This document shows, piece after piece, positions 1-64,000 of a DNA stretch of 64,000 nt. The DNA is taken from NCBI GenBank assembly GCA_023663225.1, contig JAMPHU010000006.1, positions 1 to 64,000 of the forward strand. The letters run 5' to 3'. The stretch is from Candidatus Gastranaerophilales bacterium. GTDB lineage: Bacteria; Bacillota; Clostridia; Lachnospirales; Lachnospiraceae. Position 1 is the stretch's first letter, and each line of letters starts with the position of its first letter. Both the position numbers and the translations under genes were made by a program. The notes below the pieces were generated by a model. That model had not been told where the DNA came from. It did no database searches and saw only the letters and a list, made by a program, of their open reading frames with translations.

Positions 1-141
1 TTGTCAGCTTATGTGCCGCTACGTGTTTCATCGAGCGCAATTTATTGCGCTTACGCAAGCGTGTCCGAATGGGAACAATTACCCCGCTGGAGCGTAACTT
101 TCCGTAACATTTGGGCAACCTGAAAAGGCTGAACTATTACT
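1..141. repeat. Right part of a palindromic intergenic repeat (cut by window edge)
   Basis: This gene-free stretch shares two blocks with the element at 29529-29859: a 19-mer at 5-23 matches 29757-29775 with one mismatch, and a 24-mer at 70-93 matches 29619-29642 with one mismatch. It ends in ggctgaactattac, close to the terminal sequence of the other copies. I infer a second copy of the same intergenic repeat family, entering from upstream. After it, 142-242 holds an A/T-rich stretch with a possible -10 (TATAAT, 193-198) for the first operon. Confidence 0.6.
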
Positions 142-242
142 TGCATTTAGAAAATTTTTTTCAGAAATCTATACAAAGCCAAAAAAATATTATATAATAA
201 CCATATGTGAGCACATTTCCCTGAAAATGGAAGGAGAGGCAA

Positions 243-494
243 ATGTTGGAATTTCGTTATGACACACAGTTGTTGATCGAAGGAGAGGATCTGGACGAGG
301 ACGAGATCAACGATTATATCACGGAGAATTTCAAGGGAGACTGTCTGTTGGCGGTAGGTGATGAAGAGCTGATCAAGATTCATTACCATACCAATGAGCC
401 GTGGAAGTTGCTGGAGTATTGTGCTACGTTGGGAGAGATTTACGATATCGTCGTCGAAGATATGGATAGACAGGCGAGAGGATTACAGGGATGA
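243..494 (+). CDS. Stand-alone FakA/DAK middle-domain-like small protein
   Basis: This 83-residue soluble protein resembles the middle domain of the fatty-acid kinase subunit FakA (YloV, DhaL-fold kinases). The clue is the closing motif GDEELIKIHYHTNEPWKLLE followed by a short helix with EDMDRQ; the FakA middle domain has a similar 'VHVHTNDPGKVLEY..' pattern. Full FakA has about 550 residues, with an N-terminal DhaL kinase domain that is absent here and no room for it upstream. Similar short proteins in Clostridia are often labelled 'kinase to dihydroxyacetone kinase', a name that overstates what they contain. A strong Shine-Dalgarno (ggaaggag) lies 6 bp before the ATG. The stop overlaps the next start (ATGA), so translation is probably coupled to the secreted protein downstream. 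Function is unknown; a binding or regulatory role is more likely than catalysis. Confidence 0.75.
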   Translation: MLEFRYDTQLLIEGEDLDEDEINDYITENFKGDCLLAVGDEELIKIHYHTNEPWKLLEYCATLGEIYDIVVEDMDRQARGLQG

Positions 495-1099
495 TGGAAA
501 GGTTGTGGAGGAGTATGAGAAGGACAAGATCAGTGATGGCGGCCGCCGTCGGCATGTTGGCCGCGATGGCGATGATAGTGGGAGCGGCGATGCCGAAAGT
601 GCACGCAAGCTCCATATATAGACCGGAGGATGTGACGACTGGCGTGACGACAGTAGAAACGGGAGATCATCTGGCGTTCCCCACATGGGAGCCGGTTGCT
701 ACGCAGGGGATGGAGATCCGTTATCTGGACGAGAACGGATATGTGATCAAGACAGAACATACATCAGACAGAAGTGATTATGTGGTTTTGGCATACAGTG
801 CATTAGATGTTGCTGACCCGATATATAGTGATGCCGATGTTTGTTGGGTGATTACTACACAGCCGACAGAGGAGCCCTTGGTATTGAGATGGGATCTGTT
901 TTTATCCACCGGAGGCGGCGTTTCTTCTGGGGATGCCGGCAAACAGGCAATTAGATCACCCGGTGACTACGAGCTGCAGACTGACAAAACATATATTCTG
1001 GAAAACGGTATTTGCCGTGTGCAGGGCGATGCCACAGTCTATGCTAGTCCGGTAGAATTTACCGTGAGTACAGCAGGGAAATACCAGTTTTTCTACTGA
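491..1099 (+). CDS. Secreted protein of unknown function
   Basis: I do not recognise this 202-residue protein. Residues 1-15 are basic (MRRTRS) and are followed by an Ala/Met-rich hydrophobic stretch of about 20 residues ending VHASS, a good Sec signal peptide with cleavage likely after the AxA-like site. The mature part (about 160 residues) is acidic and rich in Thr, Val and Tyr, with alternating beta-type segments and no cysteine-based motif except two scattered Cys; the C-terminus is PVEFTVSTAGKYQFFY, typical of a beta-sandwich edge. The ATG at 491 overlaps the stop of the previous gene by 4 bp; an internal ATG at 515 has a clear GGAGG just upstream and is an alternative start. It is followed by a strong hairpin terminator. 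Confidence 0.7.
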   Translation: MMERLWRSMRRTRSVMAAAVGMLAAMAMIVGAAMPKVHASSIYRPEDVTTGVTTVETGDHLAFPTWEPVATQGMEIRYLDENGYVIKTEHTSDRSDYVVLAYSALDVADPIYSDADVCWVITTQPTEEPLVLRWDLFLSTGGGVSSGDAGKQAIRSPGDYELQTDKTYILENGICRVQGDATVYASPVEFTVSTAGKYQFFY

Positions 1100-1130
1100 T
1101 GAAGGTTTGGCCAAGACGTAATTATATAAC

Positions 1131-1168
1131 AGACTGCGGGAACAAATTCATTTTTGTTCCCGCAGTCT
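1131..1168. terminator. Bidirectional intrinsic terminator
   Basis: Sixteen-base-pair perfect stem (agactgcgggaacaaa / tttgttcccgcagtct) with a 6-nt loop, lying between two convergent genes. The A/T ends of the stem provide T-rich sequence in both directions. Confidence 0.8.
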
Positions 1169-1229
1169 ATGTAACATAAAGGCAGTTCGCGAAGCTGATC
1201 AGCCTGTTGTTTAGGTTCAAAAAATTGCC

Positions 1230-2015
1230 TTAAAGAAAGGGATAAATATGGTTTGCCTCAAGGAACCTTAAAGATTCCGCCTGTCCTTCCACAGAGCTAG
1301 TCTCTACCAGCAGAGAGCTTGTAAGCTGATATTGGCGTGCCATGCGGTTGAACTCTTCCCAATCCAAAGAACCCTGCCCTACTGCCAAGTGCAGATCAGA
1401 TATGCCGTCATTGTCATTGACATGAAGATGGCGAACGTAGGGGTAACTTTGTCTGATCCATTCTGCCACAGGGACGTCCGAGAGGTGTGCATGCGCAATA
1501 TCAAGACATAGATGAACGGTCGGGCAATCTTTGGTGGCCTCTCCAAATGCGGCGAACATTGTCGGACTTAAATCAAACATATTCTCCATAAAAATCTCAA
1601 TATCGGGATAGTCTGTCGCGAGAGCAAGAAAATAGTCGCGATTTTGTTTCAGCCAGTTCTCCTGATAGGGTTTGTCCCGAAAATTGGCGATTAAATTGGT
1701 GTGAAACACAACGCCTCGTATGCCTAATGCTTTAGCGATGTCCATACTCTGTCTCATCCTGTAGTCGGATATCCGGCGAATCTGCGAATCGGCGCTGTGG
1801 ATCACCATATCGAGAAAGGCGCCGTGCAGGGTATCCTTGCTTCTGTCATGGGGCAGCTTGAGATAAAAGGAGATCAAATTGTCGATCTGTTTTGGATCGT
1901 CCAGCACATTCGGAGAATAGAAATCATTGTATTCAAATGCTGCTTGATATTTGTCGGCAAGCGCCAACGACTTGCCTATTTCTTCTCTTTTTGGTATAAT
2001 CTCAATGATAGACAT
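1230..2015 (-). CDS. Sugar-phosphate isomerase/epimerase-like TIM-barrel protein
   Basis: This 261-residue cytoplasmic protein fits the xylose-isomerase-like TIM-barrel superfamily (also AP endonuclease 2). Visible landmarks in order are an early beta strand with FEYNDFY, HGAFLDMVIHS (metal/ligand-side His), VVFHTNLI, IFMENMF (Glu at a strand end), HLCLDIAHAH (Asp and His pair), VRHLHVNDNDG (His-x-His at a strand end) and LLVETSS with a final Glu. These His, Asp and Glu residues at strand ends are the usual divalent-metal ligands. The length of about 260 is typical. It is transcribed alone, convergent with the secreted-protein gene; the ATG at 2015 has a GAGG about 9 bp upstream. The substrate cannot be deduced: no sugar-pathway genes are adjacent. 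Confidence 0.8.
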   Translation of the reverse strand: MSIIEIIPKREEIGKSLALADKYQAAFEYNDFYSPNVLDDPKQIDNLISFYLKLPHDRSKDTLHGAFLDMVIHSADSQIRRISDYRMRQSMDIAKALGIRGVVFHTNLIANFRDKPYQENWLKQNRDYFLALATDYPDIEIFMENMFDLSPTMFAAFGEATKDCPTVHLCLDIAHAHLSDVPVAEWIRQSYPYVRHLHVNDNDGISDLHLAVGQGSLDWEEFNRMARQYQLTSSLLVETSSVEGQAESLRFLEANHIYPFL

Positions 2016-2139
2016 ATATTTTTTACCTCAAAATTCGATATATATATTATAATAATGGATATTGCATTTTTTTGCAATTCTGAGTTTAGAATTTTTGCTA
2101 AATTTGTTTTACAGGAAGGATAGGTGGGTGTTTTAAGAT

Positions 2140-3609
2140 ATGAAGCTGACAGAGAAACAATACGAAGAGATTCTGGAGATGGGCATTTTGCTCACAATCG
2201 AGAAAAACCATAATTGTCTGTTTGAATTGATCATGGAAAATGCCATGAACATTACGAACTGTGACGGCGGTACACTGTATCTGTATGATGAGGGCGAACT
2301 TCATTTTAAGATCATGCGGACTGTCTCGCTGGGCATATATAGAGGCGGTGAGGGGGAAGTGATCGATATGCCGCCCGTGCCGCTCAAGGAAGAGAATGTG
2401 TGTGCGTATTCTGCGATACATGAGGAGATCGTCAACATTGCCGATGTGTATAACAGCGATAAGTTTGATTTTTCCGGCCCTCAGAGATATGATTCTCTGA
2501 CGGGTTATCGGACCAAGTCCATGCTGGTGATCCCCCTGCGGAATCACGACGGGGAATTGATCGGAGTGCTGCAGTTGATCAACGCCATGGAGAACGGGGA
2601 AATTGTGCCTTTTGATTCGGGTTATGAGAAAGTGGTCATGTCTTTAGCTTCCCAGGCGTCTATATCCATATCCAATCTGAGGTATCTGCGTGAGATCAAG
2701 GATATGATGTACTCCTATGTGGAGACGATGGCGACGATCATAGACGAAAGGACTCCTTACAACGGCAGTCATACCAAAAATGTGACGAAGTACGCCGCAG
2801 GCTTTGTAGATTTTCTCAATACAGAGCACGAGGCAGGGAGATTTGCCGAATTTTTTGACGAAAACAGGAAAGAGCAACTGGTGTTGGCGGCGAGTCTCCA
2901 TGACATCGGCAAGATGAGTATTCCGCTCTCCATTATGAATAAGAGCACCAAGCTGGGCGCGTTGATCAAGGATGTGCTGGCGCGGTACAAGCTGTTAAAG
3001 TGTTATTACAAGATCGATTGCTACGAGGGAAGGATCTCCAAGGAGGAGTACGAGCAAAAATGTCGTTACCTGGAGAGTGCGGAGGAATTGGTTAAAAATG
3101 TAGACACGCTGCCCAATCTGCCTGATGAGTTGGAGCCTCAGGTGAGGGAATTGGCCGAGCAGGTGTATGTGGGGGCAGATGGCGAAGAGATTCCGTATTT
3201 GACTGAGGATGAGGCGGTATGTCTGTTGATCAAGAGAGGTACGCTGACGCCTGATGAGAGAAAGATCATGCAAAATCATGTAGTGATCACCAGCAATATT
3301 CTCTCCAAGATCAATTTCAGCACGCATTATAAGAATGTGCCCAGATGGGCGGGAGCGCACCACGAATTTTTGGATGGATCGGGATATCCCAACCATTTGA
3401 CAGCAGAACAAATGCCCACAGAGATCCGCATTTTATCTCTGGTGGACATTTTTGAGGCGCTGATTGCCGTTGACAGGCCCTATAAGAAACCCATGTCTCT
3501 GGAAAAAGCATTTGAAATTTTATTCTCCATGGCGGAGGAAGGCAAACTGGACAAGGAACTGGTCACGATTTATCAGAGGTACATAGAGCAGTTACCTCGT
3601 AAACAGTGA
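2140..3609 (+). CDS. GAF-HD-GYP putative cyclic-di-GMP phosphodiesterase
   Basis: This 489-residue protein has a GAF sensor at about residues 15-180 and an HD-GYP phosphodiesterase domain at about 190-485. The catalytic signatures are present: a first His in NGSHTKNV (about 213), the HD pair in LHDIGK (about 253) and the GYP signature HHEFLDGSGYP (about 407). HD-GYP enzymes hydrolyse cyclic di-GMP, or sometimes cGAMP, usually to GMP. About 105 residues are inserted between the HD motif and the following helix (LTPDERKIMQNH), which normally come close together; the insert is highly charged and helical. There is no membrane segment, so the GAF domain probably senses an intracellular ligand. The gene converges on the CHASE2 cyclase and the two coding regions overlap by 47 bp at their 3' ends. 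Confidence 0.9.
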   Translation: MKLTEKQYEEILEMGILLTIEKNHNCLFELIMENAMNITNCDGGTLYLYDEGELHFKIMRTVSLGIYRGGEGEVIDMPPVPLKEENVCAYSAIHEEIVNIADVYNSDKFDFSGPQRYDSLTGYRTKSMLVIPLRNHDGELIGVLQLINAMENGEIVPFDSGYEKVVMSLASQASISISNLRYLREIKDMMYSYVETMATIIDERTPYNGSHTKNVTKYAAGFVDFLNTEHEAGRFAEFFDENRKEQLVLAASLHDIGKMSIPLSIMNKSTKLGALIKDVLARYKLLKCYYKIDCYEGRISKEEYEQKCRYLESAEELVKNVDTLPNLPDELEPQVRELAEQVYVGADGEEIPYLTEDEAVCLLIKRGTLTPDERKIMQNHVVITSNILSKINFSTHYKNVPRWAGAHHEFLDGSGYPNHLTAEQMPTEIRILSLVDIFEALIAVDRPYKKPMSLEKAFEILFSMAEEGKLDKELVTIYQRYIEQLPRKQ

Positions 3610-5362
3610 TCTCGTTTTGTTTACCCTTTAAGTGCAGACTGCCGATTTCATTGGCGCTGATACGGTCTTTCAGGATCTCATACACATCTGAGCTGATGAG
3701 GACTTGGCCGCTGGCAGCGCTGCCTTCCAGGCGGGAAGCGGTATTTACCGTGTCGCCGATGGCGGTGTAATCCATGCGGAAACCGCATCCAACGTTCCCC
3801 ACGACAGCAGGGCCACAGTGTACGCCAACGCCGAAACTGACGGTTCGGCCAAAGAGTTTCTGCAGTCTGGCATTGAGCTCGGCTGTACCGTCTACAATAT
3901 CCTTGGCGGCCTGTACCGCCCGAAACACATAGTCATCCAGATCAAAAGGGGCATTAAAAATTGCCATAGTGGCGTCGCCGATGAATTTATCCAAGGTTCC
4001 GCCATTCTTAAAAATAGCGTTTGTGGTAAGCTCCAGATATTCGTTCAAAATACCTACCACTTGCTCCGGTGCGAGCGCTTCCGACATGGTGGTAAAACTT
4101 CTGATATCTACAAACAATACTGCGATATCGCGGTTTTCTCCTCCCAGTGTGATCTCAAATTTATCCTGTTTGACCAGTTCGTCTACCACCTGAGGCGCCA
4201 CATACTTTTTGAAAGCAGTCACCACACGGTTACGGCGCAGGCGCTCTTCCACATAGCGGCTGACAAGATCGATCAGATAGAGAATGATCATAATGAGCGG
4301 TAGTGTGAACAGGGAGAGTTCGATGCCGTGCCCATAGAGCAGTTTGCCTGTCAGCATCCAAAGTCCAATCACAAGTAGTCCTGCGATCATGCCTGGAGCA
4401 ATTTTGGTCTTTTTTAATAGCAGATAGTACAGACAAGCCAGTGCTGCCACCAGGAGAGCTGTCACAAGGGGATTGGCCTCCTGTCCGGTGCGGCCCTCCA
4501 GGAGCGCTTCCACCAGATTGGCGTGAATCTCTACTCCGTACATCTGTGTGGAGCGGTCAACAGGGGTGTTGAACGCGTCCTGCATACCGGGGGCGTAAGC
4601 GCCCACCAGTACGATGCAATCTTTAAATGTCCTGGCATCCACTGTGCCTTCCAATACATCTACCAGTGATACGGTCTCATAACTGCCAGGCTTGCCGGAG
4701 TAGTGAAAGAGAAAATCATTGTAACTGCCAAGGGGCGGCTCGGAAACGGGCAGCCCTTTTCTGGTGCAATATAGTTGATAAATGGCAGAAGAAAGGCTGT
4801 CTATGCGATCGTCACCATACATGCGATAAAGGATTGCTCGTCTGATATAGCTATCGCTGTCCGGTGAAGTGTTGGCGAAGCCGATATGTGTGTTAGCGAG
4901 CAGTCCGTTGAAGGGAAATTCCACAGAAGTAATATGGAGTTTGTTCTCCCAAAGCTGGTCGTTCTCATTGGTCTCCAACACAGTATCATTGACGATATTG
5001 ACCGCGGTCACGATATTATCAGAGCCCTCACAGGCGGCCGCCAAAAGGGCATCTGTCTCGGGATCGCTGTCGCCGATAAACATAACATCGAAGCCTATAA
5101 CGGCTGGTTTGCTCTCCTCGGCTCCATTTAAAACTGTGATTAATTCCGCCGATTTGGCTCTTGACCAAGAGGCGAACGTGCCGTAAGCTCCTAAAGTTTT
5201 TTCGTCAATGGTGATAATTCGGATATTGTTGTTGGTGCCGGACGGGGTTTGATAAACCCCGTCCATCACCCATCTGTCGATTGCATGAAACAGGTCGTAA
5301 AAACTGATCAGAAAGCTGATTACCAGTACTAGAAGCGCCTGTAAATATATTTTTTTCTTCAT
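3563..5362 (-). CDS. CHASE2-domain class III adenylate cyclase
   Basis: This 599-residue membrane enzyme has one N-terminal transmembrane helix, an extracytoplasmic CHASE2 sensor (about residues 25-290), three closely spaced helices (about 300-375) and a C-terminal class III nucleotide cyclase domain (about 405-590). Both metal-binding Asp residues are present (FVDIRSFT and KFIGDATMAIF), as are the transition-state Asn and Arg (NTASR). The Lys in TLDKFIGD and the Thr in DYTAIGDTVN match the purine-specifying positions of adenylate rather than guanylate cyclases, so cAMP is the expected product. It lies 24 bp downstream of the FecR-domain gene on the same strand. CHASE2 cyclases next to FecR proteins recur in bacteria, suggesting that the pair senses one envelope signal. 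The start has the usual MKKK positive-inside N-terminus. Confidence 0.9.
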   Translation of the reverse strand: MKKKIYLQALLVLVISFLISFYDLFHAIDRWVMDGVYQTPSGTNNNIRIITIDEKTLGAYGTFASWSRAKSAELITVLNGAEESKPAVIGFDVMFIGDSDPETDALLAAACEGSDNIVTAVNIVNDTVLETNENDQLWENKLHITSVEFPFNGLLANTHIGFANTSPDSDSYIRRAILYRMYGDDRIDSLSSAIYQLYCTRKGLPVSEPPLGSYNDFLFHYSGKPGSYETVSLVDVLEGTVDARTFKDCIVLVGAYAPGMQDAFNTPVDRSTQMYGVEIHANLVEALLEGRTGQEANPLVTALLVAALACLYYLLLKKTKIAPGMIAGLLVIGLWMLTGKLLYGHGIELSLFTLPLIMIILYLIDLVSRYVEERLRRNRVVTAFKKYVAPQVVDELVKQDKFEITLGGENRDIAVLFVDIRSFTTMSEALAPEQVVGILNEYLELTTNAIFKNGGTLDKFIGDATMAIFNAPFDLDDYVFRAVQAAKDIVDGTAELNARLQKLFGRTVSFGVGVHCGPAVVGNVGCGFRMDYTAIGDTVNTASRLEGSAASGQVLISSDVYEILKDRISANEIGSLHLKGKQNEITVYEVTALCTSDKS

Positions 5363-5386
5363 TAATTTGGTATCCTTTAAACCGCT

Positions 5387-6868
5387 CTATCGATAGTACA
5401 GTGTCAGATCTGCTGTGACGGCGCAATCAAAATCGAAGGCGTTGCCCGACGCGTCACACCAGATGGAACCTCCCACAGGGGAAAGCAGAGGTCTTTGCGC
5501 CTGTGCGCCGGAAACGACATACTGTGTGCCGAACAGGTTGCCGGAAGCATCCATGAAAGTCACCGTGTAATAATGTTGATGATCTGGCTGGTCGGGATCG
5601 CTCGGTTGATCAGGCCGATTCGGCTGGTCAGGTTGGCTCGGCTGATCAGGACGATCTGGTTGATCAGGTTGGCTTGGCTGGTCAGGACTATCTGGTAGAA
5701 CCGGCTGGCTTGGCTGGTCAGGACTATCTGGCTGATTCGGCTGGCTCGGCTGATCAGGACTATCGGAATCATCAGGATAGTCTGAATCATCCGACAACGA
5801 CGGCTGAACAGGCTCCTGTACAGCCGTAGTAGCATTGCCATTGTTCGCAGCGGCGCTGCTTGCCGGAACAGAAGGTTTGCTGTTCGTGGAAGAGGCAGTA
5901 TTGTTTGCCTGAGCGCTGCTTGCCGGAGCAGAAGGTTTGCTGCTCGCGGAAGAGGAGGTATTGCCCGTGTTGGGACGGGTAGCCGCCTGTGACGAGGATG
6001 TTGTAGAATCCTGTCCGTTCGAAGACGCAGAAGGTTTTGCAGCCTCTGTCGTCTCGGGAGTGACCTGCGCCTGTGCAGGATTTACAATGGCATCTGTCTG
6101 CTGGGAAGCGGACTTTTCCTCGTAAAGTTGTTCCAAAATCTCCTGAGTAACAGAAAGATTGTTCAGTCGGCCGGTTTGATAGATGTCAAGGATACATGCC
6201 AAAGCGTCGGCGGGAAGATCCTCATAAGAAATCTCGGCCGGAGTGCATACAGGATCAGAATGGGCATCCGGTTTGCTGATATTGAGAGCCTCGCCGGCAC
6301 CCACAAGGATGGTCTCACTAGAAACTGTACCGTCGCTCAAGACGGGTGCTGATGCAACTTGGCCATCCAATACGATCAGATTCACATTGGAAGCTTCCCC
6401 CTCTTGCGTCAGAGCTACTCTAAACACTGTGCCGCGCACCGCCATGACGGAAGTGGGCGTGCTGAGTTCATAGGAAGAATTTGCACTCAGTTTATTGTCG
6501 ATCTCGTTCAGAACAGCGCCGCATACCAACTCAATCTCGGTCTTGCTGTCAGTGCTGTCGCCGGTGGCATGTAGACAAATCTCTGTGCCCGCCTCCAAAG
6601 TGACATACTTGTCATTATCCAAAAGCAGACGTATGTATCCGCCGTCACCCACCAGGATGCGGTCTCCGTTTTCCAAGTGCATCCCCTGGTAAGCGTCTAA
6701 TGTTGTGCCGTCCCTGGTGACATTGGCGGAAGCGTTTAACTCAAACACCGAAATATCTCGGTAAGTATCTGTCTGGCCGTTCAGTTTCAGGATCATGACT
6801 ACAGCAGCGACCAGTACAACTGCAGCGGCGGCAATACCTCCCGCCAGAGTAAGCTTTCTTTTATCCAT
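5387..6868 (-). CDS. Membrane-anchored FecR-domain protein with Pro/Asp/Gln-rich stalk
   Basis: This protein of 493 residues begins at the ATG at 6868, which has AAGGAG exactly 9 bp upstream; the frame is open further but lacks a good ribosome site there. Order: signal anchor (about residues 8-28), FecR domain (about 40-190; landmarks DGTTLDAYQGMHLENGDR and SVMAVRGTVFRV), a Ser/Ala/Thr-rich linker, then a low-complexity stretch (about 355-430) built from PDQPSQP-type heptads, and a C-terminal module of about 60 residues (YTVTFMDASGN) that resembles Listeria-Bacteroides type surface repeats. No sortase motif is visible. FecR domains usually bind or sense at the outer face. The CHASE2 cyclase gene follows after 24 bp, so the two probably form one signalling unit. 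Repeat units are prone to copy-number change. Confidence 0.85.
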   Translation of the reverse strand: MDKRKLTLAGGIAAAAVVLVAAVVMILKLNGQTDTYRDISVFELNASANVTRDGTTLDAYQGMHLENGDRILVGDGGYIRLLLDNDKYVTLEAGTEICLHATGDSTDSKTEIELVCGAVLNEIDNKLSANSSYELSTPTSVMAVRGTVFRVALTQEGEASNVNLIVLDGQVASAPVLSDGTVSSETILVGAGEALNISKPDAHSDPVCTPAEISYEDLPADALACILDIYQTGRLNNLSVTQEILEQLYEEKSASQQTDAIVNPAQAQVTPETTEAAKPSASSNGQDSTTSSSQAATRPNTGNTSSSASSKPSAPASSAQANNTASSTNSKPSVPASSAAANNGNATTAVQEPVQPSLSDDSDYPDDSDSPDQPSQPNQPDSPDQPSQPVLPDSPDQPSQPDQPDRPDQPSQPDQPNRPDQPSDPDQPDHQHYYTVTFMDASGNLFGTQYVVSGAQAQRPLLSPVGGSIWCDASGNAFDFDCAVTADLTLYYR

Positions 6869-6999
6869 CGTGAACATCTCCTTACTTTGTAAAGCTAATA
6901 TATTTATCATTTCTAATAATATAAAATATTTGGCGTTTCGTAAAGCGGTAAAATTAAAATTAATGGGATTTTTTTGCATTTATAATTTGTCATAATAAA

Positions 7000-7026
7000 A
7001 GAGGGGCTGTCGTGTGACACCCCTCT
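7000..7026 (-). terminator. Intrinsic terminator of the Amt-PII gene
   Basis: On the minus strand AGAGGGG-TGTC pairs with GACA-CCCCTCT (one bulged G) and is followed by TTTTATTAT. It begins 13 bp past the stop of the ammonium transporter gene. Confidence 0.8.
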
Positions 7027-7038
7027 TGTCCAATCGAT

Positions 7039-8799
7039 TTATTCTACATCCTGCAGGGCTTCGTATCCCTCTTCACCTGTGCGGACTTTTACTACATTCT
7101 CCACATCGTACACAAAGATCTTGCCGTCCCCGATATGGCCTGTGTAAAGCACTTTTTTGGCGGTCTCGATCACAGTGCGCACGGGAACCTTACTGACCAC
7201 GACATCTACCTGGATCTTGGGCAGCAGAGTGGCCTCCATTTGTACGCCGCGGTAATACTCCGGTTTGCCTTTCTGCACGCCGCATCCCAACACATGGGAG
7301 ACTGTCATGCCTGTAATGCCAATATTCATCATGGCGCTCTTTAAAACCTCAAACCGCGATTCTCTGCACACGATCTCAATTTTGGTGAATTTAGGCGTAT
7401 TCTCCGATCCTTCTGTAAAAGAAGGAACCTTTTTCACCGGAATTGCCTCCGCTGCGGGTACATCGCCGGTGACGACCACCGCGTTTTCAAAACCGTAGTC
7501 CAGACTCGATACGGCGGGGGCAAAATCTGCATACGCGCTGGGCAGGCCGTGTTCGGAACTGTCCAGTCCTTTCAATTCTTCCTCTACAGAGACGCGCAGG
7601 CCGATCGTCTTTTTGATTACCAGGAATACAAGCGTCATCAGTACTGCTGACCAGACTAAAATTGCCACAATGCCCAGAAGTTGAACGCCAAACAGGCGGA
7701 AATTACCTGTGTAGAGCAAACCCTCCAAACCGGCCGGAGCGTTGGGAGCGGCTAAAAGGCCTACTGCCAGAGTGCCCCAGATTCCGTTGGCGAGATGCAC
7801 GCCCACAGCGCCCACGGGATCGTCAATATGTAACTTCAGATCCAAAAATTCTACGACGACTACCACCAGGATACCGGACACAATACCCACTACAATGGAG
7901 CCTGCGGCGTCCAGCGCGTCGCATCCGGCTGTGATGCCCACCAGACCGGCCAGCGAGGCGTTAAGGCACATAGACACGTCGGGTTTGCCGTTTTTGATCC
8001 AAGTGTAGATCATGGTGGTGCAGGTTGCTACCGCCGGAGCGATGGTGGTGGTCAGGAAAATAGAAGCGAGAGAGCTTCCGCTCCATGCCGCCGCACCGTT
8101 AAAGCCGTACCAGCCGAACCAGAGAATGAAGCAGCCAAGCGCCCCCAGCGTAATGGAATGTCCGGGAATGGCGTTTACCTTTTTTACCTTGCCCGCGCTG
8201 TCCTTCACATACTTGCCCAGACGAGGGCCGACCATAATAGCACCGATCAGAGCGGTGATGCCGCCTACCGAGTGGATAGCCGCAGATCCCGCAAAATCAT
8301 GGAATCCCATCTGCGCCAGCCATCCCTGAGAGTTCCACACCCATCCGGCCTCGACGGGGTAAACAAAGAGGGAGATCGCGCCGGAATAAATACAGTAGGA
8401 GATAAATTTCGTTCTCTCCGCCATGGCGCCGGACACGATGGTAGCTGCGGTCGCGCAGAATACCAGATTAAACACAAAACTGGAGGCGTTTCCCTGTATG
8501 AAACCGCCAAAATCTGTGAAGATTCCAAGATTCGGGATGCCGATAAAGCCAAAAGCGTAGTCCTCCGCCATCATCAGGCCGAACCCCAGCGCCACGAACA
8601 TCACCGTGCCAATACAAAAGTCCATCAAATTCTTCATAATGATATTTCCGGCGTTCTTGGCCCTGGTAAAGCCGGTCTCCACCATTGCAAATCCTGCTTG
8701 CATAAAGAATACCAGAGCGGCGCCGATCAAAAACCATACGCCAAATACTTCGCCTGTGACAGCCTCCTGCACAAGCCTTGTCAAATCCTCTACTGCCAT
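7039..8799 (-). CDS. amt: Ammonium transporter fused to a C-terminal P-II regulatory domain
   Basis: This fusion of 586 residues starts at the ATG at 8799, chosen because AGGAGG lies 9 bp upstream. Residues about 10-425 are an Amt/MEP/Rh ammonium channel with about 11 membrane helices; family landmarks are FFMQAGFAMVETG and ANGIWGTLAVG, and the pore His pair is expected in HDFAGSAAIHSVGG and in VHLANG. After a linker of about 50 residues comes a GlnB/GlnK-like P-II domain (about 465-580; FTKIEIVCRESRFEVLKSAM and HIGDGKIFVYDVENVVKVRTGE). Separate P-II proteins bind ATP, ADP and 2-oxoglutarate and plug Amt trimers when nitrogen is plentiful; here the regulator is tethered to the channel. The tyrosine of the T-loop (EYYRGVQ) is present. 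The gene is monocistronic and has its own terminator. Confidence 0.93.
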   Translation of the reverse strand: MAVEDLTRLVQEAVTGEVFGVWFLIGAALVFFMQAGFAMVETGFTRAKNAGNIIMKNLMDFCIGTVMFVALGFGLMMAEDYAFGFIGIPNLGIFTDFGGFIQGNASSFVFNLVFCATAATIVSGAMAERTKFISYCIYSGAISLFVYPVEAGWVWNSQGWLAQMGFHDFAGSAAIHSVGGITALIGAIMVGPRLGKYVKDSAGKVKKVNAIPGHSITLGALGCFILWFGWYGFNGAAAWSGSSLASIFLTTTIAPAVATCTTMIYTWIKNGKPDVSMCLNASLAGLVGITAGCDALDAAGSIVVGIVSGILVVVVVEFLDLKLHIDDPVGAVGVHLANGIWGTLAVGLLAAPNAPAGLEGLLYTGNFRLFGVQLLGIVAILVWSAVLMTLVFLVIKKTIGLRVSVEEELKGLDSSEHGLPSAYADFAPAVSSLDYGFENAVVVTGDVPAAEAIPVKKVPSFTEGSENTPKFTKIEIVCRESRFEVLKSAMMNIGITGMTVSHVLGCGVQKGKPEYYRGVQMEATLLPKIQVDVVVSKVPVRTVIETAKKVLYTGHIGDGKIFVYDVENVVKVRTGEEGYEALQDVE

Positions 8800-8876
8800 T
8801 TTCATCATCCTCCTCACTATCGTGTCTCACGGCAGACTGACTGTCAGTCTTTCGCCGTCTGTGATAGAAACAAAGA

Positions 8877-8913
8877 AAAGGAGCCTTTGAGTGCGCATCT
8901 CAAAGACTCCTTT
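8877..8913 (-). terminator. Intrinsic terminator after the MATE-ATPase gene
   Basis: A 15-bp stem with one mismatch and loop tgcgcat, followed on the minus strand by a T-rich run (tttctttgttt). It ends the kinase-regulator-transporter operon; a T-run on the plus side means it may work both ways. Confidence 0.75.
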
Positions 8914-8996
8914 GCCTTTTTCGTCTTGTATTATACACAGCAGTCTCAGTTTTGTCAACCACTTAAAAATATTTTTGCACAGCATTTGCCCCGTCC

Positions 8997-10787
8997 TTAT
9001 TCATAGATCAAAATAGTCAGATTGTTCATCCCAAATGTCCTGCTGAATGTGACGTCTGCGGCCTGCTTTACGATCATCTCTATCCCAAGACTGTCGTCAA
9101 CAAGCACTTCTTTGTTTTTTTCCGCCTCCGCTTTTCGTTCTTCGTAATAGGAAATCGGATCAAAGAGTTTTCCGGCGCATCGCATATACAGGATGATCTT
9201 TTGGTCAATCCGCACGATTCTCACGTCGGCGTACTGTGTGCCGAGGCCGCAGAGACAGTGTTCAAAGATGATCAGAAGCATTTCCTCCACAGCCAGACTG
9301 ATCGTCATGGCAGTTTTGGAAGACATGTTCTTTTCTCTACAGAAGCGGGAGATTTTTTCTGCGGCGGCGGACGCTTCGACGGCGGTGTTTTCCACGGAGA
9401 AGGCCAGATAGCGATACTCTTCCTCATAGCGGCTGTCAAGTAAGAGCAATCCCTGGAGATGCGTGTTTTTTTGGCACGCTATCTTGGCTATGCCAAATAT
9501 GGCAAGCAGGGATGCAAACTCCGCGACCGCAAACGACAGCCAGATCAGACGGGGAAGGCCGCATAAGCAAAAGGCGACGGCCGAAGCGGTTGGTACCAAA
9601 AAACCCTTTCCAAAAGTCAATATATTGGCCAGGCCGTTTTTGGCGGTGGTAAAGTAATAAAATATATAAACACAGTTGAACATGGCGGGAAGAAAACTGA
9701 TGGAAAATAAAAGTATGGCGGGGAACAACAAGGGATTGTCTGTCACGCCGAAGGCGGTTCCGATCCACTTGGCGAAAAGGCAGATGAACGCTGTCATGGC
9801 GAGAACTCCTTTTGCGCCTTTGCGGAGCGATTCTCGGATCACGGTTCGGATGCTGGTATGATCTCCCTCACCATAGAAAACGCCGATCAGGGGTGTGACG
9901 GTCTGGGCGATGCCTGAAATGACGGCGTTGGAAAAACTGTTCACTGTTCCGATCACCGCAAACACGGTCAGTCCTTCCTCTGAGAGTGCGCGGAGGATAA
10001 TATAATTCAGCGCCGCCGTCTTGAAAATGTTGCATAGATTATTCAAGGCCATGGAACTGCCGGTTCGCAGAGTGTTGGCGATACATTCTCTGACACATAC
10101 AATCTTTCCAAAAGAGAAATCGGAATGTCTGTCATACAGAATGTATAATCCGTAGAGATCGCCCGCAAGCGTACTCAGAATCAACGAGAGTGCTACGCCT
10201 TTCATGCCCATATTGTGTTTTCCCACGAACAGGAGACAAAATGCAAGATCCAGAACAAACATGACGAGAAACATGTAAGTGCCCTGTTTCGGACGACCGT
10301 CCGTCTTTAGGAAGTTGAAAGGGTAGTACATAAAAGAGAGCGCGGTTCCGCCCCACAGCAGGATTCGTCCGTATTCCCACAGATAAGGTTCTGTGCGGGC
10401 GGTCGCTCCCAACGCCTTTATGAGCTGGGGAAACAAGAGTAAACCTATGGCTGTGACGGCTGCCGACAGGGCAAGTGTCAGCCAAAATGCCAGCGTCACA
10501 TAGGAATCCGCTTTTTTCTGATCTTTTTTTCCAATGCAGACAGATGAGCTTGTGGAAGCTCCCACATTGATCAACGCTCCCAGCGTGGCGAATGCAAAAT
10601 AGACCGGATTGATCAAGTTCAGCGCAGCCAGTCCATCCGTCCCGATATAGTTGCCAACGATCATACTGTTTGCAATGGTAGTGGCTGTCGTGCCGATCAG
10701 CGCGGCGACGGATGGAATCATATATTTCTGTACAGTAGTCCTGACAAATGTGTCATTTGTCTGAAAATTCCCCTTTTCCCCTGTCAT
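8997..10787 (-). CDS. MATE-family transporter fused to an RsbW-like ATP-binding domain
   Basis: Residues about 15-450 of this 596-residue protein form a MATE (multi-antimicrobial extrusion, NorM/DinF-type) transporter with twelve predicted membrane helices; landmarks are the early MIPSVAALIGTTATTIANSM and NLINPVYFAFATLGALINVG. Residues about 465-596 are soluble and look like a HATPase_c_2 / anti-sigma-factor kinase (RsbW, SpoIIAB) domain: the N-box-like helix reads TAMTISLAVEEMLLIIFEHC and a later DDSLGIEMIVKQAADV matches the glycine-containing lid region. The usual Asn of the N box appears replaced (EHC where family members have ENA/NA), so ATP use is uncertain. It is the last gene of an operon with a histidine kinase and response regulator, 21 bp behind the regulator. 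Normal MATE proteins have about 450 residues, so the fusion is real and not a missed stop. Substrate unknown. Confidence 0.85.
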   Translation of the reverse strand: MTGEKGNFQTNDTFVRTTVQKYMIPSVAALIGTTATTIANSMIVGNYIGTDGLAALNLINPVYFAFATLGALINVGASTSSSVCIGKKDQKKADSYVTLAFWLTLALSAAVTAIGLLLFPQLIKALGATARTEPYLWEYGRILLWGGTALSFMYYPFNFLKTDGRPKQGTYMFLVMFVLDLAFCLLFVGKHNMGMKGVALSLILSTLAGDLYGLYILYDRHSDFSFGKIVCVRECIANTLRTGSSMALNNLCNIFKTAALNYIILRALSEEGLTVFAVIGTVNSFSNAVISGIAQTVTPLIGVFYGEGDHTSIRTVIRESLRKGAKGVLAMTAFICLFAKWIGTAFGVTDNPLLFPAILLFSISFLPAMFNCVYIFYYFTTAKNGLANILTFGKGFLVPTASAVAFCLCGLPRLIWLSFAVAEFASLLAIFGIAKIACQKNTHLQGLLLLDSRYEEEYRYLAFSVENTAVEASAAAEKISRFCREKNMSSKTAMTISLAVEEMLLIIFEHCLCGLGTQYADVRIVRIDQKIILYMRCAGKLFDPISYYEERKAEAEKNKEVLVDDSLGIEMIVKQAADVTFSRTFGMNNLTILIYE

Positions 10788-10808
10788 CTTTTGTATCCCC
10801 CAATTATG

Positions 10809-11501
10809 CTATACCTTAAACCGATATCCTACACCCCATATTGTCTCAATATATTGGGGTTTTGCCGTGTTTTCCTCTATTTTTTCCCGAATTTTCTTAA
10901 TGTGTACAGTGACGGTGGCGATATCTCCAATGGAATCCATGTCCCATATTTCACGGAACAGCTCCTCCTTGGTATACACATGATTGGGATTCTCCGCCAG
11001 GAAAGTGAGTAAGTCAAATTCTTTGGTGGTGAAGTTCCGCTCTTCCCCGTCTACATAGACGCGGCGCGCGGTCTTGTCGATGCGGATTCCGCGAATCTCC
11101 ACGATGTCGTTCTGTGGTTTCTGGTTGGTGCCCACCAGGCGCTCGTAGCGGGCCATATGCGCTTTCACTCTGGCTACCAGCTCGCTGGGACTGAAAGGCT
11201 TTGTCATATAATCGTCTGCGCCCAGTCCCAGTCCCCGTATCTTGTCGATATCGTCTTTTTTGGCGGATACCATCAAAATGGGGATATTTTTCTCCTCCCG
11301 TATCCGTCTGCACACTTCAAAACCGTCCATGCCCGGCAGCATCAGATCCAACACCACCAGATCGTAATCTTTTTCTAACGCGGCCTGTAGACCTTTGTCG
11401 CCGGCGTTGCAGATATCCACTTCAAAGTCGCTCAGTTCCAAATAGTCCTTCTCCAGATCAGCGATTGCCTCTTCATCCTCAATGATCAAAATTTTGCTCA
11501 T
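10809..11501 (-). CDS. OmpR/PhoB-family response regulator
   Basis: This 230-residue DNA-binding response regulator has a receiver domain (residues 1-118) with the acidic pair EDE near the start, the phospho-acceptor Asp in DLVVLDLMLPGMDG (about 52), Thr/Ser in ILMVSAKKD and Lys in DYMTKPF, and a C-terminal winged helix (about 130-230; TTKEFDLLTFLAENPNHVYTK, VTVHIKKIREKI, TIWGVGYRF). It belongs to the VanR/PhoP-like group paired with HAMP kinases. The kinase gene is 21 bp upstream and the MATE-ATPase gene 21 bp downstream, so the operon is probably self-contained: the regulator is expected to control the transporter. The ATG has GGAGGG about 7 bp upstream. Confidence 0.95.
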   Translation of the reverse strand: MSKILIIEDEEAIADLEKDYLELSDFEVDICNAGDKGLQAALEKDYDLVVLDLMLPGMDGFEVCRRIREEKNIPILMVSAKKDDIDKIRGLGLGADDYMTKPFSPSELVARVKAHMARYERLVGTNQKPQNDIVEIRGIRIDKTARRVYVDGEERNFTTKEFDLLTFLAENPNHVYTKEELFREIWDMDSIGDIATVTVHIKKIREKIEENTAKPQYIETIWGVGYRFKV

Positions 11502-11522
11502 GTCATTCCCTCCGTCTCATAT

Positions 11523-13001
11523 TTACTCGTTTTGCAGTTCTACATATTTTCGCAGCACAAAGTGCATACAGGTTCCCACATCTTCTTTGCTGGTGGCCCA
11601 GATATAACCGCCGTGATCTTCAATGATCTTTTTTACAATGGAAAGGCCGATTCCGCTGCCGCCCTGAGCGGAATTGCGGGAGGTGTCCGTCCGATAAAAA
11701 CGCTCGAATATTCGGGTCAATTCTTTTTGGGCGATGCCTTTTCCATTATCCTCCAATTCTACATGTACGGAATCCGCCTCGTCCAAGATGCGGATATCAA
11801 TGACGCCATGGGGTTTATTCATATATTTTACACTGTTGCTTATAATGTTGTTGATCACCTTTTTCATCTGTTCCGGATCTGCAATGACAAGCGTGTCAGG
11901 CGGAACCAGATTAGAGTAGTTCAATTCGATATTTCGAGATTCCAGGTCTAACCCTACTTCTTCCACACAGTCGTTGAAATAGTCGGCCACATTGATTCGC
12001 TGGAAGTTGTACAGGATCCGATTGTTGTCGATGCCGGAATAGGTGGTCAGCTCATTGATCAGCTTATCCATGTCGTTGGCTTTATTGTAGATCGTTTTAA
12101 TGTATTTATCCATTTTTTCCGGCGTGTCCGCCACGCCGTCCATAATGCCCTCCACATAGCCTTTGATGGCTGTGATAGGAGTTTTCAGATCATGGGAGAT
12201 ATTGCTGACCAGTTCTTTATTCTGTTTATCATGCAGTATTTTCTCTTCGGTGGACTCCTTTAAGCGCATACGCATGTCTTCATAATTGCGGTACAGATCG
12301 CCGATCTCCCCCTGCTCATCGCTTTGGAGCACATAGTCGAAATCGCCTTCTTTGATCCGGCGCATCGCCACATTCAGTTCGTTGACCGGCACAAAGACTC
12401 TTTTGCTGATCCACTTGGTCAGGATACAACTGGTAAAGATCAGTATGAACAGGATCGCCACAAACATATCGATCAACAGGTGCTTGGAGATCAAAGTGTA
12501 GGCTTTTGCCACCACAAAGATGCTGCCTTCGCTTCCGTCGTCAAATAAAAAGTCAATTTGTTTCACGTATTTCTCCAACTCATTGTAATAGTAACCGGAG
12601 TCCTCGGAGATGTTGCCCTCGCCGTAGTCGGGGAGTTTGCTAAATATCGCCTGGGAGGCCTTCTCGTCGTCCGTATAATACAGTTCCCCTGATTTTCTCA
12701 CGATAATGTAAGTGGCTCTGCGCGCCACCTGGGAGCTGACTTGCGTCAGATATTCCTTATCCTCCAGGCGGGAGGGGTCTGTCTGTGCTTGCTCTAGCAA
12801 AACCGCATAGGATCGGTCCGTGATGTTGACGATCTCCTGCATGTTGTCGGACATCATCGTGTAATCCAGCTCTTTGAGGTCGAAGCCCTGTCTGATATTC
12901 ACCAGGTAAATGGCGATGGCAAGAAAGGCTATGATGGTCAAAAGCAAGGGCAGAACTATAATGCTTACAAAAGTGATCTTTAATCTGGTCTTGAATTTCA
13001 T
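11523..13001 (-). CDS. HAMP-type sensor histidine kinase
   Basis: This kinase of 492 residues starts at the ATG at 13001, which has GGGAGG 5-6 bp upstream; an upstream extension in frame is unsupported. It has a first membrane helix (about 7-35), an extracytoplasmic sensor of about 150 residues, a second helix (about 175-197; ILFILIFTSCIL), HAMP (about 200-250), HisKA with the phospho-acceptor His in LVSNISHDLKTPITAIKGY, and HATPase_c with N box (VINNIISNSVKYM), G1 (LEDNGKGI) and G2 (GGSGIGLSIVKKI). It phosphorylates the response regulator encoded next. The architecture matches bacitracin- or envelope-stress-type kinases of Firmicutes, in keeping with the efflux-type gene at the end of the operon, but the signal is unknown. 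Confidence 0.95.
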   Translation of the reverse strand: MKFKTRLKITFVSIIVLPLLLTIIAFLAIAIYLVNIRQGFDLKELDYTMMSDNMQEIVNITDRSYAVLLEQAQTDPSRLEDKEYLTQVSSQVARRATYIIVRKSGELYYTDDEKASQAIFSKLPDYGEGNISEDSGYYYNELEKYVKQIDFLFDDGSEGSIFVVAKAYTLISKHLLIDMFVAILFILIFTSCILTKWISKRVFVPVNELNVAMRRIKEGDFDYVLQSDEQGEIGDLYRNYEDMRMRLKESTEEKILHDKQNKELVSNISHDLKTPITAIKGYVEGIMDGVADTPEKMDKYIKTIYNKANDMDKLINELTTYSGIDNNRILYNFQRINVADYFNDCVEEVGLDLESRNIELNYSNLVPPDTLVIADPEQMKKVINNIISNSVKYMNKPHGVIDIRILDEADSVHVELEDNGKGIAQKELTRIFERFYRTDTSRNSAQGGSGIGLSIVKKIIEDHGGYIWATSKEDVGTCMHFVLRKYVELQNE

Positions 13002-13121
13002 TGGTTCCTCCCGACAGCCTTGTGTGCTTCTTATGTTTATTAAGTATACCACAACATAGGCGACAGAATATCAAAACAATTTGTTAATATCCTAAAAAAA
13101 TAATAAATTGTGCTTTGGGTG

Positions 13122-13180
13122 TTGACATAGAGGCAAAAACCGATATAATAAAAACAGTAATCATTACTGTTTTTATTATA
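13122..13180 (+). promoter_or_regulatory. Promoter with a PerR-type palindromic operator
   Basis: TTGACA (13122-13127), a 16-bp spacer and TATAAT (13144-13149) form a near-consensus sigma-A promoter. The -10 is the start of a perfect palindrome, 18-bp arms around a single C (13144-13180), whose centre ACAGTAATCATTACTGT resembles the PerR/Fur box (TTATAATNATTATAA). Repressor binding would cover the -10 and the transcription start. Autoregulation by the PerR-like gene just downstream is the simple reading, with the rubrerythrin in the same operon. Confidence 0.85.
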
Positions 13181-13191
13181 TGGAGGTCGTA

Positions 13192-13608
13192 GTGTCCCGT
13201 AAGCACAGCAAGCAAAGAGATATCATCAAGTCCTTTTTGATGGGCAGGAAAGATCATCCTACAGCGGATATGATATATACGAATGTAAGGCAGCAATATC
13301 CAAATATCAGCCTGGGGACGGTCTACCGCAATTTGTCTCTTTTAGCGGAAACGGGTGAGATTCGGCGGCTGCGGGTAGGAGATGGCGTCGATCATTTCGA
13401 TGCGGATCTTTCTCCCCACTATCACTTTATCTGTACCAAATGCGGCGCTGTATCTGATGTACATATGCCGAATATGGATACCATCGCCGAGGTTGCCGAC
13501 GCCAATTTCGACGGCAGGGTGGACGGGAATGTCACCTATTTTTACGGGGTTTGCGCGGATTGCCTGAAAGCGCAGAGCAAAGAACATTTATATGTGGAAA
13601 GTCTTTAA
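13192..13608 (+). CDS. perR: PerR-like Fur-family peroxide-responsive repressor
   Basis: This Fur-family regulator has an N-terminal winged helix (HPTADMIYTNVRQQYPNISLGTVYRNLSLL is the recognition region) and a C-terminal dimer domain. Regulatory-site His/Asp residues lie in DHFDADLSPHYHF, and the structural zinc is expected in the paired CxxC motifs CTKCG and CADC. The combination and the small size (about 138 residues) fit PerR better than Fur or Zur: PerR binds Fe/Mn and is inactivated by His oxidation under peroxide stress. The likely start is the GTG at 13192, with GGAGG 5 bp upstream; the in-frame ATG at 13180 lies inside the operator and has no ribosome site. A reverse rubrerythrin follows after 30 bp, a classical PerR target in clostridia. 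Confidence 0.9.
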   Translation: MSRKHSKQRDIIKSFLMGRKDHPTADMIYTNVRQQYPNISLGTVYRNLSLLAETGEIRRLRVGDGVDHFDADLSPHYHFICTKCGAVSDVHMPNMDTIAEVADANFDGRVDGNVTYFYGVCADCLKAQSKEHLYVESL

Positions 13609-13638
13609 AAATTTATATAAGGAAAAGGAGAAAAGGCT

Positions 13639-14178
13639 ATGAAATTTGTGTGTCAAGTATGTGGTTATGTCCATGAAGGAGATGCGGCGCCCGCTGAGTG
13701 CCCTGTATGTCATGCGCCCGCTGAGAAGTTTACAGAGCAGAGCGGTGACAAGACATGGGCTGCAGAGCATGTGGTAGGCGTAGCGCAGGGCGTCAGAGAG
13801 GATATTCTCAAGGATCTGAGAGCCAACTTTGAAGGCGAGTGCACGGAAGTGGGCATGTATCTTGCAATGGCAAGGGTTGCACACAGAGAGGGTTATCCCG
13901 AGGTTGGTATGTACTATGAGAAGGCTGCGTTTGAAGAGGCTGAACATGCGGCTAAGTTTGCGGAGCTTTTGGGCGAAGTTGTGACCGATTCCACCAAGAA
14001 GAATTTACAGATGCGCGTGGATGCTGAGAACGGCGCTACCGCTGGCAAGACCGATCTGGCTAAGAGAGCGAAAGAGCTCGGGTTGGATGCGATCCATGAT
14101 ACGGTACATGAGATGGCGAGGGATGAGGCGAGACACGGCAAGGCTTTTGAAGGCTTGTTAAACAGATATTTCGCTTAA
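13639..14178 (+). CDS. rbr: Reverse rubrerythrin (NADH peroxidase type)
   Basis: This 179-residue protein has an N-terminal rubredoxin-like FeCys4 domain ([10 protein letters not shown] and CPVCHAP, residues 5-25) and a ferritin-like di-iron four-helix bundle (about 45-178) with the metal ligands Glu and His in [30 protein letters not shown] and [12 protein letters not shown]. In ordinary rubrerythrin the rubredoxin part is C-terminal; this 'reverse' order is typical of clostridial, oxygen-induced, PerR-controlled peroxidases that reduce hydrogen peroxide in the cytoplasm. The strong ribosome site (aaggag) and abundant preferred codons suggest high expression. It is the second gene of the PerR operon and ends in a hairpin terminator. 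Confidence 0.95.
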
Positions 14179-14199
14179 TCTGAGAACCATTGAGAAAGG

Positions 14200-14233
14200 G
14201 GCTGTCGCATCAGCTATCATGCGGCAGCCTTTT
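14200..14233 (+). terminator. Intrinsic terminator of the perR-rubrerythrin operon
   Basis: ggctgtcgcat pairs with atgcggcagcc (one G-U pair) and is followed by tttt. It sits 22 bp after the rubrerythrin stop codon. Confidence 0.8.
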
Positions 14234-14269
14234 ACATTAGAAAGAATCGAGCAGATAAGGAGGTATCCT

Positions 14270-15373
14270 ATGAAAATACTTCACTGTGCCGATCTGCACC
14301 TGGATTCCCGTATGTCGGCCAATCTGACGAAAGCGCAGGCAAGGGAGAGACAGGCGGAGCTTTTACATACCTTTGCGCGCATGATCAAATATGCGGAGGA
14401 CAATCGGGTGGAGGCCGTCATCATAGCGGGGGACTTATATGACGCCAAGAATATCTCGGCAGCCGCCAGGAATGTGGTGAGAGACGCGATCCTCCATCAT
14501 ACGGACATAACCTTTTATTATCTGCGGGGCAACCATGATGCGGAGAGTTTTTTGGCGCAACTGGAGGAAGTGCCGGACAATCTGAAACTTTTCGGAGAGG
14601 ACTGGACTTCCTATACGGCGGATGATGCGGGAGACATTGTAATCACGGGGGCCGAGCTGGGCAGAGACAATCGGGAAACTCTCTACAGCACGCTCTCACT
14701 GAATCGAGAAAAATTTAACATCGTGGTGCTTCACGGCCAGGAGACAAAACAGTCTGTTAAGGATGAGGCGGAGGTCGTAAATTTGCGCAGGCTTCGTGAC
14801 AATGGGATCGATTATTTGGCGTTGGGACATGTGCACAGTTACAAGGAAGGCGATCTGGACAGCAGGGGCGTATACTGCTATCCCGGATGTTTGGAAGGTC
14901 GAGGTTTTGATGAGTGTGGAGAGCATGGGTTTGTGATGCTTGATGTGAACGGACAGGAGAGAACTTGTAGTCGGGAGTTTGTATCTTTTGCGGGCAGAAA
15001 GCTTTATACGCACAGAGTAGATATCACAGGTTGTCTGACTACCACAGACATTATCCGCGAGATGGAGGAAGCGCTGCAACAGGCTGATTACAGTTCGGAG
15101 AGCCTGTTGAAGATTGTTTTGGAGGGCTGTGTGGATGTGGCGTGCGAAAAGAATATTGAATTTTTGCAGAAACAGCTTGCAGACTCCTTTTATTTTGTGA
15201 AAATATATGATGAGACGCGATGGAATGTAGATTATAATGCTTTTGCCTTGGATCAGTCGTTAAAGGGCGAATTTGTGAGGACTGTGCGGGCTGTGGAGGA
15301 TCTGAGCGAAGAGGAGAAGGCGAGTATCATTCGCTATGGGATACAGGCGTTGGCAGGGGAAGAGCTGACATAG
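14270..15373 (+). CDS. SbcD/YhaO-like DNA-repair metallophosphoesterase
   Basis: This protein of 367 residues is a calcineurin-like phosphoesterase of the SbcD/Mre11/YhaO group. Metal-binding motifs appear in order: CADLHLDS (Asp and His), IIAGDLYDAKN (GD), LRGNHDAES (GNHD), VVLHGQE, and ALGHVHSY (GHxH). The ATG at 14270 is preferred over the ORF opening at 14219: AAGGAGG lies 6 bp upstream and the MKILHCADLHLDS start is standard for the family. The C-terminal part (about 250-367) is helical and probably contacts the ATPase partner. The SMC-like ATPase gene follows after 56 bp; together they should form an Mre11-Rad50-type nuclease complex acting on DNA ends. Confidence 0.9.
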   Translation: MKILHCADLHLDSRMSANLTKAQARERQAELLHTFARMIKYAEDNRVEAVIIAGDLYDAKNISAAARNVVRDAILHHTDITFYYLRGNHDAESFLAQLEEVPDNLKLFGEDWTSYTADDAGDIVITGAELGRDNRETLYSTLSLNREKFNIVVLHGQETKQSVKDEAEVVNLRRLRDNGIDYLALGHVHSYKEGDLDSRGVYCYPGCLEGRGFDECGEHGFVMLDVNGQERTCSREFVSFAGRKLYTHRVDITGCLTTTDIIREMEEALQQADYSSESLLKIVLEGCVDVACEKNIEFLQKQLADSFYFVKIYDETRWNVDYNAFALDQSLKGEFVRTVRAVEDLSEEEKASIIRYGIQALAGEELT

Positions 15374-15429
15374 GATCGGCGAAGAATCACTTGGGATGCA
15401 GACAGAAGCAAAGAGAGGGACTTTTAGGG

Positions 15430-18102
15430 TTGAGGATCATTAGTTGTCACATAGAAAATTTTGGAAAACTGAGCGATCAGACTTTTTCTTTTGAAAAGGG
15501 ATGTAATATTTATCTGCAGGAAAACGGATGGGGAAAGAGCACTCTGTCCACATTTATCCGAGTCATGTTTTTTGGCTTTGAGGAGGAGAAGGCGCGGGAT
15601 GAATATAAAAATGAGCGCAGACGCTACAAGCCATGGCAGGGGGGCATCTATGGCGGACAACTGGAGTTTGAGGTCTCGGGAGAGCGGTATATCATTTCCA
15701 GGACCTTTGGAGCAAAGCAGAAGGACGACAGTTTTAGCTTGCGGGAGAGTGTGACCAATCTGCCCAGCTCGCGTTTTTCGCAGAATGTGGGGGAGGAGCT
15801 GTTTTGGTTGGACAGTCATTCTTTTTGCAGAACGGTATTTGTGTCCCAGAATGACTGTGAGACCGCAACGACGGACGGGATCAACGCCAAGATCGGCAAT
15901 CTGGCGGAAGATATGGATGACATAAACAACTATGAGGATGTGGACAAAAGACTGGCGGATCTGCTCAACAAAATGAGTCCCAGAAGGGTGACGGGTTCCC
16001 TTTATAAGTTGAAGAGTGAGTGCGCCGATTTGAAAGAACGGGCGCGTGTGCGACAGCGGATCGATCAGACCATAGAGGAGGTGGCGGATCATCTGCATCA
16101 AAAAGAGGAAGAACAAAAAAATCTTAAAAAGGAGCAGGAGGCGCTGTTAAAAAAGCAGCAGAAACTTGGCGTATATAAGGAGCTTAAAGGGAAGCGAGAG
16201 CAGTATCGGCAGCTTTGTGAGGAGCATCAAAAGCGAGAGGAGCGGGTAAATCAGGAGCGTGCCTATTTTGGCGAGCGTCTGCCCGAGCCGAAAGATTTGA
16301 AAACCTGTCTGGACGAGAGCGCGAAACTTCCCGCTTTGAAGGAAAACATGGGGTTTTATCGGCTGACAGAGGAAGAAAAGCAGGATTATCCCTATCTGGA
16401 ACAGCTTTTTGCACTCTCTTGTCCTTCCCGGGAAGAGCTTTTGGATCAGGAGGAAAAGGCCAGAACGATAGGAGAGATTCAACTGTCTATCGCGGGGAGC
16501 GGTCTGTCCGCCACAGAGAAAGAGCGGCTTTTTGACTATGAGGAACAGTTTCAGGAAGGATTGCCCACAAAGGGAGAGTTGGAGGATATCACCGCCGATT
16601 GGAAGCGCTGCCTGAATAAGCGCGATACGCTGAGTCAGCGGCGCGCGAATCTTGAGATTTTGAGTACGATGTCTCAGAGCAACGCTTATGAGCAGGGAAG
16701 ACGCGCTCAGAGAAAATCGCTGTTTGGGTTGATAATGGAGCTGATCGCGATCGGCCTGGCGGCGTGCCTGTGTCTGACCTACGCCCCGCAATATATGGGA
16801 GCGTTGGCGATTGCGGCGGGAGTTTTGCTTGTTTTAACGGTGGGCGTCATATTTTGGCGTCTCCGAAAAGGGAATCGGCCCGAAGGCGATCGGGGGGAGG
16901 ATACCGGAGAAGAGAGCGAGCTTGAGCGCTTACAGTGGGAGATTGAGGAGGACGAGGTTTTTATTCAGGATATGCGGCAGGAAATGGAAGATTTTCTTGC
17001 CCTGTACGGTATGGAATATGACGACGATAAAGTGTTGGAACAGCTCTATGAACTGAAAAGCGATATTCGGGAGTATATTTCCCTACAGGAAAAGGAGCGG
17101 GCGTACAGGGATGCGGATCTGGAACAAAAACGGCAGGAGCTTCAAGAGGAGATCGCAGTATTTTTGTTTCGCTATTTTCCCGATGGGACGCCCGCGGAAA
17201 AAGTCGCGGACAGAATTTACACATTGAAAGAACAGGCGAGACAATATCGACATATAAAAGAAAAGAAGGAAAATTTCGATCAGGCCCAAGGTGTATATAC
17301 CGAGATCATAGAGCGGTTGGGGCACTATCTTTCCTCGCTGGGTTTTGAGCCAAAGGAGGAGCTGCAGACACAGTTTATGGAGATGCAGCGGCATCTCCAA
17401 AATTTGCAGACCTGTCTGGAAGAGTATGAAAAGGCGGCCAGGCAGAAGGAGGAATTTGAGGCGAAGGAGGATGTGGAGACAATCCAAAATGTCGAAGCGC
17501 CGGAGGGCGACGAGTCGTCGGATCAGGTCAACGACCGTTTGGTGCAGCTTGCATCGGAGTTGGAAAAAGGGTATGAGTATCTTGCGGAGTATCAGCGAAA
17601 ATTGCAGGAATTGCAGAGGGAGAGCGACCAGGCCGCCGAATGTGAGGAACTTCTTCGTGTGCGCCAGGAGGAATATCAGGCGGATACGCGCAAATATGAA
17701 TTGATCCAAAAGACAAAGGATCTGCTGGAGCAGGCAAAGATTTCTTTCACCGCAAAATACACTCAACCCATCCGCGAAAGTTTTGGAACCTATTACGAAT
17801 TGCTTGCGTCCCAGAGCGCGGAAGCGTACCGTATGGATGCCAACAACCATGTGACAGTGGAAGAACAGGGGATGCAGCGGGAACCGCAATTTTTCAGCAC
17901 AGGGTATCGGAATCTGATCGGGATCTGTATGCGCATGGCGCTGGTGGAGGCCATGTATCAGGAGGAGAAGCCTTTTCTGATTTTTGACGATCCTTTTGCC
18001 GATCTGGACGGAGAAAAGCTTGCGGGGGCGCGGAGATTCTTGGAGAAGATAGGAGAGGAATATCAGGTGATCTACTTTACCTGCCATGAGAGCAGGGCAT
18101 AG
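15430..18102 (+). CDS. SbcC/YhaN-like SMC-type ATPase
   Basis: This Rad50/SbcC-type ATPase of about 890 residues has the N-terminal Walker A half (NGWGKSTLSTFIRVMFFG, an unusual GxxGWGKS loop found in YhaN-like proteins), a Q-loop region (FVSQNDCE), two long charged coiled coils, and a C-terminal half with the signature-like RNLIGICMRMALVEAMY and Walker B FLIFDDPFADLDGEKL. Between the coils are two hydrophobic helices (LIMELIAIGLAACLCLTY.. and ..AIAAGVLLVLTVGVIFW), as in B. subtilis YhaN-type proteins, so it may be membrane-associated. A TTG at 15430 gives the family-standard start (RIISCHIENFGKL) with agaggga upstream; an ATG at 15391 would add 13 residues. It partners the phosphoesterase encoded 56 bp upstream. 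Confidence 0.88.
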   Translation: MRIISCHIENFGKLSDQTFSFEKGCNIYLQENGWGKSTLSTFIRVMFFGFEEEKARDEYKNERRRYKPWQGGIYGGQLEFEVSGERYIISRTFGAKQKDDSFSLRESVTNLPSSRFSQNVGEELFWLDSHSFCRTVFVSQNDCETATTDGINAKIGNLAEDMDDINNYEDVDKRLADLLNKMSPRRVTGSLYKLKSECADLKERARVRQRIDQTIEEVADHLHQKEEEQKNLKKEQEALLKKQQKLGVYKELKGKREQYRQLCEEHQKREERVNQERAYFGERLPEPKDLKTCLDESAKLPALKENMGFYRLTEEEKQDYPYLEQLFALSCPSREELLDQEEKARTIGEIQLSIAGSGLSATEKERLFDYEEQFQEGLPTKGELEDITADWKRCLNKRDTLSQRRANLEILSTMSQSNAYEQGRRAQRKSLFGLIMELIAIGLAACLCLTYAPQYMGALAIAAGVLLVLTVGVIFWRLRKGNRPEGDRGEDTGEESELERLQWEIEEDEVFIQDMRQEMEDFLALYGMEYDDDKVLEQLYELKSDIREYISLQEKERAYRDADLEQKRQELQEEIAVFLFRYFPDGTPAEKVADRIYTLKEQARQYRHIKEKKENFDQAQGVYTEIIERLGHYLSSLGFEPKEELQTQFMEMQRHLQNLQTCLEEYEKAARQKEEFEAKEDVETIQNVEAPEGDESSDQVNDRLVQLASELEKGYEYLAEYQRKLQELQRESDQAAECEELLRVRQEEYQADTRKYELIQKTKDLLEQAKISFTAKYTQPIRESFGTYYELLASQSAEAYRMDANNHVTVEEQGMQREPQFFSTGYRNLIGICMRMALVEAMYQEEKPFLIFDDPFADLDGEKLAGARRFLEKIGEEYQVIYFTCHESRA

Positions 18103-18207
18103 AAGAGTTCGCATAAAAGAATTCCTGAACATTCCTATAGCATATTTTCTCTTTTCGTGTTATGATATACGCGTAACATTTATGCTATCTGGAAAGGCGG
18201 GGTTCCC

Positions 18208-18894
18208 ATGAAAATTGAACGTGTTGATGACAAGACCGTTAAATGCTTCCTTTCCAACGAGGAACTGGAAGAGTACGATATCGATTACAAGGATTTTGTG
18301 TTGCGAAGCGAGAAGGCGAAGGAGATCGTGAGAGAGATCATAGAGCACGCCACGGAGGAAGTAGGCTACAAGCCGCCGCAGTTTGCCTTTGATTTACAGA
18401 TTATGATGCTGCCGGAGCAGGGTTTGCTTTTGACATTCTCCGAGAGAGAGCCTTTTGAGGGCAGGGAGGGAGAGCAGATCGTAGAGTATCTTCGCCAAAT
18501 GAAAAATATCCTTCAGCAGGCCAAAGATAAACTGGGCGCAGCAGCCGGCGGAAACGGGCAGATCGCCCTTGGCGAACAGCAGGGCGCGGGAGCCGCGCAG
18601 GCACAGAGACCGGATTACGCGATCTTTTCTTTTGACAGCTTGAGCAAGGTGATGGATTATGCCGCAGTACTGCCGGGCACGCTTCGTGTCAAGAGCAGTT
18701 TATATAAGATGGGGGATATTTTCTACCTGTACATGAAAAAAGGCGCAGCGTCCTATGAACGCTACAGTCGGGCGTGTATCCAGGCGTTGGAGTTTGGAGA
18801 TCTTTATGCGGCGGACGAGGGGCATCTGCTTCTTCTAAAGGAGCATGGCGAGTGCCTGATCGAGGAGCGCGCCTTAAAGCGATTGAACGGATGA
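18208..18894 (+). CDS. mecA: MecA-like adaptor protein
   Basis: This acidic 228-residue protein begins MKIERVDDKTVKCFLSNEEL, close to MecA of Firmicutes, with the N-terminal substrate-recognition part (residues 1-90, ending TFSERE), an Ala/Gln/Gly-rich linker (about 95-135; AAAGGNGQIALGEQQGAGAA) and a C-terminal domain (about 140-228) that in B. subtilis binds ClpC. MecA delivers substrates such as ComK to the ClpCP protease. The ATG has gaaaggcggg about 9 bp upstream. It stands alone between the SMC-like ATPase gene and the T-box-controlled synthetase. The clpC gene is not in the window. Confidence 0.88.
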   Translation: MKIERVDDKTVKCFLSNEELEEYDIDYKDFVLRSEKAKEIVREIIEHATEEVGYKPPQFAFDLQIMMLPEQGLLLTFSEREPFEGREGEQIVEYLRQMKNILQQAKDKLGAAAGGNGQIALGEQQGAGAAQAQRPDYAIFSFDSLSKVMDYAAVLPGTLRVKSSLYKMGDIFYLYMKKGAASYERYSRACIQALEFGDLYAADEGHLLLLKEHGECLIEERALKRLNG

Positions 18895-18904
18895 GAGAAA
18901 AACC

Positions 18905-18934
18905 TTGACAAACTACATGAAAATGCACTAAAAT
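18905..18934 (+). promoter_or_regulatory. Promoter of the T-box-proS transcript
   Basis: TTGACA (18905-18910), an 18-bp spacer and TAAAAT (18929-18934). It lies directly ahead of the T-box leader and just after the mecA stop codon. Confidence 0.65.
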
Positions 18935-18940
18935 CACTTA

Positions 18941-19194
18941 CAGACATAAGCGGAGAAGAGGATTAGTACGGATGGGAAGCATCCCAGAGAGAGGATGAGG
19001 TTGTGTCAGAGCACGCGGCCTGGCTGAGAGATCCTTATGTGGAACATTCGGAACCTACCTTGGAGCTTCTGTGTGAAAGCACAGCGTATGCCTGCGTTAG
19101 AGGTGCAAGAGATGGACGTAAAAAGCGTCAATTAGGGTGGTACCGCCGAGATTTCGGTCCCTTTGCCGGGGCCTGAGGTCTCGGCGTTTCGTTT
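18941..19194 (+). promoter_or_regulatory. T-box riboswitch leader, tRNA-Pro responsive
   Basis: The leader carries the T-box core AGGGTGGTACCGCC at 19134-19147, long stem I-like helices upstream, and a terminator (cgccgaga 19144-19151 with tctcggcg 19179-19186, then tttcgttt) that overlaps the antiterminator strand. The TGGT inside the core would pair with an ACCA end, which fits tRNA-Pro. A CCT triplet in gaacctacctt is a plausible proline specifier, though I did not fold stem I. Uncharged tRNA-Pro should stabilise the antiterminator and allow synthetase expression. Confidence 0.92.
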
Positions 19195-19245
19195 ATCGTG
19201 TAAGGTAAGTGCAGAAAAGCTTACTGCGCAAAAAGGAGGAGAGTC

Positions 19246-20679
19246 ATGGCAGACAAAAAAATGGTGGAGGAGATCACCTCCATGGGCGTGGATTTCGCCC
19301 AGTGGTATACGGATGTGGTAAAAAAGGCGGAACTGATCGACTATACCAGCGTGAAGGGATGTATGGTGATCAAGCCTGCGGGATACGCGCTCTGGGAGTT
19401 GATTCAGAGACAACTGGATGAGCGGTTTAAGAAAGTGGGAGTGGAAAATGTATATCTTCCCATGTTTATTCCGGAGTCCCTTTTACAGAAGGAGAAGGAT
19501 CATGTGGAAGGCTTTGCGCCCGAGGTGGCATGGGTGACCCACGGCGGACTGAATGAGCTGCAGGAGAGGCTCTGCGTGCGTCCCACTTCCGAGACTCTGT
19601 TTTGTGATTTTTACAAAAATGATGTGCAGTCCTACAGAGACTTGCCAAAAGTGTACAATCAGTGGTGTTCCGTGGTGCGCTGGGAGAAGGAGACCAGACC
19701 TTTTTTGCGCTCCAGAGAGTTTTTGTGGCAGGAGGGGCACACCGCTCATGCTACGGCGGAAGACGCTGAGGCGCGAACGATCCAGATGTTGAACGTGTAT
19801 GCGGATTTCTGTGAGGAAGTGTTGGCGATTCCGGTCATCAGGGGGCAAAAGACTGAAAAGGAAAAATTTGCGGGCGCTGTCTCCACCTACACCATAGAGG
19901 CGCTGATGCACGACGGAAAGGCGCTTCAGTCCGGCACCAGCCACAATTTTGGAGACGGTTTCGCCAAGGCGTTTGGTATTCAGTATGCGGACAAGGACAA
20001 TACCTTAAAATATGTACATCAGACTTCCTGGGGTATGAGCACCCGAATCATCGGCGCCATTATCATGGTACACGGAGATGACGAAGGGTTGGTGCTGCCA
20101 CCTAAGATCGCACCCACGCAGATCTGTATCATTCCGATTCAGCAGAAAAAGGAAGGTGTGCTCGCCAAGGCATATGAGCTTCGTGACTGCCTCAAGGGCA
20201 GTTATCGTGTGAAGGTGGATGACACAGATAAGACCCCCGGTTGGAAATTCTCCGAGGCGGAGATGAGAGGATATCCCATCCGCGTGGAGATCGGGCCTAA
20301 GGATATCGAGGCGGGAAAATGTGTGATCTGCCGCCGTGACACCAGGGAGAAGATTCAGGTGGAGTTGGAAAAGCTGGAAGAGAAAGCAGGGGAGATCCTG
20401 GATACCATGCAGAAAGAGATGTTAGAGCGGGCGAGGGCGCATAGAGATGCGCATACCTACACGGCCGCCGACATGGCAGAGTTTGAGAGAATCTTTGCGG
20501 AGGAGTCCGGTTTTGTGAAGGCAATGTGGTGTGGCAATCAGGAGTGCGAGGATGTGATCAAGGAAAAACTCAGTGTCACGAGCCGCTGTATGCCTTTTGA
20601 ACAGGAACAGATCGCGGACACCTGCGTGTGTTGTGGCAAACCGGCGAAAAAAATGGTGTATTGGGGCAGGGCGTATTGA
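19246..20679 (+). CDS. proS: Prolyl-tRNA synthetase, short (archaeal/eukaryote-like) type
   Basis: This class II synthetase has 477 residues and lacks the editing insertion of the long bacterial type. Motif 2-type sequence is present ([27 protein letters not shown]), motif 3-type [17 protein letters not shown], an anticodon-binding domain (about 290-395; [37 protein letters not shown]) and a C-terminal zinc-binding domain (about 400-477) with candidate Cys residues in MWCGNQEC and CVCCGKP. It charges tRNA-Pro in the cytoplasm. The T-box leader directly upstream agrees with the assignment. The ATG has AAAGGAGGAG about 6 bp upstream. Confidence 0.97.
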
Positions 20680-20746
20680 TGGATGCGCAAGTCTGAAGAG
20701 CATTTCCAAAACATTTCATATGGTATGAGAGAAAGGAAGGATTCGT

Positions 20747-21583
20747 ATGATAAATATGACATATCCGATGCGGGCGGAGGGTTCTCTGCCTGACGCGAAG
20801 CTGGTAACTTATATTCAGGAGTATTCCTCCTCCCTGGCGATCGACACAAGGCCGTTGGTGTTGGTCTGCCCCGGGGGCGGTTATCGATACACCTCCGACA
20901 GGGAGGCGGAGAGCATCGCCCTGCAGTTTCTTGCCATGGGGTATCATGCAGCCGTGCTGCGTTATTCTTGTGAGCCGGCCCATTATCCCACGGCGTTGTA
21001 TGAGATTGCAAACGCCATGTTGTTGATCCGCAAAAATGCCGCCAAGTGGCATGTAGACCCGCAGAAGATCGTCGTGCAGGGCTGCTCCGCCGGCGGACAT
21101 TTGGCGGCCAGTCTTGGCGTGTTCTGGGATGAGGATTTTCTGGCGGAAGGGATCGGCCTGAAAAAGGAAGAAAAAGAGTTGTTGCGTCCGAACGGTATGT
21201 TGCTCTGCTACCCCGTGATCACTTCGGGGGAATTTGCCCACAGAGGTTCTTTTGAACAGCTCTTGGGCGACAGAGAGGAGGAGTTGTCGGATCGGCTTTC
21301 TCTGGAGAAGCGGGTTTCCGAAAAAACGCCCAAGGCGTTTCTCTGGCATACCTTTTCCGACCGTTCCGTGCCGGTGGAAAATTCCCTGCTCTTTGTGAGC
21401 GCGCTTAAGAAGGCGGGAATCCCCACAGAATTCCATATGTATCCCAGAGGGGAGCACGGACTTGCCCTGGCGAATAAACTGACCCAGACCAACGACGGCA
21501 AAGCTCTGCAGGAGGAGTGCAGCTCCTGGATCGGACTGGCCGCCACTTGGCTGGAGCATCTGTTTGACGACGAGTGTTTATAA
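20747..21583 (+). CDS. Alpha/beta-hydrolase esterase (acetylesterase-like)
   Basis: This 278-residue cytoplasmic alpha/beta hydrolase belongs to the BD-FAE / acetyl-xylan esterase-like group. The oxyanion region is LVCPGGGYRYTSDREAE, the nucleophile elbow is GCSAGGH (Ser at about 119), the acid is expected in HTFSDRSVPVENS (Asp at about 206) and the His in PRGEHGLAL (about 240). The usual length of these enzymes is 270-300. There is no signal peptide, so it acts on imported, deacetylatable oligosaccharides or other small esters. It follows proS by 67 bp but has its own ribosome site (gaaaggaagg); no sugar-use genes flank it, so the substrate is unknown. Confidence 0.88.
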   Translation: MINMTYPMRAEGSLPDAKLVTYIQEYSSSLAIDTRPLVLVCPGGGYRYTSDREAESIALQFLAMGYHAAVLRYSCEPAHYPTALYEIANAMLLIRKNAAKWHVDPQKIVVQGCSAGGHLAASLGVFWDEDFLAEGIGLKKEEKELLRPNGMLLCYPVITSGEFAHRGSFEQLLGDREEELSDRLSLEKRVSEKTPKAFLWHTFSDRSVPVENSLLFVSALKKAGIPTEFHMYPRGEHGLALANKLTQTNDGKALQEECSSWIGLAATWLEHLFDDECL

Positions 21584-21707
21584 TTTTTTAATGTTAATGA
21601 TATGGGATTTTAATTGTTTTTTCCTAATATTTCTTTAAAATATTGAATAGCGTAAAATATGTACGGAGAAGTCACAATGAGAGAATACTTTGGGAAGGAA
21701 TGAGATC

Positions 21708-23144
21708 ATGCGCAATTTTGGCAAAAGGAGATATACAATAGGAACGGCAATGCTGTTGGCGGGCGGACTTGCCCTGACAGGCTGCGCAAATACGGAGACC
21801 GGCGGAGAGACACTCTCTGCGGTGGTGGTGGAGATGCAGCAGGCTGACGTGGGAGCGCTCACCTTGCAGAGCAGTTTTGTGGGAACCGTATCGCCTCAGG
21901 AGGTGGTATATGTGATTCCTTTTGCCTCCGGCACCATCACAGAGGTGAACTATAATGTGGGCGATTATGTAAATGCAGGCGACGTGCTGTTCCGCATAGA
22001 TGATTCAAGCGCGAGATTGCAGTTGGAGCAGGCGCAGTTGAGTCTGACGAATGCCAGGCAGCAGGTGGATATGGCCACCGGCAGCCAGCAGAGTTCCACG
22101 GATCTCCAGTTGGAGAGTTCTATCGTATCCGCCCAGAGCGGATTTGATCAGGCGCAGATCGGCTATGTGACGGCGCAACGCAATTATAATGATATCGCCG
22201 ATAAGATCAGTTTGATCGATCGGTTTGGGGAAGCGGTCAAGAATAATAGCGTGCAAGACATTGCTTCCTTACAAAAGGAAGTGGTACAACTTATTGGGTC
22301 GAGTGTTTCCGCGGGAGATCTTACGAATCCGCAAGTGGTTTTGGCGGTGGCTGAGGGCATGCTTCCGACCTTGCGTTCCAGTCTTGACACGGCGCAGGAT
22401 TATCTCTGGCAGGCGGAGTCCGCCTATCGCGCGGCGGAAACCGGACTGAACATTGCCAATCAGTCCAAGGAGTTGACCCAGGGAGAGCTCCGCAGCGACA
22501 CCAACGAACAGGCGCAGACTAGCCTCGCTCTGGCAAAGTTGGGAGTGGAGAGCGCAGAGCTGGCCTTGTCCTATTACACGGTCACGGCGCCTATCTCCGG
22601 CGTGATCCAGAGCCGCAGCGTGGAGGTCAACGGGATCGCAGGCAGCAGCAGTCCCGCGTTTACCATCGGCAATGAGACGAGCATGACGGTCACTTTCCAG
22701 GTCAGTGAAGCGGTAAAAAACACGCTGCAGACGGGAGATCCGGTCACTGTGGAACGGGGGGGCGTCAATTATGAGGGCCATATCACCGAGGTGGGTGTGG
22801 CGGTCAATCAATCCACCGGATTGTTCCAGGTGAAGGCTAATGTGGAAGTAAGCGACAGTTCCCTTCCCAACGGTGTGTCCGTAAAGATTACGGCGGACAC
22901 CTATTCGGAACAAAATACCATTATCATTCCCTATGATGCGGTGTATTACGACAATACATCCGCCTATGTTTATTTGTGTGTGGATGGCAGGGCGGTCAAG
23001 ACTTATATTACCACAGGGATATTTGATGATGATGAGATTGTTGTGACAGACGGGATTGCCAAGGGTGATACGGTGATCACCAGTTGGTCGCCCAGACTGT
23101 TGGACGGTGTGGAAGTGGTGGCAACTTCGGCAGCGCAAGAGTAG
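21708..23144 (+). CDS. RND-type efflux periplasmic-adaptor lipoprotein (HlyD/AcrA-like)
   Basis: This adaptor of 478 residues starts at the ATG at 21708 (GGAAGGA 8 bp upstream). It has a lipoprotein signal ending LALTGC, with lipidated Cys at about 26, a biotinyl-lipoyl-like half (GTITEVNYNVGDYVNAGDVLFRIDD), a long alpha hairpin (about 110-290; Gln- and Ala-rich coiled coil), the second lipoyl half (YTVTAPISGVIQSRSVEVNG), a beta barrel and a membrane-proximal domain. It links an RND pump to its outer partner in Gram-negatives; in Gram-positives the adaptor sits on the outer face of the membrane without an outer-membrane channel. The pump gene follows after 12 bp. Confidence 0.92.
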   Translation: MRNFGKRRYTIGTAMLLAGGLALTGCANTETGGETLSAVVVEMQQADVGALTLQSSFVGTVSPQEVVYVIPFASGTITEVNYNVGDYVNAGDVLFRIDDSSARLQLEQAQLSLTNARQQVDMATGSQQSSTDLQLESSIVSAQSGFDQAQIGYVTAQRNYNDIADKISLIDRFGEAVKNNSVQDIASLQKEVVQLIGSSVSAGDLTNPQVVLAVAEGMLPTLRSSLDTAQDYLWQAESAYRAAETGLNIANQSKELTQGELRSDTNEQAQTSLALAKLGVESAELALSYYTVTAPISGVIQSRSVEVNGIAGSSSPAFTIGNETSMTVTFQVSEAVKNTLQTGDPVTVERGGVNYEGHITEVGVAVNQSTGLFQVKANVEVSDSSLPNGVSVKITADTYSEQNTIIIPYDAVYYDNTSAYVYLCVDGRAVKTYITTGIFDDDEIVVTDGIAKGDTVITSWSPRLLDGVEVVATSAAQE

Positions 23145-23156
23145 GAGGACGGGCAT

Positions 23157-26100
23157 ATGAATCTGACAAAACTGGCTTTAAAGCGTCCTGTGTCCTGCTT
23201 TCTGGTGATCCTTGCCTTGGCTGTATTTGGCATTTCCTCTATATTTGGCTTTCGTCTGGAACTGACGCCTGACATTGAGATGCCTATGCTGATCGTGATG
23301 GCCACTTATCCCGGCGCGGATCCGGAGAGTGTGGATGAACTGGTGGCTTCGGTGATCGAGGATGCCGGTTCTTCTCTGAGCGGCGTGGATTCTGTGACTA
23401 CAATGTCCTCGGAAAATTATTGTCTGGTGTTGTTCACTTATGAGTATGGTGTGGATATCGCAGAGTGTCACAATGACTTGCGGGCGGCCATGGAGGTGGC
23501 GACCTTAAGTTTTCCGGAAGATGCCAGCGAACCTACGATCATTGAGATGAACATGAACAGCGTGGATATTATGAGTATCTCCGCTATCGAGGCGGGCGAC
23601 GTGGATTTGTTGAAGATCGTGAACGAATCCGTGGTGCCGGAGCTGGAGGCTCTGTCGGGTGTGGCGCAGGTCAGTGTCAACGGCGGAAGTGAAGATTATA
23701 TCAAGATCGAGTTGGACGATACTCTGATGCGGCAATATGGTCTGACCATGTCCTCTGTCGCACAGTTTTTGGGAACGGTTGATTTTACATACCCTGCCGG
23801 CAGCGTGCAGCAGGGTACGCAGGATGTGAGCGTGGCCACTTCTATGGAGTATAATACCGTGCAGAAGCTCAAAGAGGTGCCCCTTATGACGGCGACAGGC
23901 AGCGTCATCACCCTGCAGGATGTGGCGAATGTCACCCTGGCTTCGGGAGAGGCGGAGAGCATCAGCCGTTACAATGGCCAGGACAATGTCAGCATCGGCA
24001 TCCAGAACAAGAGCAGCTATGGCACGGTCAATGTATGCCGTGATGTGCGGAATAAGCTGCAGGAGATTCAGGACAGCAATCCGGCCATTATTTTTGATAT
24101 CACCTATGATGCCAGTACCTCCATCATCGATTCGTTGTCCTCCGTGGGGCAGACATTGATCTTGGGTGTGGTACTGACCATGTTGGTGTTATTTATCTTT
24201 TTCGGAGATTTCAAGGCCAGCTTGATCGTCGGCGCGTCGATGCCGATCTCGCTGTTTTTAACCTTGATTTTAATGAGTTTTATGGGTTTCTCCATGAATA
24301 TTGTGACGATGGGTTCGCTGGTCATCGCCATCGGTATGATGGTGGACGCCTCGATCGTGGTGATAGAGAGTTGTTTCCGCAAACATACGGGAAAAAGGGA
24401 GTTTAAGGAAGCCGCGCTCGAAGGAACCAAGGAGGTGACGGCTTCCATCATAGCGTCCACCATCACCACCATTGTGGTGTATCTGCCATTGGCAGTTTTA
24501 GAGGGGTTGTCAGGACAATTATTTTCCCAACTGGGATTTACGATCGTGTTTGCCATGTTGGCGTCTCTGATCACGGCGTTAATGCTGGTGCCTTTGTTTT
24601 TCTGTGTGTTCCGTCCGGTGGCAAAAGAAAACCTGCCGATTGATAAACTGCTCGCCTGGGTGACGGCGGGATATCGAAAGCTGCTCAGAAAGATCTTGCA
24701 CAAGAGAGTGATCGTGGTCTTGGTGGCGGTGGCTTTGGTGGCGGTGTCGCTGCTCATGGCCTACACGCTGGACATGGAGCTGATGCCTTCCTCGGATGAA
24801 GGCATGGTGGCGGTATCCATCGGCTTTCGTTCCGGCACTTCCCTGGAGTCCAAGGATCAGGCGATTCAGATTTGGGAGGAGATTGCCAGAGAAGATGAGA
24901 ATGTGGCAAGTTATTCAGTGGCCATCGGCAGTTCCGGCGTCATGTCGGTGGGGAGCAGCTCCGGCGCCTTTCTGACGGCGACGCTGAAAGGCGACAGGAC
25001 GTTATCTACTGCGCAGATGGTGGATAAATGGAATACGCTGGCCGCCACTATGACCGGTATGGATATCACGGTAAGTTCTACCGGCAGCAGTATGAGCAGC
25101 CTGATGAGTTCTTACAGTTATGAGGTGGATCTCCAGGGGCGCGATATCGAGGTTCTGCGGCAGGCGGCAACCGATATGCAGGCGGAGATGGAGCGGGTAG
25201 ACGGTGTGGTAAAAGTGGAAAATTCCCTGTCTAACTCCAGCACCATAGCCAAGGTGGTGGTGGATCCGCTGAAAGCGATGCAGTATGGATTGACTCCCAT
25301 TCAGGTGGGAATCACTCTCAATAATGTGCTCAGCGGTGTCAGTCCTCTGACGATCACCAATGCCGGTTCTGAGTACGAAGTGCGGCTGGAATATCCCAAG
25401 GGACTGTACGACGATCTGAACAAGTTGCTGGATCTGGGTCTGGCCACATCCTTTAACACAACGGTGCCGCTGCGGGATATCGCGCAGATACAGTATGTGG
25501 AGAGCCAGGAGACGATCACCAGACAAGACGGCTTGTATCAGGTGAGTCTGACAGCGGCCTTAAATTCGGAAAAGATTTTTGAAGCGCAGGGGGAGATCAA
25601 GGAGCGGGTAGCCGCCGCCGTGTTTCCGGAGGGTGTGTCCCCCGCGGACAGCATGATGAACAGTATGATGAATGAAGAGTTTGCCAGTCTGCTTGAGGCT
25701 ATTTTGACGGCGGTGTTTTTGGTGTTTCTGGTGATGGCAATGCAGTTTGAGTCTCCCAGATTTTCCATCATGGTCATGTTGTGTATCCCGTTCTCCCTGA
25801 TTGGTTCTTTCTTCCTGCTGTTTATCACCAGATCGACCCTGAGCATGGTGTCCATGATGGGATTTTTGATGCTGATCGGTATTGTGGTGAACAACGGTAT
25901 CCTCTTCGTGGACTCCACGAACATGTTGCGGCAGGAGATGCCGGTGGACGACGCGCTGATCGAGACAGGTGTGATCAGGCTACGCCCCATTTTGATGACC
26001 ACTCTGACCACGATACTCTCCATGGTGCCCATGGGATTGGGACTGGGGGGAGGGAACACCCGCATGATGCAGGGCATGGCTTTGGTCATCATCGGAGGAT

Positions 26101-26201
26101 TGATTGCCTCCACATTGTTGACGCTGATCTTGATTCCCACCTTTTATTTGATCTTGGATAAGAGGGAGAGGAGAGAGCGTAGAGCGAGGAAAAAAGGTTG
26201 A
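23157..26201 (+). CDS. RND-family efflux permease (AcrB/HAE-1-like)
   Basis: This 1014-residue inner-membrane pump has the standard RND layout: N-terminal helix, a large extracytoplasmic loop, helices 2-7, a second loop and helices 8-12. Landmarks are KRPVSCFLVILALAVFG at the start, PGADPESVDELVAS, the helix-4 proton-relay region GMMVDASIVVIE with the Asp (about 398), and GIVVNNGILFVDS in helix 10-11. It drives drug or lipid export with the proton motive force. Gram-positive homologues (SwrC/YerP-like) act without an outer-membrane channel, and none is encoded here. The stop codon overlaps the TTG start of the exonuclease gene (4 bp), so that gene is probably translationally coupled although functionally unrelated. 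Confidence 0.95.
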   Translation: MNLTKLALKRPVSCFLVILALAVFGISSIFGFRLELTPDIEMPMLIVMATYPGADPESVDELVASVIEDAGSSLSGVDSVTTMSSENYCLVLFTYEYGVDIAECHNDLRAAMEVATLSFPEDASEPTIIEMNMNSVDIMSISAIEAGDVDLLKIVNESVVPELEALSGVAQVSVNGGSEDYIKIELDDTLMRQYGLTMSSVAQFLGTVDFTYPAGSVQQGTQDVSVATSMEYNTVQKLKEVPLMTATGSVITLQDVANVTLASGEAESISRYNGQDNVSIGIQNKSSYGTVNVCRDVRNKLQEIQDSNPAIIFDITYDASTSIIDSLSSVGQTLILGVVLTMLVLFIFFGDFKASLIVGASMPISLFLTLILMSFMGFSMNIVTMGSLVIAIGMMVDASIVVIESCFRKHTGKREFKEAALEGTKEVTASIIASTITTIVVYLPLAVLEGLSGQLFSQLGFTIVFAMLASLITALMLVPLFFCVFRPVAKENLPIDKLLAWVTAGYRKLLRKILHKRVIVVLVAVALVAVSLLMAYTLDMELMPSSDEGMVAVSIGFRSGTSLESKDQAIQIWEEIAREDENVASYSVAIGSSGVMSVGSSSGAFLTATLKGDRTLSTAQMVDKWNTLAATMTGMDITVSSTGSSMSSLMSSYSYEVDLQGRDIEVLRQAATDMQAEMERVDGVVKVENSLSNSSTIAKVVVDPLKAMQYGLTPIQVGITLNNVLSGVSPLTITNAGSEYEVRLEYPKGLYDDLNKLLDLGLATSFNTTVPLRDIAQIQYVESQETITRQDGLYQVSLTAALNSEKIFEAQGEIKERVAAAVFPEGVSPADSMMNSMMNEEFASLLEAILTAVFLVFLVMAMQFESPRFSIMVMLCIPFSLIGSFFLLFITRSTLSMVSMMGFLMLIGIVVNNGILFVDSTNMLRQEMPVDDALIETGVIRLRPILMTTLTTILSMVPMGLGLGGGNTRMMQGMALVIIGGLIASTLLTLILIPTFYLILDKRERRERRARKKG

Positions 26202-27160
26202 ACTATATTGTATTGGATTTGGAATGGAATCAAAGCAATACGGGCGAAGAACAGATGAGTGAGAAGCTGCCCTTTGAGATCATTGAGATCGGCGCAATCA
26301 AACTCAACGAGGCGGGCGATATACTCAGTGAGTTTAATGAACTGGTGCGGCCCCAGGTGTATCACGAGATGCATCGGGTGACCAGCAAGCTGATTCATAT
26401 GCAGATGCAGGAGTTGGAGAGAGGGAAACCCTTTGTGGACGTGGCGGAACGTTTCCTGAAATGGTGTGGCGAGGATTACCGCTTTTGTACCTGGGGAATG
26501 CTGGATTTGGGAGAATTGCAGCGCAATATGCAGTTTTACCAGATGGCGCCTCTGTCCGAAGGGCCGATTGTGTTTTTGGATGTGCAGAAATTGTTCAGTA
26601 TCGCATACGAGGATAGAAAAAGCAGAAGAGCGTTGGAGTATGCGGTGGATTTCTTGCATATGGAGAAGGACATTCCATTCCACAGGGCGTTCGGCGATGC
26701 CTATTATACTGCGAAGGTGCTGACGCTTTTGATAAAAGAAAAACCCGCCGTGTTTGCCAATGTGTCCTATGACATCTTTCATCCGCCCAGGACACGGTCG
26801 GAGGAAGTGAAGGTACAGTTTGACACATATGCAAAGTATATTTCCAGAGAGTTTCGGAACAAGACAGAGGCTTTGGCCGACAAGGAAGTGAGCTCCAGCA
26901 AATGCTATCTGTGTCATTGCAATCTGCGCAAGCGCATCAAATGGTTTAGCCCCAACGGCAGAAATTATTATTGCGTGGCGTACTGTGAAAAGCATGGTTA
27001 CCTGAAAGGAAAGATTCGGGTTCGCAAGACGGAGAGAGGCAGTGTCTATGTGGTCAAGACGACCAAGCTGATCTCGGAGGCGGATATGAAAGAGATTGAG
27101 GAGCGCAGAATTCATGCCAGAGAGATGCGCAAACTCAGAAAACTTAGAAAAGGAATATAA
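26198..27160 (+). CDS. DnaQ/ERI-1-like 3'-5' exonuclease with C-terminal zinc ribbon
   Basis: This 320-residue protein has a DEDDh exonuclease fold in residues about 1-185: Exo I is VLDLEWNQ (Asp, Glu), Exo II lies in CTWGMLDLGELQ, and Exo III in HRAFGDAYYTAKV (His and Asp). This resembles KapD/ERI-1-type 3'-5' exonucleases that trim RNA or single-stranded DNA. The C-terminal part (about 215-320) has CYLCHC and YYCVAYCEKHG, a likely treble-clef or ribbon zinc site, followed by a very basic tail (REMRKLRKLRKGI), suggesting nucleic-acid binding. The start is a TTG overlapping the pump stop codon (TTGA); the strand MNYIVLDLEWNQ at the start is standard for the family. Confidence 0.85.
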   Translation: MNYIVLDLEWNQSNTGEEQMSEKLPFEIIEIGAIKLNEAGDILSEFNELVRPQVYHEMHRVTSKLIHMQMQELERGKPFVDVAERFLKWCGEDYRFCTWGMLDLGELQRNMQFYQMAPLSEGPIVFLDVQKLFSIAYEDRKSRRALEYAVDFLHMEKDIPFHRAFGDAYYTAKVLTLLIKEKPAVFANVSYDIFHPPRTRSEEVKVQFDTYAKYISREFRNKTEALADKEVSSSKCYLCHCNLRKRIKWFSPNGRNYYCVAYCEKHGYLKGKIRVRKTERGSVYVVKTTKLISEADMKEIEERRIHAREMRKLRKLRKGI

Positions 27161-27188
27161 TGCGTTATATTCTGATACATGTGCAGGA

Positions 27189-28733
27189 TCAACGGCGGCG
27201 ACGGCGCTCTCTTTTTCGAAGTTTTGCTGCCCGACGCTGCTGTCTGCGCTGGAGAAACTGGTTTTTGCGGGCGGAGAGTGTGTGAGACCTGCGCCGTCTG
27301 CGGTCTCTGCGCCAACCCCGCCTGGTACTGGTATCCTGATGAAATGCAAAATATCTGCGGAATAAAATATACAGCAGGAACAATAAGCCGCCGCCCGCGG
27401 CGATTATGATGATCCCTGCCAGAACTTTGATTACGTTGATGAAGATAACGGACGCTTCTTCCAGGTTGTCCTCTGGCTCTTCCTCCACGATGGCTGTGTC
27501 GAATATATTCCCCTCCGTCTTATGAACCGCAAGATCGACAGAGGCGGATCCGATATAGACATCATGGTAGGTGTAGGTGATGATGGCAGCCTGATTTTCA
27601 TTTTCCGTGTCATAGGAGATGCTGGAGGCCACGTCCGCAAACGTGGCAGTCTTGGGCAGCACAATAAAATCCTCCTGATTCAGGGAGAGGATAGGCTGTG
27701 AATTGCCGAAGATATCATTGTCGCTGTAGAAAGAAACGGTATTATCAATGTTATATTTGGTCTCCGTCTGAGAGACGTTCACATGTTCAAAATTGGCAAA
27801 ACCATAGTCTAACAGAGCGATCGTGTCCTCGTAATACTGCGGATTCTCATCCCGCATGACCACACAGATCAGTTTCAGTCCATCCCGCTCCGCACAGGAG
27901 ACCAAGGTATTTCGAGCGGCCTCGGTATAGCCTGTCTTACATCCTACAAGGTATTGATAATAGTACGGTTTTCCGGGGAGTAGCTGCATCTGGTTGGCGT
28001 CGTAGAGATCCCCCCGAGGCTTGGGGATGTACAGCATGGGAGTCGTCGTGATCTTACAGAGCATCTCATTGGCAAAAAAAGCTCTGCCGATCATCGCCAT
28101 ATCATAGGCGCTGGTGTAGTGGTTTTCGTCGGGCAGGCCATTGGGATTGGCAAAATGGGAATCCACGCAGCCCAATTCTTCCGCGCGCTCATTCATCAGA
28201 TCGGCAAAATCATCCCATGAGCCGGATATATGTTCCGCCACCGCGTAGGAGACCTCGTTGGCGGAGCGGATCAGTATGGCGTTCAGACATTGTTCCATCG
28301 TCAGCACGTCACCCGGATTCATGGCTATATTGTTGCTTCCCACAGGGATACCAAACACGGCGCTGCTGGTCATGGTCACTTCTTCATTCAGAGTGCACTG
28401 TTCGGAGGCGATGAGGGTGGTGAGGATTTTGGTGATGCTGGCGGGGTATTCGGTCTCGTGGATATTCTTGGCGTATAGGATGGCGCCGGTCTCCGCCTCC
28501 ATGAGAATCGCGGATTCCGCGCTGACCACAGGCCCCTGGGGCCAGTTGGGCACTTGATTGGATTGAATCTCCATGGCCTGATTGATCGCTATGCGATCTT
28601 CAGATGTGCTGCCGGAGGTATTGATGATGGCATACGAAATAAAGCTCTCATTTCCAAACAGAGAGAGCGCCATAATGCCTGACAGGAAGCAGGCTGTGAT
28701 CTTGCGGATGATGCGAGCTGGTCTATCTTGCAT
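27189..28733 (-). CDS. dacF: D-alanyl-D-alanine carboxypeptidase (DacF-like) with Arg-rich tail
   Basis: This 514-residue enzyme has a Sec signal (residues about 1-35), a penicillin-binding transpeptidase-like domain (about 65-330) with the three active-site motifs SITK (SxxK, Ser about 98), SAN (SxN) and KTG (about 272), then a beta-rich C-terminal domain and a membrane anchor (about 430-452). It removes the terminal D-Ala of peptidoglycan stem peptides. The last 55 or so residues after the anchor are cytoplasmic and extremely basic, with arginine runs. DacF-type enzymes normally end with an amphipathic anchor, so this tail is unusual. A ribosome site (aaaggat) precedes the ATG at 28733. It converges on the exonuclease gene. 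Confidence 0.92.
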   Translation of the reverse strand: MQDRPARIIRKITACFLSGIMALSLFGNESFISYAIINTSGSTSEDRIAINQAMEIQSNQVPNWPQGPVVSAESAILMEAETGAILYAKNIHETEYPASITKILTTLIASEQCTLNEEVTMTSSAVFGIPVGSNNIAMNPGDVLTMEQCLNAILIRSANEVSYAVAEHISGSWDDFADLMNERAEELGCVDSHFANPNGLPDENHYTSAYDMAMIGRAFFANEMLCKITTTPMLYIPKPRGDLYDANQMQLLPGKPYYYQYLVGCKTGYTEAARNTLVSCAERDGLKLICVVMRDENPQYYEDTIALLDYGFANFEHVNVSQTETKYNIDNTVSFYSDNDIFGNSQPILSLNQEDFIVLPKTATFADVASSISYDTENENQAAIITYTYHDVYIGSASVDLAVHKTEGNIFDTAIVEEEPEDNLEEASVIFINVIKVLAGIIIIAAGGGLLFLLYILFRRYFAFHQDTSTRRGWRRDRRRRRSHTLSARKNQFLQRRQQRRAAKLRKRERRRRR

Positions 28734-28884
28734 GGTGAGATCCTTTCACCGAGAGTTTCTGTGTGCTCCGATAACCTTATTATACAATGTCAAAGGGATA
28801 TTTCAATAAAATTTTGTGGAACACTTGAAAGAAAAGTTGTAGTTCGGTCTTAAAGTGATTGCGGTTTCGGCTCGACTTAGTGAC

Positions 28885-29040
28885 GGAGCAAAGGTTACAG
28901 AGAATACTTTCTGTGACGGCCAGATAGGCGTTCCGATGAGCCTCATTCACGGCAATGCCCGCCATTGGACGGGCATCGCCGGAGTCTCATCTCCACATCT
29001 GACTCACGCCACAGAAAGTATTCTCTGTAACCTTTGCTCC
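28885..29040. repeat. 31-bp perfect inverted repeat with inner hairpin
   Basis: Two perfect 31-bp arms (28885-28915 and 29010-29040) flank 94 bp. Inside, ggcaatgcccg and cgggcatcgcc form a smaller hairpin with one mismatch. No coding frame is convincing. The following 29041-29125 contains caacctaaaaaggctgaac, the terminal motif of the repeat family at 1-141 and 29529-29859. Together these fill the 28734-29125 gap. Confidence 0.75.
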
Positions 29041-29125
29041 TGTATCCTACCAATCCAGAAAGTATACTGTTCACACAATGACACTTGCGGCAACCTAAAA
29101 AGGCTGAACGGGTACAAAGCATATT

Positions 29126-29407
29126 TCAAAGAAAGCAATCCTGCTCCGCAAAAACTTCCATTGTCATCAGTACGCCTAGTTGATATCCGCGTTTAAATTT
29201 CTTCTGCGCATCGATATAGCCTCTGTCGTAGAGAGTATCCACCAGTTCCGTCAACAGCTTTTTTTCTTCGTCGTCCAATTTTTGCGATAATATCTCCTGA
29301 AGCTCATAACCTCTTTCACATAGCTCTTGATGTTCGGGTGTCCGCTGCTCTGTCACATCATTGACGCGGAGCTGGTCAGACAAAAATGCATCCAGAATCT
29401 TTCCCAT
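29126..29407 (-). CDS. Small helical protein, DUF6809-like, unknown function
   Basis: This 93-residue protein is acidic and predicted to be all-helical. The pattern of a first helix with ILDAFLSDQL, a central ELQEILSQKLDDEEKKLLTELVDTLY and a final FKRGYQLGVLMTMEVFAE resembles the small DUF6809-type proteins of Lachnospiraceae, where GFKLG.RMTVE closes the domain. The match is from memory and loose. The ATG at 29407 has AAGGAGGAAGG about 7 bp upstream and is preferred over an ATG 36 bp further out. The gene lies alone between two palindromic repeats and is transcribed toward the D,D-carboxypeptidase. No role can be given. Confidence 0.65.
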   Translation of the reverse strand: MGKILDAFLSDQLRVNDVTEQRTPEHQELCERGYELQEILSQKLDDEEKKLLTELVDTLYDRGYIDAQKKFKRGYQLGVLMTMEVFAEQDCFL

Positions 29408-29528
29408 GTGTCCTTCCTCCTTGCTGTTGGAAAATTGTCTCAAATATATGAAATTACGATCTTAAATTATATATTACACCAACAGGTGTAATTGCGTCAA
29501 TATCAAAACTATATTATACCTTGCCAAA

Positions 29529-29859
29529 AGTAACAGTTCAGCCTTTTCAAATTACCAGCATGTTACGCTCCAGTAGGGCAATCATTCCCATTCGGACACG
29601 CGTTTCAACGGTTCCTCATGGGAACAATTACCCCACTGGAGCTAAGTAACTGGCAATGTTGAATGATTTTGCCGGATGCTGCGGTCGAATTGTGCGGATG
29701 GTATACTCCATAAGCAGACGTTAGCGAGCCGTCGGTACTTAGCTGCTGTCTTTTAGCAGCTTATGTACCGCTACGAGCGAGGTGCAGCGAAAGCGTGTCT
29801 GCGTTGGAATATACCATCCGCACAATGACACTCGCTACGACCTTGGCGGAACTGTTACT
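29529..29859. repeat. MITE-like palindromic intergenic element
   Basis: An element of 331 bp bounded by 11-bp perfect inverted ends (agtaacagttc / gaactgttact, continuing as imperfect ..cc / gg..). It contains two nested palindromes: 29567-29591 with 29618-29642 (25-bp arms, five mismatches) and 29689-29705 with 29810-29826 (17-bp perfect arms), the latter with a further inner hairpin. ccaaa occurs just outside both ends. No transposase gene is inside. Shared blocks with 1-141 and 40005 show it is a repeat family. It fills the 29444-29937 gap before trmB. Confidence 0.7.
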
Positions 29860-29937
29860 ACCAAAATTCTCTGGTAAAGGGAAGAAAAAGATGTTAAAAT
29901 GTCCATGTTGAAAAATCGTGGAAAGGTTTGGTGGATT

Positions 29938-30582
29938 ATGAGATTGCGGAATATCACAGGTTCCAGGGAGGTGATCGCCGAATCGCCTTATGTGATCAAG
30001 GAGGAGCTTCAAAGGCAATGTCCCGGCGCCTGGAAAGATATCTTTGGCAACGAAAATCCGATTTCCATAGAGATTGGTATGGGAAAGGGGAGATTTTTGT
30101 ATACTTTGGCGAAGGAGCACCCAGAGATCAACTATGTGGGGATCGAGAGATATTCCAGCGTGCTGCTTCGGGCGATCCAGAAAATGCAGGAGGCGGAGCT
30201 GCCGAATCTGAAATTTTTGCGCATGGATGCGGAAGAGATCGACAAAGTGTTTGGCAAAGGTGAGGTAGATAAGATCTACTTGAATTTTTCCGACCCCTGG
30301 CCCAAGGACCGTCACGCCAAGCGCAGGCTGCCTTCCAGACAGTTTTTGGCCAGATATGACGTGATCCTGAAAAAGGAGGGCAGACTGGAATTTAAGACGG
30401 ACAATAGGGAGCTGTTTGATTTTGCGGTGGAGGAGCTTGCCCCTGCGGGATGGAAAGCGGAGGAGATCACTTATGATCTGCACCATGACGAGCGGTTGAT
30501 GCAGGGGAATGTTATGACAGAATACGAAGAAAAATTTTCTTCCATGGGGAATCCTATTTACAAATATATTATTTATAGGTAA
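29938..30582 (+). CDS. trmB: tRNA (guanine-N7-)-methyltransferase TrmB
   Basis: This protein of 214 residues matches TrmB, which methylates G46 in the variable loop of tRNA using S-adenosylmethionine. Visible motifs are MRLRNITGSREVI at the start, EIGMGKGRF (SAM-binding motif I), GIERYSS, and the signature FSDPWPKDRHAKRRL, followed by LEFKTDN. The start at 29938 is the family-standard one; an in-frame ATG at 29899 would add 13 residues with no conservation. A ggaaagg lies about 11 bp upstream. Thioredoxin follows after 41 bp. Confidence 0.95.
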   Translation: MRLRNITGSREVIAESPYVIKEELQRQCPGAWKDIFGNENPISIEIGMGKGRFLYTLAKEHPEINYVGIERYSSVLLRAIQKMQEAELPNLKFLRMDAEEIDKVFGKGEVDKIYLNFSDPWPKDRHAKRRLPSRQFLARYDVILKKEGRLEFKTDNRELFDFAVEELAPAGWKAEEITYDLHHDERLMQGNVMTEYEEKFSSMGNPIYKYIIYR

Positions 30583-30623
30583 AATTGGATACACTAAAGA
30601 CAAAAGAGAAAGGAGTGTTTGTC

Positions 30624-30944
30624 ATGGAATATACGTTTACGACCGAAAATTTTGAGAAAGAGGTGTTGGAGTCCGAGCTGCCGGTGTTGGTGGACTTTTA
30701 CGCGGACTGGTGCGGCCCCTGCAAGATGATGGCGCCGGTGGTGGAAAAAATGGCGGAGGAATTTGACGGGCGGCTGAAAGTGGGAAAATGCAACACGGAT
30801 GAGAATATGCCTCTCACACAGAAATATCGCGTGGCCAATATTCCGCTGTTTAAAGTGTTCAAAGGCGGCGAGCAGGCGGCAAGCTTTGTGGGAGCTATGA
30901 GTGCCGACGAGTTTCGGGAGAAATTGGAGGAGGTACTTACCTGA
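30624..30944 (+). CDS. trxA: Thioredoxin
   Basis: This 106-residue protein is a classical thioredoxin. The redox site is WCGPC in VDFYADWCGPCKMM (about 29-33), the cis-Pro lies in RVANIPLFKVFKGG, and the length is the usual 105-110. It keeps cytoplasmic protein thiols reduced, with thioredoxin reductase supplied from elsewhere. The ATG at 30624 has AAGGAG 8 bp upstream; a longer frame to 30585 is not supported. The response-regulator gene begins 4 bp after the stop, using a ribosome site inside the end of trxA, so the two may share a transcript. Confidence 0.95.
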   Translation: MEYTFTTENFEKEVLESELPVLVDFYADWCGPCKMMAPVVEKMAEEFDGRLKVGKCNTDENMPLTQKYRVANIPLFKVFKGGEQAASFVGAMSADEFREKLEEVLT

Positions 30945-30947
30945 GAT

Positions 30948-31655
30948 ATGGGAGAGATACAGGCGGCAGTATGCGACGACGAACCCGTATTCCGCTCCCA
31001 TATCAGGGAGCTCTTGGCAGCAGACAGTATCAAAAACGGCTACGATTTGTGTGTGAAAGAATACGCGGACGGCTCAGAGCTGTTGTCTTCTTTTGAAAAA
31101 GGACAAACTATGGATATCTTGTTTTTGGATATCCGAATGAAGCAAAAAGACGGCATGGAGACAGCCCGCATCCTGCGGGAGAAGGGCTGTAACTGTCTGA
31201 TCATTTTTCTGACAAGTCTGTCGGAATATATGCAGAAAGGCTATGAGGTCAAGGCATTTCGTTACCTTTTGAAAGAGCAGGCGGACAGCGAGCTGGAGGG
31301 CGTGATGCGGGAGTGCCGCAGGGAACTTGCCTCTGACGGCTTTTTTGTGTTTTCCTGCGAACATAAAAATTACAGCGTGCGCAAGACGGATATTTTGTAT
31401 CTGGAGAGCAGCAAGCGGCTGATTTTGCTCCATACGATGGGAGAGGTGTTCCGGTTTTATCAGAAGTTGGACAATCTGGAGAAGGAGTTGGCGCAGGACG
31501 GCTTTCTGCGCTGCCATCGAAGCTTTCTGGTGCGGGAAAGCTGTGTGAAGGGCTGGAAGGAGGACGAGCTGTGGCTGGAAAACGGCGAGCGGATACCGAT
31601 CAGCCGTTCCTATGAGAAAGAGGTCAACAGACGTTTGATGCTGCGAATAGGGTGA
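30948..31655 (+). CDS. LytTR-family response regulator (AgrA-like)
   Basis: This 235-residue regulator has a receiver domain (about 1-120) with the acidic pair CDDE, phospho-acceptor Asp in MDILFLDIRMKQKDG (about 57), Thr/Ser in IIFLTSLSEY and a Lys in RYLLKEQ, then a LytTR DNA-binding domain (about 135-235; ILYLESSKRLILLHT, FLRCHRSFLV, ENGERIPISRSYEKEV). AgrA/ComE-type regulators bind direct repeats ahead of peptide or quorum-sensing genes. The GHKL kinase gene follows 19 bp later. No agrB or agrD is present, so the cue is probably an external peptide; the paired ABC exporter downstream is a likely target. Confidence 0.93.
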   Translation: MGEIQAAVCDDEPVFRSHIRELLAADSIKNGYDLCVKEYADGSELLSSFEKGQTMDILFLDIRMKQKDGMETARILREKGCNCLIIFLTSLSEYMQKGYEVKAFRYLLKEQADSELEGVMRECRRELASDGFFVFSCEHKNYSVRKTDILYLESSKRLILLHTMGEVFRFYQKLDNLEKELAQDGFLRCHRSFLVRESCVKGWKEDELWLENGERIPISRSYEKEVNRRLMLRIG

Positions 31656-31674
31656 AAAGAAGCTGGAGGTTAGT

Positions 31675-32700
31675 GTGGCGATATTATCCAAGTTGTTGGA
31701 ATTGGGCGCTTACAGCATGTGCATGATTCGGCTGGTGAGCATTGTGATAGAGGGTATTTCACAGGATGACAATAGTGTCGTTTTGCAGTGGATCCGTCTG
31801 CTGGTGACAGCAGGCATGATCGCTGCATTTTTGTTGTTGGGCGGATTGGAGGACGAGCGGCCTGCCGATCACACGAAAACGGAGCAGGCACAATATTCTG
31901 CAGGAATGTTGTTGATTCTTATCGCGGCGTGGCGGACTGTGGGAGAGGGAACGCTGTGGATATCGTTTGGCCTGTGCCTGGCGTATCTGTCCGTATTTCT
32001 TTTCTTGAAATATTACAAGATGCTTGGGAAAAATAGATTGGCGGAGAGTAAAGCCAGGGAGGAGCTGGGCAGACAGCGGCAGGAGACGGATTACATACAG
32101 AGTGTAGAGCGTCAATACCAGCGCACCAGGGAGTTGTGGCACGATTTGAAAAATCATATCGGCGTCCTACAGATTTTGGCCCAGGAGCAGAAATATCAGG
32201 AATTGACAGAGTATCTGGTGAGCTTTCGGAGGGATGTGGAGATCCGCATGATCCCGCTGCGGACAGGCTGCGCGGCGGTGGACGCGCTCCTCAGCGATAA
32301 GTTGTATCAGGCAAAGAGAGAGGAGATCCAGGTGTCGCTACAGATCTGCGATCTGTCGGAGTTGACTCTCGATCCCACGGATCTGTGTGTGGTGCTGGGG
32401 AATCTCTTGGATAATTGTCTGGAAGCCTGCGCAAGACAGGAGGGGCCCGGGAGCATTGAGATGAGGATGAGGCGGCAGGAAGGCTTTTATTATCTGAATC
32501 TGGTCAATACCGCTCCTGAGCCGGTGAAGGAGAGCGGGAGATTTCTCACGGACAAGCAGGACATGGAAAACGGCGTGGGCCATGGTCTGGGTCTGCGCAG
32601 CGTGGAGCGCATCGCCCATCAATACGGAGGATCTATGGTGACGGATTATGAGGAAGGGAAGTTCCGCGTGGTGGTGAGGATGCAGGATAAGCGGGAATGA
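31675..32700 (+). CDS. GHKL-type sensor histidine kinase (AgrC-like)
   Basis: This 341-residue kinase begins at a GTG with GGAGG 5 bp upstream. Residues about 1-115 contain three to four membrane helices, fewer than the six to seven of AgrC. A coiled linker (about 120-155) leads to the H box LWHDLKNHIGVLQIL (His about 160), and the GHKL ATPase has the N box NLLDNCLEAC and the G region GVGHGLGLRSVERIAH. It should phosphorylate the LytTR regulator encoded just upstream. The short membrane domain leaves the ligand uncertain. It is followed by about 150 bp without a gene and then the ABC exporter pair. Confidence 0.92.
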   Translation: MAILSKLLELGAYSMCMIRLVSIVIEGISQDDNSVVLQWIRLLVTAGMIAAFLLLGGLEDERPADHTKTEQAQYSAGMLLILIAAWRTVGEGTLWISFGLCLAYLSVFLFLKYYKMLGKNRLAESKAREELGRQRQETDYIQSVERQYQRTRELWHDLKNHIGVLQILAQEQKYQELTEYLVSFRRDVEIRMIPLRTGCAAVDALLSDKLYQAKREEIQVSLQICDLSELTLDPTDLCVVLGNLLDNCLEACARQEGPGSIEMRMRRQEGFYYLNLVNTAPEPVKESGRFLTDKQDMENGVGHGLGLRSVERIAHQYGGSMVTDYEEGKFRVVVRMQDKRE

Positions 32701-32854
32701 GGACAAATGTTACAATAACTTTGCAAAAAGTTACACAAGGACGCCGCCCGAAAGCAGTCTGTGGTAATGTGTAGGAGACGGCGGGAGAGCAATTTCCAAT
32801 GTCGTCAAGGATATCTATCACAAAAAACGCGGACGCGTTGGAATGGAGGAAACT

Positions 32855-34642
32855 ATGAAAGTGATACGCAATTGCGGCATGGCGTTCAGATATGTGTTTC
32901 GCTATGCCCCATTTCCGGCGGTCATAATGATTCTGAGTGCGATTATCCCTTCCTTTTTCATCGGACTGCAAGTGATTCTGACACAGAGGCTGGTGGATCA
33001 GGCCATTCATTATGTGGGAACCGGAGAAGGACTGCAGAGCGTGATCGTGACGGGAGCACTGCTGGTCCTTATGTTGTTTCTGTGGGTGACGCTGCAGAAG
33101 GTCGGAGGCTACAGCGATAATGTCATGGCTCTGGATCTGGCCAAGAAGATGGCTCCCGATACCATGGATAAGCTGTATGACTTGGAATACAGCGCTTTTG
33201 AGCAGAAGGGGACACAGGAGAATTTAAAGCGCATTGGCGAGGAACCCTGGAAAATGATGGGAGAGTGTTTTTCGCACACGGTATGGGCGGTCACCTCTGT
33301 GTGGGCCGTTTTCTTTACGCTGGGAGTCTATATTTCCATCTCCGTGTGGATCGGCGTGGGACTGGTGGTGATCGCGGCGCCCATGATCCTGCTCAACTAT
33401 TCCTCCGCTCTGAGACTGCATGAGATGGAGCGGGAAAATACGGAGGGGAACCGGCGGATTGGAGACATCAAGAGGCTGCTCCAGAACAGGCATGCCATGT
33501 ACGAAATGAAGGTGTTTGGCAGCCAGGAGCTGCTTTCCGAGAAATGGAAAAATTACTGCGGGAAGATCGAGCGGGATGTGAATGTGGCCGGGCATAAGCT
33601 GCTGCTCACCAAGGGCGCGGCGATTCTTCTCAGTATACTCTACTTTATCTTTATCATTGTGACACTTTCCTATTCCCTGCTACATGGAACTCTGACTATG
33701 GGACAATTTGTGGCGGCGTTCGGCTCCATGAACAGTGTTGTGAGCAAATTGAGCAACAGTACATGGCAGGTGACGCATGCGGTACAGTCTGCGCTGCGAT
33801 TAGATTATTATCGGGAGTTTCAGAAAATGCCGAGGCGGAAAGACAGACGAAATGTGACAAGTGTGTCGCATTGTGATATTGCTTTTGAGAATGTGAGTTT
33901 TACTTACCCGGGAACGGACAGAGAGATTCTTCGGAATGTGACTTTCCGCATCAAGGCTGGCGAGAGGGTGGCTTTTGTGGGCGAGAACGGCGCCGGAAAA
34001 TCTACGATTGTCAAGCTTCTCTGTGGTCTGTATGAACCCACGCAGGGCAGAGTCATGATCGGAGGAGAAAATGTGAGAGATTTGACCGACGAGACGCGGC
34101 GGAAACTTCTGACCGTGGTATTTCAGGATTTTCAGGGATATGAGATGACTTTGCGGGAGAATGTGGCGTTTGGAGATATTCAAAAGATCTCTCGGGACGA
34201 GCTGCTTTTGGACGCTTTGAAACTGGCGGACGCCTCTGATCTGGTGGAGAGTGAGGAGAAAGGCCTTGACCGCAGCCTGGGCCATCTGACGGAGGACGGC
34301 AAAGACCTGTCCAAAGGACAATGGCAGAGAGTCGCTATGGCCAGAGCCTTTTTGTCGGACGCGGCCTACGTGATCCTGGATGAACCTACGGCCTCTCTGG
34401 ATCCCGTGGCGGAAAGCCATATGTACGAGAATTTTTCCAAAATCTTTGCAGAGAATGGGACTATTATGATCTCCCACAGACTGGCCAGCGCGAAGATGGC
34501 TGATCGGATCATGGTGCTGGACGGGGGCAGGATCGTGCAGGACGGCAACCATGAGAGATTGATGGAGCAGGAAGGACTGTACCGCACCATGTATCTGGTG
34601 CAAAGCGCCTGGTATGTGCAGGGAGGTGAAGCAAATGTTTAA
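32855..34642 (+). CDS. ABC exporter half-transporter A (degenerate signature motif)
   Basis: This half-transporter of 595 residues has an N-terminal six-helix membrane domain (about 1-310) and a nucleotide-binding domain (about 340-590). Walker A is GENGAGKST, the Q loop lies in LLTVVFQDFQGY, the signature reads LSKGQ rather than LSGGQ, Walker B is YVILDEPTASLD with the catalytic Glu, and the H loop is ISHRL. It belongs to the large lipid/drug/peptide exporter group. It starts at the ATG at 32855 (GGAGG 6 bp upstream) and overlaps the second half-transporter by 8 bp, so the two surely form a heterodimer. Position behind an Agr-like two-component system suggests peptide or antimicrobial export. 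The altered signature suggests one of the two ATP sites is weakened. Confidence 0.9.
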   Translation: MKVIRNCGMAFRYVFRYAPFPAVIMILSAIIPSFFIGLQVILTQRLVDQAIHYVGTGEGLQSVIVTGALLVLMLFLWVTLQKVGGYSDNVMALDLAKKMAPDTMDKLYDLEYSAFEQKGTQENLKRIGEEPWKMMGECFSHTVWAVTSVWAVFFTLGVYISISVWIGVGLVVIAAPMILLNYSSALRLHEMERENTEGNRRIGDIKRLLQNRHAMYEMKVFGSQELLSEKWKNYCGKIERDVNVAGHKLLLTKGAAILLSILYFIFIIVTLSYSLLHGTLTMGQFVAAFGSMNSVVSKLSNSTWQVTHAVQSALRLDYYREFQKMPRRKDRRNVTSVSHCDIAFENVSFTYPGTDREILRNVTFRIKAGERVAFVGENGAGKSTIVKLLCGLYEPTQGRVMIGGENVRDLTDETRRKLLTVVFQDFQGYEMTLRENVAFGDIQKISRDELLLDALKLADASDLVESEEKGLDRSLGHLTEDGKDLSKGQWQRVAMARAFLSDAAYVILDEPTASLDPVAESHMYENFSKIFAENGTIMISHRLASAKMADRIMVLDGGRIVQDGNHERLMEQEGLYRTMYLVQSAWYVQGGEANV

Positions 34643-36413
34643 GCTGTTGCAGAAGAAAGGTGTACGGTATGTGGGGTATGTGCTGCGCGATTTTTACCGA
34701 TTCTTGCCGGTGGCGCTATGTATCAGCCTGCTGCTGGCGATGATCGATCCGATCTTGTCGATCTGGAATCCGCTGTTGATCGCGGATATCTTTGAACTGG
34801 TGGGAGACCTGGGGCCTGCCAATATGGGGATCTTTCAGAGAGATATTCTACTATTGTGCATCATGGCAGGCATCTCTCAAGGTGAGGAAGTGTTGTATTA
34901 TTATTTTCAGACTTTGCTGATCGGCAAAAAGGAGTCTTATTTTGGCTGGAAGATCTTTGAACACGCCGGAAAGATTCGGCTGGAGGATCTGGAGGATCCC
35001 AAGGTGCTGGATACTTTTAAAAAGGCGGAACTGGCATATACGGAATATACAAGCAGTGTGACGTTTTTTATGACGCTGCTCAACAGCGTGACGGCGGTGG
35101 CAGTCTGTGTGGGTATGGTGTTCGTGGTAGGGAGCTTTTCCCTGTGGCTGATCCCCGGCGCTTTGCTCGGCGTGATTCCGCATTTTATCCTGTCGGTCTG
35201 GCAGGAGAAGGAACTGGCAAGAGTTCATCGGGGACAGGCATCTCTGAGGAGAAGATTGACTTATCTGTGGCAGCAGTTTTGCCGCAAGGAATCCGTCAAG
35301 GAGATGCGTGTCATGGGATTTGGAGAATATTTAAAGCAGAAGTGGGTGGAGACCAATCTACAGGTGATCGACGAAATCCGCCAGGTGCGGCTCAAAGGAC
35401 TTAAGAGATTTTCCACTGCGGATATTGTAAAAAATGCCTGCTACGCGGCCAATGTGGCCATCGCACTGTATCTGATGGTGAAAGGGCGGCTTGCGGTAGG
35501 ACAGTTTGCGGCCTGTCTGACGGCATTCGCCACATTGCAGGGCACTTTGCTGCGGTGTTACAGGAATTTCAGCAATGCCGCCGAGATGTATCACAGACAA
35601 GAGGAATATTATGATTTCTTTGAGCTGGAGCCAGAGGAGGACGGGGAGAAGGAATATCGTCCTTTTGCGGACAAGATCTCTCTGAAAGATGTACATTTCC
35701 GCTATCAAGGTTCCGACCGGGACGCTTTGCAGGGCGTAGATATGGAGATCAAGAAGGGTGAGCATGTGGTGATCGTGGGTGTCAACGGCTCCGGCAAGAC
35801 CACACTCTCCAAACTGCTCGCCGGCGCTTATCGGGTTTCCTCGGGGGAAGTGGCATACGACGGAAGGAATGTGAACGACTTTAGACGTGAGAGCCTTTAT
35901 CGGGATATCTCTCTGGTGCCGCAGGATTTTGTGCATTACAATTTCACTTTTCGGGAAAATGTCTGTATCAGCGACATCAGACACCGTGAGGACGATGAGC
36001 GCCTACAGCGAATCATAGGCCAGACGGAGTTATCCGAGGTGGTGCAGAGTATTGGCGGCGTGGACGTCCAGCTCGGCAGAGAGTTTGACGGAAGCGAATT
36101 GTCCGGCGGCGAATGGCAGAAGATCGCCATCGCGAGAGGTGTGTTTAAGGATTGCAGCCTGATCATATTGGATGAACCTACCAGCGCTCTGGATCCCATG
36201 GCGGAGTATGATATTTTGACCGGATTCTTAAAGCTGATTCAGGACAAAACCTCCGTCATCATCTCCCACCGCGTGGGAATCTGCCGCGAGGCGGACAAGG
36301 TCATAGTGATGAAGGACGGCAGGGTGGCCGAGTGCGGCACCCACCGACAACTCAAGGACGCAGGAGGCGAATACAGCCGTATCTGGCGCGAACAAGCCAA
36401 GTGGTATCAGTGA
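34635..36413 (+). CDS. ABC exporter half-transporter B
   Basis: This second half-transporter of 592 residues has six membrane helices (about 20-310) and a nucleotide-binding domain (about 335-585). Walker A is GVNGSGKTT, the signature is the normal LSGGE, Walker B is LIILDEPTSALD and the H loop is ISHRV. It starts at the ATG at 34635 with GGGAGGTG 7-8 bp upstream, overlapping the end of its partner. The canonical motif here against the degenerate LSKGQ of the partner fits a heterodimeric exporter with one consensus and one degenerate ATP site. The gene ends at a hairpin shared with the convergent pyrG. Confidence 0.9.
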   Translation: MFKLLQKKGVRYVGYVLRDFYRFLPVALCISLLLAMIDPILSIWNPLLIADIFELVGDLGPANMGIFQRDILLLCIMAGISQGEEVLYYYFQTLLIGKKESYFGWKIFEHAGKIRLEDLEDPKVLDTFKKAELAYTEYTSSVTFFMTLLNSVTAVAVCVGMVFVVGSFSLWLIPGALLGVIPHFILSVWQEKELARVHRGQASLRRRLTYLWQQFCRKESVKEMRVMGFGEYLKQKWVETNLQVIDEIRQVRLKGLKRFSTADIVKNACYAANVAIALYLMVKGRLAVGQFAACLTAFATLQGTLLRCYRNFSNAAEMYHRQEEYYDFFELEPEEDGEKEYRPFADKISLKDVHFRYQGSDRDALQGVDMEIKKGEHVVIVGVNGSGKTTLSKLLAGAYRVSSGEVAYDGRNVNDFRRESLYRDISLVPQDFVHYNFTFRENVCISDIRHREDDERLQRIIGQTELSEVVQSIGGVDVQLGREFDGSELSGGEWQKIAIARGVFKDCSLIILDEPTSALDPMAEYDILTGFLKLIQDKTSVIISHRVGICREADKVIVMKDGRVAECGTHRQLKDAGGEYSRIWREQAKWYQ

Positions 36414-36418
36414 AAAAA

Positions 36419-36453
36419 GGCTGTCACATTCCGTTTTTCTGAGTGTGGCAGCC
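36419..36453 (-). terminator. pyrG terminator (minus strand), between convergent genes
   Basis: ggctgtcaca pairs with tgtggcagcc (one G-U pair); on the minus strand it is followed by TTTTTTCA. It lies 9 bp beyond the pyrG stop codon and directly after the ABC gene. Confidence 0.8.
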
Positions 36454-36462
36454 AGATCGTTG

Positions 36463-38070
36463 TTATAAATTTTTATCTTTTAGCGCCATGGCGATAAAAC
36501 CTCTAAACAGCGGGTGCGGCCTGTTGGGGCGGGACTTAAGCTCCGGATGGGCCTGCGTCGCCACAAAGAAGGGGTGCTCCGTGATCTCGCACATCTCCAC
36601 GATACGTCCGTCGGGGGAAGTGCCGGAGAGGCGGAGCCCATGCTCTTGCAGGACAGCACGATAATCGTTGTTTACCTCATAGCGGTGGCGGTGCCTCTCG
36701 TGGATGGTTTCCTCCTGATAAAGTGCATAGGCTTTGGAAGCTTTGTCCAAGACACAGGGATAGGACCCCAGTCTTAAGGTGCCGCCGATATCTTCTACGC
36801 CGTTCTGATCCGGCATCAGTGCGATGACGGGATGTGTGGTGCTGGGATCCAGTTCTACGCTGTGGGCGTCATTGTAGCCGACCACATTGCGGGCAAACTC
36901 TACAATGGTGAGCTGCATCCCCAGGCACAGTCCCAGGAAAGGCTTGCCATGGGTGCGCGCGTAAGAGATCGCAATGATCTTGCCGTCTATGCCGCGGGAG
37001 CCGAAACCGCCGGGCACCAGAATACCATTGCAGTCACTCAGAAGCTCATCCACATTTTCAGATGTCAGTTTCTCAGAATCAATCCATTTGATATTCACGG
37101 TGGTATGGTTGGAAATACCACCGTGTTTTAATGCCTCCACCACGCTGATATAAGCGTCGTGGAGAGAGACATATTTGCCTACCAGAGCGATCTTCACCTC
37201 ATTGGTGGGGTGCTTGAGATCATTTACCATGTTCACCCAATCGGTGAGATCAGGCTCGGGGCAGTCCAGGCGCAGACATTCGCACGCTACCTGAGCCAGA
37301 TGTTCTTTTTCCATGGCTAAAGGCGCCTCATAGAGATACTCCACATCCAGATTTTGCAGAACCCGATTGCTGGGAACATTACAGAACAGGGCGATCTTAT
37401 CTTTGAGTCCTTGATCTAAGGGATGCTCGCTGCGACACACAATGATATCGGGGCGGATGCCCATTCCCTGCAAGTCCTTTACGCTGGACTGGGTGGGTTT
37501 GGTCTTGAGCTCCTGAGAGGCGTTCAGATAAGGAATCAATGTCACATGAATCAAAATCGCGTTGCCTGGGCCCACTTCATGCTGAAACTGACGGATGGAC
37601 TCCAAAAACGGCTGGCTCTCGATATCGCCCACCGTGCCGCCCACCTCGATAATGGCGATACGCATATCCGGATCGGTAAAGTTGCGGTAGAAGCGGCTTT
37701 TGATCTCGTTGGTGATATGGGGGATGACCTGTACCGTGCCGCCGCCGTAGTCGCCCCGCCTCTCTTTTTGCAGGACAGACCAATAGACCTTGCCGGTGGT
37801 GACGTTGGAGTTTTTGTCCAGACTTTCATCGATAAATCTTTCATAATGTCCCAGATCCAGATCCGTCTCTGCGCCGTCGTCCGTGACAAAGACCTCGCCG
37901 TGCTGAATGGGATTCATGGTGCCGGGATCGATATTGATGTACGGATCAAATTTCTGCATGGTAACTTTATAACCCCGCGCTTTTAACAGCCGGCCCAAGG
38001 ACGCAGCCGTGATCCCCTTTCCCAGTCCGGAAACAACGCCGCCTGTGACAAACACATATTTTACTGGCAT
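36463..38070 (-). CDS. pyrG: CTP synthase
   Basis: This protein of 535 residues is CTP synthase, converting UTP to CTP with glutamine as amino donor. The amidoligase half starts [19 protein letters not shown], with the P-loop-like [11 protein letters not shown] and [17 protein letters not shown]. The glutamine amidotransferase half (about 290-535) has the nucleophile Cys in FLGLCLGMQ and the His/Glu dyad near AHPELKSRP. The start at 38070 is the family-standard one, with GGAGGG about 9 bp upstream. It is transcribed alone, convergent with the ABC exporter pair. Confidence 0.97.
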
Positions 38071-38161
38071 GATCATACCCTCCGATTTCCATTTCTTCCG
38101 ATGCAAATACAATACTATGTACTTATGTACTATTATAAAGGAGATAGGGGGAAAAAGCTAC

Positions 38162-38245
38162 TTAAATTTTGAGGTTGGGGAGAAGTGAAATCTTTATGTT
38201 TTGTGATTCATCAACATCATAGACCAAACGTTTAAAATCATTCAT
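38162..38245 (-). CDS. Possible 27-codon ORF overlapping the Phd-type gene
   Basis: A 27-residue frame (MNDFKRLVYDVDESQNIKIS..) starts with an ATG inside the last codons of the Phd-like antitoxin gene, where a toxin gene would normally begin. It does not resemble a YoeB, Doc or RelE toxin and is far too short. It may be a decayed remnant or chance. There is little evidence beyond position. Confidence 0.2.
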   Translation of the reverse strand: MNDFKRLVYDVDESQNIKISLLPNLKI

Positions 38246-38552
38246 TGTTCATTTTCTCCATAAACTCTATAATCTTTTGAGTCGGTTTCCAGTTGCCATC
38301 TTCCATATCTTTTAGTTCTTCCATTGTAAAAGATATGGTTTTCCCTTGTTCTAGTTGCTCTTGACTTTTATCCAACTTAGCGAGATACTCAGCATTTCTC
38401 TTTGCTTTTTGTAATTCGTTATATTCTTTCTCAGATACAATTACTACATTTTCATTCTTGGGTCTTGAGACAATCAAGGTTTCTCCATTAATTACCTGAT
38501 TACACCACTCCTTAAAATGATCTCGTACATCCATGCTCTTTACTGCTACCAT
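38238..38552 (-). CDS. Phd/YefM-family antitoxin without a recognisable toxin
   Basis: This 104-residue protein matches the Phd/YefM antitoxin fold in its first 65 residues: VRDHFKEWCNQVINGETLIVSRPKNENVVIVSEKEYNEL, with the usual DNA-binding and dimer elements. The remaining 40 residues are charged and helical (MEELKDMEDGNWKPTQKII), the part that would wrap a toxin. AGGAGG lies 6 bp before the ATG at 38552. No YoeB-, Doc- or RelE-like gene follows within 80 bp; the next sequence downstream is the end of the pyrG upstream region. It may be an orphan antitoxin, or the C-terminal part may serve another function. Confidence 0.8.
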   Translation of the reverse strand: MVAVKSMDVRDHFKEWCNQVINGETLIVSRPKNENVVIVSEKEYNELQKAKRNAEYLAKLDKSQEQLEQGKTISFTMEELKDMEDGNWKPTQKIIEFMEKMNNE

Positions 38553-38683
38553 CATAATCCTCCTTCCGAAAAATCGTATGTTTTTTCGTATTTCTATTAT
38601 ATGATGTTATTATGGTTGTGTCAATAAAAGATTATTCGTGGGGTGTAAATACAAAAAGTAGCATAAGCATTGAAATACAACAA

Positions 38684-39322
38684 TCATTTGACCGAAACAT
38701 CAATAATCGAAAAACAGTCGTCATAAATATTTGAAAACATCAATAAGTCAAACGGATCGATTGCATTGACATCAAGATGGTTTTCTGAAATAAATTGCTT
38801 TGGCAGATACAAGTTCATATTGACGCCAATCACTTCTTTCGGATCGCTGGCGGAAAGGAAGGCTTTTGTATCTGTGTCTTCGACTTTTATGCGTTTGATC
38901 ACAGATCCATAGGGTGTATCTATCACCAGAGACAAATACCCTATATCCGCTTCCTCATTATATTCCTTCGCGGCACAGGCGAGCGCTACAAATGCACTGT
39001 ATCCATCGTTCGACTTTTTATATACGCCCCAAATTACAATTGACAATGCAATAGCTGTAATCGATATTCCTATGAGAAAAGACTTTAAGAGGGCGTGTTT
39101 CCATGAATGTGCTATCTTCTCCAAAACAGCGCTGCTTTCTTTATTTTCCTCTTTTTCTTTGACGCTGACCGTATATTCATTTTTTAGCTGGCGAAGCATA
39201 TTGGAGCACACTTTACATTCTTGTATATGTTCCTCAACCATTTTTCTGCTTTCCGCAGAACATACAGCATCGTAGTAAAGCGGAAGTATATCTTGAACAA
39301 TATTACATGAAACTTTAGCCAT
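38684..39322 (-). CDS. Zinc-finger anti-sigma factor
   Basis: This 212-residue membrane protein has an N-terminal zf-HC2 anti-sigma zinc finger (HIQECKVCSNML, the HxxxCxxC site, about 32-39; preceded by VQDILPLYYDAVCS), a single membrane helix (about 78-98; FLIGISITAIALSIVIWGVY) and an extracytoplasmic domain of about 110 residues. Such proteins hold an ECF sigma factor at the membrane until a signal arrives. The gene overlaps the sigma gene by 8 bp. The external domain is of a type I do not recognise, so the signal is unknown. Confidence 0.88.
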   Translation of the reverse strand: MAKVSCNIVQDILPLYYDAVCSAESRKMVEEHIQECKVCSNMLRQLKNEYTVSVKEKEENKESSAVLEKIAHSWKHALLKSFLIGISITAIALSIVIWGVYKKSNDGYSAFVALACAAKEYNEEADIGYLSLVIDTPYGSVIKRIKVEDTDTKAFLSASDPKEVIGVNMNLYLPKQFISENHLDVNAIDPFDLLMFSNIYDDCFSIIDVSVK

Positions 39323-39818
39323 GGTTTTCCTCCTCTATCTGCTCAATCAGTTTCCATTTAGCTCGGTGAAAAGTCACCCTCGCCCAGCTTTCCGTTTTGT
39401 CAAAAAGTTTTGCAATGTCACGAAAAGATAGCTCCCCAAGGACACGCAGAGAAAACACTTCTTTGTATGGCTCTGGTAGATCATGAAGCAGCTTGTGTAT
39501 TTCAAACGCCTGTTCCTTTTGCCCCAACATAATTTCGATTGAATCTGTGTCATCAGCAATTTCATTAAAGACCCCTTCAAGTTCCACATTTCTCTTCCTG
39601 TGTTTATCATATAGGAAAAAGGAGTGTTTTGCTATTTGGCAGAGCCATGTTACTATTTTACAGTCTCCACGAAAATTCTTGTAGTTTTTCATTGCCTTAA
39701 AAAAGGTATCTTGTGTCAATTCTTCTGCAATTTCTTCATTATGGCACAGTGCCAATAAAAATTTATAGACATCTTGAAAGTATAGAGCGTATATTTCATT
39801 AAAATCAGAAGCATTCAA
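39315..39818 (-). CDS. ECF-type RNA polymerase sigma factor
   Basis: This sigma factor of 167 residues has region 2 (about 5-70; EIYALYFQDVYKFLLALCHN, then EELTQDTFFKAMKNY and the -10 binding part TWLCQIAKHSF) and region 4 (about 105-160; LPEPYKEVFSLRVLGELSFRDIAKLFDKTESWARVTFHRAKWKL). It has no other domain, as expected for the ECF group. The likely start is the TTG at 39818, 10 bp after GGAGG; the in-frame TTG at 39839 would place the ribosome site inside the gene. The anti-sigma gene overlaps its end. It lies just outside the candidate left attachment repeat at 39886. Confidence 0.9.
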   Translation of the reverse strand: MNASDFNEIYALYFQDVYKFLLALCHNEEIAEELTQDTFFKAMKNYKNFRGDCKIVTWLCQIAKHSFFLYDKHRKRNVELEGVFNEIADDTDSIEIMLGQKEQAFEIHKLLHDLPEPYKEVFSLRVLGELSFRDIAKLFDKTESWARVTFHRAKWKLIEQIEEENHG

Positions 39819-39885
39819 TCTCTGCACACCTCCTTTCAAGAATTAGAGTAACGAAAGTAGTTTTTGTTACAGGATATACTTCAAA

Positions 39886-39897
39886 TTATGAGTCCAT
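39886..39897. repeat. Left copy of 12-bp direct repeat (candidate attachment core)
   Basis: TTATGAGTCCAT occurs here and again at 58947-58958, flanking the A/T-rich defence and recombinase segment. Adjacent bases 39897-39916 form a small palindrome (ttatgctgtaaacagcataa). The role as attL is inferred only from position and the nearby serine recombinase gene. Confidence 0.4.
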
Positions 39898-40004
39898 TAT
39901 GCTGTAAACAGCATAACATAGAACTGTAAAGAGGTCTATCTTTGTGTGATGTGTTGACAGCATAAAAGAGACATTGGAGGCAAACGTTTATTGCGGTTTT
40001 TGTT

Positions 40005-40081
40005 GGTAACAGTTCAGCCATAAAATGATATGTAATCAGTGCGTGGGCGCTTGCGCACAAAGCACAGCTTACATATCATTT
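40005..40081. repeat. Palindromic element, partial copy of the GTAACAGTTCAGCC family
   Basis: It begins ggtaacagttcagcc, the terminal motif of the element at 29529, followed by a perfect 13-bp inverted repeat (40023-40035 and 40069-40081) with gtgcg/cgcac nested inside. The far end of the element is not found. The rest of the 39840-40384 gap holds the attachment-like repeat, a further short hairpin (agggaagt / acttccct, 40157-40187) and the Abi terminator. Confidence 0.55.
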
Positions 40082-40276
40082 GATGAGCGGAGCACCCTCA
40101 CATGAAATAAAAGGTGAGCCGCGGAAGCGGCGGATAAACTGTATGTGAATTTAAACAGGGAAGTTGATAATATGGGGGACTTCCCTTTAAAGTTTTATGA
40201 AAATATATATGCTTTGGAATTTTGGAACGAGAATGAAATTTTGGTTCAGAAGAGCGCGGAATATTGAAATAATCAC

Positions 40277-40305
40277 TCAAAAGCCAGGAGATAAACCTCC
40301 TGGCT
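40277..40305 (-). terminator. Terminator of the Abi-family gene
   Basis: agccaggag and ctcctggct form a 9-bp stem with a 6-nt loop; on the minus strand TTTTGAGTG follows. It lies 80 bp downstream of the Abi-type gene. Confidence 0.6.
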
Positions 40306-40384
40306 TCAGACCGCCCACGGTATTGTGCCCAAAATTGGCCTGTGGGAGGAGTCATAAATATTATATGCAAATATAAGAACAATA

Positions 40385-41266
40385 TCACAGTTTTTGTTGC
40401 CAATCATTTCGGAAGCCATAATAATCCATTCGTACAAATGGATATTTTTTAGTCAGCGCAATGATATTATTTTTCATTGTGATAAAATTATCAGCAGAAA
40501 GCATCCGCTTCATAACGAGAAGAAAACCATAAAAATGTGCATTATCAATTTCCCCATTGCTGCTTTTTATTAACAAGGACTTTTCTTGTTTATTAAGAGA
40601 AGGTTTTTGTTCAAAGAGACGGTTATATATCCGACTTCCATGAGCACACAGATTACGGATGATCGTCATGCTGTGCATATAGCTTCCAAGGATGGAAGCG
40701 CCTTTACTCATGGTAAGGCCAAAAGTATGGGCGACGGCGTCTTTTATGGCTTGTTCAGAAATGGAGTACAAAAAGGAGATGTCAGATATGGTAAGCAAGT
40801 CAACATATGCCCATAGCGGAATATCCTGCTGTAGATCATTTATAAAATGTTTCAGATAGGCCTCATGGGGAAGTCTCTGGGTTTTCTGCTGATTTGCTTT
40901 ATCAATAAGTTCCCGATGCCGTGTTTGGTTGGTGAAAAAAGCACCATTGAGATATCCCGTGGGACCATGAATTTTAGTAAATTCATATGCATATACAGAT
41001 TTCATTTGCACTTCGATCACTTCAAGATATTGAAGGAGGATGTGTCTGAGTTCATGGTCAAAGTTATAGATATCTACAATATTCTGGAAAGTTGAGGTTT
41101 TGGAAAAGATGTCATTTTTACGAAGCGTCAGCGAATAGCCGCTAATGCGGTAGTAGTTATTGCGCAGTAGAAAATCTCGCGCCTGAGTTTCATCGTTGAT
41201 AGTGAGACCACGGGAACGAAGGAGTTGCAACTGCTCATCAATTGTTTTAAAATCTTTGTTTTTCAT
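40385..41266 (-). CDS. AbiD/AbiF-family abortive-infection protein (HEPN)
   Basis: This 293-residue protein matches the Abi_2 family (AbiD, AbiF, and Cas-like HEPN relatives). The N-terminus KTIDEQLQLLRSRGLTI..ARDFLLRNNYYRISGYSLTL and IYNFDHELRHILLQYLEVIEVQMKSVYAY are family hallmarks. Near residue 200 is IRNLCAHGSRIYNR, which has the HEPN Rx4-6H RNase motif (Arg then His, followed by a second Arg and Asn). Lactococcal members block phage growth, and HEPN proteins usually cut RNA after activation. The gene stands alone with its own terminator, at the left edge of the island. No paired antitoxin or AbiD accessory gene is seen. Confidence 0.88.
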   Translation of the reverse strand: MKNKDFKTIDEQLQLLRSRGLTINDETQARDFLLRNNYYRISGYSLTLRKNDIFSKTSTFQNIVDIYNFDHELRHILLQYLEVIEVQMKSVYAYEFTKIHGPTGYLNGAFFTNQTRHRELIDKANQQKTQRLPHEAYLKHFINDLQQDIPLWAYVDLLTISDISFLYSISEQAIKDAVAHTFGLTMSKGASILGSYMHSMTIIRNLCAHGSRIYNRLFEQKPSLNKQEKSLLIKSSNGEIDNAHFYGFLLVMKRMLSADNFITMKNNIIALTKKYPFVRMDYYGFRNDWQQKL

Positions 41267-41549
41267 GGTATTAACCCCTTATATACAAAACGCCCTCAAG
41301 TGTGCATGCGTTTCCGCAGAGGCCTGAGGGAGATGTTAATTCAATATTACCACAAGACAGGGATTTGTCAAGGAAACTTTGCCTTTTTGTTTGGAATTTT
41401 AAAGTATTTTTTGTTGAAAGTCAGTGAAATATACGATATACTGTAAAAGATAGGGCAAGGATGATCTCTGAGCATCTATCTTGTGTGACCGAAGTGGAAG
41501 AAACTTGTCGGAATGGGTATTTGATTTTTACGAAGGATAAGGGTGTAAA

Positions 41550-41717
41550 ATGGGAGAAGTAGCTGGGAAGATTTTGGATGGTTTAGTGGGAGTATTTCAA
41601 AGAAATTATAGAAGACCCAAATTATGGATCGGTATAGGGATGGTGTTGATTGTACTTTTTTGGCCCCTTATATGGATTCTTCTTTATGTGGTGAAACATG
41701 AGGACAGAGCACAATGA
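41550..41717 (+). CDS. Small single-pass membrane protein overlapping the helicase frame
   Basis: This 55-residue frame starts at an ATG with aaggataaggg about 8 bp upstream. Residues 1-25 are soluble and basic (FQRNYRRPKLW) and a strong membrane helix follows (LWIGIGMVLIVLFWPLIWIL), then a short charged tail ending EDRAQ. Its TGA falls within the 5' end of the longest frame of the SF1 helicase-nuclease, so translation of the two may be coupled. Nothing in sequence gives a function. Anti-phage operons often contain a small membrane protein as effector or anchor, but that is an inference from context only. Confidence 0.6.
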   Translation: MGEVAGKILDGLVGVFQRNYRRPKLWIGIGMVLIVLFWPLIWILLYVVKHEDRAQ

Positions 41718-41775
41718 GACTGGATACGGAGAGAGGAAAAAAGAAAGTAGCGATAATAAAGAAAGAGATAAGAAA

Positions 41776-44505
41776 ATGAATACAAGAAATAACATGATCA
41801 TTATAAAAGATATCATTAAAACGGCAGAAATAAAATCCTGCAAATATAATCCAGATACAAAAAAGTGGGATATATTATTTAAGAATGATAAAGCCTATTC
41901 GTATGCATATACAAACGTGGAGTGGTTAAAAGAGCCAACCATTTTAGATCCCAATATATATCATATCAGCAGAGAAGGGAAAGAACTTTTTGATATAGTT
42001 GCTATATATGAATTTAAAGGAGAGCATGATTTTTATTGGCACATTTGTTTTGGTAAGGGTAGTGAGAGAGATTATCGTAAAAATGATTTAAATATTGTTG
42101 AATCATGTCTGAGTCAAAGTCAAGCGGTAAATGTGTTTGCGTATATAAAGCAAATTGCAAGATTGAGTGATCTTAAGAATGAAGAAACCGGCGAAAAATT
42201 ATTAGCTAAAAGGTTTGAAAAAATATCATTTGTGGGTAATGATGTAGCGTTAGCAAAGTATTTAAATCCGTCCTTATCACAGACTAATAAGACACAGCGA
42301 GAATATATACCGATTTTTCCATTTGGATGTAATAACAGTCAATATAAGGCTGTTAAAAATGCTATGGAAAATCAGATCAGCGTCATTCAGGGGCCGCCTG
42401 GAACCGGCAAGACGCAAACCATTTTAAATATTATTGCAAACATATTAATGCAGGGGAAAACAGTTCAAATAGTTTCCAATAATAATTCAGCCACAGAAAA
42501 TGTGTATGAGAAATTATCTTCGCAAAAATATAATTTAGGTTTTGTTGTAGCAACTTTAGGCAGTTCCGAAAATAAGAAAAAATTTGTTGAACATCAGGAT
42601 ACAGATTATCCGGATCTTTCGTCATGGAAAATAGAAGAAGATCGGCGTTTTTTGCAGCATAAAATCTCGGAACAATCCATACAGTTAGGAGGTGTTTTTG
42701 ATAAGCAGGAGAGATTGGCACAACTGAGACAAGAATATTCCCAGTTGACCACAGAGCTGGAGTATTTTGATCGATATGTTAAGGATTCGGATATTGATAT
42801 AGAAAGTATGCAATTCAAGACAAAGCTTTCTTCAAAGCGATGGATGTCAATATGGCAAGAATGTCAGATGACTTTGGAAGAAAAACAAAAAATAGGAATT
42901 ATATTTAAAGCGAAAGCCTTTCTTCAATATGGAATCAGGGGTCAAAATTTTTATAAACAAGATATTGTAAAAATCATTGTCATGTTTCAAGCGATGTATT
43001 ACAGGGTCAAGCAAGAGGAACTGATTCAGGAGATTGAGGACATTGAAAAATATTTGAATAATATTAATAAAGATTTACTTGATGACTTGTGTAATCAATC
43101 AATGATTGTCTTAAAAGATAATCTGGCAAGAAAATATGAAGGCAGAAAGAGTCGCAAAATATTTAATGAAGATGATTTATGGAAAAAATCATATGATGTT
43201 TTAGAAGAATATCCGGTTATATTAAGCACAACGTTTTCATCGCGAAACAGCTTAAAGGACGATGTAGTGTATGATTATCTTATCATGGATGAAGCGTCGC
43301 AGGTAGATGTTGCAACCGGAGCTTTGGCATTGTCTTGTGCGAAAAATGTTGTTATTGTCGGAGATACGAAGCAACTGCCCAATGTGGTTACAGATGACAT
43401 AAAATCTCAATCCAAAGCAATATTCGACAGTTTTAATATAAATGAAGGATATCAGTTTACGAAAAGTTTTTTGCAGTCAATTTTGGATGTTATGCCGAAT
43501 GTAACACAAACTTTACTGAGAGAACATTATAGGTGCCATCCTAAAATAATTAATTTCTGCAACCAGAAATTTTATCGTGGTGAATTGATTATAATGACAA
43601 CAGATAAAGGGGAAGAAGATGTTTTGTCTGTAGTGAAAACGGTACAGGGAAATCATGCGCGTAATCATTATAGCCAACGTCAGATAGATGTCATAAAAAA
43701 TGAAATCATACCTAAATATATTTCAAATCCAGAAGATACTGGAATTATAGCGCCTTATAAGAATCAAGTGGAGGCTCTAAAAAAAGAAATAAAAGATATT
43801 GATACTGCAACGGTACATAAGTTTCAGGGTAAGGAAAAAGGGACTATTATCATTTCAACAGTAGATGATGAAATTTCGGATTTTGCAGACGACCCTTATT
43901 TAATCAATGTGGCTGTATCAAGAGCAAAAGAGAAATTGGTACTGGTTGTTACGGGCAATGAACAGGTTAAAGAACGTAATATAACAGATTTAATAGAGTA
44001 CATCCAATATAATAATTTTGAAGTCGTTGATAGCAAGATCAATTCGATTTTTGATTACCTTTATAAGCAATATTATTCGGAAAGAAAAACGTATTTAATG
44101 AAGCACAAAAAGATATCGGAATATGATTCGGAAAATCTTATGTACTCGTTAATAGATGAAATTATTATCGAAAATAAATATTCAAGTTTAGATGTTGTAT
44201 GCCATTTTCCGATGAATATGTTAATTAAGAATCTGGAATTATTAAGTGAGCGAGAATGTCAATATGTGATGAATCCGGCTACTCATATAGATTTTCTGAT
44301 ATACAATAGAATTAGTAAAAAGCCTGTATTAGCGATTGAAGTTGATGGATATGAATATCACAAAAAAGGTACTGTACAAGCTTCACGTGATCTGTTAAAG
44401 GATCATATAATGGAATTGTATGAAATTCCGCTATTGCGATTTAAGACAAATGGTAGCGGCGAGAAAGAGAAAATTGTGGAAATGTTAAATAAGTTGGTTG
44501 AATAA
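41776..44505 (+). CDS. SF1 helicase with C-terminal nuclease-like domain
   Basis: This protein of 909 residues has a UPF1-like superfamily 1 helicase core: Walker A in [15 protein letters not shown] (about 205), motif II DEASQVD (about 504), motif III GDTKQLPNV, and C-terminal motifs VHKFQGKEKGTIIIS and INVAVSRAKEKLVLVV. The last 110 residues resemble a Vsr/DUF2726-like PD-(D/E)xK nuclease: HIDFLIYN (Asp) and VLAIEVDGYEYH (E-x-D). The linked helicase-nuclease plan recalls Nhi-type single-gene phage defence, although there the nuclease is N-terminal. The start is uncertain: the frame opens at 41698 with another ATG, but that overlaps the small membrane protein. A/T-rich codon use, poor ribosome site. 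Role in DNA or RNA degradation is inferred. Confidence 0.85.
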   Translation: MNTRNNMIIIKDIIKTAEIKSCKYNPDTKKWDILFKNDKAYSYAYTNVEWLKEPTILDPNIYHISREGKELFDIVAIYEFKGEHDFYWHICFGKGSERDYRKNDLNIVESCLSQSQAVNVFAYIKQIARLSDLKNEETGEKLLAKRFEKISFVGNDVALAKYLNPSLSQTNKTQREYIPIFPFGCNNSQYKAVKNAMENQISVIQGPPGTGKTQTILNIIANILMQGKTVQIVSNNNSATENVYEKLSSQKYNLGFVVATLGSSENKKKFVEHQDTDYPDLSSWKIEEDRRFLQHKISEQSIQLGGVFDKQERLAQLRQEYSQLTTELEYFDRYVKDSDIDIESMQFKTKLSSKRWMSIWQECQMTLEEKQKIGIIFKAKAFLQYGIRGQNFYKQDIVKIIVMFQAMYYRVKQEELIQEIEDIEKYLNNINKDLLDDLCNQSMIVLKDNLARKYEGRKSRKIFNEDDLWKKSYDVLEEYPVILSTTFSSRNSLKDDVVYDYLIMDEASQVDVATGALALSCAKNVVIVGDTKQLPNVVTDDIKSQSKAIFDSFNINEGYQFTKSFLQSILDVMPNVTQTLLREHYRCHPKIINFCNQKFYRGELIIMTTDKGEEDVLSVVKTVQGNHARNHYSQRQIDVIKNEIIPKYISNPEDTGIIAPYKNQVEALKKEIKDIDTATVHKFQGKEKGTIIISTVDDEISDFADDPYLINVAVSRAKEKLVLVVTGNEQVKERNITDLIEYIQYNNFEVVDSKINSIFDYLYKQYYSERKTYLMKHKKISEYDSENLMYSLIDEIIIENKYSSLDVVCHFPMNMLIKNLELLSERECQYVMNPATHIDFLIYNRISKKPVLAIEVDGYEYHKKGTVQASRDLLKDHIMELYEIPLLRFKTNGSGEKEKIVEMLNKLVE

Positions 44506-44511
44506 TGGAAA

Positions 44512-45117
44512 GTGGGTGGCGCATTGCAGGCAGAGAATACCTTGGAATACTATAACAAGAACGCGAAAGAGTTTGCCGCTGCGACTGTTTCCGTAGAATT
44601 TGAATCTATGCAGAGACGTTTTGCGGACAAGCTGTCCCGAGGCGCACGAATCTTGGATTTTGGATGCGGTTCGGGGAGAGACGCAAAGTATTTTCTGGAT
44701 CGAGGATATCTGGTGGAGGCTGCGGACGGTTCTGAGGAGTTGTGCAAGATTGCCAGCGAATATGCGGGGATTCCCGTGAGGCACATGTTATTTGAAGAGT
44801 TGGATGAGACAGATCGGTATGATGGCATCTGGGCCTGTTCTTCCATCCTGCATTTGCGGAGACAGGAGCTTTCGGAAGTGATGCGGAAGATGGCGTGTGC
44901 GTTGAAGGATCGGGGGATTATTTATACTTCTTTTAAGTATGGAGATTTTGAGGGGGAGAGAAATGGGCGGTATTTTACAGATATGACAGAAGTGTCTTTT
45001 TTGAAGTTGATGGAAGATGTGGAAAACCTGAGAATTGAGGAACAATGGGTCACATCTGATGTGCGTCCAGGGAGAGGAGAAGAGAGATGGCTCAATTTGA
45101 TCCTGCGGAAAGAGTAG
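44512..45117 (+). CDS. Class I SAM-dependent methyltransferase
   Basis: This 201-residue enzyme has a Rossmann-type methyltransferase fold with motif I ILDFGCGSGRDAKYF (about 45-57), an acidic motif II (VEAADGSEEL), and motif IV-like DGIWACSSILHL. Its N-terminus (LEYYNKNAKEFAAATV) is like the TehB/UbiE-type family. The start is unsure: a GTG at 44512 is used here, and a TTG at 44524 would give MQAENTLEYY, the usual beginning in relatives. The gene overlaps the PLD-SF2 helicase by 31 bp and follows the SF1 helicase by 6 bp. Similar methyltransferase-helicase pairs recur in Firmicutes; whether the substrate is DNA, RNA or a small molecule is unknown. Confidence 0.85.
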   Translation: MGGALQAENTLEYYNKNAKEFAAATVSVEFESMQRRFADKLSRGARILDFGCGSGRDAKYFLDRGYLVEAADGSEELCKIASEYAGIPVRHMLFEELDETDRYDGIWACSSILHLRRQELSEVMRKMACALKDRGIIYTSFKYGDFEGERNGRYFTDMTEVSFLKLMEDVENLRIEEQWVTSDVRPGRGEERWLNLILRKE

Positions 45118-47606
45118 AAGAAGGAGAACGGGAGCTGGGAGAGATTACATTTGAAAATACGATGGTCGAACCGACGGATGTGATGACCGGAGGCAGAGAT
45201 CAGGGGCGGTTTCTGTATTATCAATTAAAAATGAGTATGAAGAAGGCCGAGAGAATTGACATCATTGTGTCCTTTTTGATGGAATCGGGGGTCAGGATGC
45301 TGTTAAAGGACTTGAAGGCGGCCTTGGACAGAGGGGTCAAGGTGAGGATGCTCACGGGAAATTACTTGGGAATCACACAGCCTTCCGCTCTTTGCCTGAT
45401 CAAAAAGGAATTGGGGAATCGCGTGGACTTGCGCTTTTATGGGGAGAAAGGCAGATCGTTTCACCCTAAGGCTTATATATTTCACTATAAAGATATGAGC
45501 GAAATATATATTGGCTCCTCTAATGTCTCCAGAAGTGCGTTGACATCGGGGATTGAGTGGAATTATCGTTTTAGCAGCATAGCGGATAAAAAGAATTTTT
45601 TGTTGTTTTATGAGGCCTTTGAAGATTTATTTTTTGGACACTCTATAGAGATAGATGATGAGGAATTACGCAGATATTCAAAAAATTGGCACAGACCGGC
45701 TGTGGCGAAGGATTTGGCAAGATATGACACCCGAGAGGAAGATGATAGGGTGGAAGCGCTCTTTCAACCAAGAGGAGCACAAATAGAAGCGTTGTATGCG
45801 CTGGAAGATAGTCGAATGGAAGGAGCCGCGAAAGGGTTGGTACAGGCGGCAACCGGCGTAGGCAAGACCTATCTTGCAGCCTTTGATTCTGCAAAATACA
45901 AGAGGGTGCTTTTTGTTGCACACAGGGAGGAAATTTTAAAACAGGCGGCGATATCTTTTAGAAACGTGCGAAACTCGGAAGATTATGGGTTTTTCTATGG
46001 CAAAAAGAAGGAGACGGACAAGTCGGTCATATTTGCTTCCGTGTCTACGCTCGGCAGGGAAGAATATTTAAAGAGCGAGTATTTTGTGGAAGATTATTTT
46101 GATTATATTGTCATAGACGAATTTCATCATGCGGTCAACGAGCAGTACAAGAATATTGTAAATTACTTTAAACCGAAATTCCTGTTGGGACTCACGGCAA
46201 CGCCGGAGCGTATGGATGGTAAAAATATATATGAACTGTGTGATTATAATGTGCCTTATGAGATCTCTCTGAAAGAAGCGATCAACAAGGGAATGTTGGT
46301 GCCGTTTCACTATTATGGAATTTATGATGAGACGGATTATTCCGGCCTGCATCTGGTAAAGGGGCATTATGAAGAAAAGGCGTTGACGGAACTTTATAGG
46401 CACAATCCCGAAAGATATGAGCTGGTCTATAAATATTATACAAAGTATCGTTCGGAGAGAGCTTTGGGATTTTGCTGCTCCAGGCAACATGCAGAGGAGA
46501 TGGCAGAGCAGTTCTGTGTGCGCGGGATTCCGGCGGCAGCCGTGTACAGCAATGCAGAGGGCGCTTTTTCGGAAGACAGGGATAAGGCAGTCGCTCGATT
46601 GAAGAATGGTGAGATCAAGGTGATCTTTTCGGTTGATATGTTTAATGAGGGACTGGACATTGCCTCGTTGGATATGGTTATGTTTCTCAGACCTACCGAA
46701 TCGCCGATTGTATTTTTGCAGCAGTTGGGAAGAGGACTCCGCACTTACAGAGGAAAGGAATACTTAAATGTTCTGGACTTTATTGGAAATTATGAAAAGG
46801 CGGGAAGGGTTTCTCTATTGCTGGGCGGTGGAAGTACTCTAAGTGAAAGGAGGTTTTGTGACTCTGGCAGTATAGAGTATCCTGATGATTGTATTGTAGA
46901 TTTTGATATGCGTTTGATCGACTTGTTCAAGGAGTTGGAACGGAAATCATTGTCTATGAAGGAGAGGATCGTTAAGGAATATTATCGAGTTAAAGAATTG
47001 ATGGAAGGGAAGGTTCCTACTCGAATGGAGCTGTTTACTTATATGGAGGATGAGGTATACCAGTATTGTATGACTCATGCAAAGGAAAATCCTTTTCGCA
47101 GATATCTGGATTTTCTATATGAGCTGGGTGAGCTTTCAGCGGAAGAAGGGCTATTATACGCGGGAATGGGGCGTGAGTTTATTGCAGTTATTGAGACAAC
47201 AGATATGCAAAAGGTGTATAAAATGCCTATCTTGTATAGTTTTTATAATCATGGCGACATTCGCTTGGAGATCACAGATGAGGATGTCTTGAGGAGTTGG
47301 AAAGAGTTCTTTGACACAGGAACAAACTGGAAGGATTTTTCGGAGAATATTTTTTATGAAAACTATAAAAACATGACCGATAAGCAGCATTTGAGTAAGG
47401 CAAAGACAATGCCGATCCGGTTTTTAAAGGCATCGGGAAAAGGGTTCTTTGTCGAGAAGGAGGGTTATGCGCTCGCGATCAGGGAAGAGCTGAGAGAGTG
47501 GGTTGAGAATGAGGCGTTGAAGTGGCATATGGGGGATGTGCTGGAGTATAGAACGATGGAGTATTATAGGAGGAGGTATGTGGAAAGGGGAAGAAGGGAA
47601 GCATAG
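45087..47606 (+). CDS. PLD-domain SF2 DEAD/DEAH-type helicase
   Basis: This 839-residue protein has an N-terminal phospholipase D-like nuclease domain (about 40-190) with the HxK element FHPKAYIF (about 125) followed by IGSSNVSRSAL, as in PLD-like DNA-end nucleases, and an SF2 helicase core: Walker A QAATGVGKTYLA (about 252), motif II VIDEFHH (about 343), motif III GLTATPERMDG, and motif VI QQLGRGLRT. The C-terminal 250 residues have no motif I know; long relatives (about 950-1050) carry DUF3427 there, so this one may be shorter. The PLD-helicase combination is found in restriction-like and phage-defence genes. It overlaps the methyltransferase gene by 31 bp and has a good ribosome site (agaggagaaga). 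Confidence 0.88.
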   Translation: MAQFDPAERVEEGERELGEITFENTMVEPTDVMTGGRDQGRFLYYQLKMSMKKAERIDIIVSFLMESGVRMLLKDLKAALDRGVKVRMLTGNYLGITQPSALCLIKKELGNRVDLRFYGEKGRSFHPKAYIFHYKDMSEIYIGSSNVSRSALTSGIEWNYRFSSIADKKNFLLFYEAFEDLFFGHSIEIDDEELRRYSKNWHRPAVAKDLARYDTREEDDRVEALFQPRGAQIEALYALEDSRMEGAAKGLVQAATGVGKTYLAAFDSAKYKRVLFVAHREEILKQAAISFRNVRNSEDYGFFYGKKKETDKSVIFASVSTLGREEYLKSEYFVEDYFDYIVIDEFHHAVNEQYKNIVNYFKPKFLLGLTATPERMDGKNIYELCDYNVPYEISLKEAINKGMLVPFHYYGIYDETDYSGLHLVKGHYEEKALTELYRHNPERYELVYKYYTKYRSERALGFCCSRQHAEEMAEQFCVRGIPAAAVYSNAEGAFSEDRDKAVARLKNGEIKVIFSVDMFNEGLDIASLDMVMFLRPTESPIVFLQQLGRGLRTYRGKEYLNVLDFIGNYEKAGRVSLLLGGGSTLSERRFCDSGSIEYPDDCIVDFDMRLIDLFKELERKSLSMKERIVKEYYRVKELMEGKVPTRMELFTYMEDEVYQYCMTHAKENPFRRYLDFLYELGELSAEEGLLYAGMGREFIAVIETTDMQKVYKMPILYSFYNHGDIRLEITDEDVLRSWKEFFDTGTNWKDFSENIFYENYKNMTDKQHLSKAKTMPIRFLKASGKGFFVEKEGYALAIREELREWVENEALKWHMGDVLEYRTMEYYRRRYVERGRREA

Positions 47607-47880
47607 TAAAGTTTCCAATAAAGATGAGAAATATTAGAGAGATGCGTATGTAGGATAGTAAAAATAAAATATGGATCTTTGTTATATCAAGTTTAAATTT
47701 ATTGAGCTAATTTTAACATATAAGTTTTAGTTTTGTGTCTTACTATGAGCCTTATTGTTGTAGTAAGATGCACAGATGCTTATTCAAATGCAAAACGAAA
47801 GTATGCAATTTATCTCACAAAATAATATAATTTTTTGGTGATATAGAATTGGCATATGGATAAAAGAAAGAAGAGTGGAT

Positions 47881-50800
47881 ATGTTTAACGATTTAGAAAA
47901 AAATAGGGAGATGCTGTTAGGTGCATATAAAAAAGTAAAAAGTTATTATCATTATAATAAGAATTTTGTTTTTATGAAGCAAAAGGTTGCAAAGTTAGAA
48001 TATGATTATCAACACATGTTAAACACTATTGATAAGTTGGCTAAAATATTGGCTTATCCGAATGTGATGGAAAATAGTAAATCTATAAATGCTTGGATTG
48101 AGAAAATAAATTTCTATATTATGCCCAAATCATTTATAAATAAAGAAGAAAATAACGACTTATTTATAACAGGAAATTTGAGAGAGAATAAAAGTGTAAA
48201 TAAAGTAAATTTTTTCATTGATATGCCAATAGAATTGCATTTATTGGATGCTCTTTGGACGGTTTTGATAGGAAAATTGGTATTTGAAAAAGAATTAATA
48301 TCTTCAGAATGTTATGGAAATTGTATTGATAACTATGTTTTATATAATAATCAAAAAGACTATTTAGACTCGATCAATTTTAGCAAAAATAAGTTGTTTA
48401 AAATTTACTTTCCGCAGTACTGCAAATGGAAAAATGATGCAATAAGGACTGTAGAAGAAAAATTTTATTTGAACAAAAGTCAGATATTGTTTTCTCTTGA
48501 TATTAAAGGTTTTTTTTATTCTGTTTTTTGGAAGTTTACAATATTAGATGATATTTTCGGAGAAGATTCTCGATATAAAGAATTGATTTTTCTTACAAAG
48601 ATTATTCAAAAAATATTTGAAAGATATACAAATATTATTAGAGATTACCGTATAGTTAAACAAGAAATAGAGAAGCAAGAATATGTTTTACCAATTGGAT
48701 TATTTAGCTCAATGCTCTTAGCAAATATTTACATGATCGATTTTGATAAAATGCTAAAAGATAATCCTAAGGTATTGCATTATGGTCGATATGTTGATGA
48801 TATTATTATTGTCATAGACGTATCAGGAGACGAACGAAATGTTAGCGACAGAACGGCATTTGATAAATATTTAGTTGAAGACAATCATATTTTGGAATAT
48901 ATAAAAGGGGACAGATATGCAATTTGTAATTTATCAACTTTATTTATTCAAAAAGAAAAAGTTAAAATGATTTATTTTGACAAAAATGATTCGCCAGTGT
49001 TGATTGATCAAATGAAAAAAGCTATTACGTATCCGAGTCAAATGAATGTTATACCTGAAACAGAGTTAAGTATAGTAGACTTTGAAGAAGCAGCATATGC
49101 AAAAACAGGGATCGGAACAGAAACAAAAATCAGAGATATTGGTAAAGTACAAATTGATAAATTTCAATTAGGATGGCACATGTCTCAAGTTGTTATAAAT
49201 AATAGGATTAAGAAACAGTATATTACAAGAGATGAGAAAATACGAAGACAAAAGGAAGGTGACAGTATTCTTAGGTTTTTTACAGGGAGCAAAGCTTTGG
49301 AATATTCAAGTAATTGGATAAATGCAATGTATTATTTTTTATTAACAGCGGATACAAATCGAAATGCTTGGAAACAATTTGAATATAATATAAGAAGTGC
49401 AATTAAGGAGTTGACAGCGGATCGGATTGAAGATTTAAAAAAAGGGAAAAAAAGAAACGTTGTGGCAATATTAAAAAGAGATTTGAAACAACACTTTGAT
49501 ATATGTGCAGCAACTGTTTTAGCATTATATCCAAAGTTTAGTAAAAAGGAAAACAAAGAGATTGTTAAACTTGCTATTCAATTAAGAAAAGCGAATTTAT
49601 TTAATCATTATTTGGTATCATTTCCGTTGATTAATTATTCTGATAATTTAGATGAAAATTGTGATTTGACGAGTATATCTCCAGATAAAATACGTGATAT
49701 GAAGTTGATGATACAAAATAGTCAAAAATCAAAATTGTCTCCTAGGTTTATTAATTTGGATGAAATATATCAATTTGTATTTTTGAGACAATGTACTAAA
49801 GGTGGAAATTATTATCAGAATACAGATAAATGGACGGTAGAGGATAAATTAAATTACATAGAGGACTATTTTTATTATGTTAATCAAATTAACAAGAGTA
49901 CGGTAGATCATATAGCAATTTCGATTGATAATATAGAAAATCAAGGTTACATTTTACAAAAAATAAAATTGGGTGATGTGAATAGCACAAAAGGAAATGT
50001 AAAAATTGCGATTGCAAATATCAAGCTAGATACAAAGAGATGTTGTTTTGGCTTAAAGTGTGCTGAAAATGTAACGTTGAATAGATTAGATCTTATTGCA
50101 TTTATGAACAGAACCTATATGGATGGGAGGGATAAAGTAGATTTTTTGGTGTTTCCAGAATTTTATATGCCATTACAATGGATATCAGAAGTTTTGGCGT
50201 TTGTAAGAAAGAGTGGAATTACAGTAATTTCAGGTTTACAATATGTTACATATAATGGGCAGGCCTATAATAATGTTGCATTATTTGCACCCGTTAAAAC
50301 AGGACGTTATTTAAATGCTGTTTTATTAGTGCGAGAAAAGAATGACTATGCCCCTATGGAGCGTGAATTGCTAGCCATAGAAAAATACAGATGTATTAAC
50401 CAAGCAAAGCCTGTTTATCAAGTGGTAAATTGTGATGGTATAGATTATGGTATTTTTTTATGTTATGAGTTTACAGATATTGTGGCTAGAAGTTTATATA
50501 AGGATAAGGTGGATATAATTTTTACACCAGAACATAATAGAGATACGTCTTATTTTGCGAATATAATTGAAACAACTGCTAGAGATTTGCATGTGTTTAT
50601 TGTTCAAGCAAACACATCAATTTATGGTGATTCAAGAATAACGGGACCTTATGGCAGAAATGATAGAAATGTTATACAAATAAAGGGAGGAGATAGAGAT
50701 GATATTATTGTAGGAACAATTGAGTTGGGGAAATTAAGGAAATATCAACAGGAAGAAAAAGATAAATTTAATAAAAAAATTCAAGAATACTTAGGACTTG

Positions 50801-50898
50801 GTAAAAGAAAAGTTTATGAACTGGAAAGGCAGATGTTTGCAGAGCACGAGTTAAAGATAGCAAAGACATCTGCAAGGTTTGGAAAAGAAAATATATAA
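47881..50898 (+). CDS. Reverse transcriptase-nitrilase fusion (UG1/DRT type 1-like anti-phage RT)
   Basis: This protein of about 1005 residues joins two enzyme types. The N-terminal part contains a reverse transcriptase: motif A in SLDIKGFFYSV (Asp about 207), a later PIGLFSSMLLANIY, and the catalytic YVDD in HYGRYVDDIIIVI (about 305). A helical middle region (about 400-700) follows. The C-terminal part (about 705-960) is a nitrilase/CN-hydrolase with the expected Glu-Lys-Cys triad: VFPEFY (about 761), a Lys in VREKNDYAP (about 820) and Cys in FLCYEFTD (about 862). RT-nitrilase fusions are known among the unknown-group (UG) anti-phage RTs, notably UG1 (DRT type 1) and UG5. The gene is very A/T-rich and alone on its transcript; an ATG at 47881 (aagag 5 bp upstream) is preferred over the GTG at 47875. 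The upstream gap 47607-47880 has a 7-bp hairpin but no obvious non-coding RNA. Confidence 0.9.
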   Translation: MFNDLEKNREMLLGAYKKVKSYYHYNKNFVFMKQKVAKLEYDYQHMLNTIDKLAKILAYPNVMENSKSINAWIEKINFYIMPKSFINKEENNDLFITGNLRENKSVNKVNFFIDMPIELHLLDALWTVLIGKLVFEKELISSECYGNCIDNYVLYNNQKDYLDSINFSKNKLFKIYFPQYCKWKNDAIRTVEEKFYLNKSQILFSLDIKGFFYSVFWKFTILDDIFGEDSRYKELIFLTKIIQKIFERYTNIIRDYRIVKQEIEKQEYVLPIGLFSSMLLANIYMIDFDKMLKDNPKVLHYGRYVDDIIIVIDVSGDERNVSDRTAFDKYLVEDNHILEYIKGDRYAICNLSTLFIQKEKVKMIYFDKNDSPVLIDQMKKAITYPSQMNVIPETELSIVDFEEAAYAKTGIGTETKIRDIGKVQIDKFQLGWHMSQVVINNRIKKQYITRDEKIRRQKEGDSILRFFTGSKALEYSSNWINAMYYFLLTADTNRNAWKQFEYNIRSAIKELTADRIEDLKKGKKRNVVAILKRDLKQHFDICAATVLALYPKFSKKENKEIVKLAIQLRKANLFNHYLVSFPLINYSDNLDENCDLTSISPDKIRDMKLMIQNSQKSKLSPRFINLDEIYQFVFLRQCTKGGNYYQNTDKWTVEDKLNYIEDYFYYVNQINKSTVDHIAISIDNIENQGYILQKIKLGDVNSTKGNVKIAIANIKLDTKRCCFGLKCAENVTLNRLDLIAFMNRTYMDGRDKVDFLVFPEFYMPLQWISEVLAFVRKSGITVISGLQYVTYNGQAYNNVALFAPVKTGRYLNAVLLVREKNDYAPMERELLAIEKYRCINQAKPVYQVVNCDGIDYGIFLCYEFTDIVARSLYKDKVDIIFTPEHNRDTSYFANIIETTARDLHVFIVQANTSIYGDSRITGPYGRNDRNVIQIKGGDRDDIIVGTIELGKLRKYQQEEKDKFNKKIQEYLGLGKRKVYELERQMFAEHELKIAKTSARFGKENI

Positions 50899-51058
50899 AT
50901 GTTATGTATTAACTTTCTACTGCCCAAATTAGTGAAAACGTTTGCATTATCAAGTAAAAAATGTAATGAATAGGTGTGTTGACGTTAAAATAGCACCTAA
51001 TTTTTTGTATAATAAGATCACCACAATATAAACTATACAAAGAAAAGGTACTGACCTT

Positions 51059-51258
51059 ATGATAAACCAACTTTGCATCTGTGAAGATACCCAAAATTAG
51101 TTTTCTAATGCAATCAGAGAACTTCAACTTGAAAAGTTGCTGTGTAAAGCAAGCATTACTAAAACCTGTGTTATTTCCGTATAAGAGGTGTTTCAGTTTC
51201 TCCTGTTGTTAGTATTTCGGGGAACGAATTTTTTCTGTTTTTTAAACGATACTTCTTT
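51059..51258 (+). pseudogene. Possible degraded transposase 5' end (IS4-like)
   Basis: A frame starting at the ATG at 51059 (MINQLCICEDTQN) meets a stop after 13 codons; further in the same frame the text NAIRELQLEKLLCKA and, after another stop, FQFLLLLVFRG recalls the N-terminus of IS4-family transposases of Clostridia. Two stops make it a pseudogene. The match is from memory. The 50899-51058 stretch is A/T-rich with nothing else visible. Confidence 0.3.
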
Positions 51259-51399
51259 TAACGGGATAAGGTTCCTTTTGCTTCCGTCTGCAAAAGTGAC
51301 CAGCGCGTTCAGTTCTCTTGCATAAAAGACAATAAATATAGGGGCCGAGCTCAGATCTGCTTTAACGAGGTCATAATGCCGCAGTTGATCTTTCCACAA
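51193..51399 (-). CDS. Uncertain 68-codon ORF, higher G+C than surroundings
   Basis: A 68-residue frame opens at a TTG immediately after a stop codon and has no clear ribosome site. The composition looks coding (LVKADLSSAPIFIVFYAREL..), basic toward the end (FKKQKKFVPRNTNN), but it overlaps the transposase-like remnant on the other strand. I do not recognise it. It may be a gene fragment. Confidence 0.3.
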   Translation of the reverse strand: MWKDQLRHYDLVKADLSSAPIFIVFYARELNALVTFADGSKRNLIPLKEVSFKKQKKFVPRNTNNRRN

Positions 51400-51436
51400 T
51401 TACTGAAGGATTAACTTCGGTATTCTTTTAAATCAA

Positions 51437-51509
51437 TTTACCTCACAGGTAAAGCATCTGTTGACAAAATGTACTATTTATGATAATGTGAATTTACCTC
51501 CAAGGTAAA
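51437..51509 (+). promoter_or_regulatory. Promoter flanked by two TTTACCT-N3-AGGTAAA operators (HigA)
   Basis: Two copies of TTTACCT-N3-AGGTAAA lie at 51437-51453 and 51493-51509, 56 bp apart centre to centre. Between them are TTGACA (51461-51466) and a -10-like GATAAT (51482-51487; 15-bp spacer, TG-extended). The truncated HigB frame starts 17 bp after the second copy. Paired inverted repeats around a promoter fit autoregulation by the HigA-type antitoxin encoded downstream. Confidence 0.75.
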
Positions 51510-51525
51510 TGCGGAGAGGTGTAAA

Positions 51526-51726
51526 ATGGAGATAAAATATAAAACTAAAAAGCTTAGGAAAATATGCACAGATGCCACGAAGGCAGAAAAAACATATGGC
51601 AAAGAAATGTCTGAAAAGATTCAGATGCGCATAGATGAAATTTTGGCTGTAGATACTGTTGAGATGATGATGGATAATCACATTGGCAGATGTCATTCGC
51701 TTAAAGGCGACAGAAAAGGGCAATAG
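51526..51726 (+). pseudogene. higB: HigB/RelE-family toxin, truncated after 66 codons
   Basis: The first 66 residues follow the plasmid-maintenance killer-protein (HigB-like, RelE fold) family: MEIKYKTKKLRKICTDAT..AEKTYGKEMSEKI..RIDEI. and IGRCHSLKGDRKGQ. Full-length members run to 90-100 residues, continuing QYAMDLV.P.RLVF..., which holds the C-terminal beta strands and catalytic residues. Here TAG follows GDRKGQ directly, and the antitoxin ribosome site starts at once. The toxin is therefore probably inactive. RBS gagagg precedes its ATG. It overlaps neither neighbour and lies 13 bp before the HigA gene. Confidence 0.75.
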
Positions 51727-51739
51727 AGGAGGTGGCACC

Positions 51740-52792
51740 ATGGTGAAGAGTCGGAGTTTTATTGCTACACCGCCGGGAGCGACAATCAAAGAGCAGCTTA
51801 ATGATAGAGGAATGAGTCAGAAAGAATTTGCTCTAAGGCTGGATATGTCAGAAAAGCATATCAGTAAACTTATTAACGGAGATGTTCAGTTGACTCCGGA
51901 GATGGCTGTCAAACTTGAAATGGTGCTCGGAGTTCCTGCGAGATTTTGGAATAATCTTGAAGCGATATATAGAGAAAAGCTGATTAAAGTAGAAGTTGAA
52001 AATGCAATGGAAGAGGATGAAGCTTTGGCAAAGCAGCTTCCTTATAGCGAGATGGCAAAATACGGATGGGTTCTGGAAACGCGAGTTGCAAAAGAGAAGG
52101 TAGTAAATTTAAGAAGATATTTTGAAGTAGTAAGACTTTCGTTGCTTGAAAATAATCAGATTACAAGAGTTGCGTGCAGAAGACTTGCTATTACGGAAAA
52201 AGGGGATTTGGCATTATTGGCTTGGGCGCAAGAAGCAAAGATTAAGGCGCGGAATATAGAAACCGCGTCTATAAATATTAAAAAATTGAATTCGATATTA
52301 CCTGAGATTCGCAAGATGACCATTTTGAATCCAGATGAATTTTGCCCAAAACTTAAGGGGTTATTGGCAGATTGTGGCATTGCGTTAGTATTTTTGCCGC
52401 ACTTGAAAGGATCTTTTTTGCAGGGGGCCACTTTTATGGATGGCAATAAAATTGTTATGGGATTGACCGCGAGAGGAAAAGATGCTGATAAGTTTTGGTT
52501 TAGTCTGTTTCATGAATTGGCGCATATTTTTCTCAGGCATATTGATCAGCCAAATGGTACGACAGAGCAGGATGAAAAAAATGCTGATGCATGGTCAAAG
52601 GATACTCTAATACCGGTAGAATATTATGAAAGTTTTATAAGTAAAGGCGATTTTTCGGCTGAGAGCATCCGTAGTTTTGCCAGATTGTTGGAGATTGCAC
52701 CTGGTATTGTGGTGGGCAGATTACAGAAGGAATGTCTTATTGAGCATAACAGAATGAATGATCTGAAGGAACAATATATTATTACTGTATAA
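51740..52792 (+). CDS. higA: HigA-type XRE antitoxin fused to an ImmA/IrrE metallopeptidase-like domain
   Basis: This protein of 350 residues has an XRE helix-turn-helix of HigA/VapI type (about 10-70; GATIKEQLNDRGMSQKEFALRLDMSEKHISKLINGDVQL) and a C-terminal ImmA/IrrE (DUF955-like) domain (about 220-340) with the zinc motif HELAHIFLRH (about 258) and a later KNADAWSKDTLIP. The helix-turn-helix half is a HigA antitoxin; the metallopeptidase half is the type that degrades repressors on signal. The ATG at 51740 has AGAGGAGGTGG 3-7 bp upstream. Its toxin partner is truncated, but the antitoxin and its two operators are intact, which suggests it is kept as a regulator. Confidence 0.88.
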   Translation: MVKSRSFIATPPGATIKEQLNDRGMSQKEFALRLDMSEKHISKLINGDVQLTPEMAVKLEMVLGVPARFWNNLEAIYREKLIKVEVENAMEEDEALAKQLPYSEMAKYGWVLETRVAKEKVVNLRRYFEVVRLSLLENNQITRVACRRLAITEKGDLALLAWAQEAKIKARNIETASINIKKLNSILPEIRKMTILNPDEFCPKLKGLLADCGIALVFLPHLKGSFLQGATFMDGNKIVMGLTARGKDADKFWFSLFHELAHIFLRHIDQPNGTTEQDEKNADAWSKDTLIPVEYYESFISKGDFSAESIRSFARLLEIAPGIVVGRLQKECLIEHNRMNDLKEQYIITV

Positions 52793-52811
52793 TTCATAAA
52801 TCGTACCTGCT

Positions 52812-53028
52812 TGCGTTTTTATATCTGCTCTCCTATCAAAAAAATAGTGATGCGGCGACGGTAAAGGTGCTGCGGGCAATTCTTGATGGCAGTATTGTGC
52901 CATTGTATCATAATGAGATTTTGGCAGAGTATGATGAATGTTGCATAGGGAGAAGTTTCATTTTGAAGAAAAGTCTATACAGATGGTACTTATGGAGGTT
53001 TTCCCACAGCCTACGGGAGAAATCTTTG
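52812..53028 (+). pseudogene. Frameshifted PIN-domain toxin remnant
   Basis: Translating in pieces gives VFISALLSK (frame 1), then NSDAATVKVLRAILDGSIVPLYHNEILAEYDE (frame 2, one base changed in a run of seven A), then LHREKFHFEEKSIQMVLMEVFPQP (frame 3). Together these match the N-terminal half of PIN-domain toxins (DTNVLVSALLSK..AATV, LYH..I..EY.EVL.R.KF.F), with two frameshifts and no intact start. The C-terminal half is missing, cut off by the convergent MazF-like gene. It follows higA by 19 bp, so the same region once held a second toxin. Confidence 0.75.
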
Positions 53029-53700
53029 CTAATTTGTCTTTGATGTTGTAATCTGATTTTGTAAAGTTTCCAATTTTATTTTAAGCTGTTTGTTTTCGGC
53101 TTTCAATATATTGTTATGATCTGCCGCTTCTTTGAGCTGTTCATTTAAGGATGCGACTGCTTGAAGGTTCTGTTCATAATCATAATAAAAGCTGGGAAAA
53201 TACTTTTGCAGTACAAGCTTTTCTATTTGTTTGTATGTATCAGACGATGGCGGGATTCGCCCGCTTTGTTGGTAAAGAATCCTGTTTACGCTGGCAGTCC
53301 GGATATCATTCAGTTTTAACACTGAATCATGCGTGATGAATGAAAATTCACTGTTTTTAAGCAGGAACATATCGCTTTTGGAATCCGGTTGGTCAATAGG
53401 GTGGTAAACATCCGGATGCTTAAGTGGATCATAGGAAAAGATTGGGAGTACATAGAGCAGTTTCTGCTTCACGCCGATCACCAGTCCCCTGTGTTCATAG
53501 GACATCTCAGGGATATAGTTTTTCCCAAACTCAAATTGGTATATTTCCCCCTTCTTCACTGCTTTGTGCCGGAAAGGCTTGGCCCTATTATCTGCCCACC
53601 GGTAATCTGATTTGGAAAAGCGGCTAAGTTCGTCAGGACTGTATACATTTCTCAGGACTGTCTCGTTTGTCTTGTTTTGTGCCTTCAGATATTCTTTCAA
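53029..53700 (-). CDS. MazF/PemK-like toxin-type protein with C-terminal coiled coil
   Basis: This protein of about 223 residues has a MazF/PemK-like beta-barrel section (about 49-150): KKGEIYQFEFGKNYIPEMS then EHRGLVIG, the usual basic/aromatic strand and RP/RG-x-x-V-I-G element, followed by LYVLPIFSYDP and FITHDSVLKLNDIRTAS. The last 60 residues form a coiled coil (LNEQLKEAADHNNILKAENKQLKIKLETLQNQI). MazF-fold toxins cut RNA; type III ToxN/AbiQ toxins share the fold. The TTG at 53700 is preferred (AAGGGGAG 7 bp upstream); a longer frame would run through a terminator hairpin. Immediately upstream lies a structured, terminated leader RNA. Function as a toxin is inferred, not proved. Confidence 0.75.
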   Translation of the reverse strand: MKEYLKAQNKTNETVLRNVYSPDELSRFSKSDYRWADNRAKPFRHKAVKKGEIYQFEFGKNYIPEMSYEHRGLVIGVKQKLLYVLPIFSYDPLKHPDVYHPIDQPDSKSDMFLLKNSEFSFITHDSVLKLNDIRTASVNRILYQQSGRIPPSSDTYKQIEKLVLQKYFPSFYYDYEQNLQAVASLNEQLKEAADHNNILKAENKQLKIKLETLQNQITTSKTN

Positions 53701-53725
53701 TATGTTACTCCCCTTCTTTATGGAT

Positions 53726-53874
53726 AAAAAAGGGTATGGCACTAACCATACCCTACTCTGGTTGCCCAGAGAGACCTCGTCGGTCAAATTATCCTTTCAA
53801 ATGCGGCCTCGTCAGCCAAAAACACTTATACAAGTGTGAAAGAACAATCTTTCAGAGGCAGAATGTACCTCTGA
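53726..53874 (-). ncRNA. Structured leader RNA with covarying GACGA hairpins and terminator
   Basis: Read on the minus strand from a promoter (-10 at 53884-53879; a second copy of the same 15-bp promoter element at 53985-53971), the RNA would start near 53872 and contain in order: a 7-bp hairpin (53852-53874), a 5-bp hairpin (53823-53836), hairpin GGCU-GACGA-GGCC (53805-53817), hairpin GACC-GACGA-GGUC (53773-53785, 32 bp on), hairpin CUCUGG-GCAA-CCAGAG with a GNRA tetraloop (53756-53771), and a terminator GGGUAUGG/CCAUACCC plus six U (53726-53753). The two GACGA hairpins keep the loop while the stems vary by compensating changes. No protein is encoded. A type III-like antitoxin RNA or a cis-acting attenuator are the two readings. 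Confidence 0.65.
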
Positions 53875-54048
53875 ATATATTATACACAATTTTTCAAAAA
53901 AATCTACTGTTTTTTTCAAAAATCTCATCTGTATTTTACTGGAAATGAGCTTGTGATATTTCCTATTTTTATTATACACAATTTTCTGTAAAAACCAGTG
54001 AAATTTTTTGAAAATTATATACTTATGCTTTCACACGACGGACTTTCA

Positions 54049-54378
54049 TCATGACATTTCTTCTTTTATAATACGACATATTGATATTATAATACGTTTT
54101 TGAATTTCTGTACATCCTATAAGCAGAGATGGATCTTCATTTTCTATAGCAAACCCTTTCTTTTTTTGTATATCTCTCAGTAAATCATCCACAGTGGTAT
54201 CCAGCGCGTTGGCAATTAGTAATATTGTTTTCAGACTGGGATGTTTTTTACCGGATTCAATCCGACAGAGATAGTCCGGTGCGATTTCGGCTTTTTCGGA
54301 CAACTTTTCCTGTGTCCAAAATTTTTGTTTACGCAATTTTCGGATACGCAGACCGATAGCAATGTAATCAATTTTCAT
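54049..54378 (-). CDS. XRE-family transcriptional regulator
   Basis: This 109-residue protein has an N-terminal Cro/cI-type helix-turn-helix (about 8-65; LRIRKLRKQKFWTQEKLSEKAEIAPDYLCRIESGKKHPS) and a short C-terminal helical region. GGGAGG lies about 7 bp before the ATG at 54378. It is divergent from the recombinase operon, with an 11-bp inverted repeat between the two (54406-54433) that is a plausible operator. Regulators of this kind often control excision or operon expression in mobile elements. Confidence 0.85.
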   Translation of the reverse strand: MKIDYIAIGLRIRKLRKQKFWTQEKLSEKAEIAPDYLCRIESGKKHPSLKTILLIANALDTTVDDLLRDIQKKKGFAIENEDPSLLIGCTEIQKRIIISICRIIKEEMS

Positions 54379-54405
54379 TTGAACGCCTCCCGTCAATTTA
54401 TTGGT

Positions 54406-54433
54406 CTGATGGTCAATTTTTCTTGACCATCAG
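54406..54433. promoter_or_regulatory. 11-bp inverted repeat, candidate XRE operator
   Basis: CTGATGGTCAA (54406-54416) and TTGACCATCAG (54423-54433) are perfect arms around six bases in the intergenic region between the divergent XRE and recombinase genes. Half of the same motif recurs at 54391-54400. Its T-run could also make a weak terminator. Confidence 0.55.
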
Positions 54434-54536
54434 TACATGGAATTACTGAGAGTAATTTTATAAAATTACTATAGAGATTTCATTTAAAATTTTGAAATTG
54501 CAAATATAAAACTTGTAGTATAGGAGTGGTATTTTT

Positions 54537-56405
54537 ATGAAAGCGGCAGAATTTTTCGATGGTAATGTTGACGCACAAAAATCCAGAATAAGGTCACGCT
54601 ATCAAGGTATTGACCCTGGCTTATTGGAAGTGATCCCCGCGAAGCCTGTAGAGGGTTTATATGATGACAATGTATTCAGAAGAGTAGCGGTTTACGCGCG
54701 AGTTTCTACAGATGATCCACGACAGACATCTTCATATGAATTACAGAAAAACTATTACGAGAAATATGTCAGTAGTTTTCCGAATTGGGAACTGGTTCAT
54801 ATTTATGCGGATGAAGGGATCAGCGGAACTTCGCTGCAGCACAGGACTTCTTTTAATCAAATGATTGCAGACTGTAGGGATGGCAAAATTGATATGATCA
54901 TTACCAAAGGTGTTTCCCGTTTTTCGCGTAATATTGTAGATTGCATTGGAATTGTAAATATGCTGAAACAACGGATTCCACCGATAGGAGTACTTTTTGA
55001 GAACGAACAGATTTTTACCTTAAACCCACAGTCAGAAATGAGTTTGTCTTTCGTTGCGGCTATGGCACAGGAAGAATCTCATGTAAAAAGTACCAGCATG
55101 AACGCATCATATGAAATGCGCTTTTCTCATGGAATTTTTATGACACCGCCGTTGTTAGGTTATGATCAGGATGAAACTGGAAACTTGGTTGTCAACAGAG
55201 AAGAGGCAAAAACAGTTCGTTTGATCTTTTTTATGTACTTGTATGGATACTCGACTCAGCAGATTGCAAATGTATTGACCAAACTGGAGCAGCCAACCAA
55301 AAGGGGAAATATAACTTGGAGCAGCAATTCTGTATTAGGTGTTTTGCAGAATGAGAGGCATTGCGGGGAGGTGTTGGCGCACAAAACGTTTACCCCCAGC
55401 TATCTTGACCATAAGACACGCAAAAATTGTGGTGACCGAAATCAGTATAGGCAGCCTAATCATCATGAAGCGATTATCGCGCCAGAGGACTACGTTGCAG
55501 TGCAAAGAAAAATCAGCAATGCAAAATATGGCGGAAGCGGTATACCGGAACTGCATGTGATTCCGGAAGGAGCCTTGAAAGGTTTTGTCATTATCAATCC
55601 AAGGTGGGCGTCCTTTAACGCAGAAGACTATAGAATTGCATCGGCGGAAGCTGAAAAGGAAATCAGTTCCATGGATAATATTATAGTGAATCCTCAAAAT
55701 GGTGATCTGGATCTCCGCGGATATGAGATTGCACGCACGGAATTTTTTAATGAGGGCTCGAAAATCAGCGTGACACTTTCTATAGATGGCATGAAGTTTG
55801 GAATAGATGCCCTGCAAAAGCTGGACAATGTGCCATATGTGGAACTGTTGATTCATCCGCGGCTGCATCAATTAGCGGTTCGTCCCAGTAAAAAAGAAAT
55901 TCGAAGCTCTATAAAATGGGCAACTGCTGCTAATATAAAATATTATCCAAAAATGATTACAGGAGCGGCATTTCTGCCAACACTATTTGAATTGTTTAGA
56001 TGGAACGTTGAATATCGTTATCGGGTTACGGGCATTCGCCGTCAGAAAGGCAGTGAAACGGTGTTATTATTTGATTTACATGAAACAGTGGTTTTGATAC
56101 CGGCTGAGAAGGTTCAAAAATTCTGCGAGGATAACAATCTTTTGGAATCAGAGTTTGCGCCTATAAATATGTCCGGCTATAAAGAAAAGATAGTTGCTTA
56201 TCCGCTGCCGTGGGCGCAAAGTTTTGGCAGTGAATTTTATCAGCACACGCAGACGTCTCTTGGCAGTGGTATAGACAATAGCGGTCTGTGGAATGTGACA
56301 GATCAGGGAAATGCTTATTATGGTCGTGAGCCACAGCCGCGTTCGAAAGAACATATTGAGCAAGATATTCTGCAGCTTATGAGAGAATTGCAAAAGGAGG
56401 AATGA
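54537..56405 (+). CDS. Large serine recombinase without the usual zinc ribbon
   Basis: This 622-residue protein has a resolvase/invertase catalytic domain (about 48-190): VAVYARVSTDDPRQTSSYELQ (catalytic Ser about 56), DEGISGTSLQHRTSF, ITKGVSRFSRNIVD; a recombinase DNA-binding domain (about 200-330; GYDQDETGNLVVNREEAKTVRLIF, then STQQIANVLTKL and NERHCGEVLAHKTFTPSYLDHK); and a C-terminal region of about 250 residues. The Cys-rich zinc ribbon usual for large serine integrases (CxxC..CxxC) is not visible; instead the region contains GYEIARTEFFNEG and WNVEYRYRVTG. This C-terminal domain recurs in two small genes downstream. It starts at ATG 54537 (ataggagtgg). It is the first gene of a five-gene operon and the likely integrase of the island. 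Confidence 0.88.
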   Translation: MKAAEFFDGNVDAQKSRIRSRYQGIDPGLLEVIPAKPVEGLYDDNVFRRVAVYARVSTDDPRQTSSYELQKNYYEKYVSSFPNWELVHIYADEGISGTSLQHRTSFNQMIADCRDGKIDMIITKGVSRFSRNIVDCIGIVNMLKQRIPPIGVLFENEQIFTLNPQSEMSLSFVAAMAQEESHVKSTSMNASYEMRFSHGIFMTPPLLGYDQDETGNLVVNREEAKTVRLIFFMYLYGYSTQQIANVLTKLEQPTKRGNITWSSNSVLGVLQNERHCGEVLAHKTFTPSYLDHKTRKNCGDRNQYRQPNHHEAIIAPEDYVAVQRKISNAKYGGSGIPELHVIPEGALKGFVIINPRWASFNAEDYRIASAEAEKEISSMDNIIVNPQNGDLDLRGYEIARTEFFNEGSKISVTLSIDGMKFGIDALQKLDNVPYVELLIHPRLHQLAVRPSKKEIRSSIKWATAANIKYYPKMITGAAFLPTLFELFRWNVEYRYRVTGIRRQKGSETVLLFDLHETVVLIPAEKVQKFCEDNNLLESEFAPINMSGYKEKIVAYPLPWAQSFGSEFYQHTQTSLGSGIDNSGLWNVTDQGNAYYGREPQPRSKEHIEQDILQLMRELQKEE

Positions 56406-56411
56406 TAATTT

Positions 56412-57014
56412 ATGGAAACAGAAGAGAAAATAGCAGAAGAAACTTTTAGTTATGAGGGTTATCAGGTTGTTCGAGGTGAGTTTTTTGCCCATACTTTTGA
56501 GCCCACGATTACTTTTTGTGACAGTAGGGTTTATGTTAATACGGCTTGCTTAAATCGGATGCCGACTGTGGAGTATATTCAGATATTGATTAATCAACAG
56601 ACTAAGAAACTTGTAGTGCGTCCTTGTAAGGAGGATGAAAAAGATTCTTTTCGGTGGTGCAGCAATACGGGAAAACGCAAACCCAAACAGATTACTTGTC
56701 GAATTTTTTATGCTAAGTTGGTGGAGATGATGCAGTGGAATCCCACGTATCGCTATAAATTATTAGGGAAACTTATTGCTGCTAACAGTGAACGACTTTA
56801 TATTTTTGACTTGACAGCGACAGAGGTATATCAGCGTATTCAGCAGGCGAGTGGGAAAATCAGGAATGGTCGCACGCCGATCTTTCCACTGGAATGGCAA
56901 AATCAATTTGGTTTGCCGGTGGAAGAACATCGCAGGCAGTTGCAGATCAATATTTTTGACGGATATACAGTTTTTGGGATTAAAGACTGTTATAACAATG
57001 AAGTGGCGAGGTGA
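56412..57014 (+). CDS. Accessory protein homologous to the recombinase C-terminal domain
   Basis: This 200-residue protein aligns along nearly its whole length with the C-terminal part of the recombinase encoded just upstream: GYQVVRGEFFAHTFEPTITF with GYEIARTEFFNEGSKISVTL, then VEYIQILINQQTKKLVVRP with VPYVELLIHPRLHQLAVRP, then WNPTYRYKLLGK with WNVEYRYRVTG, and PLEWQNQFG with PLPWAQSFG. Such an arrangement suggests gene duplication followed by loss of the catalytic domain. It begins 6 bp after the recombinase stop with a weak ribosome site. A role as co-factor or regulator of recombination is inferred. Confidence 0.8.
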   Translation: METEEKIAEETFSYEGYQVVRGEFFAHTFEPTITFCDSRVYVNTACLNRMPTVEYIQILINQQTKKLVVRPCKEDEKDSFRWCSNTGKRKPKQITCRIFYAKLVEMMQWNPTYRYKLLGKLIAANSERLYIFDLTATEVYQRIQQASGKIRNGRTPIFPLEWQNQFGLPVEEHRRQLQINIFDGYTVFGIKDCYNNEVAR

Positions 57015-57168
57015 TGGTAAAATTCTGATTCGGCAGCTTGGCAGTATCTGTCCGAATTGGAATGAAGACGGAAAATATCGACTGTATGGAGTCTGTATTC
57101 AGGATGGGTTGTTAATTCAATTTGATATGTCTGCGGCAGAGGAATTGGGAAAGGAAGCGGTAATATGA
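56998..57168 (+). CDS. Short 56-residue copy of the same accessory domain
   Basis: This small frame starts at an ATG overlapping the previous gene by 17 bp and its stop overlaps the ParB-like gene (ATGA). Its text includes WNEDGKYRLYGVCIQDGLLIQFDMSAAEEL, parallel to WNPTYRYKLLG..YIFDLTATEVYQ and WNVEYRYRVTG..LLFDLHETVVL in its neighbours. So it keeps the second half of the shared domain, a third and shorter copy. A longer frame opening at 56851 in the same phase lies wholly within its neighbour and is not used. Its start by translational re-initiation is likely. Confidence 0.65.
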   Translation: MKWRGDGKILIRQLGSICPNWNEDGKYRLYGVCIQDGLLIQFDMSAAEELGKEAVI

Positions 57169-58079
57169 CAGAAGAAGGTTATAGTTTAAAGATTGATCCG
57201 GAATTTCGACGGTTAGTATTTCCTTATAGTCAGGAAGAATGTGAGGTACTGGAACAACAGATTTTGCAGAGCGGCTGCTGTCAGCCTATCGTAGTCTGGT
57301 ACGGTTACATTATTCAGGGTTTTGAACAATACAACATTTGTATGGCGCATGGTATTGGATTTAAAATGAAAAATATTAGTTTCCGAGTCAGGGAGGAGGT
57401 TATATCACTTGTTTGTCAGAATGAGTTGAGCGTTAGATATTTACCGGAAAATCAGCGCCGATATCTAATAGGAAAGAGATACAATGCTGATATCATTGTT
57501 GGGGCACATAATGCCGCTGGTACAGATCGATTCAAGGAACGTGCCCGAAGGGATCTTCCTAAAGGTAGGAAATTTTATGAAAGCAGCGCTGCTCAAACAA
57601 AAGAGCGGATTGCGGAAGAATATCATCTGAATCAATATTCTGTTACGAGGTATTCAATATATGCACAGGCTATAGATTATATAGCATACATACAACCAGA
57701 GACGGTAAATCAGATTCTTGCCGGTAAGGTGAAAATATCGATGGAGGATGTTATGGTCTGTTATGGAAAAACGGAGGGGGAAGTGACAAAATTGTTGAGT
57801 GCATCGAGGAAAAGTGTGAATGTGAAAAGAACTGTCGATGCGACGAAAGAAACGGTAGGGGCGATCAGTATTAAAGATATGCCGGCTTTTGATCCGGATG
57901 CTGAAATCAATAGTCTTGCACTGACAATTCCTTCTTGGGTTAGTTTCATCGACCGGACACGAGTTGCCGCAAAATTTGCGCTGTTGACATCAAAAGGGCG
58001 AAAGCAGTTGGAACAAGAACTGTATCGATTAGAGAAAGCAATACAAACAATGTTCAGTGCCTTGAAGGAGGTGCATTGA
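57165..58079 (+). CDS. ParB-N-like partition/regulatory protein
   Basis: This 304-residue protein resembles ParB-type N-terminal nuclease domains of phages and elements: EFRRLVFPYSQEECEVLEQQILQSGCCQPIVVWYGYIIQGFEQYNIC, then ISFRVREEVISLVCQNELSVRYLPENQRRYLIGKRY, a pattern like the 'Q..LR.NLT..QR.YLIGK' region of known members. A helix-turn-helix like segment (AEEYHLNQYSVTRYSIYAQAIDYI) follows, then about 110 residues of charged helix. It is the fourth gene of the recombinase operon and overlaps its neighbour by 4 bp. DNA binding is likely. Whether it acts in segregation, replication or recombination is unknown. Confidence 0.75.
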   Translation: MTEEGYSLKIDPEFRRLVFPYSQEECEVLEQQILQSGCCQPIVVWYGYIIQGFEQYNICMAHGIGFKMKNISFRVREEVISLVCQNELSVRYLPENQRRYLIGKRYNADIIVGAHNAAGTDRFKERARRDLPKGRKFYESSAAQTKERIAEEYHLNQYSVTRYSIYAQAIDYIAYIQPETVNQILAGKVKISMEDVMVCYGKTEGEVTKLLSASRKSVNVKRTVDATKETVGAISIKDMPAFDPDAEINSLALTIPSWVSFIDRTRVAAKFALLTSKGRKQLEQELYRLEKAIQTMFSALKEVH

Positions 58080-58080
58080 T

Positions 58081-58899
58081 ATGGAAATAAATCCTTATGT
58101 ACCGAATGTTCACTTTGAGCAGATTCCAATTAAAAATTTGGTATCCAATCAGGATTACCAACGGCATCTTTCTCAGGATCATATTCGCAGAGCTGCTGAG
58201 AATTTTGATCTCTGTCAAATCAATCCGGTAAAGGTCAGTCGTCGGCATGGTACAAATTATGTATTTAATGGGCAGCATACTATAGAGATTGTTGCTCTTG
58301 TCTCAGGTTCTCGCGATACGCCGGTATGGTGTATGGTTTATGATGATCTGGAGTATGTGCAGGAAGCGGATATATTTGCCAATCAGCAGAGATTCGTCAA
58401 AAAACTGCTCCCATATGAAATTTTTGTGGCAAATATTGAAGCGGGGAATGATGAACAGTTGATCATTAAAGCGTTGGTAGAGTCCTTTGACCTGCGTGTC
58501 AGCGGAAGCAGTAAACCGGGGTGTATTTGTTGCGTCGCCACATTGGAAGATTTGTACCGCAAATACGGTTATACAATTCTGCAGCGTAGTCTGCGCCTGT
58601 GTATCGCTACTTGGGAGGGAGATGCGGAGTCGTTGACCAGCAATTTTCTTCGCGGTGTTGCGTATTTGGTTGTTGCTTATGAAGATAGTTTGAAAGATGA
58701 GATGTTTGTAGAAAAGGTAGGACGCTCTTCTCCCAGAGAAATCGGACGTATCGCAAAAGAGCGTAAGGCCGGATCCATGGGTTATGCGGAGGCTATGCTG
58801 ACTCTTTACAATAAAAAGAGCGGTTCCAACGGCATGTTGAAATGGGCAAAGCTGTATGAGAAAAAGAGAACCGTATATAATCAGAATGATACTTTTTAA
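58081..58899 (+). CDS. DUF6551-like ParB/sulfiredoxin-fold protein
   Basis: This 272-residue protein has the ParB/Srx-type opening FEQIPIKNLVSNQDYQRHLSQDHIRRAAENFD and the signature INPVKVSRRHGTNYVFNGQHTIEIVALV, the pattern of the phage-borne DUF6551 group (NGQHT). The C-terminal part is helical and without motif. It is the last gene of the recombinase operon, 1 bp after the ParB-like gene, and ends 48 bp before the candidate right attachment repeat. Two ParB-fold genes in tandem are unusual and suggest cooperation. No catalytic function is certain. Confidence 0.75.
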   Translation: MEINPYVPNVHFEQIPIKNLVSNQDYQRHLSQDHIRRAAENFDLCQINPVKVSRRHGTNYVFNGQHTIEIVALVSGSRDTPVWCMVYDDLEYVQEADIFANQQRFVKKLLPYEIFVANIEAGNDEQLIIKALVESFDLRVSGSSKPGCICCVATLEDLYRKYGYTILQRSLRLCIATWEGDAESLTSNFLRGVAYLVVAYEDSLKDEMFVEKVGRSSPREIGRIAKERKAGSMGYAEAMLTLYNKKSGSNGMLKWAKLYEKKRTVYNQNDTF

Positions 58900-58941
58900 G
58901 AAATCTTTTAGACATATCACTCTTTTTTCACATTTATGCTA

Positions 58942-58970
58942 TTGATTTATGAGTCCATAATCTCTATAAT
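58942..58970 (+). promoter_or_regulatory. ftsH promoter
   Basis: TTGATT (58942-58947), a 17-bp spacer and TATAAT (58965-58970). The spacer contains the 12-bp direct repeat also found at 39886. An inverted repeat gagtccat (58951-58958) / atggactc (58974-58981) straddles the -10 and could bind a regulator. Confidence 0.7.
58947..58958. repeat. Right copy of 12-bp direct repeat (candidate attachment core)
   Basis: TTATGAGTCCAT matches 39886-39897 exactly. It lies between the -35 and -10 of ftsH and 48 bp past the last gene of the recombinase operon, the place expected for attR of an element carrying its own integrase. Confidence 0.4.
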
Positions 58971-59048
58971 AAAATGGACTCGCATAAAAAGCTGATATAT
59001 GGAAATAAGTTGATTATTGACGAGATAAATGATAGAAACGGAGTGACT

Positions 59049-61334
59049 ATGGATAATCAGATGAACCAGTACGACAATGGCGGGGGTTATAATAATGGAA
59101 ACCGCGGTAACAACGGGCGCGGCGGCCCGGGCGGAAACGGACAGCCTCCCAGACGGCCGAATATTATGATGCTGATTTTGGCGGGATTGAGCGCTGTGAT
59201 GGTTACTTTTATGTTCTATAATCTTCTGTTTGGCGGCAACACCGGTATTCAGGAGGTGGAGTACACGCAGTTTTTGCAGGATTTGGATGGCGGCTTGATC
59301 GAGTCCGTGGAGGTCAATGTGGAGAGCGCCCAGATCACGGCGACTTTGAAGCGGGCGGAGGCTGACAGTGCGGACGGTACGGACGGCTACAATTATTATT
59401 ATCCTCTTGGCGCATTGCAGGCGCAGGCCAATAGAGAGTACACTACGCTGCTGATGGAGAGCATGGACACCCTGATGGAAAGACTCGAGGCCCAGGGTGT
59501 GGAGGCAAAGCGTGTGATCAACAATAATTCCGGACTGTTTATGGAGATTTTGATCACGGTGATCTTGCCGGTGCTATTGATTTGGCTTGTGGCAGGCTTT
59601 TTTTTCCGCAAGATGGGAAGCGGCGGCGGACCGTTGGGCGTGGGGAAAAGCAATGCCAAGGTGTACGTGCAGAAAGAGACCGGCGTCACTTTTAAGGATG
59701 TGGCAGGCGAGGATGAGGCGAAGGAGTCCCTGGTGGAGATCGTGGATTTCCTGCACAATCCGGGGAAATATTCCAAAATAGGGGCGAAGCTCCCTAAGGG
59801 AGCGCTGTTGGTGGGCCCTCCCGGCACAGGTAAGACGCTTTTGGCGAGAGCGGTAGCGGGTGAAGCGCATGTTCCCTTTTTCTCTCTGACGGGTTCTGAT
59901 TTTATTGAATTGTATGTGGGTGTCGGCGCCAGCCGTGTGCGCGACCTGTTTAAAGAGGCCAACAAGAACGCCCCCTGTATTGTTTTTATAGACGAGATCG
60001 ACGCCATCGGGCGCAGCCGTGATTCCAAGTATGGCGGCGGCAACGAGGAGCGCGAGCAGACTTTGAATCAGTTGCTCTCCGAGATGGATGGTTTTGACGG
60101 TTCCAAAGGTATTTTGATTTTGGCGGCGACCAACCGTCCGGAGATTTTGGACAAGGCTCTGTTGCGTCCTGGGCGATTTGACAGGCGTATTATTGTGGAT
60201 AAGCCGGATTTGAAGGGTCGAGTGGAGATTCTGAAAGTTCATTCCAAGGATGTGAAGATGGATGAGACGGTGGATCTGGATGCGATCGCTCTGGCTACCA
60301 GTGGCGCGGTGGGTTCCGATCTGGCCAACATGATCAACGAGGCGGCGATCAATGCAGCCAAGGAAGAGCGCGAGTATGTGAATCAGCAGGATCTTTTCAA
60401 TGCTGTGGAGCAGGTATTGGTGGGCAAGGAGAAGAAGGATCGGATTATGAGCAAGGAGGAGAGGAAGATCGTCTCCTACCATGAAGTCGGGCACGCGCTG
60501 ATCAGTGCTTTACAGAAAAATTCCGAGCCGGTGCAGAAGATCACCATTGTTCCCCGCACCATGGGAGCGCTGGGTTATGTCATGCATGTGCCGGAGGAGG
60601 AGAAGTATCTCAATACCGAGGCGGAGCTTCGCGATATGCTGGTGAGCCTGGTAGGCGGACGCGCTGCGGAGGAAGTGGTGTTTGAGACGGTGACGACAGG
60701 AGCCGCCAACGATATAGAGAAGGCTACGGAGATCGCCCGCAATATGGTCACCAGATTCGGTATGAGCAAGCGGTTTGGCCTGGTGGGACTGGCTACCGTG
60801 GAGAGTCAGTATTTGGAAGGCAGAGCTTCCCTCACTTGCAGCGACGAAACTGCGGCGGAGATCGACGCAGAGGTGGTCGCCATCATCAAAGAAAGTTACG
60901 AGAAAGCTCTGGTGCTGCTTCGTGAGAATAGAGAGCTGATGGATAAACTGGCGGCGTTTTTGATCGAGAAGGAGACGATAACCGGAAAAGAGTTTATGGA
61001 GATCTTCCGTCGGGAGAAGGGTTTGCCGGATCCCAAAGAGGAGAAAGGGGAACGGATCAGTGTGTTGGAGCAGAACAGCAGTACTGCTGAGAAGAAGGCC
61101 GAGGAAGAACCCGAGGAGCGCAAGAATACGGTAAACTTCGAGGATACCGTAAAGCAAGAAGCAGCCGCAAACTTTGGGAATACCATAAAGCCGGAAGCAG
61201 CCGCAGACTCCGAGGATGCCGCAAAGTCGGAAGCAGCCGCAAACTCCGAGGATACCGCAAAGTCGGATGATGCCGCAAAACCCGAGGATACCGGTTCTCC
61301 GGTGGGACGTTTTTCCAACGGCAGATTGGAGTAA
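59049..61334 (+). CDS. ftsH: ATP-dependent zinc metalloprotease FtsH
   Basis: This membrane protease of 761 residues starts at the ATG at 59049 (ggag 5 bp upstream) and begins with a Gly/Asn-rich stretch, followed by two membrane helices (about 40-60 and 165-185) around an extracytoplasmic domain. The AAA domain has Walker A GPPGTGKT, Walker [12 protein letters not shown] and the second region of homology with RPGRFDRRI; the protease domain has the zinc motif HEVGH in SYHEVGHAL. FtsH degrades misfolded membrane and short-lived proteins. The C-terminal tail (about 680-761) is of low complexity with imperfect Glu/Asp/Ala-rich repeats ([12 protein letters not shown] type), absent in most FtsH. 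The gene is followed by a strong terminator. Confidence 0.97.
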
Positions 61335-61355
61335 ATACAGACCAAATGATTATTT

Positions 61356-61402
61356 GGGAGTGTCGTAAAGGGATAAGCCACAACCCATTTTGCGACACTC
61401 CC
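61356..61402 (+). terminator. ftsH terminator
   Basis: gggagtgtcg (61356-61365) pairs with cgacactccc (61393-61402) with a 27-nt loop that has its own short pairing; attctt follows. It lies 21 bp past the ftsH stop. Confidence 0.65.
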
Positions 61403-61440
61403 ATTCTTCCATGAAGGAAAATGATAAAATAGAGGATAGT

Positions 61441-63312
61441 ATGTTTGATTTTGAGGAAGAATTAAAAAAGCTCCCCAAAGAGCCGGGAGTCTACATTATG
61501 CGGGACAAGGACGATTCCATTTTGTATGTGGGAAAGGCGGTCAATCTGCACAGCCGTGTGCGGTCTTATTTTCGCAAAAACATTGGCAGGGGGCCGGCAA
61601 TCGACCAGATGGTGTCTTTGATTGCAAGGTTTGAATACATTGTCACGGATTCCGAGCTGGAAGCGCTGGTGTTGGAGAATAATCTGATCAAGGAACACTC
61701 GCCGAAATATAATACGCTTTTAAAGGATGATAAGACGTATCCCTATATCAAAGTAACTTTGGGGGAGGATTATCCCCGCATCCAGTTTTCCCGCGTTATG
61801 AAAAAAGATAAGTCCAAATATTTTGGGCCTTACAGCAGCGCGGCGGCAGTCAAGGATACCATAGAGCTGTTGAACAAGCTCTATCAGCTCCGCACTTGCA
61901 ACAGGGCGCTGCCCAGGGATATCGGGTTGGAGCGGCCCTGTTTGAATTATCACATCAAACAGTGTCTTGCGCCTTGTCAGGGGTATGTGGGCAAGGAGCA
62001 GTACAGAGAGCAAGTGGCCGGTGCGCTGGATTTTCTAAATGGCAACTACAATGTGATCTTGAAGGATTTGGAGGAGAAAATGCAGGCTGCGGCTGCGGAG
62101 CTGCAGTTTGAGGAGGCCGCCAGGTATCGCGACTTGTACAACAGTGTCAAGGCGGTGTCTCAAAAACAAAAGATCACTGACAACGTGGGGGATGACCGCG
62201 ATGTGATTGCGCTGTATCAGGATGCGTCCGAGGCGGTGGTACAGGTATTTTTTGTGAGAGATGGCAAGCTGATCGGTCGGGAACACTATTATATGACACA
62301 TGTGCCGGAAAACGATAAGGCGGAGATTTTACAGGATTTTGTGAAGCAATTTTATGCCGGAACCCCTTTTATTCCCAGAGAGCTGATGCTGCAATATGAG
62401 ATTGAGGACGCAGAGCTGATCGAGCGGTGGCTTGGGCAGCGGCGGGGCGGCAGGGTACGTCTGCGCGTCCCCAAGATTGGTTCCAAGGAGAAGTTGGTGG
62501 AGCTGGCGGCGCAGAACGCCAAATTGATCTTGAGTCAGGACAAGGAGAAGCTCAAGCGCGAGGAGGGCAGAACCATCGGGGCAGTCAAGGAGATCGCAGA
62601 GATTCTGGGGTTGCCCTGCGTGAACCGGATGGAGGCATTTGACATTTCCAATACAAACGGTTTTGAAAATGTAGGTTCTATGGTGGTCTATGAGAAAGGG
62701 AAGCCGAAGCGCAGCGATTATCGTAAATTTCGTATTCAGACGGTGTCAGGCCCCGACGATTACGCCTGCATGAAGGAAGTGCTGACCAGGCGTTTCCTGC
62801 ATGGGATGGAGGAGTCCAAAGAACTGGAGGAAAGGCAGATCGACAGGCAATATGGCAGTTTTAGCAAGTTTCCCGACCTGCTTTTGATGGACGGCGGGCG
62901 GGGACAGGTGAATATCGCTTTAGCGGTGCTGGACGAGCTTCATATTCACATTCCCGTATGCGGTATGGTAAAAGACGACAATCACCGCACCAGAGGGTTG
63001 TACTTTAACAATGTGGAGCTTCCCATCGACACTCATTCCGAGGGTTTTAAACTGATCACCCGTATTCAGGATGAGGCCCACCGCTTTGCCATTGAGTATC
63101 ACAAGTCTCTGCGGAGCAAGGTGCAGGTTAAGTCTGTGTTGGATGATATTCCCGGCGTGGGGCCGGCGAGGAGAAAGGCCCTGATGCGGCATTTCAAATC
63201 ATTGGCGGATATCCGCAGCGCGACGGTGGAGGAATTGGCCAAGATTCCGGAGCTGAACGAGAGGGCCGCCCGAGAGATTGTGGAATTCTTTGCCACTCGG
63301 TATTCACAATGA
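61441..63312 (+). CDS. uvrC: Excinuclease ABC subunit C
   Basis: This protein of 623 residues is UvrC, which makes the two cuts around DNA damage in nucleotide excision repair. It has the N-terminal GIY-YIG nuclease ([25 protein letters not shown]), a UVR motif for UvrB binding ([24 protein letters not shown]), an RNase H-like endonuclease with FDISNTNG and [12 protein letters not shown], and a C-terminal helix-hairpin-helix pair ([18 protein letters not shown] and [17 protein letters not shown]). The ATG at 61441 is used because the alignment of the family starts [12 protein letters not shown]. It is followed by hprK after 49 bp. Confidence 0.96.
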
Positions 63313-63361
63313 AAAAGGCTTGTGTTACAATCAAAGAAACGGATTTTAGGAGGGTTATGTC

Positions 63362-64000
63362 ATGGCGAGCGTAGGGTTAAAGAAAGTGATTGAGCGTTTG
63401 AAGCTGGAGAATCTGACGCCGGAGATCTCCGTGGACAAGATCAAGATCAACCAGCCGGATCTCAATCGTCCGGCGCTGCCGATTGCCGGTTATTTCAATT
63501 ATTTTGATGCGTCCCGACTGCAGATCATCGGTTTTGTGGAATATTCTTATATGGAAGGTTTTACCAACGAGCAGAAGCAGGAGGCGTACACCAAGCTGCT
63601 TGCCTATGATATTCCCGCCATTGTCTTTTGCAGGGAGCTGATGCCGGATCCCATTTTTAAGCAGATTGCGATCGCTCATGGGATTCCTCTTTTGTCTACG
63701 AAGCAGGCTACGTCCGCTTTCATGGCGGAGGCGATCCGTTGGCTGAACGAGAAGCTGGCGCCCTGTATTTCCGTTCACGGCGTGTTGGTGGACGTCTATG
63801 GCGAGGGCGTGCTGATCACGGGGGAGAGCGGAATCGGTAAGTCTGAGGCGGCTCTGGAGCTGATCAAGCGTGGCCACCGTCTGGTCACGGACGATGTGGT
63901 GGAACTGCGCAAGATCAGCGACGATACGTTGATCGGGTCGGCGCCGGACATCACCAGGAATTTTATCGAGCTGAGAGGAATCGGCATCGTGGACGTGAAG
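63362..64000 (+). CDS. hprK: HPr kinase/phosphorylase (cut by window end)
   Basis: This frame of 213 codons runs off the right edge. It starts at an ATG with AGGAGGG about 8 bp upstream. Visible parts are the N-terminal domain (residues 1-130; MASVGLKKVIERLKLENL..), the P-loop GESGIGKS (about 158) and the beginning of the kinase signature region (LVTDDVVEL, APDITRNFIELRGIGIVDV). HPr kinase phosphorylates HPr Ser46 for carbon catabolite control in Firmicutes. The full protein is about 310 residues, so the last third is outside the window. The uvrC-hprK order is common in Clostridia. Confidence 0.95.
   Translation, partial: MASVGLKKVIERLKLENLTPEISVDKIKINQPDLNRPALPIAGYFNYFDASRLQIIGFVEYSYMEGFTNEQKQEAYTKLLAYDIPAIVFCRELMPDPIFKQIAIAHGIPLLSTKQATSAFMAEAIRWLNEKLAPCISVHGVLVDVYGEGVLITGESGIGKSEAALELIKRGHRLVTDDVVELRKISDDTLIGSAPDITRNFIELRGIGIVDVK

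Follow-up and report, generated by a model that had tools for sequence, protein, structure and literature searches.

The gene at positions 47881-50898 on the plus strand of the window, the 64,000-nucleotide stretch of DNA analyzed here, encodes a protein of 1005 residues, hereafter P0001, which is a real, intact and ordinary member of a known family and not a new system. P0001 almost certainly belongs to the UG5-nitrilase reverse transcriptases (RTs), and from its island context and its family we infer a function in anti-phage defense. More specifically, we consider it probable that P0001 is a single-gene UG5-nitrilase defense RT of class 3 of the UG/Abi RTs, acting in the same way as DRT1.

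The open frame starts with an ATG and runs over 1005 codons without an internal stop, and the opposite strand of the same interval contains stops throughout in frame 1. An in-frame GTG is located at 47875, and DNA similarity to the loci L015 and L016 begins at the ATG at 47881; the gene was delimited from the open frame, the PADLOC match and this DNA comparison. Decay of the gene was ruled out, as both active sites are kept and no stop interrupts it. The gene is A/T-rich, as a first-pass annotation of this DNA had described it, with a G+C content of 28.3% compared with 37.1% in the island that carries it and 50.1% in the rest of the window. The same annotation had judged the protein to be short and perhaps part of a divergent branch. 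It is indeed shorter than the DRT1 frames (1225-1288 residues, n = 4), but its length is normal for UG5, where 68 stop-to-stop frames, some of them cut by contig ends, have a median of 1017 and a range of 918-1170, and it falls inside a UG5 branch of 15 rows. The nearest frames of at least 80 codons on the same strand lie 274 bp upstream and 784 bp downstream, and promoter-like matches were not above those in shuffled sequences (26 vs 24.2).

The RT_UG5-nitrilase model PDLC03780 of PADLOC, applied without PADLOC's own cut-offs, matches P0001 over residues 8-965 with 617.9 bits (profile positions 22-885 of 907). A second UG5-nitrilase model, PDLC02995, matches residues 9-957 with 248.2 bits, and the RT_UG5_small model PDLC03781 reaches 265 bits on the RT half. 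Lower PADLOC scores were obtained for Drt1a (82.1 bits, in two pieces only), Drt3a (44.1), Drt2 (43.1), a CRISPR-linked RT (34) and the retron model RT_II-A (28.6), and among the NCBIfam models only Drt3a matches, with 47 bits where 200 are required. As controls, the DRT1 protein L177 scores 1440.8 bits on Drt1a, and the retron-like RT L180 from the same genome as P0001 scores 153.5 bits on RT_II-A. PDLC03780 gives 1034 and 1017 bits on the plasmid-borne L175 and L178 and 678-819 bits on six order-level relatives, and P0001 is therefore a poorer-fitting member of this model. The first-pass annotation had left the choice between UG1 (DRT type 1) and UG5, which is decided for UG5 by the scores on PDLC03780 and Drt1a and by a place among the UG5 rows in the full-length tree. 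Membership in DRT1 was rejected on the Drt1a score, the length of 1005 residues and a position outside the DRT1 clade. The DRT and UG names reportedly stem from Gao 2020 and Mestre 2022, and in older naming DRT5 may, we presume, mean a group other than UG5. Fusion of RTs to a nitrilase is described for classes 1 and 5, with a UG5-nitrilase co-occurrence of 50%, in the available part of PMC8934634.

A single-protein search at E <= 1e-20 found matches in 6 of 397 family genomes, and the UG5 model at E <= 1e-60 in 7 of 392 order genomes, both counts including its own genome, and in 0 of 14 control genomes. Across 84,980 species genomes, at least 587 stretches match a search pattern, and at least 468 of them encode related proteins at E <= 1e-3, which are not necessarily all UG5. 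From these matches 80 loci were retained, among which L015 (82%) and L016 (80%), both full-length and from Lachnospiraceae MAGs, are the closest to P0001 among the matches listed; the remaining 78 have at most 37% identity over the best segment. Seven of 72,556 plasmid records match, none with 80% query coverage, and 0 of 50,697 phage records match. A single-sequence scan of viral contigs found no relative. Of the best 80 of 139 relatives from an alignment scan of these contigs, 76 match just the RT motif region, and L095-L098 alone cover the greater part of the query. A DRT1 search of viral contigs returned none, and a class-wide DRT1 search found 1 of 274 genomes, which is the centre genome itself.

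For the comparison, 96 rows were collected, and the 76 with at least 900 residues were aligned. Duplicate or partial matches (L001, L004-L007, L014) and all loci above L098 were left out, as were L039, L078, L083 and L091, which have no usable frame, and L068 and the second L065 frame. Removal of the four DRT1 rows and of the outlying L175, L178, L097 and L098 leaves 68 rows that we call core, a label of our own, as L175 and L178 are also UG5-nitrilase by PADLOC. Some proteins recur among these 68 rows, which represent 66 distinct ones; L002 is the same gene as L021, and L003 the same as L022. Every one of the 68 reaches E <= 1e-60 on each of the two UG5-nitrilase models (30 + 38), and none does so on Drt1a. 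The UG5-nitrilase genes compared, 68 or more in number, were drawn from several bacterial phyla as well as from two methanogen bins. A further set, A2, comprised 72 of the 76 listed frames together with P0001.

In a full-length tree of the 76 rows rooted on DRT1, P0001 groups with L015 and L016 (SH-aLRT 100) and is next joined by five rows from Clostridia, Fibrobacter and a MAG labelled as a proteobacterium (SH-aLRT 99). It lies within the 15-row, mainly clostridial branch inside UG5 (SH-aLRT 100; two identical pairs included), apart from the four DRT1 rows. This tree stems from a short search with SH-aLRT values only, and it raised warnings for long branches and, in 17 rows, for an uneven residue composition. 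An RT-core tree of 44 hand-picked rows joins UG5 and DRT1 into one group with a support of 88/97, just below the tool's strong-support mark, and leaves the branching of DRT1 among UG5 unsettled. Eleven RTs from viral contigs fall outside this group, as do the two cellular control rows from the genome of P0001, L179 (a group II intron RT) and L180 (retron-like). Both controls have long branches, which leaves their own exact position unsure. The RT did not cluster with group II introns or retrons, which the first-pass annotation had named as the outcome contrary to its reading. In the genome, L180 is found beside a nucleoside deoxyribosyltransferase-like gene.

The same annotation had placed an RT with YVDD and a C-terminal nitrilase in a single frame, and Pfam matches to RVT_1 and CN_hydrolase within the 1005 codons bear this out. 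The RT domain core spans residues 195-313 (48463-48819; all features given here are on the plus strand), with 33.5 bits on RVT_1 at a cut-off of 29.6, and contains the catalytic YVDD at residues 304-307 (48790-48801). The middle region between RT and nitrilase, at about residues 480-740 (49318-50100), is probably the helical domain known from DRT1, given the layout described in PMC13275509. The nitrilase domain is predicted at residues 745-965 (50113-50775), where the PADLOC model RTasNitrilase matches residues 745-964 with 105.2 bits and CN_hydrolase matches residues 769-955 with 24.7 bits, above the Pfam cut-off of 23.2. D306 and D307 of the RT and Glu760 (50158-50160), Lys820 (50338-50340) and Glu827 (50359-50361) of the nitrilase are invariant in all 68 UG5-nitrilase rows. 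The catalytic Cys861 (50461-50463) is kept in 67 rows, with a gap in the other, and stands opposite a Cys in all four DRT1 rows. Conservation thus bears out the proposed Glu-Lys-Cys triad, to which Glu827 adds a further Glu that is kept throughout. The C-terminal CxxC pairs of L002, L003 and L013 are absent from P0001 and were set aside.

By analogy with DRT1, Ser386 (49036-49038) would most likely be the residue of P0001 that primes DNA synthesis. This position is Ser in 67 of the 68 core rows and Thr in one, and Ser also in the four outlying UG5-like rows. Seven columns between residues 311 and 478 are kept in at least 80% of rows (V311, Q357, K360, S386, P392, K416 and R418), and S386 is the sole hydroxyl residue among them. 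In an added alignment of 18 shorter rows, which are RT-only or cut, 16 carry Ser at this position, the other two being L038, with a gap, and L079, with a Gln. For DRT1, the available part of Neville et al. 2026 (PMC13275509) gives S402 as the priming site, 77 residues past D325 and within a loop that PDB 9yfd leaves unresolved, and reports no conservation of S402 among the other class 3 RTs. The spacing from D307 to Ser386 is 79 residues in P0001, 77-86 in the 15-row branch and 77-147 over the 68 rows. A profile alignment of the RT region between 68 UG5 and six DRT1 rows gives a local match with E 1.9e-16 that ends before S386. In the global profile alignment, which is of low confidence there, Ser386 stands opposite S403, one residue from S402, and MAFFT places a DRT1 serine in the Ser386 column in 0 of 4 rows. 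Because these alignments are weak and S402 is reported as non-conserved, we treat the correspondence of Ser386 and S402 as a lead only. Furthermore, other Tyr and Ser residues are conserved in the UG5 rows, e.g. Y16, Y176, Y180, S277 and S913, so a different primer is possible.

The C-terminus offers a second point of comparison. In DRT1, the final residues are swapped from one subunit to another and close off the nitrilase, and K1219 and A1223 are essential, K1219A and A1223F being as damaging as C-terminal deletions (PMC13275509, available part). The motif K-x-x-[PS]-[PA] is present in 62 of 65 full-length UG5 tails, counted with the cut or broken L010, L056 and L060 left out, compared with 6.7% of shuffled tails, and it aligns with the K-x-x-P-A-G ending in four of four DRT1 rows. 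As far as the available part of PMC13275509 goes, which holds no such statement, this motif search and the putative lid alignment to DRT1 are new here. The three tails without the motif are those of P0001, L015 and L016. In the tail alignment, they have a lid-like variant of K-x-x-P-[PA], I-A-K-T-S-A-R-F (residues 993-1000, 50857-50880), with Ala994 in place of the Lys and a Lys at 995. Lid control may therefore differ in this clade, since Ala replaces Lys there and K1219A damages DRT1. By eye, the C-terminal tail of P0001, L015 and L016 is also longer than in most UG5 rows.

The P0001 gene is cargo of an A+T-rich inserted island of 20.8 kb between pyrG and ftsH (38084-58894, boundaries approximate), as seen from comparison with genus relatives and from G+C. 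In 13 of 30 other genus genomes, pyrG and ftsH are adjacent on a single contig at distances of 0.24 to 3.3 kb, and in the remaining 17 either gene is missing or the two are on different contigs; their distance in the window is 20.9 kb. Six of these 13 pyrG-ftsH sites were compared with the window. Alignment to five of them resumes at about 38070-38083 and 58895-58923, which gives the island its length of about 20.8 kb, and for the sixth, L197, the alignment covers the pyrG side alone. Two defense-like genes of the island are regarded as context, not as parts of the system: an AbiD/Abi_2 gene (40385-41266, minus strand; PADLOC AbiD, 259.8 bits) and a PLD-ResIII helicase of the type IV restriction-like kind (45087-47606, plus strand; PADLOC mREase_IV, 347.5 bits). 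Other genes encode a Phd/YefM antitoxin, a sigma factor with a zf-HC2 protein, an SF1 helicase with DUF2726, a methyltransferase, a HigA-like HTH protein whose M78-like part is below the Pfam cut-off, a serine recombinase and a DUF6551 protein. The first-pass annotation had described abortive-infection, helicase and toxin genes as neighbors. The AbiD/Abi_2 gene and the helicases agree with this description, but the supposed toxin genes are antitoxin-like (HigA-like, Phd/YefM), and no toxin gene was found among the 15 window frames scanned, the RT included and smaller frames excluded. A search for island repeats gave no convincing mobile-element ends. Fixed partner genes were rejected, as L015 and L016 have other neighbors than P0001.

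According to the available part of PMC13275509, DRT1 uses template-free, protein-primed synthesis, needs both its RT and its nitrilase, and leads to abortive infection, and 'DRT5S' and 'DRT5L', of the same class as DRT1, make protein-linked DNA without added template. From class and names, we infer that the latter correspond to UG5 small and UG5 large; that part of the paper does not use the word UG5. The mechanism of 'DRT5' is listed as open in the available parts of two 2026 papers (PMC13213688, PMC13314766), and a literature search, with subscription journals mostly outside it, found no dedicated UG5 mechanism paper. On the analogy with DRT1, we lean towards a DRT1-like mechanism in P0001. 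The RT would add a short template-free DNA chain to P0001 itself, most likely on Ser386, and with the DNA attached P0001 would assemble, so that the nitrilase could form an active oligomer. The C-terminal lid would hold the assembled nitrilase closed until phage infection loosens the assembly; the freed nitrilase would then attack an essential cell molecule, and the infected cell would die before phage release. A wider and more tentative proposal, to which we give somewhat less than an even chance, is that UG5 RTs prime DNA on one near-invariant serine, Ser386 in P0001, which would correspond to S402 of DRT1 in conflict with what has been published on that site; that a nitrilase controlled by DNA and gated by a lid is common to the class 3 nitrilase RTs; and that the P0001 clade has rewired its lid.

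Two alternatives concern how the protein works. P0001 could start as DRT1 does, with a lid that no longer restrains the nitrilase in P0001, L015 and L016, control lying elsewhere, e.g. in a longer C-terminal extension or in lower expression. The exchange of the lid Lys for Ala in these three rows alone (3 of 65) and their longer tail speak for this reading, which we nevertheless regard as unlikely: a Lys follows one residue later, and A998, R999 and F1000 fit residues of other rows, which may mean no more than a shift in the register of the lid. The exchange is common to genes 80-82% identical and is therefore tolerated. Slightly less likely still, the RT would copy a specific non-coding RNA encoded alongside it, as in DRT2, DRT9 and DRT10, with the nitrilase as downstream effector. 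Several of the wider UG/Abi RTs do work with a non-coding RNA, as far as the available sources describe them, and upstream similarity is found between L015 and L016 (200 bp, 69%) and between L021 and L022 (97 bp, 83%). However, the 500-bp flanks of P0001 have no clear similarity to those of L015 and L016 (best 21 bp, E 0.03) despite gene DNA identities of 84% and 82%, and the DNA similarity does not extend beyond the reading frame. The flanks of L018/L024, L061/L088 and L041/L042 are likewise dissimilar (best 20 bp, E 0.010), and those of L085/L087 and L058/L059 are uninformative because they are near-identical throughout. No Rfam family matches 38000-60000, and a non-coding RNA partner in the flanks was rejected on this result and on the lack of flank similarity to L015 and L016. 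DRT1 and DRT5S/L, moreover, need no added template (PMC13275509, available part).

Two further alternatives concern what P0001 is. The same-strand genes upstream (41698-47606) could suggest a multi-gene defense system with the neighboring helicase and restriction-like genes, but we hold this to be very improbable in view of the 274-bp gap to the upstream gene, the limitation of DNA similarity to one frame and the different neighbors of L015 (a type I restriction R subunit, PDC-M22A/B) and L016 (a DolB-like piece). An origin as a group II intron, retron or diversity-generating RT that gained a nitrilase is scarcely credible. The RT fold is common to all, and the support that joins UG5 to DRT1 is below the strongest mark, but P0001 stands separate in the RT-core tree and scores 617.9, 265 and 248 bits on the RT_UG5 models vs 28.6 on RT_II-A, on which the retron-like RT of its own genome reaches 153.5. 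Retron identity was rejected on this RT_II-A score, the separate tree place and the Rfam result. Group II intron identity was rejected on the same tree place and Rfam result and on the absence of a maturase domain match in PADLOC, Pfam and NCBIfam scans of the window frames.

This comparison names exact residues to test in the UG5-nitrilase family, in the form of two testable sequence predictions; if Ser386 primes and the lid is common, DRT1 and the UG5-nitrilase genes compared, 68 or more, would share a single mechanism. Among known systems, the UG5-nitrilase RTs (PDLC03780, PDLC02995) share with P0001 the whole-length match, domain order, length, catalytic residues and conserved serine, and differ in their better model fit (1034 and 1017 bits for the two plasmid-borne proteins and 678-819 for the six order-level relatives vs 617.9 bits) and in the lid Lys, which is Ala in the P0001 clade. 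DRT1 (UG1, PDB 9yfd, PMC13275509) likewise combines an RT, a middle region and a C-terminal nitrilase with E-K-E-C, and has the C-terminal K-x-x-P-A lid, of which P0001 carries a lid-like variant; in both, a serine lies about 77-79 residues past YVDD. In contrast to P0001, it is 1225-1288 rather than 1005 residues long and forms a separate clade, and its Drt1a model gives P0001 only 82.1 bits. UG5-small RTs with a separate nitrilase gene resemble the RT half of P0001 (265 bits on PDLC03781), and the serine recurs in 16 of the 18 short, RT-only or cut rows; their RT frame ends at about 650-730 codons, whereas P0001 holds both domains in one frame. The retron-like L180 of the same genome has the RT fold in common with P0001, but it carries no nitrilase and lies elsewhere in the tree.

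The gene of this UG5-nitrilase reverse transcriptase lies within an A+T-rich island of 20.8 kb (window 38084-58894), which is inserted between pyrG and ftsH. Six relatives were fetched for this site: in five of them, an open reading frame some 500-600 codons long takes the place of the island, and in the remaining one the pyrG-ftsH site measures only about 0.24 kb. The left end of the island carries a Phd/YefM antitoxin gene on the minus strand (38238-38555), for which no partner toxin was seen among the 15 window frames scanned. A HigA-like HTH fused to an M78-like part (51683-52792) scores 134.4 bits against PD-Lambda-2_B and could be a component of another defence system.

Upstream of the gene, the two closest relatives (L015 and L016) are 69% alike over approximately 200 bp, and DNA comparison revealed no counterpart of this shared stretch upstream of the window gene. 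The genome to which the window belongs additionally holds a retron-like reverse transcriptase adjoining a nucleoside deoxyribosyltransferase-like gene (L180, 324-2355) and, elsewhere, a reverse transcriptase frame typed by eye as group II intron-type (L179, 1045-1917), which is possibly a fragment.

The protein possesses a C-terminal extension that is free of cysteines. Within the same 15-row, mainly clostridial branch, L002, L003, L013, L021, L022, and L023 (L021 and L022 being the same genes as L002 and L003, respectively) display zinc-ribbon-like, CxxC-type cysteines in this extension, ahead of the K-x-x-[PS]-[PA] lid motif.

UG5-nitrilase frames were also found in two genome bins labelled as methanogens (L045 and L065), where bin contamination is possible. 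In nine further loci (L071-L077, L084, and L086), the UG5-type reverse transcriptase frames comprise only ~650-730 codons; since the nitrilase part of our protein also matches nearby, the nitrilase is probably encoded there as a separate gene. Finally, an E. coli plasmid carries a UG5-nitrilase (L175, CP088862.1, 103-3312) that scores 1034 bits against the RT_UG5-nitrilase model PDLC03780 and is annotated as a hypothetical protein, with a tail fibre gene and a recombinase gene nearby.
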